Source: Clostridia bacterium (lineage in GTDB: Bacteria; Bacillota; Clostridia; Christensenellales; Pumilibacteraceae). Taken from it: a DNA stretch of 44,203 nt. Below the pieces are notes generated by a model. It was not told where the DNA came from. It ran no database searches and saw only the letters and a list, made by a program, of their open reading frames with translations. Location: assembly GCA_017501145.1 (NCBI GenBank), contig JAFVXL010000076.1, positions 1-44,203 on the forward strand, in the 5' to 3' direction. This document shows, piece after piece, positions 1-44,203 of this stretch. Numbering within the stretch: the first letter of the stretch is position 1; each line of letters opens with the position of its first letter. The translations under genes and the position numbers were made by a program.

Positions 1-917
1 TCATTCATAATTCTAGTAAGACCGCTCTTAAATCCCGTTTCATGAGTACCGCCCTCGGTGGTAGGAATATTGTTTACGTACGAAAAGATGTTGTCAGTAT
101 ATCCGTCCGTGTACTGAAAAGCAAGCTCCATATCTATATTGTTTTCTGTGCCCTTTATATAGATAGGCTCCTTAAAGCACGGCGTCTTTATTTCGTTAAG
201 GTCAAGAACAAAGTCCACTATACCGCCATCGTAACGGTATTCTACCTTTATGGGCTCTTCGCTATTTCGCTCGTCTCTAAGCGTTATATGCGCGCCTTTA
301 TTCAAAAAAGCAAGCTCTTTTATTCTACGCTTAATTGTTTCGAAGCTAAAAATCACACTTTCAAAAATGCGTGCGTCTGGCTTAAAGCGTATATAAGTAC
401 CGTGCTTTTTGGTCTTTACGCCCGTGTCGAATAGCGAAAACTTAGGAACGCCGCCCTTAACCTTGTCACCCGTAACCTTGCTTTCGAATTCCATTTTGTA
501 GGTAGTGCCGTTTTTATAAACCTCTACCTTAAGCCACTCGCTAAGCGCGTTGGTTACAGATGCGCCTACTCCGTGCAATCCGCCCGAATGCGAATAGTTT
601 TCGTTGTCAAATTTTCCACCTGCGTGGAGCTGAGTAAATACAACCTCTACCGCGCTTACTCCAAGCTGAGGATGTATGTCTACCGGTATACCTCTACCGT
701 TATCCTCCACTGAAACAGAGCCGTCGCTGTATAAAACTATATCTATTTTGCTACCAAATCCGTTTGTAACCTCGTCCATAGAGTTGTCAACTATTTCCCA
801 CAATATATGATGAAGCCCCTTTACGCCCGTGGTACCAATATACATACCCGGCCTAAGTCTTACTGCATCAAGTCCTTCGAGAACCTTTATATCTTTTGCC
901 CCATAAGTCGTTGCCAT
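1..917 (-). CDS. DNA gyrase / topoisomerase IV subunit B, N-terminal part (cut by window edge)
   Basis: The gene starts at the ATG at 917-915, with an AGGAG-type ribosome site just upstream, and reads leftward off the window, so about 305 N-terminal residues are visible. It is the ATPase subunit of a type II DNA topoisomerase. Visible marks: YGAKDIKVLEGLDAVR at the N-terminus, the GHKL-ATPase motif EIVDNSMDE, DNGRGIPVDIHP, the lid motif LHAGGKFDN followed by SGGLHGVGASV, and the transducer segment NNIPTTEGGTHETGFKSGLTR. The N-terminal halves of GyrB and ParE are very alike; the window lacks the C-terminal part and a gyrA/parC neighbour, so I do not choose between them. It lies 18 bp downstream of the XRE gene and is probably co-transcribed with it. 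Confidence 0.93.
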   Translation of the reverse strand, partial: MATTYGAKDIKVLEGLDAVRLRPGMYIGTTGVKGLHHILWEIVDNSMDEVTNGFGSKIDIVLYSDGSVSVEDNGRGIPVDIHPQLGVSAVEVVFTQLHAGGKFDNENYSHSGGLHGVGASVTNALSEWLKVEVYKNGTTYKMEFESKVTGDKVKGGVPKFSLFDTGVKTKKHGTYIRFKPDARIFESVIFSFETIKRRIKELAFLNKGAHITLRDERNSEEPIKVEYRYDGGIVDFVLDLNEIKTPCFKEPIYIKGTENNIDMELAFQYTDGYTDNIFSYVNNIPTTEGGTHETGFKSGLTRIMN

Positions 918-935
918 ATAAATCCTCCTTTTGTA

Positions 936-1301
936 TTATAACCCTTCGTTTTTGCAATATAATTTGTAATTTTCCGTTTCCCGTACGCTATCTAACGCAC
1001 CGCCGCTTTCTATCAAATACCGCATGACGTCAGCAGGCAGCTCATTTCTTTGTCTTGCCGCAAGATCAAAAAATTGCCGCCTCGTCGATTCGGACATTTC
1101 GCGCTTAAGCTGCAAAATTTTGAGCATTTTGAATTGAACCTCGGGCGTGGGTGGACGGCAAGCGCCCGTTTCTACGTCGTTAAGATACGCTTTGGACACA
1201 CCCAAAGACTGACGGAACTCCTCGAATCCCATCCCACTCTCTTTGCGTAGCTCGTACAAAAAGCCACCGAAATTGTTTTTGTCGTGATTTCTTTTACTCA
1301 T
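936..1301 (-). CDS. XRE-family helix-turn-helix transcriptional regulator
   Basis: A 121-residue protein with an N-terminal XRE/Cro-type HTH at roughly residues 12-65: LYELRKESGMGFEEFRQSLG, VSKAYLNDVETGACRPPTPE. The rest is a short helical, charged tail without a recognisable sensor domain. It is preceded by a consensus sigma-A promoter and a perfect 7-bp inverted repeat between that promoter and the start codon, so I infer that it represses its own transcription. The topoisomerase B gene follows closely on the same strand, so the regulator probably also affects that gene. The ligand or signal is unknown. Confidence 0.85.
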   Translation of the reverse strand: MSKRNHDKNNFGGFLYELRKESGMGFEEFRQSLGVSKAYLNDVETGACRPPTPEVQFKMLKILQLKREMSESTRRQFFDLAARQRNELPADVMRYLIESGGALDSVRETENYKLYCKNEGL

Positions 1302-1311
1302 AATATTACTA

Positions 1312-1327
1312 AGTCAGTAAACTGACT
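1312..1327. promoter_or_regulatory. Perfect inverted repeat, likely operator of the XRE gene
   Basis: The sequence AGTCAGT-AA-ACTGACT is a perfect 7-bp inverted repeat with a 2-bp spacer. It lies between the -10 box (1336-1341) and the start codon (1301) of the XRE gene, about where transcription would begin, so a dimer bound here would block the promoter. Autorepression by the adjacent HTH protein is inference from position. Confidence 0.7.
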
Positions 1328-1335
1328 ACCTTACT

Positions 1336-1364
1336 ATTATACTACACAAAAAGTTTTTTGTCAA
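1336..1364 (-). promoter_or_regulatory. Sigma-A promoter of the XRE-topoisomerase B operon
   Basis: On the minus strand TTGACA (1364-1359) and TATAAT (1341-1336) are separated by exactly 17 bp. Both boxes match the vegetative consensus perfectly. Confidence 0.85.
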
Positions 1365-1393
1365 TTAAATCAATATAATTAACAAAAATATTA

Positions 1394-1422
1394 TTGTTTT
1401 ATTTTTGTATATGTGTTATAAT
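1394..1422 (+). promoter_or_regulatory. Promoter of the MATE gene, predicts a leaderless mRNA
   Basis: TTGTTT (1394-1399), 17 bp, TATAAT (1417-1422). Only 6 nt separate the -10 box from the ATG at 1429, so transcription should begin at or within a base or two of the start codon. No Shine-Dalgarno sequence is present. Confidence 0.7.
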
Positions 1423-1428
1423 TTGAGC

Positions 1429-2841
1429 ATGGACGAAACGCAAGAAAAAGAACCCCTCCAGCAAAAAAAGGGCGTCAAAGACCTAACGCTAGGCAAGCCG
1501 CACATAGCGATTATCTCGTTTGCTTTGCCGATTTTTCTTAGCCAACTTTTTCAACAGCTGTACTCTACTGCGGACGCTTTTATTGTAGGACAGTTTTTGG
1601 GGACTCAGTCGCTTGGCGCTGTCAGCTCGTCGGGCAACCTTATATTTTTGCTAGTAAGCTTTTTTAACGGTACGGCAATGGGCGCGGGCGTAGTTATCGC
1701 GCGATATATTGGCGCAAAAAACGAAGAAAACGTCAAAAAGGCTATACATACCAACCTTGCGTTTGGATTAGTTTGCGGTGTGTTGCTTACAATCGTAGGC
1801 GTAATATTTACCCCCACCTTTTTGAGGTGGATGAACACCGACGAAAACCTTATGAGCGAAGCGGTAGAATACTTTAGGTATTATTTCCTTGGCTCGCTTT
1901 CTACCGTTTTGTATAACATTTGTCGCAGCATAATGAACGCCGTGGGCAACAGCAAACGCCCGTTATATTACCTAATATTTTCGTCCGTACTCAATGTCTT
2001 GCTTGACCTACTGTTTATCGGCGTATTTAGATGGGGAGTTTGGTCGGCGGCAATCGCAACGGTAATATCCCAAACGGCAAGCGTGGTAATGTGCTTTAAT
2101 TACTTACTCAAAAAAGGCAATATCTTCTCCGTCGAACTTAAGCAAATCAAGTTTGACGGCAAAATGCTCAAGGAGATTATTCGCATAGGATTGCCTTCTG
2201 GTGTGCAAAACTCGGTTATTGCACTTGCAAACGTAATAGTGCAGTCGCAAATAAATTCCTTTGGCGAATACGCAACGACAGCGTACGGCGTGTATAGCAA
2301 AATCGAGGGCTTTGCCTTTATGCCCATAATGAGCTTTTCGCTGGCGCTTACCACCTTTATAGGACAAAATCTTGGTGCAAAGCAGTACGACCGAGCAAAG
2401 AAAGGCGCGCGATTTGGAATAATCACGGGCGTTATTACTGCCGAAATTATCGCCGTTGCTCTATACTTTGCTGCGCCATATCTTATACAACTATTCGATA
2501 GCGAAAAGACTCCCGAGGTTATTGAGCTTGGCGTTAGACAAATTCATACGACATCGCTGTTCTATTTCTTACTCGCCTACTCGCATTGTATCGCAGGTAT
2601 TTGCCGTGGTGCAGGAAGAGCAATAGTTCCTATGATAATAATGCTAAGCGTGTGGTGCGTGCTACGCGTTATATACATATATATCATAATGCAACTGACT
2701 ACCGATATTATCTATATCTACTGGGCGTACCCACTAACGTGGGCAATAAGCTCAATAATCTACTTTATCTATTACGTCAGCGCCGACTGGGTACACGCAT
2801 TTGAAAAACAAAAAGAGCGCAAGCTAAAGCCGCAAAAATAG
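1429..2841 (+). CDS. MATE-family multidrug/cation efflux transporter
   Basis: A 470-residue integral membrane protein with about 12 hydrophobic segments. It matches the MATE (NorM/DinF-like) family, which exports drugs and organic cations using a Na+ or H+ gradient. Visible landmarks: the first helix region with FALPIFLSQLFQQLYSTADAF, ALGTQ-like GTQSLGAVSSSGN, VIARYIGAKN, the mid-protein repeat boundary around KEIIRIGLPSGVQ, and a basic C-terminus. The reading frame extends upstream to a TTG at 1405 and an ATG at 1411, but these lie on or before the -10 box, so I start at 1429. A rho-independent terminator follows directly. The substrate cannot be told from sequence. Confidence 0.92.
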   Translation: MDETQEKEPLQQKKGVKDLTLGKPHIAIISFALPIFLSQLFQQLYSTADAFIVGQFLGTQSLGAVSSSGNLIFLLVSFFNGTAMGAGVVIARYIGAKNEENVKKAIHTNLAFGLVCGVLLTIVGVIFTPTFLRWMNTDENLMSEAVEYFRYYFLGSLSTVLYNICRSIMNAVGNSKRPLYYLIFSSVLNVLLDLLFIGVFRWGVWSAAIATVISQTASVVMCFNYLLKKGNIFSVELKQIKFDGKMLKEIIRIGLPSGVQNSVIALANVIVQSQINSFGEYATTAYGVYSKIEGFAFMPIMSFSLALTTFIGQNLGAKQYDRAKKGARFGIITGVITAEIIAVALYFAAPYLIQLFDSEKTPEVIELGVRQIHTTSLFYFLLAYSHCIAGICRGAGRAIVPMIIMLSVWCVLRVIYIYIIMQLTTDIIYIYWAYPLTWAISSIIYFIYYVSADWVHAFEKQKERKLKPQK

Positions 2842-2844
2842 ACC

Positions 2845-2874
2845 AAGCCGTTTTTGATAAAAAACGGCTTTTTT
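2845..2874 (+). terminator. Terminator of the MATE gene
   Basis: AAGCCGTTTTT / AAAAACGGCTT stem with a GATA loop, followed by a T run. It begins 4 nt after the stop codon. Confidence 0.85.
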
Positions 2875-2931
2875 AATAGAACGAATATTTATCAGTCTCC
2901 GAAATAAAATATTTATATAAATGGAGCTGCT

Positions 2932-3915
2932 ATGAAAAAAATTATCTTATCCGGTGGCGGCACGGCAGGACACGTAATTCCTAACCTCGCCCTTTTGCCA
3001 TACCTAAGTGGCTGTGAAATTCATTATATAGGCGGTAACGGCATAGAAAAAGAGCTTGTCGAGGCAAACAAAAACGTAACATATCATCAAATTCCGTGCG
3101 TAAAATACGTTCGTGGAAGTCTACTAAAAAACTTGACAGTTCCCTTTAAGCTACTAAGCTCTATTCATGCCGCAAAAAAGCTTTTGCGCGCGATTGCGCC
3201 CGACGTAATTTTTTGCAAGGGTGGCTACGTAAGCTTGCCTGTTGCGCTCGCCGCAAAAAACGTTCCGCTCATAACTCACGAAAGTGATTTTAGCCTGGGA
3301 CTAACCAACAAGCTAATAAAGAACAAATGTCGCTACGTATGCGCGTCTTTTCCAAACACCGCGCAAAATCTAAAAAACGGTGTTTTTACGGGCGCGATTT
3401 TGCGCAGAGAAATTTATCTTGGCGTAAGAACGGCTACTCACCCCACCCTGCTTATTATGGGCGGAAGCCTTGGCAGCAAGGCTATAAGCGACTGCGTAAC
3501 GTCTTGTATTAGCGAGTTGACAAATCGTTACGACGTTGTCCATATTGTAGGCAAGGGCAAGCTGACGGGCATTACGGCAGACGGCTACACAGAAATCGAA
3601 TTTTGCTCAGATATGCCGTCAGCTTACGCAAACGCCGACCTTATTATTTCACGCGGAGGCGCAAACGCGCTATTCGAGATAGCTGCGCTACGCAAAAAAG
3701 CGTTAATAATCCCTTTGCCAAAAGGCGCGTCGCGTGGCGATCAAGTGGAAAACGCCGAATTTTTTGCAAATAAAAATTTGATAAAGCACCTTCCGCAAAG
3801 CAAGCTTAACCCCCATACGCTCATTAGCGAGCTTGAGTCGCTCGAATCATTTACTCCAAGCTACTTTAACGTAGACGGCACAAAAAAGGTTGCTAAGCTT
3901 ATTCTAAGCTCTTAG
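2932..3915 (+). CDS. murG: MurG: UDP-GlcNAc:lipid I N-acetylglucosaminyltransferase
   Basis: A 327-residue GT28-type glycosyltransferase that converts lipid I to lipid II at the cytoplasmic face of the membrane. Visible: the N-terminal glycine-rich loop SGGGTAGHVIPNLAL, the middle motif FCKGGYVSLPVALAA, ITHESDFSLGLTNKL (the HE.D equivalent of the HEQN motif), the linker GGSLGSKAI, and the UDP-GlcNAc-binding segment SRGGANALFEIAAL followed by PLPKGASRGDQVENA. It is slightly shorter than typical MurG (about 350), matching the short clostridial type. The ATG at 2932 is preceded by GGAG. It stands alone here, outside the usual mur/mra cluster. No other murG is in the window, so I cannot tell if it is the sole copy. 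Confidence 0.9.
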   Translation: MKKIILSGGGTAGHVIPNLALLPYLSGCEIHYIGGNGIEKELVEANKNVTYHQIPCVKYVRGSLLKNLTVPFKLLSSIHAAKKLLRAIAPDVIFCKGGYVSLPVALAAKNVPLITHESDFSLGLTNKLIKNKCRYVCASFPNTAQNLKNGVFTGAILRREIYLGVRTATHPTLLIMGGSLGSKAISDCVTSCISELTNRYDVVHIVGKGKLTGITADGYTEIEFCSDMPSAYANADLIISRGGANALFEIAALRKKALIIPLPKGASRGDQVENAEFFANKNLIKHLPQSKLNPHTLISELESLESFTPSYFNVDGTKKVAKLILSS

Positions 3916-3943
3916 ACTCGCATATAAAAGCCAAAAACCGACC

Positions 3944-3996
3944 TAATGCGTAACTATAAGCCACGACTTATGCGTTATAATTAGCAAAACGCATTA
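3944..3996 (+). promoter_or_regulatory. Promoter region with inverted repeats
   Basis: A TATAAT box lies at 3976-3981, 25 bp before the ATG at 4007, and AAGGAG (3996-4001) is the ribosome site. The -35 element is weak. The box is bracketed by TAATGCG (3944-3950) and CGCATTA (3990-3996), with a smaller ATAAG/CTTAT pair between. The repeats could be an operator, but no dedicated regulator is adjacent. Confidence 0.4.
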
Positions 3997-4006
3997 AGGA
4001 GAATTT

Positions 4007-5242
4007 ATGCACGAGCCAAAAATTCAGCTTCGAATTATCGCCGCGCTTTTAGTCGCGGTAATCGCTTTGGGGGTAGGCTTATTTTTCTACGATCCTATTA
4101 ACTCATCCTCGCAAGCAAACGGCAACTTAAATCAGCCCACAATACCAGCTCATCAAAAAATTCGTGACGGTGTAATTAGTCTTGACCCTGCCCTTGACTT
4201 TACTCAAACGTTTGGCGGCAGTATGAGCGAAGACGTTGTAGATATATTCTTTATTAACGACAGCTTATACATATTTGGCAACACTACGTCGTCCGACTTA
4301 GACTTTGATAACAGCGGCGCATATCTTGCTATAATTGGCAAAATGGGCAACACGCTTGGATTTTTCTCATATTACGGTACTCTCGTCGCTGTCACACTGT
4401 ATAGCGGCGGCTTCGTTATGGCGCTAAATAGAGACGGTTGTCCTATCGCTTACGCAATAGACCTTAGCGGCAGTGAAATTAAGTCGCTCGCCCTGCCGTG
4501 CGTAAGAAAGGAATCTGCTCTCGACATAAAGTACATTAGTGGCGGATATTTGTTCGTTACTGCGCTAAGTCAAGAAATCACTACGGTTACAAGACTAAAA
4601 TTAACTATGCTAACTAGCGAGCTTGAATTTAGCGGCTCGGTGGTAACTGACGAAGTTTATTCTCTACAATACGTAGATACGCTTGACGTCATGGGCGAGT
4701 ATTACTTGGTCGCAAACGCCCTATCCGACCTTAGAAATATGCTTTGCGTAGGCGAGTGGAGTAATCTCGCCTTTTATCCCAAGGAGTTTTCGTATACCGT
4801 TGCAGACTTTTGGATAACGGACAAAATTTATTATCTTGCTACAACCCATGACAAAACCGTCCTTATAAGCCAAGACGGTGGTGTTGTAGAGCTATGCGGC
4901 TTATCTAAGCAAGCTGCAATATCAGGGCAAGGCGACTACTTGTACGTAAGCGCCGACGAGCAGCTTTTTTGTCTAAGCGGCCAAACGTTGTTGTTTTGTG
5001 CGCAGTATGGCAAAACTGAGCTCTTGCCTTACGGCGACGCATTATACACCGTATCTGCCTTAAATTCGCGTGTTTGCGTGCGCGCATTTCGCAATGGTAG
5101 CAAAACGTACGAAAACTCATTTAGCTACTCAATATCAAGTCCAAGGCTGTATATTTGTCAAGCAGGCATGTACGTTGTGGGCTATACGCTTGACGACTAC
5201 GGTCAAACCGACGTAACGCTAATCAAAATAAGCAGCCATTAG
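4007..5242 (+). CDS. Unknown membrane-anchored extracytoplasmic protein, possibly beta-propeller-like
   Basis: A 411-residue protein that I do not recognise. Residues 7-28 are one hydrophobic helix (IIAALLVAVIALGVGLFFY) after a basic start, so it is probably anchored in the membrane with the rest outside. The remainder is rich in beta strands with recurrent phrases such as FINDSLYIFGNTTSSDLDFD, KIYYLATTHDK and GDYLYVSADEQLFCLSG, spaced like the blades of a beta-propeller (PQQ or SBBP-type repeats). No catalytic motif is visible. Its frame, codon use and ribosome site look normal. It ends at a bidirectional terminator shared with the tetR gene. Confidence 0.75.
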   Translation: MHEPKIQLRIIAALLVAVIALGVGLFFYDPINSSSQANGNLNQPTIPAHQKIRDGVISLDPALDFTQTFGGSMSEDVVDIFFINDSLYIFGNTTSSDLDFDNSGAYLAIIGKMGNTLGFFSYYGTLVAVTLYSGGFVMALNRDGCPIAYAIDLSGSEIKSLALPCVRKESALDIKYISGGYLFVTALSQEITTVTRLKLTMLTSELEFSGSVVTDEVYSLQYVDTLDVMGEYYLVANALSDLRNMLCVGEWSNLAFYPKEFSYTVADFWITDKIYYLATTHDKTVLISQDGGVVELCGLSKQAAISGQGDYLYVSADEQLFCLSGQTLLFCAQYGKTELLPYGDALYTVSALNSRVCVRAFRNGSKTYENSFSYSISSPRLYICQAGMYVVGYTLDDYGQTDVTLIKISSH

Positions 5243-5299
5243 CTATGTAATCAAAATTGATTTACGTAGTCAAAATTATTGCAATTTTTTATACAAAAA

Positions 5300-5349
5300 A
5301 ACGCGCTACCCCTTCGTCAAAATGCGAATTAATAGCGCGTTATTTTTTT
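5300..5349. terminator. Bidirectional terminator between convergent genes
   Basis: AACGCGCTA (5300-5308) pairs with TAGCGCGTT (5333-5341), 9 bp. An A run lies on the left and a T run on the right, so it can act on both strands. Confidence 0.85.
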
Positions 5350-5351
5350 GT

Positions 5352-5903
5352 TTATAAAATAGCCAAAAAGTAATCGTAAATAGTCTGCGGGCTTTCCTTA
5401 ACGCCCCTTCCTATCCACCACCTTATCGTTTCTACAAGCGTTGTGACTATATGGTTATACCAGTAGTCGTCAGGGACGATGCTCGGCTTTTTGCCTTCAA
5501 ACACCGAGCTTTGTTTATAAATCAAGGCAGACAAGCTCTCCTTAAAATATCCCAAAAACAGCTCGTTGTTTTCGCAAGCCAGCAAATCTAAAATATTGTT
5601 ATCGTTTTTTTGTAAATGCTGCAAAAGGTGCAATATTACGGATGACGGAGCTTGGCACTCAAAGATATGCCTATGCTTTTCGCCCCCTTCATCTATCGAA
5701 TCGAATATATGGCAAAACAGCTCCTCGCACATTTCCTTGAGCAAAAAATCTTTGGTCTCAAAATGCGCGTAAAAGGTCGCTCTTCCTATATCCGCTCTCT
5801 CGATAATTTCGTTAACCGTGATTTGATTGTAATGCTTTTTTGAGAGCAACCCTATAAACGCCTTAAATATCGTTTCTCTCGTTCTTCTCTGTCTTCTATC
5901 CAT
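5352..5903 (-). CDS. TetR-family regulator, likely metal-responsive
   Basis: A 183-residue TetR/AcrR-type regulator. The N-terminal HTH is at residues 5-50 (RRTRETIFKAFIGLLS, ITVNEIIERADIGRATFYAHF). The start is set at 5903: this ATG has GGGAG 5 nt upstream, whereas the in-frame ATG 12 bp earlier has no ribosome site. The segment after the HTH is rich in Cys and His (CEELFCHIFDS, EKHRHIFEC, ILHLLQH), unusual for TetR pockets and suited to binding a metal. It is divergent from a CDF exporter and two inverted repeats lie between them. TetR-type SczA controls the zinc exporter czcD in Streptococcus, so a zinc-sensing role is a reasonable inference. Confidence 0.85.
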   Translation of the reverse strand: MDRRQRRTRETIFKAFIGLLSKKHYNQITVNEIIERADIGRATFYAHFETKDFLLKEMCEELFCHIFDSIDEGGEKHRHIFECQAPSSVILHLLQHLQKNDNNILDLLACENNELFLGYFKESLSALIYKQSSVFEGKKPSIVPDDYWYNHIVTTLVETIRWWIGRGVKESPQTIYDYFLAIL

Positions 5904-5930
5904 ATTTTCTCCCATACAATTTTTCTTTTA

Positions 5931-5946
5931 TGTTCGGTATCGAACA
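5931..5946. promoter_or_regulatory. Putative TetR operator 1
   Basis: TGTTCG-GTAT-CGAACA is a perfect 6-bp inverted repeat 28 bp upstream of the tetR start. It shares the half-site GTTCGRTA with operator 2. Confidence 0.6.
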
Positions 5947-5974
5947 CTCTTAACAACGTATATGGCAAATTGTA

Positions 5975-6003
5975 TTGACACATATAAAACAAAAAAATAT
6001 AAT
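5975..6003 (+). promoter_or_regulatory. Sigma-A promoter of the CDF exporter
   Basis: TTGACA (5975-5980), 17 bp, TATAAT (5998-6003), a full consensus promoter. The transcript would begin near 6010, just before operator 2. Confidence 0.85.
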
Positions 6004-6016
6004 ATTACTGAATACT

Positions 6017-6030
6017 GAGTTCGATAACTC
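6017..6030. promoter_or_regulatory. Putative TetR operator 2
   Basis: GAGTT-CGAT-AACTC is a 5-bp inverted repeat located at the expected transcription start of the CDF gene, where a bound repressor would block initiation. It shares GTTCGRTA with operator 1. Confidence 0.55.
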
Positions 6031-6075
6031 GTATATTTTAACACACCAAAGAGCTTTTGTCAATATGGAGAACGC

Positions 6076-7035
6076 ATGAAAACCGAGAAGAATATTTTAT
6101 TTGCATTTTTGCTCAACCTTGCCTTTTCGATATTCGAATTCGTAGGCGGAATTTTTACAGGTAGCGTTGCGATTTTGTCAGATTCTATTCACGATATTGG
6201 AGATGCTTTTAGCATAGGCGTTTCATTTTTCCTTGAGAAAAAATCAAAAAAACAGCCTGACGCAAAGCACACGTATGGATACGCAAGGTATTCGGTCATT
6301 GGTAGCGTAATTACCACCTTGGTTTTGCTCGTAGGCTCGGTTATAGTCACATACAATGCAGTTATTAGAATTATAAATCCTAGTGATATTAACTATGACG
6401 GTATGATAATATTTGCCGTTGTTGGTGTTTGCGTCAACTTCTTTGCCGCTCTATTGACTCGTGAGGGCGATTCGCTCAATCAAAAAGCGGTTAATCTGCA
6501 TATGCTCGAAGACGTATTAGGCTGGATTATCGTCCTTATTGGCGCAATCGTTATGAGATTTACCGATTTTGCTATTTTAGACCCTATTATGTCCATAGGA
6601 CTTGCAATATTTATCTTTGTCAATGCGTTTAGAAATCTAAAGGAAGCAACCGACCTATTCCTCGAAAAAACTCCCCGTGATGTTGACGTAAACGAGCTAA
6701 AGGAGCAAATTAACAGTATCGAAGGCGTAATTGACACGCATCATATTCACGTATGGAGCATGGACGGCATAAGCAATTACGCAACCATGCATATCGTAAC
6801 TAACGAAAACCCTCAATCACTAAAGCAAAAGGTTCGCGCCAAGCTACTTCAATACGGTATTTGTCACGTTACGCTTGAGCTTGAATCAGAAGAAGACCGT
6901 TGTCACGAGGATCATTGTCACGTAGAATTTGCTTCCCACGGCCACCATCATCACCATCATCACGGTCACAAGCATAAGCATAAACACGAGCACAATCACA
7001 ACCACGAACATAACCACGAGCACGAGCATAAATAA
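6076..7035 (+). CDS. Cation diffusion facilitator (CDF) zinc-type exporter with His-rich tail
   Basis: A 319-residue CDF/ZitB/CzcD-like transporter that exports Zn2+ or a related divalent cation in exchange for protons. About six membrane helices fill residues 8-200. The metal-site motif DSIHDIGDAFSIG is in helix 2 and HMLEDVLGW in helix 5. A cytoplasmic domain (VDVNELKEQINSIEGVIDTHHIHVWSMDG) follows. The last 33 residues are an extreme run of His alternating with Lys, Glu and Asn, likely a metal-chelating tail. The ribosome site GGAGA lies before the ATG at 6076. Regulation by the divergent TetR protein is inferred from the two operators. Confidence 0.93.
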   Translation: MKTEKNILFAFLLNLAFSIFEFVGGIFTGSVAILSDSIHDIGDAFSIGVSFFLEKKSKKQPDAKHTYGYARYSVIGSVITTLVLLVGSVIVTYNAVIRIINPSDINYDGMIIFAVVGVCVNFFAALLTREGDSLNQKAVNLHMLEDVLGWIIVLIGAIVMRFTDFAILDPIMSIGLAIFIFVNAFRNLKEATDLFLEKTPRDVDVNELKEQINSIEGVIDTHHIHVWSMDGISNYATMHIVTNENPQSLKQKVRAKLLQYGICHVTLELESEEDRCHEDHCHVEFASHGHHHHHHHGHKHKHKHEHNHNHEHNHEHEHK

Positions 7036-7041
7036 ATGCTT

Positions 7042-7086
7042 AACAAAAAAAGAGATTGGCTACAAAGTCCAATCTCTTTTTTTGTT
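7042..7086. terminator. Bidirectional terminator between CDF exporter and pyrB
   Basis: A perfect 18-bp stem (7042-7059 / 7069-7086) with a 9-nt loop, flanked by A and T runs so it works for both convergent transcripts. Confidence 0.9.
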
Positions 7087-7107
7087 AAAATCTATTGTGG
7101 CGAAAAA

Positions 7108-8166
7108 TTATTGCTTATCGCAATACACACAGCGGTACACTCCGTCCTCACTTTTTTTATAAACGTGGTCAAGCTCTTGCTCAACGGCAGAAATGCACTT
7201 AGGGTTAGAGCACTTATATTCGTTAACTACGCCTTTTATGGGCTCAACGGGCTGTCCATCGCTATGTGAAAGCAAGTACATAATAAGCGCCATACGGATA
7301 AACTTGCCGTTTAATGCTTGTCTAAAGTAGCAAGCACGCTCGTCCGCATCCACCTTGACGCTGATTTCGTTAACTCTCGGCAATGGATGCAAAATTCTCA
7401 TATCTTTTTTTGCCGGAACGAGCTTTTCGGGAGTAAGGATATAGCTGTCCTTAAGACGCTCGTACTCGTCCTTGTCCGCAAAACGCTCACGTTGAATTCT
7501 CGTCATATACAAGATATCAAACTTGTCTATATGCTCACTCAAATCGCTAGTTTCGATAAACTCCGCCTTACCCTTAGCGTCATTTTTTACATAAGCAGGA
7601 ACCTTAAGCTCGTCGGGCGAAACAAGAATAAACTTGTTACCCTCGTATCTAGACATAGCCGCGATAAGAGAATGCACAGTTCTACCGTACTTTAAGTCGC
7701 CTACTATACCTATCGTAAGTCCGCTAAGCGTTCCTTTTTCGCGATATATGGTCAACAAGTCGGTAAGCGTTTGAGTAGGATGATGGTGTCCGCCGTCACC
7801 CGCATTTATTACGGGTATAGTCGCATTGAGCGACGCTACGTACGGCGCGCCCTCTACGGGAGAGCGCATAGCTATAATATCAGCGTAGCAGCTTATAATC
7901 TTAGCCGTATCCGCTATGCTTTCGCCCTTAGCGGCTGACGAGCTATTAGCTTCTGAAAAGCCTATTACGCTACCGCCAAGCTCTAACATTGCAGCCTCAA
8001 AGCTAAGACGTGTTCTGGTGCTAGGCTCAAAAAACAATGTTGCAAGCTTTTTGCCACGGCATTGCGATGCATACTTTTGCGGATTTTGCGCGATATCAAC
8101 ACCTACCTTGATAAGCTCGTCAAGCTCAGAAACGGAAAAATCAAGAATGTCAATAAGATTTCTCAT
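7108..8166 (-). CDS. pyrB: Aspartate carbamoyltransferase PyrB with a fused PyrI-type zinc domain
   Basis: A 352-residue protein that makes carbamoyl-aspartate. Residues 1 to about 305 are a complete catalytic chain: FFEPSTRTR (carbamoyl phosphate loop), [19 protein letters not shown] and HPLPRVNEI are all present. About 45 residues follow, carrying C319-x4-C324-x21-C346-x2-C349. That spacing and the context CSNPKCIS...CVYC match the zinc-binding end of the regulatory chain PyrI, whose E. coli form has C-x4-C-x23-C-x2-C. The nucleotide-binding part of PyrI is missing. It is the last gene of the pyr operon, starting 2 nt after the pyrE stop and without a clear ribosome site, so translation is probably coupled to pyrE. 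Confidence 0.94.
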
Positions 8167-8168
8167 AA

Positions 8169-8798
8169 TTACTTAATCCAGCTTTCGTCCGAGGGATTAT
8201 TGCGGAACGCAATAAGTCTTTGCTTGTCTTCTGCCTTAATATATCCTTCTTCTGCCGCCGTTTCTACAACTGCATCAAAATCGGTAAGAGAATAGTTGAT
8301 TACGTTAGCCGCCTTGAACTTATCAAGTCCCTTTTGCATACCGTATGTAAATATGCTTACGATACCAAGAACAATTGCGCCTTCTTCACGGAGCGCCTCT
8401 ACTACTTCGATTGCACTTCCGCCCGTCGAAATAAGGTCTTCTACAACTACTACCTTTTGTCCCTTCTCGAGCTTACCTTCTACACGGTTTTGTCTGCCAT
8501 GGTCCTTTGCGCCGCTGCGAACGTAACCCATCGGCATATTCAAGATATGTCCTGTTATAGCCGCGTGAGCAATACCTGCGGTAGAAGTACCCATAAGCAC
8601 CTCGGCCTCGGGGAAATGAGTCTTTACAAGCTCAGCAAGGCCGTTTTCGATATCGTCTCTTACTGCAGGAGCGGTAAGGGTAAGACGGTTGTCGCAGTAA
8701 ATGGGACTCTTTATTCCACTAGCCCAAGTAAACGGATCTTCCGGTCTTAAAAATACAGCCTTGATAGACAACAAATCTTTGGCAATTCTCTTCTTCAT
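8169..8798 (-). CDS. pyrE: Orotate phosphoribosyltransferase
   Basis: A 209-residue enzyme that joins orotate to PRPP to give OMP. Visible: the N-terminal [16 protein letters not shown], the flexible-loop region [17 protein letters not shown], and the PRPP-binding motif [17 protein letters not shown]. Length is usual for the family. An AGGAG ribosome site precedes the ATG at 8798. It sits between pyrF and pyrB in the pyr operon. Confidence 0.95.
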
Positions 8799-8829
8799 AT
8801 CTATTTTCTCCTTAAATGATTTTTTGTTT

Positions 8830-9528
8830 TTAGCCTACAAATTCAGCCACACATCTTTCGTATGCAGCTACGGGATCTTCTGCGGCGGTTATAGGTCTAC
8901 CCACTACGATATAGTCAGAGCCAAGCTCCTTAGCCATTTGAGGCGTGGTTACACGCTTTTGGTCGCCCACGTCTCCACCTGCAAATCTAATACCCGGAGT
9001 TACTGTTACGAACTTGTCTGAGCATACCCCGTGCACCTTGCCTGCCTCAAGTGGCGAACAAACAACGCCGTCGAGTCCTGCGTCCATAGCGTTCCTTGCA
9101 TAATGCATTACTACCTTGTCAAGCGGCTCGCCTATAAGCAAGTCGTCGTGCATGGTTTGCTCGTCGGTGGACGTAAGCTGTGTAACCGCAATAAGAAGCG
9201 GTCTTGTTCCGTCAGGACGGGTAAGTCCTTCGATAGCCGCGCTCATCATACGCTTAGTGCCTGCCGCATGAACGTTGCACATATCCACGCCAAGCTCAGA
9301 CAAAACTGTCATAGCCTTTTTGACGGTGTTGGGAATATCGTGGAGCTTAAGGTCAAGGAAAATCTTGTGTCCACGTTCTTTTATCGCCTTAACAATACTA
9401 GGTCCTGCAGCATAATAAAGCTCCATACCGATTTTCACAAACGGCTTTTTGCCCTTGAATTTATCCAAAAAGTCAAGTGTTTTTTGCGCGCTGTCAAAGT
9501 CGCACGCGATAATTACGTCTTTACCCAT
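8830..9528 (-). CDS. pyrF: Orotidine 5'-phosphate decarboxylase
   Basis: A 232-residue TIM-barrel enzyme that decarboxylates OMP to UMP. Visible: IIACDFDS at the first strand, the catalytic stretch [13 protein letters not shown] (D-K-x-x-D), TPGIRF and the phosphate-binding [13 protein letters not shown] start at the ATG at 9528, which overlaps the pyrD stop as TAATG. An in-frame GTG three codons earlier directly abuts the AGGAG and leaves no room for ribosome binding. Confidence 0.95.
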
Positions 9529-10439
9529 TATACACACACTCCTATAATTTCTTTTAGTGAATTTATTTTATATTTAGCCATAGTAGGCTCAAGGTCGTTT
9601 ATTATGTCCCTACAAGCAAAGGGATTTATAAGATTTGCCGCGCCCACCTCTACTGCGGTTGCGCCTGCCATCATCATTTCGATTACGTCCTCTGCTGACG
9701 AAACGCCGCCCATACCCACAACGGGAATTTTTACCTTGGACGCTACGTCATTGACCATCCTTACGGCTACGGGGAATATTGCCGCGCCCGAAAAGCCACC
9801 CTTACGATTTGCGATAACCGGCTTTTTAGTCTTGAGGTTTATGCGCATACCAAGCAAGGTGTTGATAAGACTAATTCCGTCTGCGCCCTCGCCCTCACAC
9901 GCGCTAGCTATACTTGCTATGTCGGTTACGTTAGGCGAAAGCTTGATAATTACCGGCTTTTGAGTTACCTTTTTAACCGCTCTGGTTACTTCTGCCGCCG
10001 ACGAAGCCGACGTTCCAAAGCTCATACCGCCACCGTGTACATTAGGGCAGCTGATATTAACCTCAAGCCAACCTACTTGGTCGCATTTATCGAGCAACTT
10101 TGCAGTACTAACGTATTCGTCAAGCGAAAAGCCGCTGATGTTAGCCATAACCTTTTTGTTAAAGCATTTGCTAAGCTTAGGCAATTCCTCACTTATAACC
10201 TTTTGCACACCGGGGTTTTGCAATCCTACCGAATTTATCATACCCGCGGTACACTCTGCAATACGCGGAGTGGGATTGCCAAATCTCGGCTCTAAGGTAG
10301 TCCCCTTAAACGAAAACGTTCCCAAAATATTTATATCGTAAAGCTCTGCAAACTCATAACCAAACCCAAACGTTCCGCTTGCCGGAATAATCGGGTTGTC
10401 AAGCTCTATGCCGCATAAGGTTACTTTTGTGTCTGCCAT
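9528..10439 (-). CDS. pyrD: Dihydroorotate dehydrogenase, class 1B catalytic subunit
   Basis: A 303-residue FMN enzyme that oxidises dihydroorotate. Visible: [13 protein letters not shown] at the N-terminus, the active-site loop with Cys ([17 protein letters not shown]), and the FMN phosphate site [16 protein letters not shown]...[11 protein letters not shown]. Cys as catalytic base marks class 1. The neighbouring pyrK makes it class 1B, which passes electrons to NAD+. It overlaps the end of pyrK by 19 nt, and its ribosome site AAGGAGG is inside pyrK. Confidence 0.95.
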
Positions 10440-11161
10440 AAAATTTCCTCCTTATAAAGCACGGGGCCGTCCTTACAAATTCTTTTGTAGCCGGTAATAG
10501 TTTTGCAGCTGCAACCCATGCAAGCTCCAAAGCCACAGCCCATACGCTCCTCAAAGCTGAACTGTCCGCCTGTAACGCATTTTTCGTGCACCGACCTAAG
10601 CATCGACTCAGGACCGCAAATATAAATGTACGAGTAGTCTATATCCATATAGCTGGTTACTCTACCCTTAACGCCCATTGAGCCGTCCGAAGTAGCGACT
10701 ATAACGTTTGCGCCAAGCGCCTTAAATTCGTCTATATAAAAGGCGTCGCTACCATGGCTAAAGCCCACCAAAACGGTTACCTGCTTGCCTTGCGCTATAA
10801 GCACCTTTGCAAGATTATAAAGGGGAGGCACACCTACGCCACCGCCTATAAGAAGCGGTCTATCGCCCGAAAAGCTCGTATCGTATCCGTTGCCAAGTCC
10901 CGTCAAAACGTCAAGCTTTTGACCAACTTGCATTTTGCTCATTTTTTCCGTTCCTTTGCCTACTATCTTGTAGATAATAGTAATATCTTCGTCACAATAG
11001 TCACAAACGGAAATCGGTCTACGCAAAAACAGTCCGTCGATAAGGATGTTGATAAACTGTCCGGGCCTAGTGATTGCGGACGTGTCGCCGCTTAGCTTCA
11101 TACGCATTACGCTGCTTGTAAGCGGAACATTTTCGGTTATGGTAAAAATGGATTGATTCAT
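10421..11161 (-). CDS. pyrK: Dihydroorotate dehydrogenase electron transfer subunit (FAD, 2Fe-2S)
   Basis: A 246-residue partner of PyrD that takes electrons from its FMN through an iron-sulfur cluster and FAD to NAD+. Visible: a ferredoxin-reductase fold with FLRRPISVCDY (FAD site), LIGGGVGVPPLYNLAK (NAD site) and the cluster motif CGFGACMGCSCK...RICKDGPV. It starts 9 nt after carB, with AAGGGG upstream of the ATG. Confidence 0.94.
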   Translation of the reverse strand: MNQSIFTITENVPLTSSVMRMKLSGDTSAITRPGQFINILIDGLFLRRPISVCDYCDEDITIIYKIVGKGTEKMSKMQVGQKLDVLTGLGNGYDTSFSGDRPLLIGGGVGVPPLYNLAKVLIAQGKQVTVLVGFSHGSDAFYIDEFKALGANVIVATSDGSMGVKGRVTSYMDIDYSYIYICGPESMLRSVHEKCVTGGQFSFEERMGCGFGACMGCSCKTITGYKRICKDGPVLYKEEILWQTQK

Positions 11162-11170
11162 GTTTGCCCC

Positions 11171-14100
11171 TTAAGCGTCGATAGGCGAAATACACAAGGT
11201 CGTTTCTTCTAATACGTCCAAGAGTGTATTAACGGTATCAAGCGAAGTAAAAATCGTTACGTTATTTTCGATTGCGTAGCATCTGATCTTATATCCGTCG
11301 CTCTCGCCTACCGAATCTACGTCACGAGTGTTGATTACGTACGCAATATATCCTGCGCGGATAGCGTCGTGAATTTCGTTGCTTTCGCCAAGCTTATGCA
11401 ACACGTGCGTGCGTATACCGTTTTCCTTCAAGAACTTTGCAGTTCCTTCGGTTGCTTCGATGTTAAATCCAAGATTGTAGAATCTGCGAATAAGTGGCAA
11501 CGCTTCTTCTTTGTCCTTGTCTGCAATAGTCGCAAAAACCGTGCCGTAATTTTGAAGCTTCATACCCGACGCCTGCAATCCCTTGAAAAGCGCGCGATAA
11601 AGCTTATCGTCGTAGCCGATTGCTTCGCCAGTAGACTTCATTTCGGGCGAAAGGTACGCGTCAAGACCTCTTATTTTATTAAACGAGAACACAGGAACCT
11701 TTACATACCATCTTTTCTTTTCGGGCGGATAAATATCAAATATTCCCTGCTCTTTGAGCGACTTACCAAGAATAACCTCAGTAGCAATATCAGCAAGCGA
11801 ATAGCCGGTCGCCTTAGAAAGGAAGGGCACGGTACGCGACGAACGCGGATTAACCTCGATAATATAAACCTCTTCTTTTTCGTCTACAATAAACTGTATG
11901 TTGAACAAGCCTATAATACCTATGCCAAGACCGAGCTTCTTTGTATACTGAAGAATTGTTCCCTTAACCTTGTTAGATATACTAAAGGCGGGATATACGC
12001 TTATGGAGTCACCCGAGTGAATACCAGTACGCTCTACAAGCTCCATAATACCGGGAACAAACACGTCCCTACCGTCGCAAATAGCGTCTACCTCAACCTC
12101 CTTGCCGCTTATATACTTATCTACAAGCACCGGCTTATCCTCGTCGATTTCTACCGCCGATTTAAGATATCTTCTAAGCTGCTCCTCGTTAGCTACGATT
12201 TGCATAGCTCTACCTCCAAGCACGAAGCTCGGACGAACGAGAACGGGATATCCTATGCTGTTAGCTGTCTTTATTCCGTCTTCGATATTAGTAACGGCAG
12301 CTCCTCTCGGGCGGGGAATATTAAGCTCGTTAAGTACCTTTTCGAAGCTATCGCGGTTTTCTGCCTTTTCGATAGCGGTGCAATCTGTACCGATAATCTT
12401 AACACCGCGTTTCATAAGCGGCGTAGCAAGGTTGATTGCAGTTTGTCCACCAAGCGATGCAATTACGCCATCGGGCTGCTCAAAATGGATGATATTCATA
12501 ACGTCTTCGACAGTAAGCGGCTCAAAATAAAGCTTGTCGCTCGTAGTATAGTCTGTCGAAACAGTTTCGGGGTTATTGTTTATGATGATTGCCTCATATC
12601 CCGAATTTTTGATTGTATTTACAGTATGCACGGTCGAATAGTCAAACTCTATACCTTGTCCTATACGAATAGGTCCGGAGCCAAGCACGATTATCTTCTT
12701 TTTGTCTGTCTTTCTCGACTCGTTCTCGCCTGTGTACGACGAATAAAGATACGGTATGTACGTTCCGGTATGCATGGTATCTACCATACGGAATACGGGA
12801 TAAACACCATTTTGCTTGCGCATTTCATAAATATCATCTTCGGTTTTATTCCAAAGCTTTGCAATAAACTTATCGCTAAAGCCCATCTTCTTAGCCTTGA
12901 TAAGCTCTTGCAAGTCTCCCTTGTTGTCCTTGAGCGCGAATTCTTCGTCAACGATATTCTTAATCGCATTCAAGAAGTACGGAGTGATCGCAGTCACCTT
13001 GAAGATAGTATCAATATCAACGCCCTTTCTTATAAGCTGAGCTATTGCGAAGATATTGTCGTCCTTGAACTGCTTAATGTAATCAAGCATTTGATCTACG
13101 GACATATTGTCAAACTTGCCAAGATGGAAGTGACAAACGCCTATTTCAAGCGAACGCACCGACTTGAGCATACATTCTTCTAAGTTAGAGCCTATACCCA
13201 TTACTTCGCCGGTAGCCTTCATTTGAGTTCCAAGCAAGTTGGATGCCATTGTAAATTTGTCAAAGGGGAATCTGGGGAACTTAGCAATTACGTAATCCAA
13301 TCTCGGCTCGATTGCCGCGTTGCCTCCTCCTACCAAAATTTCGTCAAGAGTCATGCCAACCGCTACCTTTGCAGTTACACGCGCTATGGGGTATCCGCTT
13401 GCCTTAGATGCAAGAGCAGACGAGCGCGAAACTCTGGGGTTTACTTCGATAAGATAATATTCGCTAGTGTTGGGGTTGAGCGCAAACTGAACGTTACATC
13501 CACCCGAAATCTTGAGCGCCTTGATAAGCTTGAGAGCGCTGTCGTTGAGCATCTTGAGATCGTGGTCGTTAAGCGTCATAATGGGAGCTACTACTATTGA
13601 GTCACCTGTATGCACGCCTACGGGATCTATGTTTTCCATACCGCAAATGGTGATTGCCTTGTCGGTAGAGTCGCGCATTACTTCAAATTCAATTTCCTTA
13701 TATCCCTTAACGCTCTTTTCGATCAATACCTGATGAACGGGAGAAAGCTTAAACGCGTTGATACCAACTTCGATAAGCTGCTCCTCGTTGTCCGCAAAGC
13801 CGCCGCCCGTGCCGCCAAGCGTGAACGCAGGTCTTAATACTACGGGATATCCTATTCGCTTAGCCGCCTCTTTTGCTTCTTCAAGGCTGTACGTAATCTC
13901 CGAAGGAATAACCGGTTCGCCTATCGACTGGCAAAGCTCCTTAAACAACTCTCTGTCTTCGGCGCGCTCAATGCTTTCGCTGCTAGTGCCAAGCACCTCT
14001 ACTCTGCACTCTGCCAAAATACCTTTCTTCTCAAGCTGCATAGTAAGGTTAAGTCCCGTTTGACCGCCTATGCCAGGAAGTATAGCGTCAGGACGCTCGT

Positions 14101-14338
14101 ATCTCAAAATCTTTGCGATATATTCAAGCGTAAGCGGCTCCATATAAATCTTATCGGCGATAGTCGTATCCGTCATTATCGTAGCGGGATTGGAGTTTAC
14201 AAGTACCACTTGGTATCCTTCTTCCTTAAGCGCAAGACAAGCCTGAGTTCCAGCATAATCGAACTCCGCTGCTTGACCTATTACGATAGGTCCCGAACCT
14301 ATAATCAAAATCTTTTTGATGTCCTTTCTCTTTGCCAT
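11171..14338 (-). CDS. carB: Carbamoyl-phosphate synthase large subunit
   Basis: A 1055-residue enzyme that makes carbamoyl phosphate from bicarbonate, ammonia and two ATP. It shows the internal duplication of CarB: IIGSGPIVIGQAAEFDYAGT near residue 12 and VLGSGPIRIGQGIEFDYSTV near residue 555, each starting an ATP-grasp half, with EVNPRVSRSSALASKA and EVNPRSSRTVPFLSKA in the two halves. The last ~130 residues form the MGS-like allosteric domain. Full length and intact. AAGGAG precedes the ATG. The glutaminase partner carA is not in this operon or window, which is unusual. Confidence 0.96.
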   Translation of the reverse strand: MAKRKDIKKILIIGSGPIVIGQAAEFDYAGTQACLALKEEGYQVVLVNSNPATIMTDTTIADKIYMEPLTLEYIAKILRYERPDAILPGIGGQTGLNLTMQLEKKGILAECRVEVLGTSSESIERAEDRELFKELCQSIGEPVIPSEITYSLEEAKEAAKRIGYPVVLRPAFTLGGTGGGFADNEEQLIEVGINAFKLSPVHQVLIEKSVKGYKEIEFEVMRDSTDKAITICGMENIDPVGVHTGDSIVVAPIMTLNDHDLKMLNDSALKLIKALKISGGCNVQFALNPNTSEYYLIEVNPRVSRSSALASKASGYPIARVTAKVAVGMTLDEILVGGGNAAIEPRLDYVIAKFPRFPFDKFTMASNLLGTQMKATGEVMGIGSNLEECMLKSVRSLEIGVCHFHLGKFDNMSVDQMLDYIKQFKDDNIFAIAQLIRKGVDIDTIFKVTAITPYFLNAIKNIVDEEFALKDNKGDLQELIKAKKMGFSDKFIAKLWNKTEDDIYEMRKQNGVYPVFRMVDTMHTGTYIPYLYSSYTGENESRKTDKKKIIVLGSGPIRIGQGIEFDYSTVHTVNTIKNSGYEAIIINNNPETVSTDYTTSDKLYFEPLTVEDVMNIIHFEQPDGVIASLGGQTAINLATPLMKRGVKIIGTDCTAIEKAENRDSFEKVLNELNIPRPRGAAVTNIEDGIKTANSIGYPVLVRPSFVLGGRAMQIVANEEQLRRYLKSAVEIDEDKPVLVDKYISGKEVEVDAICDGRDVFVPGIMELVERTGIHSGDSISVYPAFSISNKVKGTILQYTKKLGLGIGIIGLFNIQFIVDEKEEVYIIEVNPRSSRTVPFLSKATGYSLADIATEVILGKSLKEQGIFDIYPPEKKRWYVKVPVFSFNKIRGLDAYLSPEMKSTGEAIGYDDKLYRALFKGLQASGMKLQNYGTVFATIADKDKEEALPLIRRFYNLGFNIEATEGTAKFLKENGIRTHVLHKLGESNEIHDAIRAGYIAYVINTRDVDSVGESDGYKIRCYAIENNVTIFTSLDTVNTLLDVLEETTLCISPIDA

Positions 14339-14378
14339 AAAATTTATCTCCTTGTATCCGTAAAATTTCTTAAGTTAT

Positions 14379-15550
14379 CTATTCTTTGTACGCAACTTTT
14401 TCGTCAGCTATAGTCAGCTTGTTTACACCGTACAGCTCCATACCGCTAAGAGGCGTTGCTCTGCCCTTGGTCAAAAACTTGTCCGGCGTAACGATAAATT
14501 GTTCGTTAAGATCCCATACGCAAAAATCATTTCTAAGCTTTATTCCAAATCTCTCTCTCGGATTGTGCGACATAAGCTCCATAAGTCTATTGAGCGTAAT
14601 TACGCCCTTTCTTACAAGATGCGTATACAAAAGCGGAAAGGCTGTTTCTAAGCCCACTATACCAAATGCGCTTCCGCTAAGCCCTCTTGCCTTTCTTCTT
14701 GAGAGTGAGGGGCGTGATCGGTCGCTATCATATCTATCGTTCCGTCTACTACGCCTTGCACAAGCGCTTCTAAGTCTTGTCTTGCTCGCAGCGGCGGATT
14801 CATCTTAAATCTACCTTCTTCCTTTAAGTCGCTATCGGTGAGAACAAGGTAATGGGGCGCCGTTTCACAAGTAACGTCTACTCCGCTTTTTTTGGCGTCG
14901 CGTATAAGCTGCACACTTTCCTTAGTAGAGATGTGACAAACGTGATACTTGCACCCCGTTTGCTCTGCAAGCTTTAGGTCGCGTTCTATTTGCTTATATT
15001 CGCTTGCTGAGCATATGCCCTTATGACCGTGCGCTTTTGCGTACTCTCCGTCGTGAATATATCCGCCAAACAAAAGCGAATTGTCTTCACAATGGGCGGC
15101 AATAATCTTGTTTAGCGATTTTGCCTTTTCCATAGCGGCGCGCATCATCCCTTGGTCTTGCACGCCCTTGCCATCATCCGAAAAAGCTATCGCTCCATTG
15201 AGCTTGTCCATATCCACAAGCTCCTTTCCAAGCTGTCCTACCGTAATGGACGCGTACGGAAAAACCGAAATGCACGCGTCACGCTCTATTATATCTTGCT
15301 GAATTTTTAGATTTTGCAAGCAGTCCGGCACAGGGTTTAGATTAGGCATAGTGCAAACAGCGGTATATCCGCCGCGCGCAGCCGCCTTACTTCCCGATAA
15401 GATAGTTTCTTTATAAGAAAAACCCGGCTCGCGAAAATGCACGTGCACGTCGCAAAAACCGGGTAAAATAGTCAAATTGGATAAGTTGCCGAGCAAATCA
15501 GCCGCTACATCTACAAACGTCTTATTAATGGGTTTGATCTTCTTATCCAT
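14379..15550 (-). pseudogene. pyrC: Dihydroorotase PyrC, interrupted by one frameshift
   Basis: A class I dihydroorotase, which cyclises carbamoyl-aspartate. The first part, from the ATG at 15550 (GGAGAGG upstream), carries DVHVHFREPG (zinc His pair), AHCEDNSLL, HISTKES and TDHAPHS. Near 14691-14697 the frame breaks: the sequence needs one more A in GAAGAAAGG to continue as KARGLSGSAFGIVGLETAF and on to the stop at 14379. As read, the protein ends at a TAG at 14657 and loses about 90 conserved C-terminal residues. The rest of the operon is intact, so either the base is missing from the assembly or the gene has recently broken. No classical slippery heptamer is visible. An upstream in-frame ATG at 15631 lies in the regulatory leader. 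Confidence 0.85.
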
Positions 15551-15676
15551 ATCCTCTCCAAAAAAATCCCGCCACAAATACTGCAACGGGAAAAGGTTAC
15601 GAAAAATAATGCGGACGTATGGTCCACCCATTAAACGTAATCTTGACGACGTCGCTGCATCGGCTTAAAGATTATT
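15551..15676 (-). promoter_or_regulatory. pyr operon leader with attenuator and in-frame leader ORF
   Basis: About 125 nt of leader RNA between the pyr promoter and pyrC. Hairpin 1 pairs TAATCTT with AAGATTA (15674-15638). Hairpin 2 (15632-15608) has a 9-bp stem with a 2-nt bulge. Hairpin 3 (15590-15568) is a GC-rich 8-bp stem with G-U pairs followed by seven U (15566-15560), a rho-independent attenuator just before the pyrC ribosome site. An ATG at 15631 opens a 27-codon frame running through a U-rich stretch and hairpin 3, in frame with pyrC; it has no ribosome site. The layout resembles UTP-sensing attenuation of enterobacterial pyrBI. I see no clear PyrR-binding motif. Confidence 0.65.
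15560..15590 (-). terminator. Attenuator hairpin in the pyr leader
   Basis: CCCGTTGC (15590-15583) pairs with GTGGCGGG (15575-15568), allowing three G-U pairs, with loop AGTATTT, then TTTTTTT before the pyrC ribosome site GGAGAGG. Read-through at this site would set expression of the whole operon. Confidence 0.65.
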
Positions 15677-15682
15677 GTCGTA

Positions 15683-15711
15683 ATTATACTCCCGATGCTC
15701 AATTTTGTCAA
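15683..15711 (-). promoter_or_regulatory. Sigma-A promoter of the pyr operon
   Basis: TTGACA (15711-15706), 17 bp, TATAAT (15688-15683), a perfect consensus. It lies immediately downstream of the aroK terminator, so pyr is a separate transcription unit from aro. Confidence 0.88.
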
Positions 15712-15729
15712 GCGATTAAAAGGTTCGTC

Positions 15730-15758
15730 AAAAATTTTTTGGTCATTATACCAAAAAA
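15730..15758 (-). terminator. Terminator at the end of the aro operon
   Basis: TTTTTTGG (minus strand) pairs with CCAAAAAA around an 8-nt loop and is followed by five U. The stem overlaps the last codons of aroK. It is AT-rich, so probably only moderately strong. Confidence 0.5.
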
Positions 15759-16261
15759 CCTTTTTGCTTAAGCTGGTCAATTACCTCATCGGCAACCTGC
15801 TCTATCGTCTTGCCGTCCGTGCTTACGGTAATATCAGCCGCTTTAGCATAAGCCTGCTCGCGTTCGCTCATCATTTGCGCTATTTTTGCGGGGCTATTGT
15901 CCCTTAAAAGCGGACGAGCAAAGTCATCCTTTGTTCTACGATAAATTTCTTCCGGCCCAGCGGTAAGTCGCACCTTGATAAAATCTTTTATAAGCTCCAT
16001 ATTGCGCTCAAACAACGGTACACCGCCGCCGCAGCTAATAACAAAATTTGGTTGCCATACTATACTGCAAATCGTATCGTATTCGTAGTCGCGAAAGGTC
16101 TTTTCGCCAAGCTGCAAAAATGCTACCGAAATAGGCATACCCATCTTAGCTACTATGCAATCGTCTATATCCAAAAAATTCATCATAAGCTTTTCGGCAA
16201 CAAGCCTGCTCGTAACGGTTTTTCCCGTGCCCATCATACCTATAAATGCGATACTTTTCAT
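15746..16261 (-). CDS. aroK: Shikimate kinase
   Basis: A 171-residue kinase that phosphorylates shikimate. Visible: the P-loop GMMGTGKTVTSR, LDIDDCIVAKMGMPI (substrate Asp), FRDYEYD, SCGGG (Walker-B-like shikimate loop), and the lid arginine in DDFARPLL. The start is at 16261, with AGGAG upstream and an ATGA overlap with the aroQ stop. The frame is open a further 25 codons upstream but that stretch lies inside aroQ. Last gene of the aro operon. Confidence 0.93.
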   Translation of the reverse strand: MKSIAFIGMMGTGKTVTSRLVAEKLMMNFLDIDDCIVAKMGMPISVAFLQLGEKTFRDYEYDTICSIVWQPNFVISCGGGVPLFERNMELIKDFIKVRLTAGPEEIYRRTKDDFARPLLRDNSPAKIAQMMSEREQAYAKAADITVSTDGKTIEQVADEVIDQLKQKGFLV

Positions 16262-16674
16262 TTTATTCTCCTTTTGATAACATCTATTGCCGCCTTGTAT
16301 CCGTCTATTCCAAGTCCGGTTATTACCCCGTCGCATTTTGAGCCGGTTACCGAAAAGTGTCTATACGGCTCGCGTGAATATATATTAGTGAGATGAACCT
16401 CAATTTTTAGCGCGGTAGACATAGCAAGCGCGTCAGCAATAGCTACGCTAGTATGCGAATAACCGCCTGCGTTTATGATTATTGCATCGGCGTCGCACGA
16501 CTGCACGGCTTCTATTATTTCGCCTTCCATATTTGACGTAAAGAACTCAAGCTCAGCTGCTCCTGCATACGCGGTAAGCTGATTTTTTAGCTCGTCAAGC
16601 GTAAAATCGCCATAAATCTTTTCTCTTTGACCGAGCTTGTTAAGATTTGCGCCCGATATAACTAAAATTCTCAT
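16258..16674 (-). CDS. aroQ: 3-dehydroquinate dehydratase, type II
   Basis: A 138-residue type II dehydroquinase. Visible: ISGANLNKLGQREKIYG, where the Tyr is the catalytic base (the usual GPNLN is GANLN here), INAGGYSHTSVAIADAL in place of INPGAYTHTSVAI, and EVHLTNIYSREPYRHFS with the conserved His and Arg. It begins within the aroE stop (ATGA overlap). Confidence 0.93.
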   Translation of the reverse strand: MRILVISGANLNKLGQREKIYGDFTLDELKNQLTAYAGAAELEFFTSNMEGEIIEAVQSCDADAIIINAGGYSHTSVAIADALAMSTALKIEVHLTNIYSREPYRHFSVTGSKCDGVITGLGIDGYKAAIDVIKRRIK

Positions 16675-17397
16675 AAAATCTCCCTTATCTTAGAGTATAA
16701 AACTTTTATGTCGCCGTTGTCAAACTGTTTGCCAGTAAAAATCTCATACGAATAAATTGCTTGCGCTATAAGCATACCTAATCCGTTTGCGTTTTTGCAA
16801 TCCAACTTTAGCGTTTCTCCCGCATAACGAAGATCATAGCAAAATTGCACCTTGGGGATATTAGGCATAAACGATTGAGTCACACAGCTTACTACGCCGT
16901 TTGGCTCAAACGAGCTATCGTACAGTCTTACTCCACTCTCTAACGCAAACGCTTGTGCCTTTTGGATATTTCTACCCGTTACTGCAACGGACGCGCCGCT
17001 TTTTTTTTAGCGCGCTAACTATTGCTCTTGCCGCGCCGCCATACCCAAGAACCAACACGTTAGACCTTGATGCACTGCTAAAATTGCGTTCTAAATCAAA
17101 CAAAAATCCGTCGCCGTCCGTGCTGTAGCCTGTCATATCTAAGGTGGTAACCGTATTAACGCTACCGCTATCACTTTTGTCTGAATTAAGATATTTTATT
17201 ATTTCGGTCTTAAACGGCTTAGTCACGTTAAATCCGTCACAATTTTTAGCCAAATCCTTTATACGAAACAGCTCGTCGCTTTTTATATCCATTATGGAGT
17301 ACTGCGCGTTATCTCCAAAAATTCGAAACAGCTCACCAAAAATTTTAGGCGAAAGCGAATACCCTATATTGCTACCCAAAACGTAATATTTTTTCAT
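16671..17397 (-). pseudogene. aroE: Shikimate dehydrogenase, frameshifted at an A9 run
   Basis: An NADPH-dependent shikimate dehydrogenase. The first part starts at the ATG at 17397 (ATGA overlap with aroA; GGGAG upstream) and shows GSNIGYSLSPKIFGELF, GFNVTKPFK (catalytic Lys), SVNTV and the nucleotide-binding LVLGYGGAARAIVSAL. At 17008-17000 the minus strand has nine A. With eight A the frame continues as SGASVAVTGRNIQKAQAF and through SCVTQSFMPNIP to the C-terminal GLGMLIAQAIYSYEIFTG at 16671. As read, translation stops at 16972. The extra A may be a homopolymer sequencing error, a real mutation, or a site of transcriptional slippage, which A9 runs are known to allow. Confidence 0.88.
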
Positions 17398-18599
17398 AAA
17401 AACAACTCCCAAAAAGACGGGTAGCTTATTTCTACGCAGTCCTCGTCGTCTATAACTCCGCCGCTAACGCTAAGCGCACAAGCTACTGCCATACTCATTG
17501 CTATACGGTGGTCGCCTTTTGTCACGACGTTACCGCCTCTAATAACTCCGCCTCTAATCTTAAAGCCGTCCTTAAGCTCCGTTATGTCTACACCCATATT
17601 GCGCAAATTAATTACCGTTTGCTTGATACGGTCGCACTCTTTGTTTCTTAAAGCCGCGGCGTCAGTAATTACACTTTCACCTTCTATCGAACTAGCCAAA
17701 ACGGCAAGCAAGGGCAGTTCGTCAATCAATGCCGTAGACAAGCTACCACTAATACTAAACGGCTTAAGCGTAGATTTGTTTACCGTAAGGTCCATAGCGT
17801 TGCCCTTAAAGTCAATAGCTATATCTCCGCCTATACTAATCAAAAAATCTATAAGCTCGCGCCTTGCCTTGCCCACGTTTTTGACAAAGCAATATCCTTT
17901 TTTTAACGCCAAAGCAATAGGATACGCCGCCGAAGAAACATCTCCGGGAACGGTAATTTCGGTTGCCGTTAGCTTAGACGGTCGCAAATTTATTACACCG
18001 TTATAGGTTTTTATGTCCGCGCCAAAATCCTTGAGCATATCTTCGGTATGCGGTCTTGTCTTTATTGTTTCTCTTACCGTCGTTTCGCCGTTTGCACTAA
18101 GCCCAGCCAAAAGCACCGCGCTTTTTATTTGCGCGGACGGAGAAGATGGACAAAAATCTATTCCGCTTAGCTTAGAGCCAACCACCGTAACGGGCGGCTT
18201 TTCGCCGCTTATGCTCGCGCCCATAAGCTTTAACGCCCCTACAAGCGCGCTCATACTGCGACTACTGAGCGACTTATCTCCCTTAATGGTAACAGTAGCG
18301 TTAGAGCCTGCTATTGCGCCTGCAAGTAGCCTCATAACCGTTGCGGAATTTTTTGCATCAACTGTACCGCTTTTTATCTCGCCACCTGTTATATGCAAAG
18401 CTCCGCCCTTAAAGTCAACGCTCGCGCCAAGCGCGCTCACCGCTTCAATTGCGGCTACCGTATCACCACTAAGCAGCGGATTACGCACTACCGTAGTACC
18501 GCTTGCAAGCAATCCCATAATTACGGCCCTAATAGTAATACTCTTGTCTGGCGGCGGAGTGAGCGCACGAAAAAACTGCTTAACGGGCTTAATCCTCAT
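17394..18599 (-). CDS. aroA: EPSP synthase (3-phosphoshikimate 1-carboxyvinyltransferase)
   Basis: A 401-residue enzyme joining phosphoenolpyruvate to shikimate 3-phosphate. Visible: PPPDKSITIRA near the N-terminus, SGDTVAAIEA, NSATVMRLLAG (residues 84-94), SLSSRSMSALVGAL, SSPSAQIKSAVLLAGL, a VPGDVSSAAY segment, DELPLLAVLA and KECDRI. Residue Ala86 takes the place of Gly96 of the E. coli enzyme; alanine there is the feature behind glyphosate tolerance of CP4-type enzymes. It overlaps aroB by one base (TAATG). Confidence 0.94.
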   Translation of the reverse strand: MRIKPVKQFFRALTPPPDKSITIRAVIMGLLASGTTVVRNPLLSGDTVAAIEAVSALGASVDFKGGALHITGGEIKSGTVDAKNSATVMRLLAGAIAGSNATVTIKGDKSLSSRSMSALVGALKLMGASISGEKPPVTVVGSKLSGIDFCPSSPSAQIKSAVLLAGLSANGETTVRETIKTRPHTEDMLKDFGADIKTYNGVINLRPSKLTATEITVPGDVSSAAYPIALALKKGYCFVKNVGKARRELIDFLISIGGDIAIDFKGNAMDLTVNKSTLKPFSISGSLSTALIDELPLLAVLASSIEGESVITDAAALRNKECDRIKQTVINLRNMGVDITELKDGFKIRGGVIRGGNVVTKGDHRIAMSMAVACALSVSGGVIDDEDCVEISYPSFWELFL

Positions 18600-19537
18600 T
18601 ACAACGCCCCCTTAAACAATCTCAAAAACTCGTCTTGGGTTATGACCGCTTCCTTTACTTCTCCAATGCGACTTGCGTACATCACGCTTATTCCGTCGCC
18701 GTTCTTTTTGTCTGACGATGCTATACGCATTACGTCTTCTGCCCTTAGAGATACTCTATGCTTGATATAACTGCTCAAATATTGCTGAGCCTCGTAGAAG
18801 AAATCGTGCTCTATATAATCTCTCATCATAAGCATTTCGAGTCTAAGCCCAATAAGCACACTCTGTCCGTGGCTAAGTCCCGTGAGCATCTCTATTGCGT
18901 GCCCTACGGTATGCCCCATGTTGAGCGCCTTACGAGCTCCGCTATCCATAAAATCTTTGTTTACTATTTCACTTTTTATTTTTACGCACCTTTTGATTGC
19001 TTCGGTTTCGTCAAACTCACCTTGCATAAAGTCGTACATATCTTGATTAAGCAACGACGTCTTAACAATTTCGCCCATACCACTTTGGTACTCGCGACTT
19101 GGCAAAGTGCGCAAATATTTAGTTTCGATATAAGTGTCGGGCATACTAAAGCTACCTACTGCGTTTTTGACAAACCCAACGTTTACGCCCGTCTTGCCAC
19201 CTATGCTACTATCTGCCATTGCAAGCAACGAGGTTGGCACAAAGCTCCACTTAACTCCGCGCATATAAACGGACGCGGCAAATCCAAGCGTATCTCCTAC
19301 TACTCCGCCGCCAAAAGCCACCACCTTACCGGAGCGCTTAACTCCCTTAGCAAGCATTTGGCTAACGATAAAATCAACCGTTCTAAGATTTTTGTTATCT
19401 TCGCCCGATTTCATTACTACCGTCCCTTTAGGTAGCATAGGTCCGTATATTCGGAACAAATTATCGTCTGTAAGCACGAAATCCGCGTCAAACAAAACTT
19501 CGGTTTCCTTGCCCGAATTGATAAAAATGTTTTGCAC
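18599..19537 (-). CDS. aroB: 3-dehydroquinate synthase
   Basis: A 312-residue enzyme cyclising DAHP to dehydroquinate, requiring NAD+ and a divalent metal. Visible: SGEDNKNLRTVD, AFGGGVVGDTLGFAASVYMRG, PTSLLAMADSSIGGKTGVN, MGEIVKTSLL and the metal-site HTVGHAIE. It is shorter than usual (about 350), with a reduced N-terminus. The start is a GTG at 19537 directly after the aroC stop, with GGGAG upstream. Confidence 0.93.
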   Translation of the reverse strand: MQNIFINSGKETEVLFDADFVLTDDNLFRIYGPMLPKGTVVMKSGEDNKNLRTVDFIVSQMLAKGVKRSGKVVAFGGGVVGDTLGFAASVYMRGVKWSFVPTSLLAMADSSIGGKTGVNVGFVKNAVGSFSMPDTYIETKYLRTLPSREYQSGMGEIVKTSLLNQDMYDFMQGEFDETEAIKRCVKIKSEIVNKDFMDSGARKALNMGHTVGHAIEMLTGLSHGQSVLIGLRLEMLMMRDYIEHDFFYEAQQYLSSYIKHRVSLRAEDVMRIASSDKKNGDGISVMYASRIGEVKEAVITQDEFLRLFKGAL

Positions 19538-20569
19538 TTACTTTCTCCCTTTTAGATCGTATCTATGCTTAACCTCATCCATCGTATCGCCACCAAGACA
19601 ATCGAGTATAGCTCTAGTTAACTCAAGCGCGGCAACTGCCTCCGCAACAACGGGCGCGGCAGTAACAGCCGTAACGTCGCCACGCACCTTTTGAGTAAGG
19701 CACTCATTGCCTTTTGTATCCACCGTTGATATATTAACTACGCTCGGAATAGGCTTAAAAGTAAGCGTAAAAGTAATATCTTGTCCATTAGCAATACCAC
19801 CTTCTATTCCGCCACAGTTGTTAGACGTCCTAACTATACTTTTATTCTCACTTACAAAACAATCGGCAACTTCTTTTCCACTTGCGCTAGCATATCCTAC
19901 ACCCAAGCCGTTTTCTACCGCTTTTACTGCAGGAATACTCATAAACGCGCCGCCAAAAATATAATCGAGTCTTCGGTCGTAGGTTACGTGCGAGCCTATA
20001 CCCGCCTTAACGCCGCTAATAGCAATAGCTATTTTGCCACCAAGCGTATCGCCGCTTTTTGCCGCCTCGTCAATTGCCTGTCTTGCCTCATTACTAAGCG
20101 CCTCACCTTCGCATTTTGCGCCGCCTACCTCGGTTACGTTAGCCTTTATACAAATACCTAATTGGCCAAGAAACTGTAAGCAAATTGCGCCAAGCGCGGT
20201 ACGCATAGCTGTTTCTCGCGCGCTTGCTCTTTCTGCTGCGAGCGCAGCGTTTTGGTAGCCATATTTAACAGCCGCAGCGTAATCAGCGTGTCCCGGCCTA
20301 AAAAAGTCAAATTGTCCTATTTTTCCACAGTTGCCGTTATCTATAACTACGGCAATAGGCGCGCCGGTAGTTACACCGTCGCTAAGTCCCGACTTAATTT
20401 GCGCCTTGTCCAAAATCATTTGGGCGCGCGGACCCCTACCGTAAACGTTTTGACGAATACGGAGCTTTTCGTCTACAAACGATTGATCTATTTTGAGTCC
20501 TGCCGGCAATCCTTCTATTATTCCAAAAAGACTTTCGCCGTGCGACTCTCCTGCTGTAATATATCTCAT
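19538..20569 (-). CDS. aroC: Chorismate synthase
   Basis: A 343-residue FMN-dependent enzyme that makes chorismate. Visible: the N-terminal signature GESHGESLFGIIEGLPAG, RGPRAQMILDKAQIKSG, GAPIAVVI, RPGHADYAAAVKYG, RASARETA, and SNNCGGIEGGIANGQDI. First gene of the aro operon. The ATG at 20569 has no Shine-Dalgarno sequence and lies 6 nt after a -10 box, so the operon mRNA is predicted to be leaderless; an in-frame upstream start would lie within the promoter. Confidence 0.94.
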   Translation of the reverse strand: MRYITAGESHGESLFGIIEGLPAGLKIDQSFVDEKLRIRQNVYGRGPRAQMILDKAQIKSGLSDGVTTGAPIAVVIDNGNCGKIGQFDFFRPGHADYAAAVKYGYQNAALAAERASARETAMRTALGAICLQFLGQLGICIKANVTEVGGAKCEGEALSNEARQAIDEAAKSGDTLGGKIAIAISGVKAGIGSHVTYDRRLDYIFGGAFMSIPAVKAVENGLGVGYASASGKEVADCFVSENKSIVRTSNNCGGIEGGIANGQDITFTLTFKPIPSVVNISTVDTKGNECLTQKVRGDVTAVTAAPVVAEAVAALELTRAILDCLGGDTMDEVKHRYDLKGRK

Positions 20570-20575
20570 AATATA

Positions 20576-20604
20576 AGTATAACAGCAATTTAGCAAAAAA
20601 TCAA
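20576..20604 (-). promoter_or_regulatory. Promoter of the aro operon, predicts a leaderless mRNA
   Basis: TTGATT (20604-20599), 17 bp, TATACT (20581-20576), then TATATT and the aroC ATG. The predicted start site falls on or next to the A of the ATG. Confidence 0.75.
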
Positions 20605-20653
20605 TCTTTTGGGGTTATATAATGGGCAAAAAGGCGGCTACATAACGCAAAAT

Positions 20654-20686
20654 AAAAGCAAGAATAACCTTTTTATCCTTGCTTTT
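20654..20686. terminator. Terminator after dtd
   Basis: AAAAGCAAG (20654-20662) pairs with CTTGCTTTT (20678-20686). On the minus strand it ends in a T-rich stretch and separates dtd from the aro operon promoter. Confidence 0.65.
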
Positions 20687-20709
20687 GCTCTATTTTGGTT
20701 TAATTTTAT

Positions 20710-21153
20710 TTAGTCACGCTTTTCTAAGATTATAGTAACCGGGCCGTCGTTATGCTGAATTATTTGCATATCCGCACCAAACACGCCCAACTTTACCGTT
20801 GCGCCCATTTCTCTAAGCTTTTTTGCCGTATACTCATACAAGGCAATTGCTCTATCGGGCTTTTCTGCATTTACAAAGCTCGGTCTATTGCCACCCGACG
20901 TATCCGCGCAAAGCGTAAATTGTGAAATAAGTAAAATTTCGCCGTTTACGTCGTTAAGCGACTTGTTCATTTTGCCATTTTCATCTTCAAAAATGCGTAT
21001 ATTGTATATCTTTTTTGCGACATAGTCAGCTCTAAGCTCGCTATCTCCGCTTTCTACGCCCAAATATACGCATAATCCTACGCCTATGGAGCTTATAAGC
21101 TGTCCGTCAACGCTAAGCGTACCGTTTTTTACTCTTTGAATTACCGCCTTCAT
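20710..21153 (-). CDS. dtd: D-aminoacyl-tRNA deacylase
   Basis: A 147-residue homodimeric proofreading enzyme that cleaves D-amino acids (and glycine from tRNA-Ala) off tRNA. Visible: MKAVIQRVKNGTLSVDG, the active-site motif LLISQFTLCAD, and the cross-subunit motif NDGPVTIILE (the Gly-cisPro element). AAGGAG precedes the start. It follows the S51 peptidase by 9 nt and is likely co-transcribed with it. Confidence 0.95.
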   Translation of the reverse strand: MKAVIQRVKNGTLSVDGQLISSIGVGLCVYLGVESGDSELRADYVAKKIYNIRIFEDENGKMNKSLNDVNGEILLISQFTLCADTSGGNRPSFVNAEKPDRAIALYEYTAKKLREMGATVKLGVFGADMQIIQHNDGPVTIILEKRD

Positions 21154-21162
21154 AACTTCTCC

Positions 21163-21807
21163 TTAGAACTTTTTTGCATTGCCTATATATTCTACAGGCT
21201 CTCCGTCGCTGAATATTATTGCGCTATCGTTGCCTATCGCATACGCAAGGTCAAAGCTTTGCGCAACTAGGTCAAATTCGGGACGCTCGTCATAATGCGG
21301 ACAAGCTATACCCTTCAAAAAGCCGAGCGCAGGCAAAACCTTATACTCCGAGCTTTGTCCACGCATAATGTCATAATCTGTATACGCATTTTCGAACCAA
21401 CAAACTGCGCCCGCACTAAGTCCGCAAATAATAACACCGCGATTATAAGCGTCTATTAAGAGCTTATCTATGCCCTTTTGCTTCCAAAGGTCAAGCATAA
21501 ACTTTGTATCGCCACCGCCAACGTATATGCAATCTGCTTTATCGAACTTAGCCTTAATATTTTGCTCGTCGTTTTCGCTATAAACAAGCAAGCCTACCTC
21601 AGCCTTAATGTCAAAAACCGAAGTATACGTCTTGCGAAAGCTGTTAAAGTACGGCATACTGTCATGACTTGCCGTACCTAAAAACAGGGCGCATCCACGA
21701 TTGGGAAATGCGCGCTCCTTTACGTACCCTGCTATAATTTTATCAATTTCTATCGTGGTCTTATTGCGTATCTCGCCGCCACCGATTGCAATAATTCGCT
21801 TTGTCAT
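21163..21807 (-). CDS. Peptidase S51 (dipeptidase E / cyanophycinase-like)
   Basis: A 214-residue protein of the S51 alpha/beta fold. Visible: IIAIGGGEIRN at the start, FLGTASHDS, YVGGGDTKFML and the nucleophile elbow ICGLSAGAVCWF with the catalytic Ser near residue 130, plus PHYDERPEF with the likely catalytic His. Members cleave aspartyl dipeptides or related bonds. The exact substrate is unknown. Consensus-like promoter upstream; only a weak ribosome site. Confidence 0.88.
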   Translation of the reverse strand: MTKRIIAIGGGEIRNKTTIEIDKIIAGYVKERAFPNRGCALFLGTASHDSMPYFNSFRKTYTSVFDIKAEVGLLVYSENDEQNIKAKFDKADCIYVGGGDTKFMLDLWKQKGIDKLLIDAYNRGVIICGLSAGAVCWFENAYTDYDIMRGQSSEYKVLPALGFLKGIACPHYDERPEFDLVAQSFDLAYAIGNDSAIIFSDGEPVEYIGNAKKF

Positions 21808-21827
21808 TTTGGTTTACCTACAATGAT

Positions 21828-21856
21828 ATTTTATAGCTTTTCGACTGCTTTGTCAA
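21828..21856 (-). promoter_or_regulatory. Sigma-A promoter of the S51-dtd operon
   Basis: TTGACA (21856-21851), 17 bp, TAAAAT (21833-21828). Confidence 0.8.
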
Positions 21857-21867
21857 TGATAAACACG

Positions 21868-21896
21868 CACCTTAAGTTGACTATGCGCATAAAATA
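21868..21896 (+). promoter_or_regulatory. Sigma-K-like promoter of the amidase gene
   Basis: CACC (21868-21871), 16 bp, gCATAaaaTA (21887-21896). This fits the B. subtilis mother-cell sigma-K pattern mACm-N16/17-gCATAnnnTA at every defined position. Such patterns are short, so this is a supported guess rather than proof. The start codon follows 17 bp later with GGAGG between. Confidence 0.5.
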
Positions 21897-21913
21897 TTTA
21901 CTGGAGGTATTTA

Positions 21914-22978
21914 ATGGCAAACGCAGATAGATTTTACATAGGCGCAAACGACGAACACGGACAAAATCCCCCAACTGTTGGCAAACGCACACCTGTTATG
22001 CCGTATATAAACAGAAGCTTTTATGAAAACGAATTTAACCGCCCTGCTAAATATTATTTTTTGATAGCTTGCTTGCGTACGGGCTATATTGTTTTTGACG
22101 TTAAACCCGAGCTAAGCGACTTATCTATAAGCAGTAGAGTTAGTAGAATCAACCGTCAAGGGCTTACCGCGCTTGTAACCTTTGCATATAACGCAGCGGC
22201 AAATGCGACGACATTTTCGGCATCAAACGGATTTGAAATATTTTATTCAAGAGAAAATTACTATATTACCTTAAGTAGACTTCTTGCTTACGACGTTTCG
22301 GCTGGTCTTGCCAACGAAATTCCGCTACGCAATCTAGGTGTGAGTACGCTTACAGAAATTGGCGTTTTGCGTTCAGTTAACTGTCCGTCAGTAATCGCCG
22401 AATGCGGTTTTATGACAAACTTTAACGAAGCTAAGCTTATGGTAGACCCCGATTTTCAACAAAGCTGTGGCGACGGCGCTTGTATAGGCGTATGCGAAAA
22501 TTTAGACGTTGCGTACGTACCCGAAATTTACTATACGTCCCTGCCTACCTTACGGCTTGGATATCGAGGCAAATCCGTTCAGCTACTCCAATGCTATCTT
22601 AACCTTTACGGAGAAGCGCTTACTGTCGACGGAGTTTTTGGAGCAGACACGTTAGAAGCCACAAAAGAGTTTCAAGCCCAAAACAATCTTACGGTAGACG
22701 GAATAGTAGGCAGAAACACTTGGTTATACCTTACCCGTCAAGCTCCGCTACCTACCTTGCGACGTGGCGACCGCGGTGTGTACGTAAGATATTTACAGCA
22801 AAAGTTACTGTCCAAGTTGTATCCTGTAGGTACGGTAGACGGAGTTTTTGGATCAAACACTCTTAACGCCGTAGAGCAGTTTCAACAAGAAAACGGCCTT
22901 ACAGCCGATGGTATCGTAGGCCGCCTCACTTGGTCAAGGCTTACTCCCATAGGCGGCGGCAGACAGCTACGCAACTAA
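21914..22978 (+). CDS. N-acetylmuramoyl-L-alanine amidase-like protein with two peptidoglycan-binding domains
   Basis: A 354-residue protein without a signal peptide. Residues 5-190 resemble the zinc amidase_3 fold: EHG (His15) and YENEFN (Glu38/Glu40) stand where the first two zinc ligands lie, and AECGFMTN (Glu163) matches the catalytic E.GF.SN. The usual SIHANA motif reads TFAYNA (residues 89-94), so the second zinc His is missing. Residues ~213-272 and ~280-345 are tandem PG_binding_1 repeats (LRLGYRGKSVQLLQ...VDGVFG...DGIVGRNTW). The absence of a signal peptide and the sigma-K-like promoter fit a mother-cell lysis or spore-cortex role, like B. subtilis CwlC. Activity is uncertain. Confidence 0.82.
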   Translation: MANADRFYIGANDEHGQNPPTVGKRTPVMPYINRSFYENEFNRPAKYYFLIACLRTGYIVFDVKPELSDLSISSRVSRINRQGLTALVTFAYNAAANATTFSASNGFEIFYSRENYYITLSRLLAYDVSAGLANEIPLRNLGVSTLTEIGVLRSVNCPSVIAECGFMTNFNEAKLMVDPDFQQSCGDGACIGVCENLDVAYVPEIYYTSLPTLRLGYRGKSVQLLQCYLNLYGEALTVDGVFGADTLEATKEFQAQNNLTVDGIVGRNTWLYLTRQAPLPTLRRGDRGVYVRYLQQKLLSKLYPVGTVDGVFGSNTLNAVEQFQQENGLTADGIVGRLTWSRLTPIGGGRQLRN

Positions 22979-23064
22979 AGCTAAATTTTAAGACGCAATT
23001 AAGCAATCTTACGGACAGTTAGAGACTCTACATTGCCACAAGACATACAACAAACGTAAAAAGC

Positions 23065-23109
23065 AAAAAGAAAAGGACAACGAAAGCTTCGTTATCCTTT
23101 TTTCTTTTT
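23065..23109. terminator. Bidirectional terminator between the amidase and tnaA
   Basis: AAAAAGAAAAGGA-(C)-AACGAA pairs with TTCGTT-(A)-TCCTTTTTTCTTTTT, one C-A mismatch. It serves both convergent genes. Confidence 0.85.
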
Positions 23110-23149
23110 AGATAATTTTACCTAAGCTTTGCCAAGCTTTTTAGCTTAA

Positions 23150-24529
23150 TTATTTAAGCATTTCGAGTTTGCCGGTGAAGTGACGAAGTACAGGAGCTTC
23201 TTCGATAATCTTAAGTCCCTTAATCTTGTCAGCGTTCTTCTTAACCTCGATAAGAGCGTCAACGATAATATCAAGGTGAGCACGAGTGTAAACACGGCGA
23301 GCAATGCAAAGACGAGTAAACTCGAACTTGGACTCTTGCTCCTCATGAGTTACGGGATCACGGTCAAGCATATACGAACCGATATCGCAGCCACGGATAC
23401 CAGCCTCTATGTAAAGAGCTACGGTAAGAGCTTGAGCGGGATATTCGTACCAAGGAATATGCGGGAGCATAGCCTTTGCGTCAATGAAGAGTGCGTGGCC
23501 GCCTACGGGAGCCTGGTATGCGATACCTGCTTCGTCAAGACGAGCTGCCATATACTCAAGCTGACCGATACGGTAACGAAGGAAATCTTCGTTTACGCCT
23601 TCCTTAAGACCGATAGCCAAAGCTTCGAGGTCACGGCCGGACATACCACCGTAAGTGATAAAGCCCTCGAACGAGATACAACGCTGCTTAACAAGCTCGA
23701 AAGTAGCCTTGTCTCTTGCGCCCAAAAGACCACCCATGTTTACGATAGCATCCTTTTTAGCCGACATAGTGAAGAAGTCAGCGTGCTTGAAGCATTCGCG
23801 AACGATTTCCTTGATAGAAGCGTTCTTGAATTCTTCTTCGCGTTGCTTAATAAAGAAAGCGTTTTCTGCATAACGAGCTGCGTCGATCATGAACGGAATT
23901 CCGTTGTCATGAGCGATTTTGCTTGCTTCACGGATGTTAGCAACCGAAACGGGCTGACCGCCTGCCGAGTTGTTGGTGATGGTCATAATGATTACGCCGA
24001 TATTCTCTTTGCCGTACTCTTTGATGAGCTCCTTAAGCTTAGCGCAATCCATGTTACCCTTGAACGGGCTTCTTACAGAAGGATCAAGAGCCTCGGGAAC
24101 AACGCAGTCAACGGGGATGCTTTCTGCCAAAACAGTATGTCCACGAGTAGTATCGAAGAACATATTAGCGATAGCGTACTTCTTACCCTTCAAAAGGATG
24201 GGAAGCAATACTTTTTCTGCAGCGCGGCCTTGGTGAACAGGCTGAATATATTCAAAGCCAAAAATATCGGTTGCGCTCTCGATAACGTGCTGGTAGCTGG
24301 TTGCGCCTGCGTACGACTCGTCACCGCACATAACGCCTGCCCATTGGTTAGCGCTCATTGCGTTGGTGCCGCTGTCAGTAAGGCAGTCGATATAAACGTC
24401 TTGCGAATTAAGACCGAATACGTTGTAGTGAGCTTCCTTAATTCTCTGCTCGCGTTCCTCACGAGTAAGCATGTTAAGCGGCTCTACACTTTTAATTCTG
24501 AAAGGTTCAGCAATATAAGTTGGTTTCAT
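23150..24529 (-). CDS. tnaA: Tryptophanase (beta-eliminating PLP lyase)
   Basis: A 459-residue fold-type I PLP enzyme that splits L-tryptophan to indole, pyruvate and ammonia. Visible: [28 protein letters not shown] (phosphate loop), [36 protein letters not shown] and the PLP-lysine motif [13 protein letters not shown]. It must be told from tyrosine phenol-lyase: the stretch [18 protein letters not shown] follows tryptophanase (GIRAVEIGSFLLGRDP) and lacks the phenol-lyase Arg in ME-R-G, and MLPHIP matches tryptophanase too. Own promoter; no TnaC-like leader peptide or tryptophan permease is beside it. Confidence 0.88.
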
Positions 24530-24561
24530 AACATTCTCCTTGTTATTTAGTTTACAATCTT

Positions 24562-24590
24562 ATTTTAGCATTTTGCAAAAAATAAATCAA
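24562..24590 (-). promoter_or_regulatory. Promoter of tnaA
   Basis: TTGATT (24590-24585), 17 bp, TAAAAT (24567-24562). AAGGAG lies before the ATG at 24529. Confidence 0.65.
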
Positions 24591-24606
24591 CTAATTGCGC
24601 CTTTTT

Positions 24607-25836
24607 TTATGTTACATCAGCATTAATTTTGTATTCTACTTGCACATTTTTTACGATTTCGTCTTTTGAAGCGTAAAATTTGTACTGAGTATACTGCTGC
24701 TTATAAAAAGCGTTTTGTATTCCCAAAATATCTGCGTCAAATTTGCGACTTAGCTCGAGCGCTTCTTCTATTTCGGACTGCATAATCTGCCTAATCTTGT
24801 CGGCTATAGCTTCTTTCACTTCTTTTTGACTTATATTCTTACCCACCTTGGATATGTTAAAGCTCGTTTCTATCTCAAGCATTACATCTATCTCTGCCGT
24901 TATAATCGGCTTGCCCTCACGGAATTCAGCCTTGAGCACACCGCGCTTTTTTCGCACTTGCATAGGTACGTACGAAATAACGTCTTCTCCCACCTTAACG
25001 TCTGACACCTCCAAATAGCCTTTGTTGCTTTTTTCATCAAAAATGCTTATTCCCTTCGTGCCTTTTTCTGAAATTTTACCAACAGCAATTCCGTTCTTAT
25101 AAACCATAGACATATTAAGCTCTTTGAGCTCAGGACTCTCGTTTTCACTTTGCTCAGAGCTTGTTGAGCCTTGTCCGCTATTTCCGCTACTGTTTTGACT
25201 TTCGCCCGAATCGTATCCTCCTTGACTACCGTCCCCTTCTTGAATTTCGAAATCAATAAGCGGCAGCGTGGACGCGTTGGACGGCAAATTGTTTTCGGCT
25301 AAGAAGGTAAGCGCGGTAACTGTACGCAAGTTTATAGACTTTTCGGAAAATTTTACTACGTCAAATATTGCCGAGCCGTTGGTTTGCGAAAATTTGTTGA
25401 GCGTGCTCATAAAATCCTCCGCGTTTCCTTCGCAGTTAAAGATTGTTATTTGCGGCGATATCATACCGCCGGCTAGCAAATAGTTTAGATCGTCGACGAA
25501 CCCCTTATGCGCCATATCCTCGCCGATAATAATTATACCACAATGCGCAAGCTCTATTTCTTGACCAATTTTTATCGAAAGCTTTTCGAACGCTTCGGCA
25601 ATATTATTACCCTCCTCTTCAACAACAAGCAGCTTAGAAGAGCCTTGCGCCATTTGCTGCGGTATGTTCATTTGTACGAATATTTGCGTACTCTCCCCCT
25701 GCTTATCGAATGCTATCACGTTAACAGCCGTCTTAGTTTCAAGACTAGGCGAATCCTCAAGCGGAAACAACGCTATTAAGGCTGCAAACGCAAGAACGAT
25801 AATTTTAATCAGTAGGCTTTTACGTTTGTATGTCAT
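24607..25836 (-). CDS. Germinant receptor subunit GerC-type, without lipobox cysteine
   Basis: A 409-residue Ger(x)C-family protein, third gene of a gerA-type operon. After a basic start, residues 8-25 are hydrophobic, followed by LEDSPSLETKTAVNVIAFD, and then the family features QIFVQMNIPQQMAQG, KIGQEIELAHCGIIIIGEDMA, and the C-terminal domain EIDVMLEIETSFNISKVG. GerC proteins are normally lipoproteins with a C-W-D start of the mature chain; here no Cys lies near the N-terminus, so it would be held by an uncleaved helix or released. Residues ~200-235 form a Ser/Gly/Glu-rich insertion. It overlaps gerB by 17 nt. Confidence 0.88.
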   Translation of the reverse strand: MTYKRKSLLIKIIVLAFAALIALFPLEDSPSLETKTAVNVIAFDKQGESTQIFVQMNIPQQMAQGSSKLLVVEEEGNNIAEAFEKLSIKIGQEIELAHCGIIIIGEDMAHKGFVDDLNYLLAGGMISPQITIFNCEGNAEDFMSTLNKFSQTNGSAIFDVVKFSEKSINLRTVTALTFLAENNLPSNASTLPLIDFEIQEGDGSQGGYDSGESQNSSGNSGQGSTSSEQSENESPELKELNMSMVYKNGIAVGKISEKGTKGISIFDEKSNKGYLEVSDVKVGEDVISYVPMQVRKKRGVLKAEFREGKPIITAEIDVMLEIETSFNISKVGKNISQKEVKEAIADKIRQIMQSEIEEALELSRKFDADILGIQNAFYKQQYTQYKFYASKDEIVKNVQVEYKINADVT

Positions 25837-26923
25837 TTTTCTTTTCTCTACTCCTATTGATAAGTGATATAATCAGCACCATCGCTGGCAAAATGATTTG
25901 GATAACAAGACACAGCCACCTTGTTACTCCTGTTCCAAGCGCAAGCAGCTCACTCTTGCTGTTAAAAAATATTTGGCAAAGCACAAACAGCGCAATAGCT
26001 ACCACAATTGCCCATACAGTATCGCTACCCTTCTCTATCACGCTACCAAAAAATGACACTATCGCATAAAAGCTTACGGCAATTTGCACAAAAATAGATA
26101 TCATCCATATGCAAAATATAGGAATATCAAAACGTCCGAATAGATAACTGCCCGAAGAATAAACAATCATATTGCTTATATTATGACCGTAGTCAATAAT
26201 AATAGGATAATCCCCGTATGCTGCGAACAAGACTATAGCAAAGTACATAACGATTATTCCTGATATTGTGCCGGTGAGCATTCCCTTTAGTATAAACCTT
26301 TTCCTAACCTTGATTTTTCCGGTAAAAATTAGTAGCACCGCAACGTCGCCAAACCATATGGGAAACTTACTCATAGTAAATGCTATTTCTTGCATATTAA
26401 ACGATAAAGGCGTAAGTCCGTCAAGCTTAAGATTGCCCACCGTAAGCAAAAACAGTATAAGCAACGCTCCAAGCACAAACGGAAAAAATATTTGCGCCAT
26501 TCTGGCTATTGGCCTTAAACCCTTACTCGAAAAAATCACGAGCAAAACCAAAAGCGCTATAAAGCAAACGACAAAGTCTATACTTTTTAGCATGCTCGAA
26601 TTAAAAAACAACTCCAGCTCTCCGCACATTATTATAAGCTTGACAAACAATAACGCAGCAAAAATAAGCAAAATTCCCTTTGCCACAACCTTACCAAGCG
26701 CGCCTACCAGTATGTCATAAACTGATTTGTCCGGATTTAGCTTAATGATAAAAAGAATTGCAAGTAGTACAATAAGCTCAATTACAACAAACGTAAGCAT
26801 GCTTATCCATCCGTCCCTACCAGCATGCTTTATCAAAAGTCCGGGCACCATAAAAATTTTTAGCGCCATAACTGCTATAAAAACAAAAACCGAAAGCTGA
26901 CTCGAATCTATTTCTTTTCGCAT
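25820..26923 (-). CDS. Germinant receptor subunit GerB (APC-type spore germination transporter)
   Basis: A 367-residue integral membrane protein with about ten helices, of the GerAB/YndE spore-germination family within the APC superfamily, which binds the germinant in the inner spore membrane. Typical features: IDSSQLSVFVFIAVMALKIF at the start, GWISMLT, and PIARMAQIFFPFVLGALLIL in mid-protein. It starts inside the 3' end of gerA (16-nt overlap) and ends inside the start of gerC, so the three subunits are translationally linked. Confidence 0.9.
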   Translation of the reverse strand: MRKEIDSSQLSVFVFIAVMALKIFMVPGLLIKHAGRDGWISMLTFVVIELIVLLAILFIIKLNPDKSVYDILVGALGKVVAKGILLIFAALLFVKLIIMCGELELFFNSSMLKSIDFVVCFIALLVLLVIFSSKGLRPIARMAQIFFPFVLGALLILFLLTVGNLKLDGLTPLSFNMQEIAFTMSKFPIWFGDVAVLLIFTGKIKVRKRFILKGMLTGTISGIIVMYFAIVLFAAYGDYPIIIDYGHNISNMIVYSSGSYLFGRFDIPIFCIWMISIFVQIAVSFYAIVSFFGSVIEKGSDTVWAIVVAIALFVLCQIFFNSKSELLALGTGVTRWLCLVIQIILPAMVLIISLINRSREKKNDIQT

Positions 26924-28332
26924 ATGTCTTCTCCCTGCCTTACGTTATTTATATTTGGTATAGACTTTGGTCTTGTACTAAGCGTTGGTATGGGCGCTCT
27001 AATAAGAGCATCCTTAAGGTCGTCACGTACAAGCGGCGCAAACGGCGCGGTGTACGACACACCAAAGCTATCCATGCTACACATCAAATGCACGAAGTAC
27101 ATTGCCGAAATAATAAGTCCAAAAAAGCCAAAAAAACCTCCCATCAATATAAGAATAATTCTAATAAGACTCATAGTTCCTACTTCGTTGGGTACGGTAT
27201 AAAGCGATATTGAGCTTAGCGCAACAACCATTACGGCAGGAGAGCTGATAATACCCGCGTTTACTGCCGTTTCTCCAAGCACAAGCGCGCCCACAATACT
27301 CATTGCCATACCGACGGCGCGTGGCATACGTACGCTTGCTTCTCTAATAATTTCAAACAGCAACAGCACGAACAATATTTCGGGCAATGGCGGCAATGGA
27401 ATTCCTTCGATAGCGTTCATTAACGTCGTCAAAAATCTTACGGGAATAACTTCTTGATGGAACATTTGGATTGCGACAAAAATACCGGGGAGCGCTACTC
27501 CAAAAAATAGAGATATTAGGCGCATTATCCGCAAAAAGGTCGAAAAAGCATTTCGCTCGTAATAATCCTCGCTGCTTTGCAAATCCTCTACAAACATAAA
27601 CGGCACGGTTAGTACCATTGGGGAGCCATCCACTATAAGCGCAACTCTACCCTCGAGCAGCTTAGCACAAACAACGTCTGGCTTTTCGCTTACACCCGAT
27701 TGATGAAATATCGAAAATGGGTGATCTTCGAGAAGCGGCTGAAGGTAGTGACTGTCTATAAGACAGTCTATATCTATCTTATTTAACCTTTTGCGCACCT
27801 CGTCTATTAGCTGTGGCGACGCTATTGTCGAAATATAAACAAGCGCCACCGTTGTAGAGCTTACTCGCCCTACACGGCACTTTTCGATTCCAAGCGCAGG
27901 TGTGCGCAATCGCCTTTGAATAAGCCCAAGATTGGTCTTAAGATCCTCTATAAAGCCCTCTCTTGGTCCTCTCATTACCGTTTCGGTGGGTGGCTCGGCT
28001 ACGCTACGCTTGTCATATTTTCGAACGTTTATCTTCAAAACGCTTTCTCTCGCAAACAACAGAGCGTCGCCACTAAGCATACACTCTATACCCTCCGCCT
28101 CGTCGTCAATAATGTCCGCTTCGGACACATGCAATATAGCGTTTTTAATTTCCTCAGGCGAGGACGCCGTTCCACCAAACCGTTGAAGCGACTTTATAAC
28201 GCTACGCAACGCCAAAGGGTCTGTAAGCTCTGGACTAAACAAAAGCTTATAGACGGCTTTTTCTACCTTTATATCACGCACTGCAATATTATTTTGAGTT
28301 GCAAATTGACTTAATATTTTTTCCGCATTCAT
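26908..28332 (-). CDS. Germinant receptor subunit GerA
   Basis: A 474-residue GerA-family protein. The N-terminal cytoplasmic domain includes GPREGFIEDLKTNLGLIQRRLRTP, RKRLNKIDIDCLIDSHYLQ and the P-loop-free EGRVALIVDGSPMVLTVP; four to five membrane helices follow with RLISLFFGVALPGIFVA, LFEIIREASVRMPRA and GETAVNAGIISSPAVMVV. It is the large subunit of the receptor that triggers spore germination. I start at the ATG at 28332; the frame is open further upstream but through the promoter region. No Shine-Dalgarno sequence is present. First gene of gerA-gerB-gerC. Confidence 0.93.
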   Translation of the reverse strand: MNAEKILSQFATQNNIAVRDIKVEKAVYKLLFSPELTDPLALRSVIKSLQRFGGTASSPEEIKNAILHVSEADIIDDEAEGIECMLSGDALLFARESVLKINVRKYDKRSVAEPPTETVMRGPREGFIEDLKTNLGLIQRRLRTPALGIEKCRVGRVSSTTVALVYISTIASPQLIDEVRKRLNKIDIDCLIDSHYLQPLLEDHPFSIFHQSGVSEKPDVVCAKLLEGRVALIVDGSPMVLTVPFMFVEDLQSSEDYYERNAFSTFLRIMRLISLFFGVALPGIFVAIQMFHQEVIPVRFLTTLMNAIEGIPLPPLPEILFVLLLFEIIREASVRMPRAVGMAMSIVGALVLGETAVNAGIISSPAVMVVALSSISLYTVPNEVGTMSLIRIILILMGGFFGFFGLIISAMYFVHLMCSMDSFGVSYTAPFAPLVRDDLKDALIRAPIPTLSTRPKSIPNINNVRQGEDICEKK

Positions 28333-28341
28333 ATACAAGCA

Positions 28342-28371
28342 TATTATGCGTAATATATTTAGGTAAAATTC
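28342..28371 (-). promoter_or_regulatory. Sigma-G-like promoter of the ger operon
   Basis: GAATT (28371-28367), 18 bp, CATAATA (28348-28342). The -10 fits the forespore pattern CATnHTA fully and the -35 fits GHATR at four of five positions. Only 9 nt separate the -10 from the gerA ATG, so the leader would be absent or very short. B. subtilis gerA operons are sigma-G controlled, which supports the reading. Confidence 0.5.
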
Positions 28372-28402
28372 GCATATATCTCTTTTGGATAATGAATTTA
28401 GC

Positions 28403-28439
28403 AAAAAAACAGTCCTAAGCATAATAGCTTAAGACTGTT
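28403..28439 (-). terminator. Terminator of the spoIIQ-like gene
   Basis: AACAGTCTTAAGC pairs with GCTTAGGACTGTT (13 bp with one G-U) around a 6-nt loop, followed by T7 on the minus strand. It isolates spoIIQ from the ger operon. Confidence 0.88.
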
Positions 28440-28460
28440 CTATTTTATTTTGCTTTACTC

Positions 28461-29054
28461 TTACTTGTCTGCGCCCTCGGGAAGGTACTCTAACGGATTT
28501 ACATACTGACCGTCCTTTTTCATTTCGAGGTGAAGATGCGTTCCCTCGTTCTTCTCAGTTACCATAGTTGCATCCACCTTGCCTATTAAGTCGCCAGCCT
28601 TAACCGTTTGACCTACCTCTACGGCCACTTCGGCAGAAAGCGACTTATATATAGATACAATGCCGTCGCTTTGCTCAATAGTAACCACCGTGCCTTCAAG
28701 CGTAGTAGTTTCTACGCTCGTTACCTTGCCGCCAAGAACCGCCCTAACATCCGCGCCCTTTTCGCCAATAAAATCTACGCCATTATGAGTTCGCCATTGC
28801 TTAAGAGTTTGATTAAACACAAGCTTATCCGAAAATTCCTGCCCCATAGTGTACTCAGACATAGGCATAACGTACTGCTCGGCTTGCTCTCCCACCGGCG
28901 GAATAATGTTGCCACCTACGTTCTGCGAATTGTCAGGCAAGGTCGCAACAACGGTAATGATTACTGCGCTGACTATAAGCGCAAGGCCGCCTACAAGCGT
29001 CCACAGGTTATTTTTCTTTTTTTTGTCATTAGTCGAATTAGAATAAAATTTCAT
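28461..29054 (-). CDS. spoIIQ: SpoIIQ-like membrane-anchored LytM (M23) protein
   Basis: A 197-residue protein: a short basic N-terminus, one transmembrane helix (residues ~18-38), a linker, then an M23/LytM domain from about residue 85. The zinc-site residues are all there: HNGVDF (H-x3-D) and HLHLE (H-x-H). SpoIIQ sits in the forespore membrane and pairs with mother-cell SpoIIIAH to form the engulfment channel. An intact zinc site is the clostridial version; B. subtilis SpoIIQ has lost it. The call rests on size, architecture and neighbours; another single-helix M23 endopeptidase is possible. AAGGAGG precedes the start. Confidence 0.72.
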   Translation of the reverse strand: MKFYSNSTNDKKKKNNLWTLVGGLALIVSAVIITVVATLPDNSQNVGGNIIPPVGEQAEQYVMPMSEYTMGQEFSDKLVFNQTLKQWRTHNGVDFIGEKGADVRAVLGGKVTSVETTTLEGTVVTIEQSDGIVSIYKSLSAEVAVEVGQTVKAGDLIGKVDATMVTEKNEGTHLHLEMKKDGQYVNPLEYLPEGADK

Positions 29055-29117
29055 AAATGCCTCCTTATGCCACGATTATTGACATAGTTTTTTATTTTAT
29101 ACATAACGAAAAAAATT

Positions 29118-29501
29118 TTAATAACTACCCTCAAGAAGCGGTGTGCCTAAGCTTACTACGTTATTTCTGACCGCAACCATTAAATTTATTTCGCGCCCTT
29201 TAATCATTACTTTCTCGCTAAGGCGGGGTGAATAAGCGTAAAAAATCTTAATATCATCAACCTTTTCGACAAAAAGCACGTTAGCGTCAAGATTACTCAT
29301 AGCGGATAGCGCAACTTGCTCGTCGCCCATTATATCTAATCTATGCGCGCCATCAATAAGCAACGGTTTTTCTATTTGCGTTAGGTCGTATTCGCCTACC
29401 AATACTGCCCCGTCATAGCCGCAAACAAGCAAACCGTTATTGTATAGTCTTATCCCTATAACTAATAGCATTACGCCAAAGAGAGCGATAAATCTTCTCA
29501 T
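29118..29501 (-). CDS. Small membrane-anchored protein, possible YwmB-like fragment
   Basis: A 127-residue protein not firmly recognised. Residues 2-20 are one hydrophobic helix (FIALFGVMLLVIGIRLY); the rest is mixed alpha/beta. The C-terminus (IKGREINLMVAVRNNVVSLG, TPLLEGSY) faintly recalls the end of YwmB/DUF1779 proteins, which occur next to sporulation and cell-wall genes, but it is only about half their length. I start at the ATG at 29501: it lies 7 nt after a TATAAT box and has no ribosome site. An in-frame GTG at 29519 lies upstream of that box. It may be transcribed together with spoIIQ downstream. Confidence 0.6.
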   Translation of the reverse strand: MRRFIALFGVMLLVIGIRLYNNGLLVCGYDGAVLVGEYDLTQIEKPLLIDGAHRLDIMGDEQVALSAMSNLDANVLFVEKVDDIKIFYAYSPRLSEKVMIKGREINLMVAVRNNVVSLGTPLLEGSY

Positions 29502-29508
29502 ATACCGA

Positions 29509-29538
29509 ATTATATCCACATTATTTGTCTTTATACAA
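29509..29538 (-). promoter_or_regulatory. Promoter of the small membrane protein gene, predicts a leaderless mRNA
   Basis: TTGTAT (29538-29533), 18 bp, TATAAT (29514-29509), then 7 nt and the ATG at 29501. The -35 box overlaps the tail of the ispE terminator. Confidence 0.65.
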
Positions 29539-29573
29539 AAAAACTTGGCAACGAAATTATATCCTTTGCCAAG
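29537..29573 (-). terminator. Terminator of ispE
   Basis: CTTGGCAA and TTGCCAAG form a perfect 8-bp stem with a 14-nt loop, followed by TTTTTTT on the minus strand. Confidence 0.85.
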
Positions 29574-29599
29574 CTCTTAATTGTCTAAATTTATATCTT

Positions 29600-30430
29600 T
29601 TATAAAAATTCTATTCCGCAATCTCTTGTGCGAGCGCAATACGCATTAAATCCCATTTGCCTAAGCTTATCTATGTCCAAAGACGGATTAGCTGTAATCG
29701 CGTACACCGTCGCGCCACTTCCTGTCATATTGGGACTAAGTCCTATCCTTTTGAACGCGTCGATATTACGCAAAATATTTGCGTTGAGCCCACTTGCTGC
29801 GCGTGTAAGCATATTGCCTAGCATAGGAGCTTTGCCACTTTGTAATGCGGCAATCAGCAGGTCGTTATCCACAAACCCATCTCCGCCCACCTCGTCGTAC
29901 TGCTTATACACCAAGCTAGTAAGCGTGCCTACATCGTTAATACATAAGATTTCGTAAGTATTAGAGCAGTCAATCGGCTCTATTATATCACCCACGCCAG
30001 ACATTTTTGCATAGCCACCGCGTAGCATATAATACACGTCAGCGCCCACCTTAGCGCACACGTCCTTCGTTTGGTTTATGTCAAATCCATACAAGCAGCT
30101 TATAGCCGCAATAACCCCTGCCGCGTCGGCTGACGAGCCGCCCATACCGCCCGAAAGCGGCAAACGCTTGTCTACCGTTATATCTACGCCAAAAGCTCCA
30201 AGCTTATTTTTCATTTCGCCCACAGCCTTTATGACAGTATTATTTTCGGGAACAAAGTCTGCGTTGAAAATAAGATTTATCTTGTCGTCGTTACGCTTAC
30301 GCACACAAATAGTGTCGCAAAGCGAAATGGATGCAAGCACCGAATCGAGCAAGTGCATTTTTCCACTTACCCCTACGATATTAAGCGACAAATTTATCTT
30401 GCCATAAACGTTAAGCGCAATCTTTTCCAT
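29600..30430 (-). CDS. ispE: 4-diphosphocytidyl-2-C-methyl-D-erythritol kinase
   Basis: A 276-residue GHMP kinase of the non-mevalonate isoprenoid pathway. Visible: YGKINLSLNIVG at the N-terminus, LPLSGGMGGSSADAAGVIAA (ATP-binding motif), ADVYYMLRGGYAKMSGVGD and the C-terminal NMTGSGATVYAI. Length is usual. The ATG at 30430 has no Shine-Dalgarno sequence and follows a -10 box by 6 nt, so the mRNA is predicted to be leaderless. Confidence 0.93.
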   Translation of the reverse strand: MEKIALNVYGKINLSLNIVGVSGKMHLLDSVLASISLCDTICVRKRNDDKINLIFNADFVPENNTVIKAVGEMKNKLGAFGVDITVDKRLPLSGGMGGSSADAAGVIAAISCLYGFDINQTKDVCAKVGADVYYMLRGGYAKMSGVGDIIEPIDCSNTYEILCINDVGTLTSLVYKQYDEVGGDGFVDNDLLIAALQSGKAPMLGNMLTRAASGLNANILRNIDAFKRIGLSPNMTGSGATVYAITANPSLDIDKLRQMGFNAYCARTRDCGIEFL

Positions 30431-30436
30431 AAAGCT

Positions 30437-30465
30437 ATTGTACCAAAAGCATATGCAAAATGCAA
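30437..30465 (-). promoter_or_regulatory. Promoter of ispE, predicts a leaderless mRNA
   Basis: TTGCAT (30465-30460), 17 bp, TACAAT (30442-30437), AGCTTT, then the ispE ATG at 30430. Confidence 0.72.
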
Positions 30466-30466
30466 C

Positions 30467-30492
30467 AAAAAAACGGCTTAATCTCTAAGCCG
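30467..30492 (-). terminator. Terminator of the sipL-like gene
   Basis: CGGCTTA and TAAGCCG (7 bp, 5-nt loop) followed by seven T on the minus strand. Confidence 0.8.
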
Positions 30493-30503
30493 CTTATTTC
30501 CAT

Positions 30504-32009
30504 TTATTTAGTTAGTCTTCTAAAGCAAATAATACGTTCGCCGCCGACAAGCGGAAAGCTTAACTCGGGGTTTTGCTCCATTACCGTTTCGGGACTGACG
30601 CAAAAAGCCTTAGCCACATCCCAAAGCGTTTCCCTCTTGCTCGCAATATGCATAGAAATAGCACTTTGCGGAGCTATTACTTCTGCTCCTAACGCAAGAT
30701 CGGTTATTATGTTAAATTTTACATCTTCACTTATGCAAACGCTAAATCTCACGTCAGCTCTTACGTCAATTTCGTTGCCGCGTCGAATTTTGATGTTGAT
30801 GCCGAGCACCTCCGCAGTAGCAAAAACCCTGTCGTTTTCACTTGCCTCCATCGGCTTATTTACCGAGAACGGCAACTCAACGGTAACCGAATTGCACGAA
30901 TTGGATTCTCCGCTAAAGTATACTACGTTAGAGCGAAGCAATCCTTCTATAACCACCTTGCCGTTAGTTGCGTACACCGAAGAAATTATTACCGAGCTAC
31001 CTATGGGCGTCACGATATTATCTACTATAGGAAGCCCTGCTTCTAAGGTTACACTGCCATCTATCTCATCTGCAAAGCACGCACACGTCTTAACTAAACC
31101 GCAGCTTACAGCTTCTTCTTGCTTAACAAGCTCATTTTTGACCGAAAAAGCATCTGCAACGCAGTCAAGCGTGCGATTTTCGTACGCATAACCAATTGCG
31201 CTTATAGAATAATTGATTATAACGGTGTTTTCTTCGCCTTCTATGATATTTGCGTTAGATGAGCTTATTCTCAAGGTTGCTACCGCTTCGCTTCCGCTTA
31301 TCGCGCCTGTAGCTTCCACCTCAAACACAAACGGTGTACTAAGCGAAACGTGTCCTATCCCGCCTTCGCCCCTATAAACGACGTCGCTAATCACTTCGCC
31401 CTCTATTACTACTATATCGGTAGATGATGTAATTTTCGTAGTAGCAATACGGCTTTCGAAGCACTCAATATATTTTGCGCTGACAGAAGATTCTGCAGTT
31501 ATTGAGCAGTTGCCCGTAAAGCCAGAAAGCACCTTGGTGTATTTAGCCTTATGCTCATAAGCGTGCACACCGTCTCCACCCTTTACAAGATACTTAATGC
31601 GCTTGGTTACTTGACCAAAAAGCTCTACCTCCACTACTGCTGCAAGTCGAATTTCGCTAGCCGAAGCCGAAACAATATCGGTATCCAAAACCTTAGCGTT
31701 CACACACGGATTGCCGCCCGCAATTTCGTCACCAACCATCTTGTCAGTAAATTCAACGGTACTAACTAAGCATCTATTTTCACCGTTTGTATTCGCGTAC
31801 AAAACCTTAAAGTCAACCTTACCCTTGATGCGCGCCTCGCCCGCAAACACTTCGGTCGTAACCACGTCGGCAATAGACGACACGCCTAAGATTTTAGTAA
31901 TTTCTTCGCCATGCGTCGGCACGAGCTTGGATTCTACCGCTACCTGCGCAGAACAAAGCTTGGTCAAGCCATCCAAAACCGCGACCTCATAAATAGGTTC
32001 AAACGACAT
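30504..32009 (-). CDS. sipL: SipL-like spore coat/cortex morphogenesis protein (SPOCS repeats + LysM)
   Basis: A 501-residue protein with repeated beta-rich SPOCS (DUF3794) modules: EVFAGEARIKGKVDFKVLY near residue 55, IVVIEGEVISDVVYRGE near 200, and NGKVVIEGLLRSNVVYFSGE near 345 are equivalent points of successive modules. The C-terminal ~50 residues are a LysM domain (KRETLWDVAKAFCVSPETVM, PLVGGERIICFR). This is the architecture of C. difficile SipL, which binds SpoIVA through LysM and ties the coat to the forespore. GGAGG stands 7 nt before the ATG. No SpoIVA gene is in the window. Confidence 0.85.
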   Translation of the reverse strand: MSFEPIYEVAVLDGLTKLCSAQVAVESKLVPTHGEEITKILGVSSIADVVTTEVFAGEARIKGKVDFKVLYANTNGENRCLVSTVEFTDKMVGDEIAGGNPCVNAKVLDTDIVSASASEIRLAAVVEVELFGQVTKRIKYLVKGGDGVHAYEHKAKYTKVLSGFTGNCSITAESSVSAKYIECFESRIATTKITSSTDIVVIEGEVISDVVYRGEGGIGHVSLSTPFVFEVEATGAISGSEAVATLRISSSNANIIEGEENTVIINYSISAIGYAYENRTLDCVADAFSVKNELVKQEEAVSCGLVKTCACFADEIDGSVTLEAGLPIVDNIVTPIGSSVIISSVYATNGKVVIEGLLRSNVVYFSGESNSCNSVTVELPFSVNKPMEASENDRVFATAEVLGINIKIRRGNEIDVRADVRFSVCISEDVKFNIITDLALGAEVIAPQSAISMHIASKRETLWDVAKAFCVSPETVMEQNPELSFPLVGGERIICFRRLTK

Positions 32010-32087
32010 ATGTTATCCTCCAAAATTAAAAAATGTAAATTTAACACTATATTGTATAGCGCAAGGAGAATAATTATTACAGCTTTT

Positions 32088-32330
32088 TTATTTTTTTTCA
32101 GTTAAAATTACGTCGCCGCAAATTACGTCGCTGTACGAGCACGAAAGCTTAGACAAATGCTTTTCACCTACGATTGTCATTGTAAACAGCGACGGCAACA
32201 CTTCGTCTATTTCTCCGCTATACTTAACGACTCTCTTTCTACCTTTATTTACTTTTATTTGGAGCAATTTTCCCTTGAGCGCGGCTACATTGTCCCTAAT
32301 TTCTTTAGCGCTTACAGCTTTTCTCTTCAT
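32088..32330 (-). CDS. veg: Veg family protein
   Basis: An 80-residue protein of the Veg family, with ALKGKLLQIKVNKGRKRVVKYSG, EVLPSLFTMTI and LSCSYSDVICGDVIL matching the B. subtilis Veg pattern (GRRKTIERSG, YPSVFVIQL, VSYSYADILT). B. subtilis Veg is highly expressed and influences biofilm and spore germination. The start is at 32330 with GGAGG 5 nt upstream; the frame is open a further 29 codons but with no ribosome site. Confidence 0.9.
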   Translation of the reverse strand: MKRKAVSAKEIRDNVAALKGKLLQIKVNKGRKRVVKYSGEIDEVLPSLFTMTIVGEKHLSKLSCSYSDVICGDVILTEKK

Positions 32331-32404
32331 AACTACCTCCGCGCAAATTATTGCCAAATCCATAAAAACCAAAACAGCGCGCAAATATTTTTGAAAAAAA
32401 GCAC

Positions 32405-32435
32405 AAAAAAACGACAAGCCTTAACTTGTCGTTTT
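32405..32435 (-). terminator. Terminator of tRNA-Leu
   Basis: AAAACGACAAG and CTTGTCGTTTT form a perfect 11-bp stem with a 6-nt loop and a T run. The stem begins at the CCA end of the tRNA. Confidence 0.88.
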
Positions 32436-32521
32436 GGTGCCGCCGGTCGGAGTCGAACCGACACGGTATCACTACCACCGGATTTTGAGTCCGGCGCGTC
32501 TGCCAATTCCACCACGGCGGC
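32435..32521 (-). tRNA. tRNA-Leu (anticodon CAA)
   Basis: An 87-nt class II tRNA: acceptor GCCGCCG/CGGCGGC, D-arm GTGGAATTGGCAGACGC, anticodon stem CCGGA/TCCGG with loop CTCAAAA (anticodon CAA, reads UUG), a long variable arm (TGGTAGTGATACCG), and T-arm GTCGGTTCGACTCCGAC. Discriminator A and the CCA end are encoded. Own promoter and terminator. Confidence 0.96.
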
Positions 32522-32541
32522 AAAATGCTGACAGCCATTAT

Positions 32542-32570
32542 AATATATCACAAAATCTTGGCTTTGACAA
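32542..32570 (-). promoter_or_regulatory. Promoter of tRNA-Leu
   Basis: TTGTCA (32570-32565), 17 bp, TATATT (32547-32542). The mature tRNA begins at 32521. Confidence 0.75.
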
Positions 32571-32674
32571 CTATTTTTGCATAACTTTTTAATAACTAAT
32601 GGCAAAAATATTTTTTTCTTTTCTATAAGGCAATTTATTAAGAACAAAAATTTACCAAAATTCAACATTTACTA

Positions 32675-32703
32675 TTGACAAGTCAAAAAGCGCGTGGTAT
32701 AAT
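32675..32703 (+). promoter_or_regulatory. Sigma-A promoter of rubrerythrin
   Basis: TTGACA (32675-32680), 17 bp, TATAAT (32698-32703), a perfect consensus that fits a strongly expressed gene. Confidence 0.88.
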
Positions 32704-32737
32704 TAACGTATAAATTTACCCAAAGGAGCATAGTGAA

Positions 32738-33283
32738 ATGGAAAAGAAAAACGTTTACGAAGGCACTCAAACCGAAAAGAACTTGTTAGCTGCATTTGCA
32801 GGAGAATCGCAAGCTCGCAACAAATATACATATTTTGCTTCCGCAGCTAAGAAGGAAGGCTATGAGCAAATCGCAGCGCTCTTCCTCAAAACCGCTGACA
32901 ACGAAAAGGAACACGCAAAATTGTGGTTCAAGGAGCTTAAGGGTATTGGCAACACCGCCGAAAATCTTCAAGCTGCCGCAGAAGGTGAAAACTACGAGTG
33001 GACAGATATGTACGAGGGCTTTGCAAAGACCGCTGAAGAAGAAGGATTTAAGGCTCTTGCTGCTAAGTTCCGTATGGTTGCCGCTATCGAAAAGCGTCAC
33101 GAGGAGCGTTATAGAGCATTGCTCAAAAACGTAGAAACTGCCGAAGTATTCAAAAAGAGCAGCGTTAAGATTTGGGAGTGCCGCAACTGCGGACATATCG
33201 TTGTTGGCGAGTCTGCACCCCTTGCGTGCCCGACCTGCGCTCATCCGCAAAGCTACTTCGAAATTATGGAAGAGAACTATTAA
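32738..33283 (+). CDS. rbr: Rubrerythrin
   Basis: A 181-residue non-heme iron protein that reduces hydrogen peroxide in anaerobes. The N-terminal ferritin-like four-helix domain carries the diiron ligands in [31 protein letters not shown] and [11 protein letters not shown]. The C-terminal rubredoxin-like domain has CRNCGH and [19 protein letters not shown] precedes the ATG. Two hairpin terminators follow. Single-gene unit. Confidence 0.96.
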
Positions 33284-33301
33284 TAATCAAATTGTTTTTT
33301 T

Positions 33302-33329
33302 GCCGTCCATATTGTGGGCGGCTATTTTT
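33302..33329 (+). terminator. Terminator of rubrerythrin
   Basis: GCCGTCC pairs with GGGCGGC (one G-U) around a 7-nt loop, then TATTTTT. Confidence 0.8.
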
Positions 33330-33360
33330 ATAGATTGAGCCACACAATATCCCCTTATTG

Positions 33361-33398
33361 CAAAACAAAAAGCCGCTTGTTAGCGGCTTTTTGTTTTG
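33361..33398. terminator. Second, bidirectional hairpin terminator downstream of rubrerythrin
   Basis: A perfect 16-bp stem, CAAAACAAAAAGCCGC and its complement, with loop TTGTTA. It could back up the first terminator or stop transcripts entering from the right. Confidence 0.75.
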
Positions 33399-33480
33399 TT
33401 AGAGCTGTACGCTATTCGATGCGGAAACGGCAAGACACAGGTTAGGGGTGGCTTTTTGAAAAAAAGTGGCAAAAACGGAC

Positions 33481-33509
33481 TTGACAAGGCTTTTAAGGTG
33501 TGTTATACT
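33481..33509 (+). promoter_or_regulatory. Sigma-A promoter of the candidate small RNA
   Basis: TTGACA (33481-33486), 17 bp, TATACT (33504-33509). No plus-strand protein gene follows for more than 8 kb; the next thing downstream is the structured RNA region and then T8. Confidence 0.8.
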
Positions 33510-33514
33510 AATAA

Positions 33515-33633
33515 GCGTAAGGAAGTTAGCTTATATCTCTTTGATAATTAAAATTATGTAATAGATAATTTTAATAACTATGAGGATGATTGAGAGTGTG
33601 TTCATAGTTTAGGTTAACCTCCTTATTTTTTTT
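33515..33633 (+). ncRNA. Candidate structured small RNA (about 119 nt)
   Basis: From the predicted start near 33515 to a T8 tract (33626-33633) the sequence folds as a three-way arrangement. P1: AAGGAAGTTAGC (33519-33530) pairs with GTTAACCTCCTT (33613-33624), 11 of 12 positions. P2: an 11-bp AU stem, 33547-33557 with 33565-33575. P3: AACTATGA (33576-33583) with TCATAGTT (33602-33609), 8 bp, directly abutting P2. P1 ends one base before the T tract, so it doubles as the terminator stem. The 3' strand contains CCUCCUU, the anti-Shine-Dalgarno sequence. It does not look like 6S, SRP, tmRNA or RNase P RNA. Function unknown. Confidence 0.6.
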
Positions 33634-33808
33634 ATACAAAAAACACGAAATAAAAGACGTGTCAAGTTAGGGGAGATTAACGAAAAAGACAGTATGTAAA
33701 AATACTGCCTTTTTTTATACGTAAGTATTATTTATTAGCTTTTTGAATCATGTAATTAAGCTCATTTTCATCTATTTCTTGAAAATTTTCGCCTAAGTAT
33801 TTTTTTTG
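33634..33808. other. Intergenic stretch between the small RNA and the DtxR/MntR gene
   Basis: It contains a hairpin terminator (33683-33716). On the minus strand, directly in frame after the TAA stop of the DtxR/MntR gene, runs a 25-codon open stretch (KKYLGENFQEIDENELNYMI, then QKANK and stop) without its own start codon near its beginning. This may be chance or a remnant of a longer protein. Nothing else is recognisable. Confidence 0.4.
33683..33716. terminator. Hairpin terminator downstream of the DtxR/MntR gene
   Basis: AAAAAG-A-CAGTAT pairs with ATACTG-C-CTTTTT, one mismatch, with A and T runs on both sides. Likely ends the metK operon on the minus strand. Confidence 0.65.
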
Positions 33809-34174
33809 TTACTTTTGCTCTACGTACTTTTTAATTATATCAAACAGCTCCTTTGAAATAACGTGCTCTATTCGGCAAGCGTTATCCTCTGCAAGCACCT
33901 GATCTGCGCCAAACGAAACAAGCAGCTTAGTAATGATATCGTGGCGCTCATAAATATCCTTTGCCTTGCTCAGTCCACTGTCCGAAAGCGAAATAACTCC
34001 GCTTTTGTCAATATCTATGTAGCCCTTAGTAAGCAATAAATTAACTGCTCGAGATACGCTTGACTTTGCATATCCAAGCTCGTTTGCTACGTCAACAGCA
34101 TGTACGTTGTGACTTGCCTTCTTCAAAATGTAAATGGTTTCAAGATACATTTCTTCCGATTCACGAACTTTCAT
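33809..34174 (-). CDS. DtxR/MntR-family metal-dependent transcriptional regulator
   Basis: A 121-residue winged-helix regulator with a C-terminal dimerisation segment. Visible: MKVRESEEMYLETIYILKKA at the start, HTH VANELGYAKSSVSRAVNLL, wing GYIDIDKSGVISLSDSG, and metal-site segments ERHDIITKLL and DACRIEHVIS-like DNACRIEHVIS. This is the short clostridial type without an SH3-like domain, sensing Fe2+ or Mn2+. It is the last gene of the metK-to-alaS operon, 18 nt after alaS. Confidence 0.88.
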   Translation of the reverse strand: MKVRESEEMYLETIYILKKASHNVHAVDVANELGYAKSSVSRAVNLLLTKGYIDIDKSGVISLSDSGLSKAKDIYERHDIITKLLVSFGADQVLAEDNACRIEHVISKELFDIIKKYVEQK

Positions 34175-34192
34175 ACTACTCTCCTTAAACTT

Positions 34193-35965
34193 TTATTCCA
34201 AAATGGCTTTAATTCTTCTAACACCAGCGCCCGACGATTGCTCTTTGAGAATGCGGAATTTGCCAAGCTCTCCAGTAGAGCTTGCGTGCGGTCCGCCGCA
34301 AATTTCCTTAGAAAATTCGCCCATGGTATATACCTTTACCTTTTCGCCATACTTAGACGCGAACAATCCGATTGCTCCTTGCGCTCTCGCTTCTTCTACC
34401 GTCATTTCCTCGCATACGATAGGCGCATTTGCCTTGATCGCATCGTTAACCATATCTTCTACGCTTTTGATCTCTTCTGGAGTGAGCGCTCTACCAAACG
34501 TAAAGTCAAATCTAAGACGCTCCTCTGTGATATTACTACCCTTTTGATTAGCGTTCTCGTCGTTAAGAACCTTTTTGAGAGCTGCGTGCATAAGGTGAGT
34601 AGCAGTATGAAGTCTTGTTATAGTTTCGGTATGGTCTGCGAGGCCGCCCTTAAACTTTTGCTCCGCGCCTGCGTGGCTCTTTTGCTGATGCTCTTTATAA
34701 GCGTTCTCAAATCCGTCGGTATCCACCTTGAGATTGTGCTCTTTTGCAAGCTCTACGGTCATCTCCACAGGGAATCCGTACGTTTCATAAAGTCTGAACG
34801 CCGCCTTTCCGCTGATAGTGTCGCCCTTTTGATAGAAAACGAGCTTTTCAAACTCCTTCATACCGGTAGATAAGGTTTTTTCAAAGCGTTCTTCTTCGGC
34901 GTTGATTTCTCCGATAATTTTGTCGCTGTTGGTTGCAAGCTCGTGATAAACGTCCTTGTATATATCTATGACGGTAAGCGCAATTTTGCTAAGGTCACCC
35001 TTGTTTAAGTTAAGCTGTCTGCCAAAGCGGATAGCTCTACGTAAAAGTCTGCGCAAAATATATCCTTGGTCCACATTGGAGCAGGTTACTCCACGCTCGT
35101 CGCCTATGATAAACACCGAGGTTCTAATATGGTCGGCAATAATTCGCTCCGCCTTAACGTCGCTGTTGGTTGCAAGCGAACGGATCTTTTCCAAAATAGG
35201 AATAAACAAGTCGGTATCATAAACGCTCTTTTTGCCCTGCAACGTGCAAAGAGTACGCTCTAAGCCCATACCCGTATCTACGTTTCGCTTAGCAAGCGGC
35301 TCAAACTTACCTTCCGCCGTCTTGTTGTACTGCATAAACACGTCGTTCCATATTTCGAGATATTTGCCACAGTCGCAAGCAGGACTGCACGTAGGCGAAC
35401 AGTCGTCCACGTCAGCAACGATAAACATTTCTGTATCAGGCCCGCACGGTCCGGTTATGCCCGCAGGTCCCCACCAGTTGTTAGACTTAGGCAAATAGAA
35501 AATACGCTCTTTAGGTATACCGCACTCGTTCCAAAGCTGCGCGCTTTCTTCGTCGCGAGGGCAGTCCTCATCACCTGCAAAAACGGTTACAGCTAAGCGG
35601 TTAGGATCAATACCTAAGTACTTCTCGCTAGTAAGGAATTCGTAGCTCCACGCGATTTGCTCCTTCTTAAAGTAATCGCCAAGCGACCAGTTGCCAAGCA
35701 TTTCAAAGAACGTACAATGGCTATCGTCGCCTACCTCGTCAATATCGCCGGTACGAACGCATTTTTGAACGTCGGCAAGTCTTGTACCACTAGGGTGCTT
35801 TGCGCCCAAAAGATACGGCACAAGCGGATGCATACCTGCGGTTGTGAACAGTACCGTCGGGTCATTTTCGGGTATAAGCGATGCCGAGCTTATAATTGCG
35901 TGGCCTTTTTCTGCATAGAAGTCAAGCCACATCTTTCTTAATGAATAGCTGTCTATCTTTTTCAT
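34193..35965 (-). CDS. alaS: Alanyl-tRNA synthetase, short form without C-terminal domain
   Basis: A 590-residue class II synthetase that charges tRNA-Ala. Present: aminoacylation domain (SLRKMWLDFYAEKGH, FTTAGMHPLVPYLLG, CTFFEMLGNWSLGDYF, NVDTGMGLERT), tRNA-recognition helices, and an editing domain with HTATH (His453/His457) and CGGPH (Cys556/His560). The protein ends at AGVRRIKAILE, exactly where the editing domain normally joins the C-Ala (DHHA1) domain; usual length is about 875. No remnant of the missing domain lies in the 18 nt before the next gene, so this appears a genuine short form. It follows glnS by 10 nt. Confidence 0.93.
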   Translation of the reverse strand: MKKIDSYSLRKMWLDFYAEKGHAIISSASLIPENDPTVLFTTAGMHPLVPYLLGAKHPSGTRLADVQKCVRTGDIDEVGDDSHCTFFEMLGNWSLGDYFKKEQIAWSYEFLTSEKYLGIDPNRLAVTVFAGDEDCPRDEESAQLWNECGIPKERIFYLPKSNNWWGPAGITGPCGPDTEMFIVADVDDCSPTCSPACDCGKYLEIWNDVFMQYNKTAEGKFEPLAKRNVDTGMGLERTLCTLQGKKSVYDTDLFIPILEKIRSLATNSDVKAERIIADHIRTSVFIIGDERGVTCSNVDQGYILRRLLRRAIRFGRQLNLNKGDLSKIALTVIDIYKDVYHELATNSDKIIGEINAEEERFEKTLSTGMKEFEKLVFYQKGDTISGKAAFRLYETYGFPVEMTVELAKEHNLKVDTDGFENAYKEHQQKSHAGAEQKFKGGLADHTETITRLHTATHLMHAALKKVLNDENANQKGSNITEERLRFDFTFGRALTPEEIKSVEDMVNDAIKANAPIVCEEMTVEEARAQGAIGLFASKYGEKVKVYTMGEFSKEICGGPHASSTGELGKFRILKEQSSGAGVRRIKAILE

Positions 35966-35975
35966 AATTTCCTCT

Positions 35976-37595
35976 CTATTTTTTGTAACTGTCTTTTAGA
36001 CTTACAACAAGGTTGTATACGAGCTTTTCTTCCTTGATATCCCTGCAAAAATATCCTTGTCTTAAGAACTGGAACGATTGTCCGCCCTTTGCTAAGCTAA
36101 GATACTTTTCGGCTTTTGCTTGCATTACTTTAAGCGAATCAGGATTCATGCGCTCGGAAAAATCCATTTTTTCTTCTGTATCAAGAAGCAAATAGTCGTA
36201 CATACGGGCTTCAACGTCCACGGAAGTCTTAGCGTCAACCCAGTGAATAACGCCCTTGACCTTAATACCGCTGTTGTCTTGGCCTGACTTAGTTCCTTCC
36301 ACAATTTCCGCCTTGACGCAAGTAACCTTGTCGCCGTCCATTTCGTATCCGACAGCCTTAATTATATAAGCGCCCTTAAGTCTTACCATACCGTCTAAAG
36401 TCAATCTCTTAAACTTGGGCGGAGGAACAACCTCAAAGTCGCTACGCTCTATATAAAGCTCGTTGCTAAGCGTTATTTTACGCGTTCCGCTTCCTTCTGC
36501 CGTCGGATTTATTTCGAAGTCAAGCTCCTCGCTAAAATTGTCGTCGCGGTTAACGATTATTAGCTTAATTGGATCAAGAACAGCCATAGCACGCGGCGCA
36601 TTGGCGTTAAGCTCGTCACGAATACAGCTTTCGAGCAAGCCCGTTTCCACTTCGCTGTTAGCCTTGCTTACTCCTATCTTTTCGCAAAAATCACGCAAGC
36701 TGCTCGGAGTATATCCCCTGCGCCTTAAGCCAGCAATAGTTGGCATACGCGGATCGTCCCAACCGTCTACCGCGCCCGTGTCAACAAGCTTTTTTAGATA
36801 ACGCTTGCTCATTATGGTACGCTTAATACTAAGACGGGCAAACTCGTACTGATGAGGCGGATTGACAAATTCGCACTCTCTTACTATCCAGTCATAAAGC
36901 GGACGGTGATCTTCGAATTCGAGAGTGCATATAGAATGCGTTATTCCCTCGATTGCATCTTCTATAGGATGAGCAAAGTCGTACATAGGATAAATGCACC
37001 ATTTATCGCCTTGACGGTGATGAGCCTCATGCACTACGCGATATATTATCGGATCGCGCATATTTATGTTAGGACTAGCCATATCGATCTTTGCTCTTAA
37101 TATGAGCGCCCCGTCAGCCACAAGACCGTTTTTCATATCATCAAAGAGCTTTAGGCTTTCTTCTATCGGACGATTGCGGTTTTTGCTCTCTACGCCAGGC
37201 TCAGTAAGCGTTCCTCTCGTGAGCCTGATTTCTTCTGCGTTCATATCGTCTACGTACGCCTTGCCTTTTTTGATAAGCTTAACCGCGCATTCGTACATCT
37301 TATCAAAGTAGTCGGATGCAAACAGCACGTTAGACGTATCTACGCCAAGCCACTTAACGTCGTCAACGATAGAACGCACGAATTCGTCGTCTTCTTTGGC
37401 TGGATTAGTGTCGTCAAAGCGCAACTTAAATTTGCCGCCGTACTTTACTGCCGTACCGTAGTAGTTAAGACAAATACTCTTAACGTGGCCGATATGCAAA
37501 TATCCGTTTGGCTCGGGCGGAAAGCGGGTAACAATGCTTTTTACCTTACCTTCGCTCAAATCGCTCTCTATAATGTCTTCTATAAAATTACTCAT
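35976..37595 (-). CDS. glnS: Glutaminyl-tRNA synthetase
   Basis: A 539-residue class I synthetase charging tRNA-Gln directly. Visible: PPEPNGYLHIGHVKSICLN (HIGH motif), RFDDTNPAKED, DPIIYRVVHEAHHRQGDKW, YDFAHPIEDAIEGITHS, and IMSKRYLKKLV (KMSKS equivalent), followed by the anticodon-binding beta-barrels ending with GQSFQFLRQGYFCRDI. Many Clostridia use the GatCAB route instead, so direct charging is a useful lineage marker. The ribosome site is TAGGAG. Confidence 0.94.
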   Translation of the reverse strand: MSNFIEDIIESDLSEGKVKSIVTRFPPEPNGYLHIGHVKSICLNYYGTAVKYGGKFKLRFDDTNPAKEDDEFVRSIVDDVKWLGVDTSNVLFASDYFDKMYECAVKLIKKGKAYVDDMNAEEIRLTRGTLTEPGVESKNRNRPIEESLKLFDDMKNGLVADGALILRAKIDMASPNINMRDPIIYRVVHEAHHRQGDKWCIYPMYDFAHPIEDAIEGITHSICTLEFEDHRPLYDWIVRECEFVNPPHQYEFARLSIKRTIMSKRYLKKLVDTGAVDGWDDPRMPTIAGLRRRGYTPSSLRDFCEKIGVSKANSEVETGLLESCIRDELNANAPRAMAVLDPIKLIIVNRDDNFSEELDFEINPTAEGSGTRKITLSNELYIERSDFEVVPPPKFKRLTLDGMVRLKGAYIIKAVGYEMDGDKVTCVKAEIVEGTKSGQDNSGIKVKGVIHWVDAKTSVDVEARMYDYLLLDTEEKMDFSERMNPDSLKVMQAKAEKYLSLAKGGQSFQFLRQGYFCRDIKEEKLVYNLVVSLKDSYKK

Positions 37596-37610
37596 AGTAT
37601 AACTCCTATG

Positions 37611-37985
37611 TTAGTGTCCACCGCAAAGGCTACCCTTAAAGGTTATTTTATCACTCTGAACGTACATAAATCCGTCCTCCGCTTGCTCAAAGCCAAACGC
37701 CTTAAAGTACGGTCTGCTCTCTACCCTTACCATAATGGGAAGCTCAAACAAATTGACGATATTGAGTGTAGAGCGAGCTAACAAATCAAAGTACGGAAAC
37801 GGCTTGTCCTTTACGATAATTTGTCTGATTTCTACCACCGTTTTGTCTAAACCTATTACGGATGCGCCTATCCAAGCGCCGCCTTCCTCCATAAGAAGAA
37901 CGCGTTCGTCAGCCGAAAGCTTTCCGCCAAGCGAGTCAACTATGGGTTTTGCTTGCTCATAAGTATATTCTTTTACAGTAACCAT
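37611..37985 (-). CDS. Small GNAT-like protein of unknown function
   Basis: A 124-residue protein. Its pattern (ERVLLMEEGGAWIGASVIG, KTVVEIRQIIVKDKPFPYF, VESRPYFKAFGFEQAEDGFM) recalls the GNAT acetyltransferase fold with its closing Y-F-K-A-F-G-F element, but the acetyl-CoA-binding R/Q-x-x-G-x-G/A motif is not visible, so activity is doubtful. It ends in the unusual LCGGH, a possible metal-binding tail. It overlaps recD2 by one base (TGATG) and precedes glnS by 15 nt in the metK operon. Confidence 0.65.
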   Translation of the reverse strand: MVTVKEYTYEQAKPIVDSLGGKLSADERVLLMEEGGAWIGASVIGLDKTVVEIRQIIVKDKPFPYFDLLARSTLNIVNLFELPIMVRVESRPYFKAFGFEQAEDGFMYVQSDKITFKGSLCGGH

Positions 37986-40186
37986 CAGATTTCTCCGTAT
38001 AATAAATTATTGTCGTTGTATAATTCAATCAAAAAAGTTTTTAATCCGCTATATCTTTTTGCGATATAATTGTTGTCCACCATGCGCTTTAGGTAATATT
38101 CGTCGCCAACAAGCGCAACGAATTTTTTTGCTCTCGTTATTGCGGTATACAGTAGGTTTCTCGTCATAATCATGGGGCTTCCGCCCGTTATGGGTATTAT
38201 TACGCCTACGTACTCCGAGCCTTGGCTCTTATGAACAGTTATTGCGTATGCCGGCATAAGCTCGCCGCGCGTATCGGACGTATAAACCACATTTCTGCCG
38301 TCATCAAGCAAAACGGTTATTTCGCCGCTAGCGCGATTAACGTCAGTTATTATACCCGTATCGCCGTTAAACACGCCCTCGCCCTTTTCGTAATACGGCT
38401 CCTTGCGCACCCATTCAAGCTGGTAGTTGTTGGCTGTGTGCATAACCTTGTCACCCACACGAAATATAACTTCGCCACTCGTGATTTGCTTGCCTATCGG
38501 GTTAATAACCTCTTGGAGCATTTTGTTAAGGGCGATAGTTCCACAAAAACCGTTTTTTACAGGACACAAGACCTGAATTTTTTGCGCGCTTTCGCCAAGA
38601 TAGTTAGGAATTCGCCTTGCCGCCATATCTACGACGGTTTTTGCTATCATAGCCGCATCCCTGCCCTTTACAAAAAAGAAATCCTTGTCCTTTGCGCTTA
38701 TATCGGGCATTTTGCCTTGGTTTACGGCGTGTGCATTTTGCGCAATTAGGCTACGCTCGTCCTGCCTATATATATGAGTAAGCATTACGGTAGGAACTAA
38801 CTCGCTGCCTATTATGTCTGCAAGCACGTTTCCTGCCCCTACGCTTGGAAGCTGATCCTTGTCGCCTACAAGAATAAGCCTCGTGCCGCTACGCAATCTG
38901 CGAATAAGCATATTAAGCAGCACTACGTCCACCATCGAAAACTCGTCAACTATCACAGCGTCGCAATTAAGTGGCTTTTGCGACGTTTTGTAATCAAACT
39001 GCCCAACGTCTTTTATTAAGGCGCGATGAATAGTAGACGCATCTCGCTCGGTGCTTTCGCTAAGTCTTTTTGCCGCGCGTCCCGTAGGAGCCATTAGCAT
39101 TGTAGAAATTTTTAGCTTTTCGCAAATTTCGATAATGCATTTGACTACCGTAGTCTTTCCTGTACCCGGGCCGCCTGTTATTACTGATACGCCGTTAGAA
39201 ATCGCTGCCACAACGGCTTGCTTTTGGCCTTCGTGGAGTCTAACGCCATTTCGACGTTCAAAATGCTCTATATCAGCCTTAGTGTCGTACCCTATTCGGT
39301 TAGATTCGAGAATAAGACGCGCAAGTCCTGCCGCTGAGCCACGCTCGCATTGATAAATAAATCTCTTAAATATTGCTCTCGTCCCATCTATATCCACGCT
39401 CTTTATCTTGCCATCTATGACAAGACCGTCTATCTCGTCCTCTACGCTCGCCTGCTCACAGCTAAGCAGCTGCGCAGTAAGCGGAACAAGCTCGTCTATC
39501 GGCAAATAGGTGTTGCCGTTTTCGCCGGCTTGATCCAACTCATGCAACAGCCCTGCTCGTATTCTAAACGGACTGTTTGTGGGCAAGCCTTGCCTTAATG
39601 CAATACGGTCTGCCGTAACAAATCCTATTCCGTCAATATCTTCTATAAGCTTGTACGGATTTTGCGAAACAATTTTTTCAGTTTCGTCCCCATAGAATTT
39701 GTAAATTTTGAGCGCTGTGCCAAGTGATATATCTTGCGACTGCAAGTACATTATCGCGTCTTGCGCTTTTTTGTTTTGAAGGTACGCTTCGCTAATAGCC
39801 ACAGCTCGGCTCGGCGTAATGCCCCTTATTGTAGCTAATCTATTAGGAAATTTTTCTATTACCTCTAACGCATCTTTGCCAAACGTCGAAACTATCGCAA
39901 GCGCGGTTTTTGGACCTACGCCTTTGATAAGCCCACTTCCTAAAAATCTAACTATACCGTCCGCCGTTTGGGGCGTTATTGGCTTAATGTCACTAACCTT
40001 AAATTGTTTGCCAAACTTTGCGTGAATAACGTATTCGCCAAAAACCTCGACTTCTTCGCCCTCGGAAACGGGCGGAAAATTGCCTACCGCCACGATAGGC
40101 TCGCCCTCAACGTCCAAAACGGCAATTGTATAACCGTTTTCGTCGTTCCTAAAACGAATTTCGTCAATGCTTCCTTTTAGCTTCAT
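37985..40186 (-). CDS. recD2: RecD2-type ATP-dependent DNA helicase
   Basis: A 733-residue SF1B 5'-3' helicase of the stand-alone RecD2 family (no RecBC partner). The N-terminal OB-like start ([20 protein letters not shown]) is typical, then helix-hairpin-helix repeats ([33 protein letters not shown]). Motor motifs: [14 protein letters not shown] (Walker A), [12 protein letters not shown] (Walker B), [21 protein letters not shown]-type motif III, and [17 protein letters not shown] with [17 protein letters not shown] near the end. It starts within the metK stop (ATGA overlap). Confidence 0.94.
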
Positions 40187-41358
40187 CTAAGATATTGCTT
40201 TAACTCCTGTGCTTTGTTAGTTTGCTCCCACGGTAATCTATCCTTGCCCAAATGTCCGTAGTTGGTCGTTTGCGAATATATGGGCGCGCGCAATCCAAGC
40301 TCATTTATGATAGAATACGGTCTAAAGTCAAAGTGCTTGTTTATAATATCTATAAGCTCTTCGTTAGTAAGCTTGCTACTGCCAAAGGTGTCTACGCATA
40401 TCGAAACGGGCTGTGCCTTGCCTATTGCGTACGCAACCTGAAGCTGAACCTTGTCCGCAAGCCCGGCAGCTACGATATTTTTGCATACGTATCTAGCATA
40501 GTACGTAGCCGATCTATCTACCTTAGTAGGATCTTTGCCCGAAAATGCTCCGCCACCGTGCGGACACATTCCGCCGTACGTATCTACAATAATCTTTCTG
40601 CCCGTAAGTCCGCTATCGCCGTGCGGTCCGCCTATAACGAATCTGCCCGTAGGATTTATCAAGAATTTGGTATCCTTGTTTACCATGTCGGCAGGAACTA
40701 TCTTCAAAATTACTTCGTCTATGATGTGCTTACGGAGCTGATCCAAATCTACATCAGGATCGTGTTGAGCCGAAAGAACAACCGTATCCACGTAAGCGGG
40801 CTTGTCATTTACGTAAGCAACCGTAACTTGAGCCTTGCCGTCCGGTCTAAGTCCCTTGACAACACCTTGCTTTCTTACTGCCGTAAGACGTTGAGTAAGC
40901 ATGTGAGCAAGCGCTATCGGAAGCGGCATAAGCTCAGGTGTTTCGGTACAAGCGTATCCAAACATCATACCTTGATCTCCTGCTCCAATACGGTCTGCAG
41001 GATCAGCCGACTCCTTGCTCTCTATTGCATCGCTAACTCCCATAGAAATATCCGCAGATTGCTCGTTTATATACGTCAAAACTGCGCAATTATGATAATC
41101 AAAGCCAAGCGACGAATCGTTATAACCTATCTCCTTGATTACTCCACGCACAACTTTAGGAATATCTATATATTGCTCGGTAGTGAATTCGCCCATAACC
41201 ATAACCATACCGGTGGTGCAACAAACCTCACACGCCACGCGCGAATTAGGATCGCCCTTAAGCGCCTCATCCAAAATACCATCCGAAATGGCGTCACACA
41301 CCTTGTCCGGATGTCCTTCGGTTACACTTTCACTAGAAAACAACTTGATTTTATCCAT
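40183..41358 (-). CDS. metK: S-adenosylmethionine synthetase
   Basis: A 391-residue enzyme making SAM from methionine and ATP. Visible: [32 protein letters not shown] (the GAGDQG signature), [21 protein letters not shown] and [16 protein letters not shown] (phosphate loop). The start is at 41358 with GGAGGG 4 nt upstream; the frame is open 16 codons further but inside the leader. First gene of the operon metK-recD2-GNAT-glnS-alaS-DtxR. No SAM riboswitch is visible in the short leader. Confidence 0.95.
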
Positions 41359-41397
41359 AGTACCCTCCAAAAATGGAAAATAATGCTCTAAGTAAAT

Positions 41398-41426
41398 ATT
41401 ATACAATATTTACCGCTACTAGTCAA
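41398..41426 (-). promoter_or_regulatory. Sigma-A promoter of the metK operon
   Basis: TTGACT (41426-41421), 17 bp, TATAAT (41403-41398). Confidence 0.82.
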
Positions 41427-41562
41427 GAGTTTAAGGTCTATTTTGTTACTCTAAGCAATACTCTTTTGTTTCAATCGCATATGGATATTTTGCCCCATCG
41501 CGCTTTATGCCGCAATTATTGTGATAGTAACGCTGTTTTAGCCATTATAGCTACTTAAACAG

Positions 41563-41591
41563 TTGACAATTACTTAAAAACAAGGTAAACT
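41563..41591 (+). promoter_or_regulatory. Promoter of proS
   Basis: TTGACA (41563-41568), 17 bp, TAAACT (41586-41591). The ATG at 41616 follows GAGAGG. The preceding 130 bp (41427-41562) show nothing recognisable. Confidence 0.75.
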
Positions 41592-41615
41592 TATGTAGTT
41601 TACGAGAGGTTTTTT

Positions 41616-43055
41616 ATGGCAAAGGAAAAAGAATTTGTAAAAGAAATTGCATCTATCCACGAGAACTTTCCTCAGTGGTACACAGACGTTGTGCTTAAAA
41701 CGCAGCTTGTCGACTACGGCCCCGTTAAGGGCACGATGGTAATTCGCCCTTACGGCTATGCGATTTGGGAGCTTATCCAAAAAGAGCTTGACGCTCGATT
41801 TAAGGAAACAGGCCACGAAAACGCATATTTTCCGCTATTTATCCCATACAGCTATTTGCTTAAAGAAGCAGAGCACGTCGAAGGCTTTGCGCCCGAGGTT
41901 GCAATAGTTACAAAGGCAGGCGCGGCAGAATTGTCCGAGCCGCTCGTAGTTCGCCCCACTAGCGAAACGATTATTTGCGAAATGTACTCTAAGTGGGTTG
42001 AGTCTTATAGAGATTTGCCCATGCTTATCAACCAATGGGCAAACGTTGTAAGATGGGAAAAGACCACCCGTCCTTTCCTTAGAACAAGCGAATTCTTGTG
42101 GCAAGAGGGTCACACTCTCCACGCATCCGAGGAAGAAGCACAGGAAGAGACCTTGAAAATGCTACACGTATACGAAGAATTTGCACACAACGTCTTGGCT
42201 ATACCTATGTTTATGGGACAAAAGAGCGAAAAGGAAAAGTTTGCGGGAGCTAAAGCAACCTACTCTATCGAAGCTATGATGCAAGACGGTAAGAGCTTAC
42301 AGTCGGGCACTACCCACTTCTTTGGAACTAACTTCTCCGCCGCATTTGATATCAAATATCTTGACCGCGACGGCAAGCTCAAAAATCCGTACCAGACATC
42401 TTGGGGCGTTTCCACAAGACTTATCGGCGCGATTATTATGTCGCACGGTGACGAGCGCGGACTTTGCTTACCTCCGCGCGTTGCTCCCATACAAGCTGTT
42501 ATTATCCCCGTCGCTATGCACAAAGCAGGCGTTAAGGAAAAGTGCGCAGAAGTGTTTGAGTCGCTCAAAAAGAATTTCCGCGTAAAGCTTGACGATAGAG
42601 ATTACAGCCCCGGCTGGAAGTTTAATGAATACGAAATGAAGGGTGTGCCCGTTCGTATCGAAATAGGCCCCCGTGATATCGAAAACGGCGTTGCAGTACT
42701 TGCAAGACGCGATATAGAGGGCGGCGCGAAGATTCAAGTTCCGCTTGACGAGCTTAACCAAAGACTTGCCGCGCTTTTGGATGAAGTGCACGAAAATATG
42801 TACAACAAGGCGCTTAAGTTCAGAGATTCGCACGTAAAAACCGTAAGCAATATAGACGAGCTCAAAGAAGCAGTTGACGGCGGCAACTTCGCCCTCACGA
42901 TGTGGTGCGGCGACCGTGAATGCGAGGATAAAGTTAAAGAGCTTACTAATGCATCCACCCGTAATATGCCGTTTGACCAAACTCCCTGCGGTGATACCTG
43001 CGTGTGCTGCGGCAAAAAAGCAACCAAAAAGATTTACTTCGGTAAAGCGTATTAA
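41616..43055 (+). CDS. proS: Prolyl-tRNA synthetase, archaeal/eukaryote-like type
   Basis: A 479-residue class II synthetase charging tRNA-Pro. Visible: ENFPQWYTDVVLKTQLVDYG, VRPTSETIICEMYSKW (motif 2 region), RWEKTTRPFLRTSEFLWQEGH, and GDERGLCLPPRVAPIQ (motif 3). The C-terminal zinc-type extension is present with CGDRECEDKV and CGDTCVCCGKKA, and the chain ends in Y. The lack of the large insertion/editing domain marks the ProS type 3 found in many Firmicutes along with archaea. Single-gene unit. Confidence 0.95.
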   Translation: MAKEKEFVKEIASIHENFPQWYTDVVLKTQLVDYGPVKGTMVIRPYGYAIWELIQKELDARFKETGHENAYFPLFIPYSYLLKEAEHVEGFAPEVAIVTKAGAAELSEPLVVRPTSETIICEMYSKWVESYRDLPMLINQWANVVRWEKTTRPFLRTSEFLWQEGHTLHASEEEAQEETLKMLHVYEEFAHNVLAIPMFMGQKSEKEKFAGAKATYSIEAMMQDGKSLQSGTTHFFGTNFSAAFDIKYLDRDGKLKNPYQTSWGVSTRLIGAIIMSHGDERGLCLPPRVAPIQAVIIPVAMHKAGVKEKCAEVFESLKKNFRVKLDDRDYSPGWKFNEYEMKGVPVRIEIGPRDIENGVAVLARRDIEGGAKIQVPLDELNQRLAALLDEVHENMYNKALKFRDSHVKTVSNIDELKEAVDGGNFALTMWCGDRECEDKVKELTNASTRNMPFDQTPCGDTCVCCGKKATKKIYFGKAY

Positions 43056-43064
43056 TTAATAAAC

Positions 43065-43146
43065 AAAAAAGATCGGATAAACTTAAATGCACCTCAAAAG
43101 TTGAACACTTTTGGGATGCATTTCGTTTATTTAGCTTATCTTTTTT
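43065..43146. repeat. Large nested inverted repeat after proS, likely terminator
   Basis: Arms pair in order: AAAAAAGAT/ATCTTTTTT, ATAAAC/GTTTAT, AAATGCA/TGCATTT and CTCAAAAGT/ACTTTTGGG around a 5-nt centre at 43102-43106. It lies between the convergent proS and LRR genes and ends in T runs, so it can terminate both. The core (TGCACCTCAAAAGTTGAACA against its mirror) also resembles IS150-type IS3-family ends, so it may be two insertion-sequence termini brought together or a small MITE. Confidence 0.6.
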
Positions 43147-43165
43147 TATGACTTTGCTCTACAAT

Positions 43166-43839
43166 TTAGCTTTGCTTATTCCATACTACTGGCGTTACTC
43201 CATCTATGTCATAATGCCAGTAGTTGTCTTCTTCCGTGGCTCAGTTAAGCTAAAATAGTAGATTGTTGCATCAGCAAGATTGCTGTTGCCGTTTTCGTCT
43301 ATTTTTATCTCGCTCCACTCTTGCGCTGTTCCTGTATAATATACGCTTGTTAAACCACTGCAATAATCGAACGCATATTCTCCTATGCTCTTACCGCCTG
43401 TTATTTCTACTGTTTTTAATGAACTAGGCACATAATCCTTATTATTAGAAGAGCTAGTTGCTCCGAATATATATCCAAAGTGCGTATTATCCGCTCCGTC
43501 CTTAGTTGCGCCTACAAATGGTAAAGTTACACTTGTTAATCCACTGCAACCACGGAACGCAAATTCTCCTATGCTTATTACGCTATTAGGTATTCTTATG
43601 CTTGTCAAGCCACTACAACCCTCAAACGCTTGTTTTCCTATGCTAGTTACAGGTTTTCCTTTGTACTTAGACGGCACTATTACCTCAGTGTCACTTCCTT
43701 CGTAGCCAACTACGCTATATTCGTCGCCCACTAATTCAAACACGAGCCCTTCTGTGAATTTTTCGCAAGCAGTAAAAATAAAGCCTACTACAAGAATAAA
43801 ACTAATGCAAAAAACGGAAGCCAACAATCTCTTTCTCAC
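43166..43839 (-). pseudogene. BspA-like leucine-rich-repeat lipoprotein, frameshifted near the 3' end
   Basis: A secreted lipoprotein. The start is a GTG at 43839 with GGAGG 8 nt upstream. The signal peptide is RKRLLASVFCISFILVVGF followed by a lipobox FTAC. The body holds BspA/LRR_5 repeats (YKGKPVTSIGKQAFEGCSGL, SVISIGEFAFRGCSGLTSV, KSIGEYAFDYCSGLTSV). As read, the frame ends at 43204. At 43236-43239 one base appears missing: the -1 frame continues TEEDNYWHYDIDGVTPVVWN to a TAA at 43166, the usual end of these proteins. BspA-type proteins act at the cell surface in adhesion. Confidence 0.78.
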
Positions 43840-43874
43840 CGTATAGTCCTCCGTATGTCTTTCTGTTATTATAT

Positions 43875-43903
43875 ATGATAGCATACTATTACTATATTAT
43901 CAA
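43875..43903 (-). promoter_or_regulatory. Promoter of the LRR lipoprotein gene
   Basis: TTGATA (43903-43898), 17 bp, TATCAT (43880-43875). Confidence 0.6.
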
Positions 43904-44008
43904 GCAATATATTGCCTAGTTGCGATTAGAATGTGAAACATAGATTTTGACCTTATTATATGCGCAAAAATTAGGTTCAAGAAACAAAAGAAAGCTAAAA
44001 AGACAAAG

Positions 44009-44038
44009 AAAAAAAGCGTACCCACATGAGATACGCTT
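44009..44038 (-). terminator. Terminator about 145 nt downstream of 16S rRNA
   Basis: On the minus strand AAGCGTA (44038-44032) pairs with TACGCTT (44020-44014) around an 11-nt loop, followed by a T run (44013-44009). It lies between the 16S 3' end and the LRR gene. A small TGGAGC/GCTCCA hairpin (44079-44096) lies between it and the 16S gene; no tRNA is present there. Confidence 0.7.
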
Positions 44039-44181
44039 CTATATATAATCTTGACAATTAAAAACAACTAAAGCTACGTGGAGCTTCTCTGCTCCAAGGC
44101 ATTACTTTTCTACTGCTTTTATGCTTCACAGGTTCTTATGTCTTATTGGTTTCGCTATGCTCCATTGCACAGCTTAACTCT

Positions 44182-44203
44182 TAAAGGAGGTGATCCAGCC
44201 GCA
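44182..44203 (-). rRNA. 16S ribosomal RNA, extreme 3' end (cut by window edge)
   Basis: The last 22 bases read on the minus strand TGCGGCTGGATCACCTCCTT, followed by T and A: the universal 3' end of 16S rRNA with the anti-Shine-Dalgarno sequence. The remainder lies beyond the window. The CCUCCUU agrees with the AAGGAGG-type ribosome sites of the genes here. Confidence 0.95.

What the first reader, a model, noticed from the sequence alone, without database searches (positions are those of the whole stretch)
33481..33633. Candidate novel structured small RNA with perfect transcription signals
A promoter (TTGACA-N17-TATACT) on the plus strand leads into no protein gene but into about 119 nt that fold as a closed three-way arrangement: an 11-of-12 closing stem joining the 5' end to the 3' end, an 11-bp hairpin and an 8-bp hairpin directly abutting, then T8 one base after the closing stem. 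The 3' strand of P1 carries CCUCCUU, the same as the 16S anti-Shine-Dalgarno, so if P1 opened the RNA could pair with ribosome sites of mRNAs. It does not resemble 6S, SRP, tmRNA or RNase P RNA as I know them.
Basis: partly seen in the sequence, partly recalled or inferred. Interest (0 to 1): 0.66.

Follow-up and report, generated by a model that had tools for sequence, protein, structure and literature searches.

The report
Sib-like antisense RNA opposite toxin-like peptide
The small folded RNA looks real, but it is probably the antisense 'antitoxin' of a tiny greasy peptide gene hidden on the opposite DNA strand, a self-poisoning switch built like the Ibs/Sib pairs of E. coli but in an unrelated, unnamed Clostridia-like bacterium.

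Summary
A strong promoter leads into a ~118-nt RNA (33516-33633 +) that folds far better than chance (z -5.8), ends in U8, matches no Rfam family, and is single-copy. It is absent from 7 congeners, and no relative was found in over 800 order- and class-level genomes. The reading 'structured sRNA with an anti-SD' misses the other strand. The CCUCCUU is the complement of a real Shine-Dalgarno (AAGGAGG, 33624-33618 -). It precedes a 24-codon ORF, MNTLSIILIVIKIIYYIILIIKEI (33605-33531 -), nested wholly inside the RNA. This is the only SD-preceded 15-60-codon ORF in the 44-kb window. No hydrophobic equivalent arose in 20,000 dinucleotide shuffles or 200,000 structure-preserving ones. In the toxin-strand RNA the SD is locked by the same P1 helix. 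E. coli SibA/B/C, computed side by side, show the same plan: nested hydrophobic ORF, P1 tying the sRNA start to the SD complement, three enclosed hairpins, the last covering the start codon. Best explanation: a type I toxin-antitoxin pair that works like Ibs/Sib. It is not a sequence member of that family. Weak points: no homologues, a long SD-ATG spacing (12 nt), and a minus-strand promoter with a 23-nt spacer. Expression and toxicity are untested.

The parts
33481..33509 (+). Promoter of the sRNA: TTGACA-N17-TATACT with TG two bases before the -10
33516..33633 (+). Small structured RNA, proposed antitoxin (antisense RNA), about 118 nt including U8
   Evidence: fold z -5.8; start inferred from -10 position; no transcript data
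33517..33533 (+). 5' strand of closing stem P1 (33517-33523 and 33525-33533)
33610..33626 (+). 3' strand of P1, contains CCUCCUU; followed at once by U8, so P1 is also the terminator stem
33534..33546 (+). 4-bp hairpin in the junction
33547..33575 (+). 11-bp hairpin, complement of the middle of the ORF
33576..33609 (+). Hairpin whose 3' arm is the complement of the toxin start codon
33618..33624 (-). Shine-Dalgarno AAGGAGG of the nested ORF; 12 nt before ATG
33531..33605 (-). ORF MNTLSIILIVIKIIYYIILIIKEI (24 aa, mean Kyte-Doolittle 2.0), proposed type I toxin
33518..33528 (-). Anti-SD stretch UAACUUCCUUA just after the stop codon; pairs with UAAGGAGGUUA in the toxin-strand RNA
   Evidence: fold of the minus strand
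33631..33665 (-). Promoter-like elements TTGACA (33665-33660) and TATAAA (33636-33631) but with a 23-nt spacer; sequence context resembles other promoters of the lineage
33361..33398 (-). 17-bp perfect hairpin with flanking A and T runs, likely 3' end of the toxin transcript (terminator usable on both strands)
32738..33283 (+). Rubrerythrin gene, left neighbour (conserved)
33809..34174 (-). MntR-like regulator gene, right neighbour (conserved)

Best explanation
A type I toxin-antitoxin pair built on the Ibs/Sib plan. The plus-strand RNA (33516-33633) is a constitutively made, tightly folded antisense RNA that covers the whole ribosome-binding site and coding region of a 24-residue hydrophobic peptide encoded on the minus strand (33605-33531). 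The RNAs meet through complementary hairpin loops and then pair fully; this hides the SD and start codon and would mark the duplex for RNase III. The toxin transcript is also self-silenced: its SD (UAAGGAGGUUA) pairs with UAACUUCCUUA right after the stop codon, the mirror image of P1. While it is being made, a short AGG-UUAA-CCU hairpin can mask part of the SD. If the antisense RNA is lost, the peptide would be made and inserted into the membrane. Shown here: sequence anatomy, fold statistics, ORF/SD statistics, and the likeness to computed Sib RNAs. Inferred: transcription of both strands, translation, toxicity, repression.
For: The SD-ORF is the only ATG ORF of 15-60 codons behind a 6-base SD in 44 kb, both strands. 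Dinucleotide shuffles give such an ORF in 0.015% and a hydrophobic one in 0 of 20,000. Shuffled ORF bodies have mean hydropathy 0.16 +/- 0.54 against 2.0 observed. A null that keeps the RNA fold gives 12 SD-ORFs and 0 hydrophobic ones in 200,000. 268,740 bases of fetched relatives' DNA contain no SD-ORF of 15-60 codons with hydropathy of 1.5 or more. SD, ORF and stop all lie inside the RNA's span. The minus-strand fold locks the SD in an 11-bp helix with an anti-SD after the stop (z -6.9), and a non-translatable primary transcript with an occluded SD is named a hallmark of type I loci (PMC6733600). E. coli SibA/B/C, run through the same scripts, have the same plan: 136-144 nt, nested ORF of 18-19 aa with hydropathy 1.98-2.44, P1 pairing the sRNA start with the SD complement, three enclosed hairpins, the last covering the ATG. 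Sib covers the whole ibs ORF and RBS (PMC4147584). The unit has its own terminator-like hairpin on the toxin strand.
Against: No homologue of RNA or peptide in the genus, family, order or class samples, phages or plasmids, so no evolutionary test of the ORF or the pairing is possible. The SD-ATG distance is 11-13 nt by hexamer, against 4-9 for most SD-preceded genes in the window. The minus-strand promoter has a 23-nt spacer where relatives' DNA peaks at 17, so the toxin may be barely or not transcribed. The peptide is not more like IbsA, B or C than its own composition gives, and matches no Pfam or NCBIfam model. The ORF test was chosen after seeing the sequence. No expression data.
Confidence: 0.7

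Rival explanations
1. A trans-acting regulatory small RNA without a cis partner: an orphan intergenic sRNA whose loops, or C-rich P1 strand when opened, pair with distant mRNAs; the ORF on the other strand is chance.
For: Strong promoter, start exactly at P1, terminator, fold z -5.8. The plus strand folds better than the minus (-33.6 against -23.4 kcal/mol; six G-U pairs in the plus fold against one in the minus fold), so structure on the plus strand is favoured.
Against: Leaves the perfect SD, the nested hydrophobic ORF and the SD-locking mirror helix to chance, which the nulls put at below 1 in 10,000. CCUCCUU is buried in a 16-bp stem that is also the terminator.
Confidence: 0.15
2. A small mobile or palindromic element (MITE-like) whose inverted repeats happen to carry promoters; fold and nested ORF follow from its palindromic build.
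For: Promoter contexts at both ends form an inverted repeat (33479-33504 / 33642-33667, 77%), continuous with P1; the gapped arm alignment was reached in 1 of 2000 shuffles. The 525-nt gap here is about 124 nt in two congeners, so something was gained or lost.
Against: Single copy in the genome, no copies in relatives, no target-site duplication seen at the repeat ends. ACTTGACAnG-CTTTTA is a recurring promoter motif of this family of bacteria, which explains the outer similarity.
Confidence: 0.08
3. A remnant: a type I pair whose toxin promoter is already broken (23-nt spacer), so only the antisense RNA is still made.
For: The minus promoter looks like a relative's good promoter (ACTTGACACGTCTATTATTTTTGTGTATAAT in L101) with about seven extra bases TTTTTTG before the -10.
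Against: ORF, SD, anti-SD pairing and terminators are intact; alternative promoters or sigma factors cannot be excluded.
Confidence: 0.2

Closest known systems
Ibs/Sib type I toxin-antitoxin of E. coli (Rfam RF00113 SIB_RNA)
   Same: Antisense RNA covers SD and whole ORF of a very hydrophobic 18-24 aa peptide; closing stem P1 joins the RNA start with the SD complement; three hairpins inside, the last over the start codon; TTGACA-type promoter; isolated intergenic unit.
   Different: No sequence match to RF00113 or to Ibs beyond composition; P1 here carries the U8 itself, while Sib has a separate terminator hairpin; single copy (five in E. coli MG1655, PMC4147584); SD-ATG spacing longer; different, unrelated lineage.
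Gram-positive type I pairs (bsrG/SR4, txpA/RatA of B. subtilis; CD0977.1/RCd11 and others of C. difficile)
   Same: Small hydrophobic peptide, cis antisense RNA, convergent promoters, independent unit.
   Different: Those described up to the 2014 review overlap the toxin mRNA at 3' ends (PMC4147584), not over the whole ORF and SD; their toxins are 28-60 aa with a charged tail (PMC6563280).
aapA/IsoA of Helicobacter pylori
   Same: Toxin mRNA silenced by SD/anti-SD long-range pairing plus transient SD-masking hairpins (PMC6733600).
   Different: Different peptide; there the stable aSD pairing joins the 5' and 3' ends of the mRNA; no sequence relation tested.
6S RNA
   Same: Long closed stem joining the ends.
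   Different: No central bulge of the 6S kind; the genome has a separate 6S-like match on contig C66.

Membership tests
Type I toxin-antitoxin system | Small hydrophobic peptide ORF with SD | tested here: met
   24 aa, hydropathy 2.0, AAGGAGG; nulls; spacing 12 nt is long
Type I toxin-antitoxin system | Antisense RNA gene with its own promoter and terminator, complementary to the toxin mRNA | tested here: met
   By sequence: promoter, U8 terminator, overlap complete by position; transcription itself not tested
Type I toxin-antitoxin system | Toxin mRNA with its own promoter | tested here: inconclusive
   Consensus -35 and -10 but 23-nt spacer
Type I toxin-antitoxin system | Toxin mRNA with sequestered SD | tested here: met
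   SD paired with anti-SD after the stop codon in the predicted fold
Type I toxin-antitoxin system | Peptide toxic when overproduced, relieved by the RNA | not testable with these tools
   needs an experiment
Ibs/Sib (RF00113) | Match to the RF00113 covariance model | tested here: not met
   No RF00113 hit even at E up to 5; the model finds SibA, B, C in the control loci
Ibs/Sib (RF00113) | Peptide homologous to Ibs | tested here: not met
   Best alignment, to IbsC, reached by 12% of shuffled peptides
Ibs/Sib (RF00113) | sRNA covers SD and whole ORF, P1 at the SD complement, three inner hairpins | tested here: met
6S RNA (RF00013) | RF00013 match | tested here: not met
   No 6S hit at the locus; weak 6S match elsewhere, G000:C66
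MITE-like element | Several copies with terminal repeats and target-site duplications | tested here: not met
   Single copy, none in relatives, no duplication seen

The most novel reading that the evidence does not exclude
A new, lineage-specific type I toxin-antitoxin family in a Clostridia-like lineage that arrived independently at the Sib architecture, compressed so that one helix (P1) serves as SD-complement stem, structural closing stem and transcription terminator of the antitoxin, while its mirror image silences the toxin mRNA.
Probability: 0.45. Interest if true: 0.6.

Novelty: new variant of a known kind. Interest (0 to 1): 0.5.

Why it matters
Type I toxins are too short and too variable to be found by homology. 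This case shows that a strongly folded orphan sRNA can be the visible half of such a pair, and that reading its complement for an SD plus a hydrophobic ORF is a quick and strict test. If it works, it extends the fully overlapping Ibs/Sib plan, known from E. coli, to a Clostridia-like lineage, and suggests that the four-way fold recurs because it solves one problem (hiding SD and start codon on both strands) rather than by descent.

Tried and rejected
6S-like RNA: rejected, a separate 6S-like match exists. Known Rfam family: none. Homologues by blastn, covariance model and patterns: 60 relatives, 74 family, 396 order and 391 class genomes, 84,980 species contigs with a P1 pattern, viral contigs, phages, plasmids: none. 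The two pattern hits are chance: one lies in an Abiotrophia coding region, the other is an unrelated palindrome. The one covariance-model hit in the class, L093, is an unrelated near-perfect hairpin of about 120 nt with no sequence likeness. The promoter hit in G008 is only a shared promoter motif upstream of a LacI-like regulator gene. Conserved synteny as a source of homologues: the rubrerythrin/MntR gap exists in G002 and G005 but holds no RNA. MITE reading: not supported. Protein homology of the peptide to Ibs: not above composition. Leader/attenuator reading: no plus-strand gene follows the terminator in the window's next stretch.

Full report
Observation. The promoter, RNA and fold described are in the sequence. 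TTGACA-17-TATACT scores 11 of 12. The stretch 33516-33633 folds at -33.6 kcal/mol with z -5.8 and stands among the few outliers of 8,818 windows after GC correction. The best fold is a closing stem P1 (7 + 9 bp around one A-C mismatch) that encloses three hairpins, not two: a 4-bp one, an 11-bp one and a 9 + 3 bp one. T8 follows P1 directly, so P1 is also the terminator stem. No Rfam family matches.

Surroundings. The window is contig C54 of a 1.13-Mb draft genome, 88% complete. The RNA lies between the 3' ends of a rubrerythrin gene and an MntR-like regulator gene. In two congeners (G002, G005) the same two genes converge with a gap of about 124 nt and no such RNA; here the gap is 525 nt. The unit is set apart by a perfect 17-bp terminator-like hairpin on the left (33361-33398) and a terminator-like hairpin on the MntR side (about 33683-33714).

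Conservation. blastn in 60 relatives and the covariance model in 74 family, 396 order and 391 class genomes find no homologue. A gapped P1 pattern over 84,980 species finds only chance matches. Viral contigs, phages and plasmids are negative. It is an orphan, so compensating changes cannot be tested.

The other strand. Twelve bases later an ATG opens a 24-codon frame, MNTLSIILIVIKIIYYIILIIKEI, that ends at 33531; SD and ORF lie inside the complement of the RNA. In the whole window this is the only ATG ORF of 15-60 codons behind a 6-base SD. Dinucleotide shuffles give an SD-ORF in 0.015% and a hydrophobic one never in 20,000. Shuffles that keep every base pair of the plus fold give 12 SD-ORFs and no hydrophobic one in 200,000. 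268,740 bases of fetched relatives' DNA hold none as hydrophobic. The thresholds were set after seeing the ORF, but the margin is wide.

The toxin-strand RNA folds with its SD in an 11-bp helix with UAACUUCCUUA just past the stop codon, and the nascent 5' end can form AGG-UUAA-CCU over part of the SD. SD masking by anti-SD sequences, both transient and stable, is described for type I toxin mRNAs, and the untranslatable primary transcript is called a hallmark of these loci (PMC6733600).

Comparison with Sib. The annotated SibA, SibB and SibC of E. coli K-12 were fetched and treated alike. Each is 136-144 nt, covers an opposite ORF of 18-19 aa with hydropathy 1.98-2.44, and folds with a P1 that ties the RNA start to the complement of the SD and encloses three hairpins, the last over the start codon. 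The candidate has the same order of elements. It differs in that P1 carries the U tract itself, in sequence, in copy number and in SD spacing. RF00113 finds the Sib RNAs but not the candidate, and the peptide is not more Ibs-like than its composition. It works like Ibs/Sib; it is not filed as a member. [quoted passage not shown]

Weak points. The SD-ATG distance (11-13 nt by hexamer) exceeds the 4-9 of most SD-preceded genes in the window. The minus-strand promoter has perfect TTGACA and a TATAAA in a lineage-typical context (compare L101) but with 23 nt between them, where 17 is the norm. The toxin could be weakly expressed by design, controlled by another sigma factor, or already silenced; the last is kept as a rival. 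The inverted similarity of the two promoter contexts raised a MITE-like reading, but the motif recurs as an ordinary promoter in this bacterial family and no further copies exist.

Verdict. The best explanation is a type I toxin-antitoxin pair on the Ibs/Sib plan (0.7). Transcription, translation and toxicity remain to be shown. The rival confidences overlap in part, because a silenced remnant would still be of type I toxin-antitoxin origin.

Noticed in passing
window 44184-44203: The contig ends in the 3' end of a 16S rRNA gene on the minus strand (AAAGGAGGTGATCCAGCCGCA), so the assembly breaks at the rRNA operon and the genome keeps a standard anti-SD.
   Followed up: no
window 33479-33504 and 33642-33667: Promoter contexts of the two strands form a 26-nt inverted repeat (77%); ACTTGACAnG-CTTTTA recurs as a promoter motif across the family.
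   Followed up: yes
G000:C66:6432-6632 (L083): 6S RNA of this genus scores mostly just below the Rfam cut-off (37-48 bits against 46.4), so annotation pipelines would miss it in 6 of 8 genomes.
   Followed up: no
L093 1480-1640 (G773): A near-perfect long hairpin between genes, containing GGGGACGGAGCAAAAAATCATCATTGATT, looks like a MITE or repeat element.
   Followed up: no
window 24607-28422 and 30504-32009: Spore germination (GerA/B/C type) and SipL/SPOCS genes in a genome of only 1.1 Mb draft size.
   Followed up: no
window 7000-7153: Another outlying fold on both strands in the window scan (residual about -4 sd), probably a terminator between convergent genes.
   Followed up: no
L110 and L111 (E. 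coli K-12 sibA, sibB, sibC): RefSeq coordinates of the Sib RNAs start about 36 nt downstream of the start of the Rfam RF00113 match.
   Followed up: no
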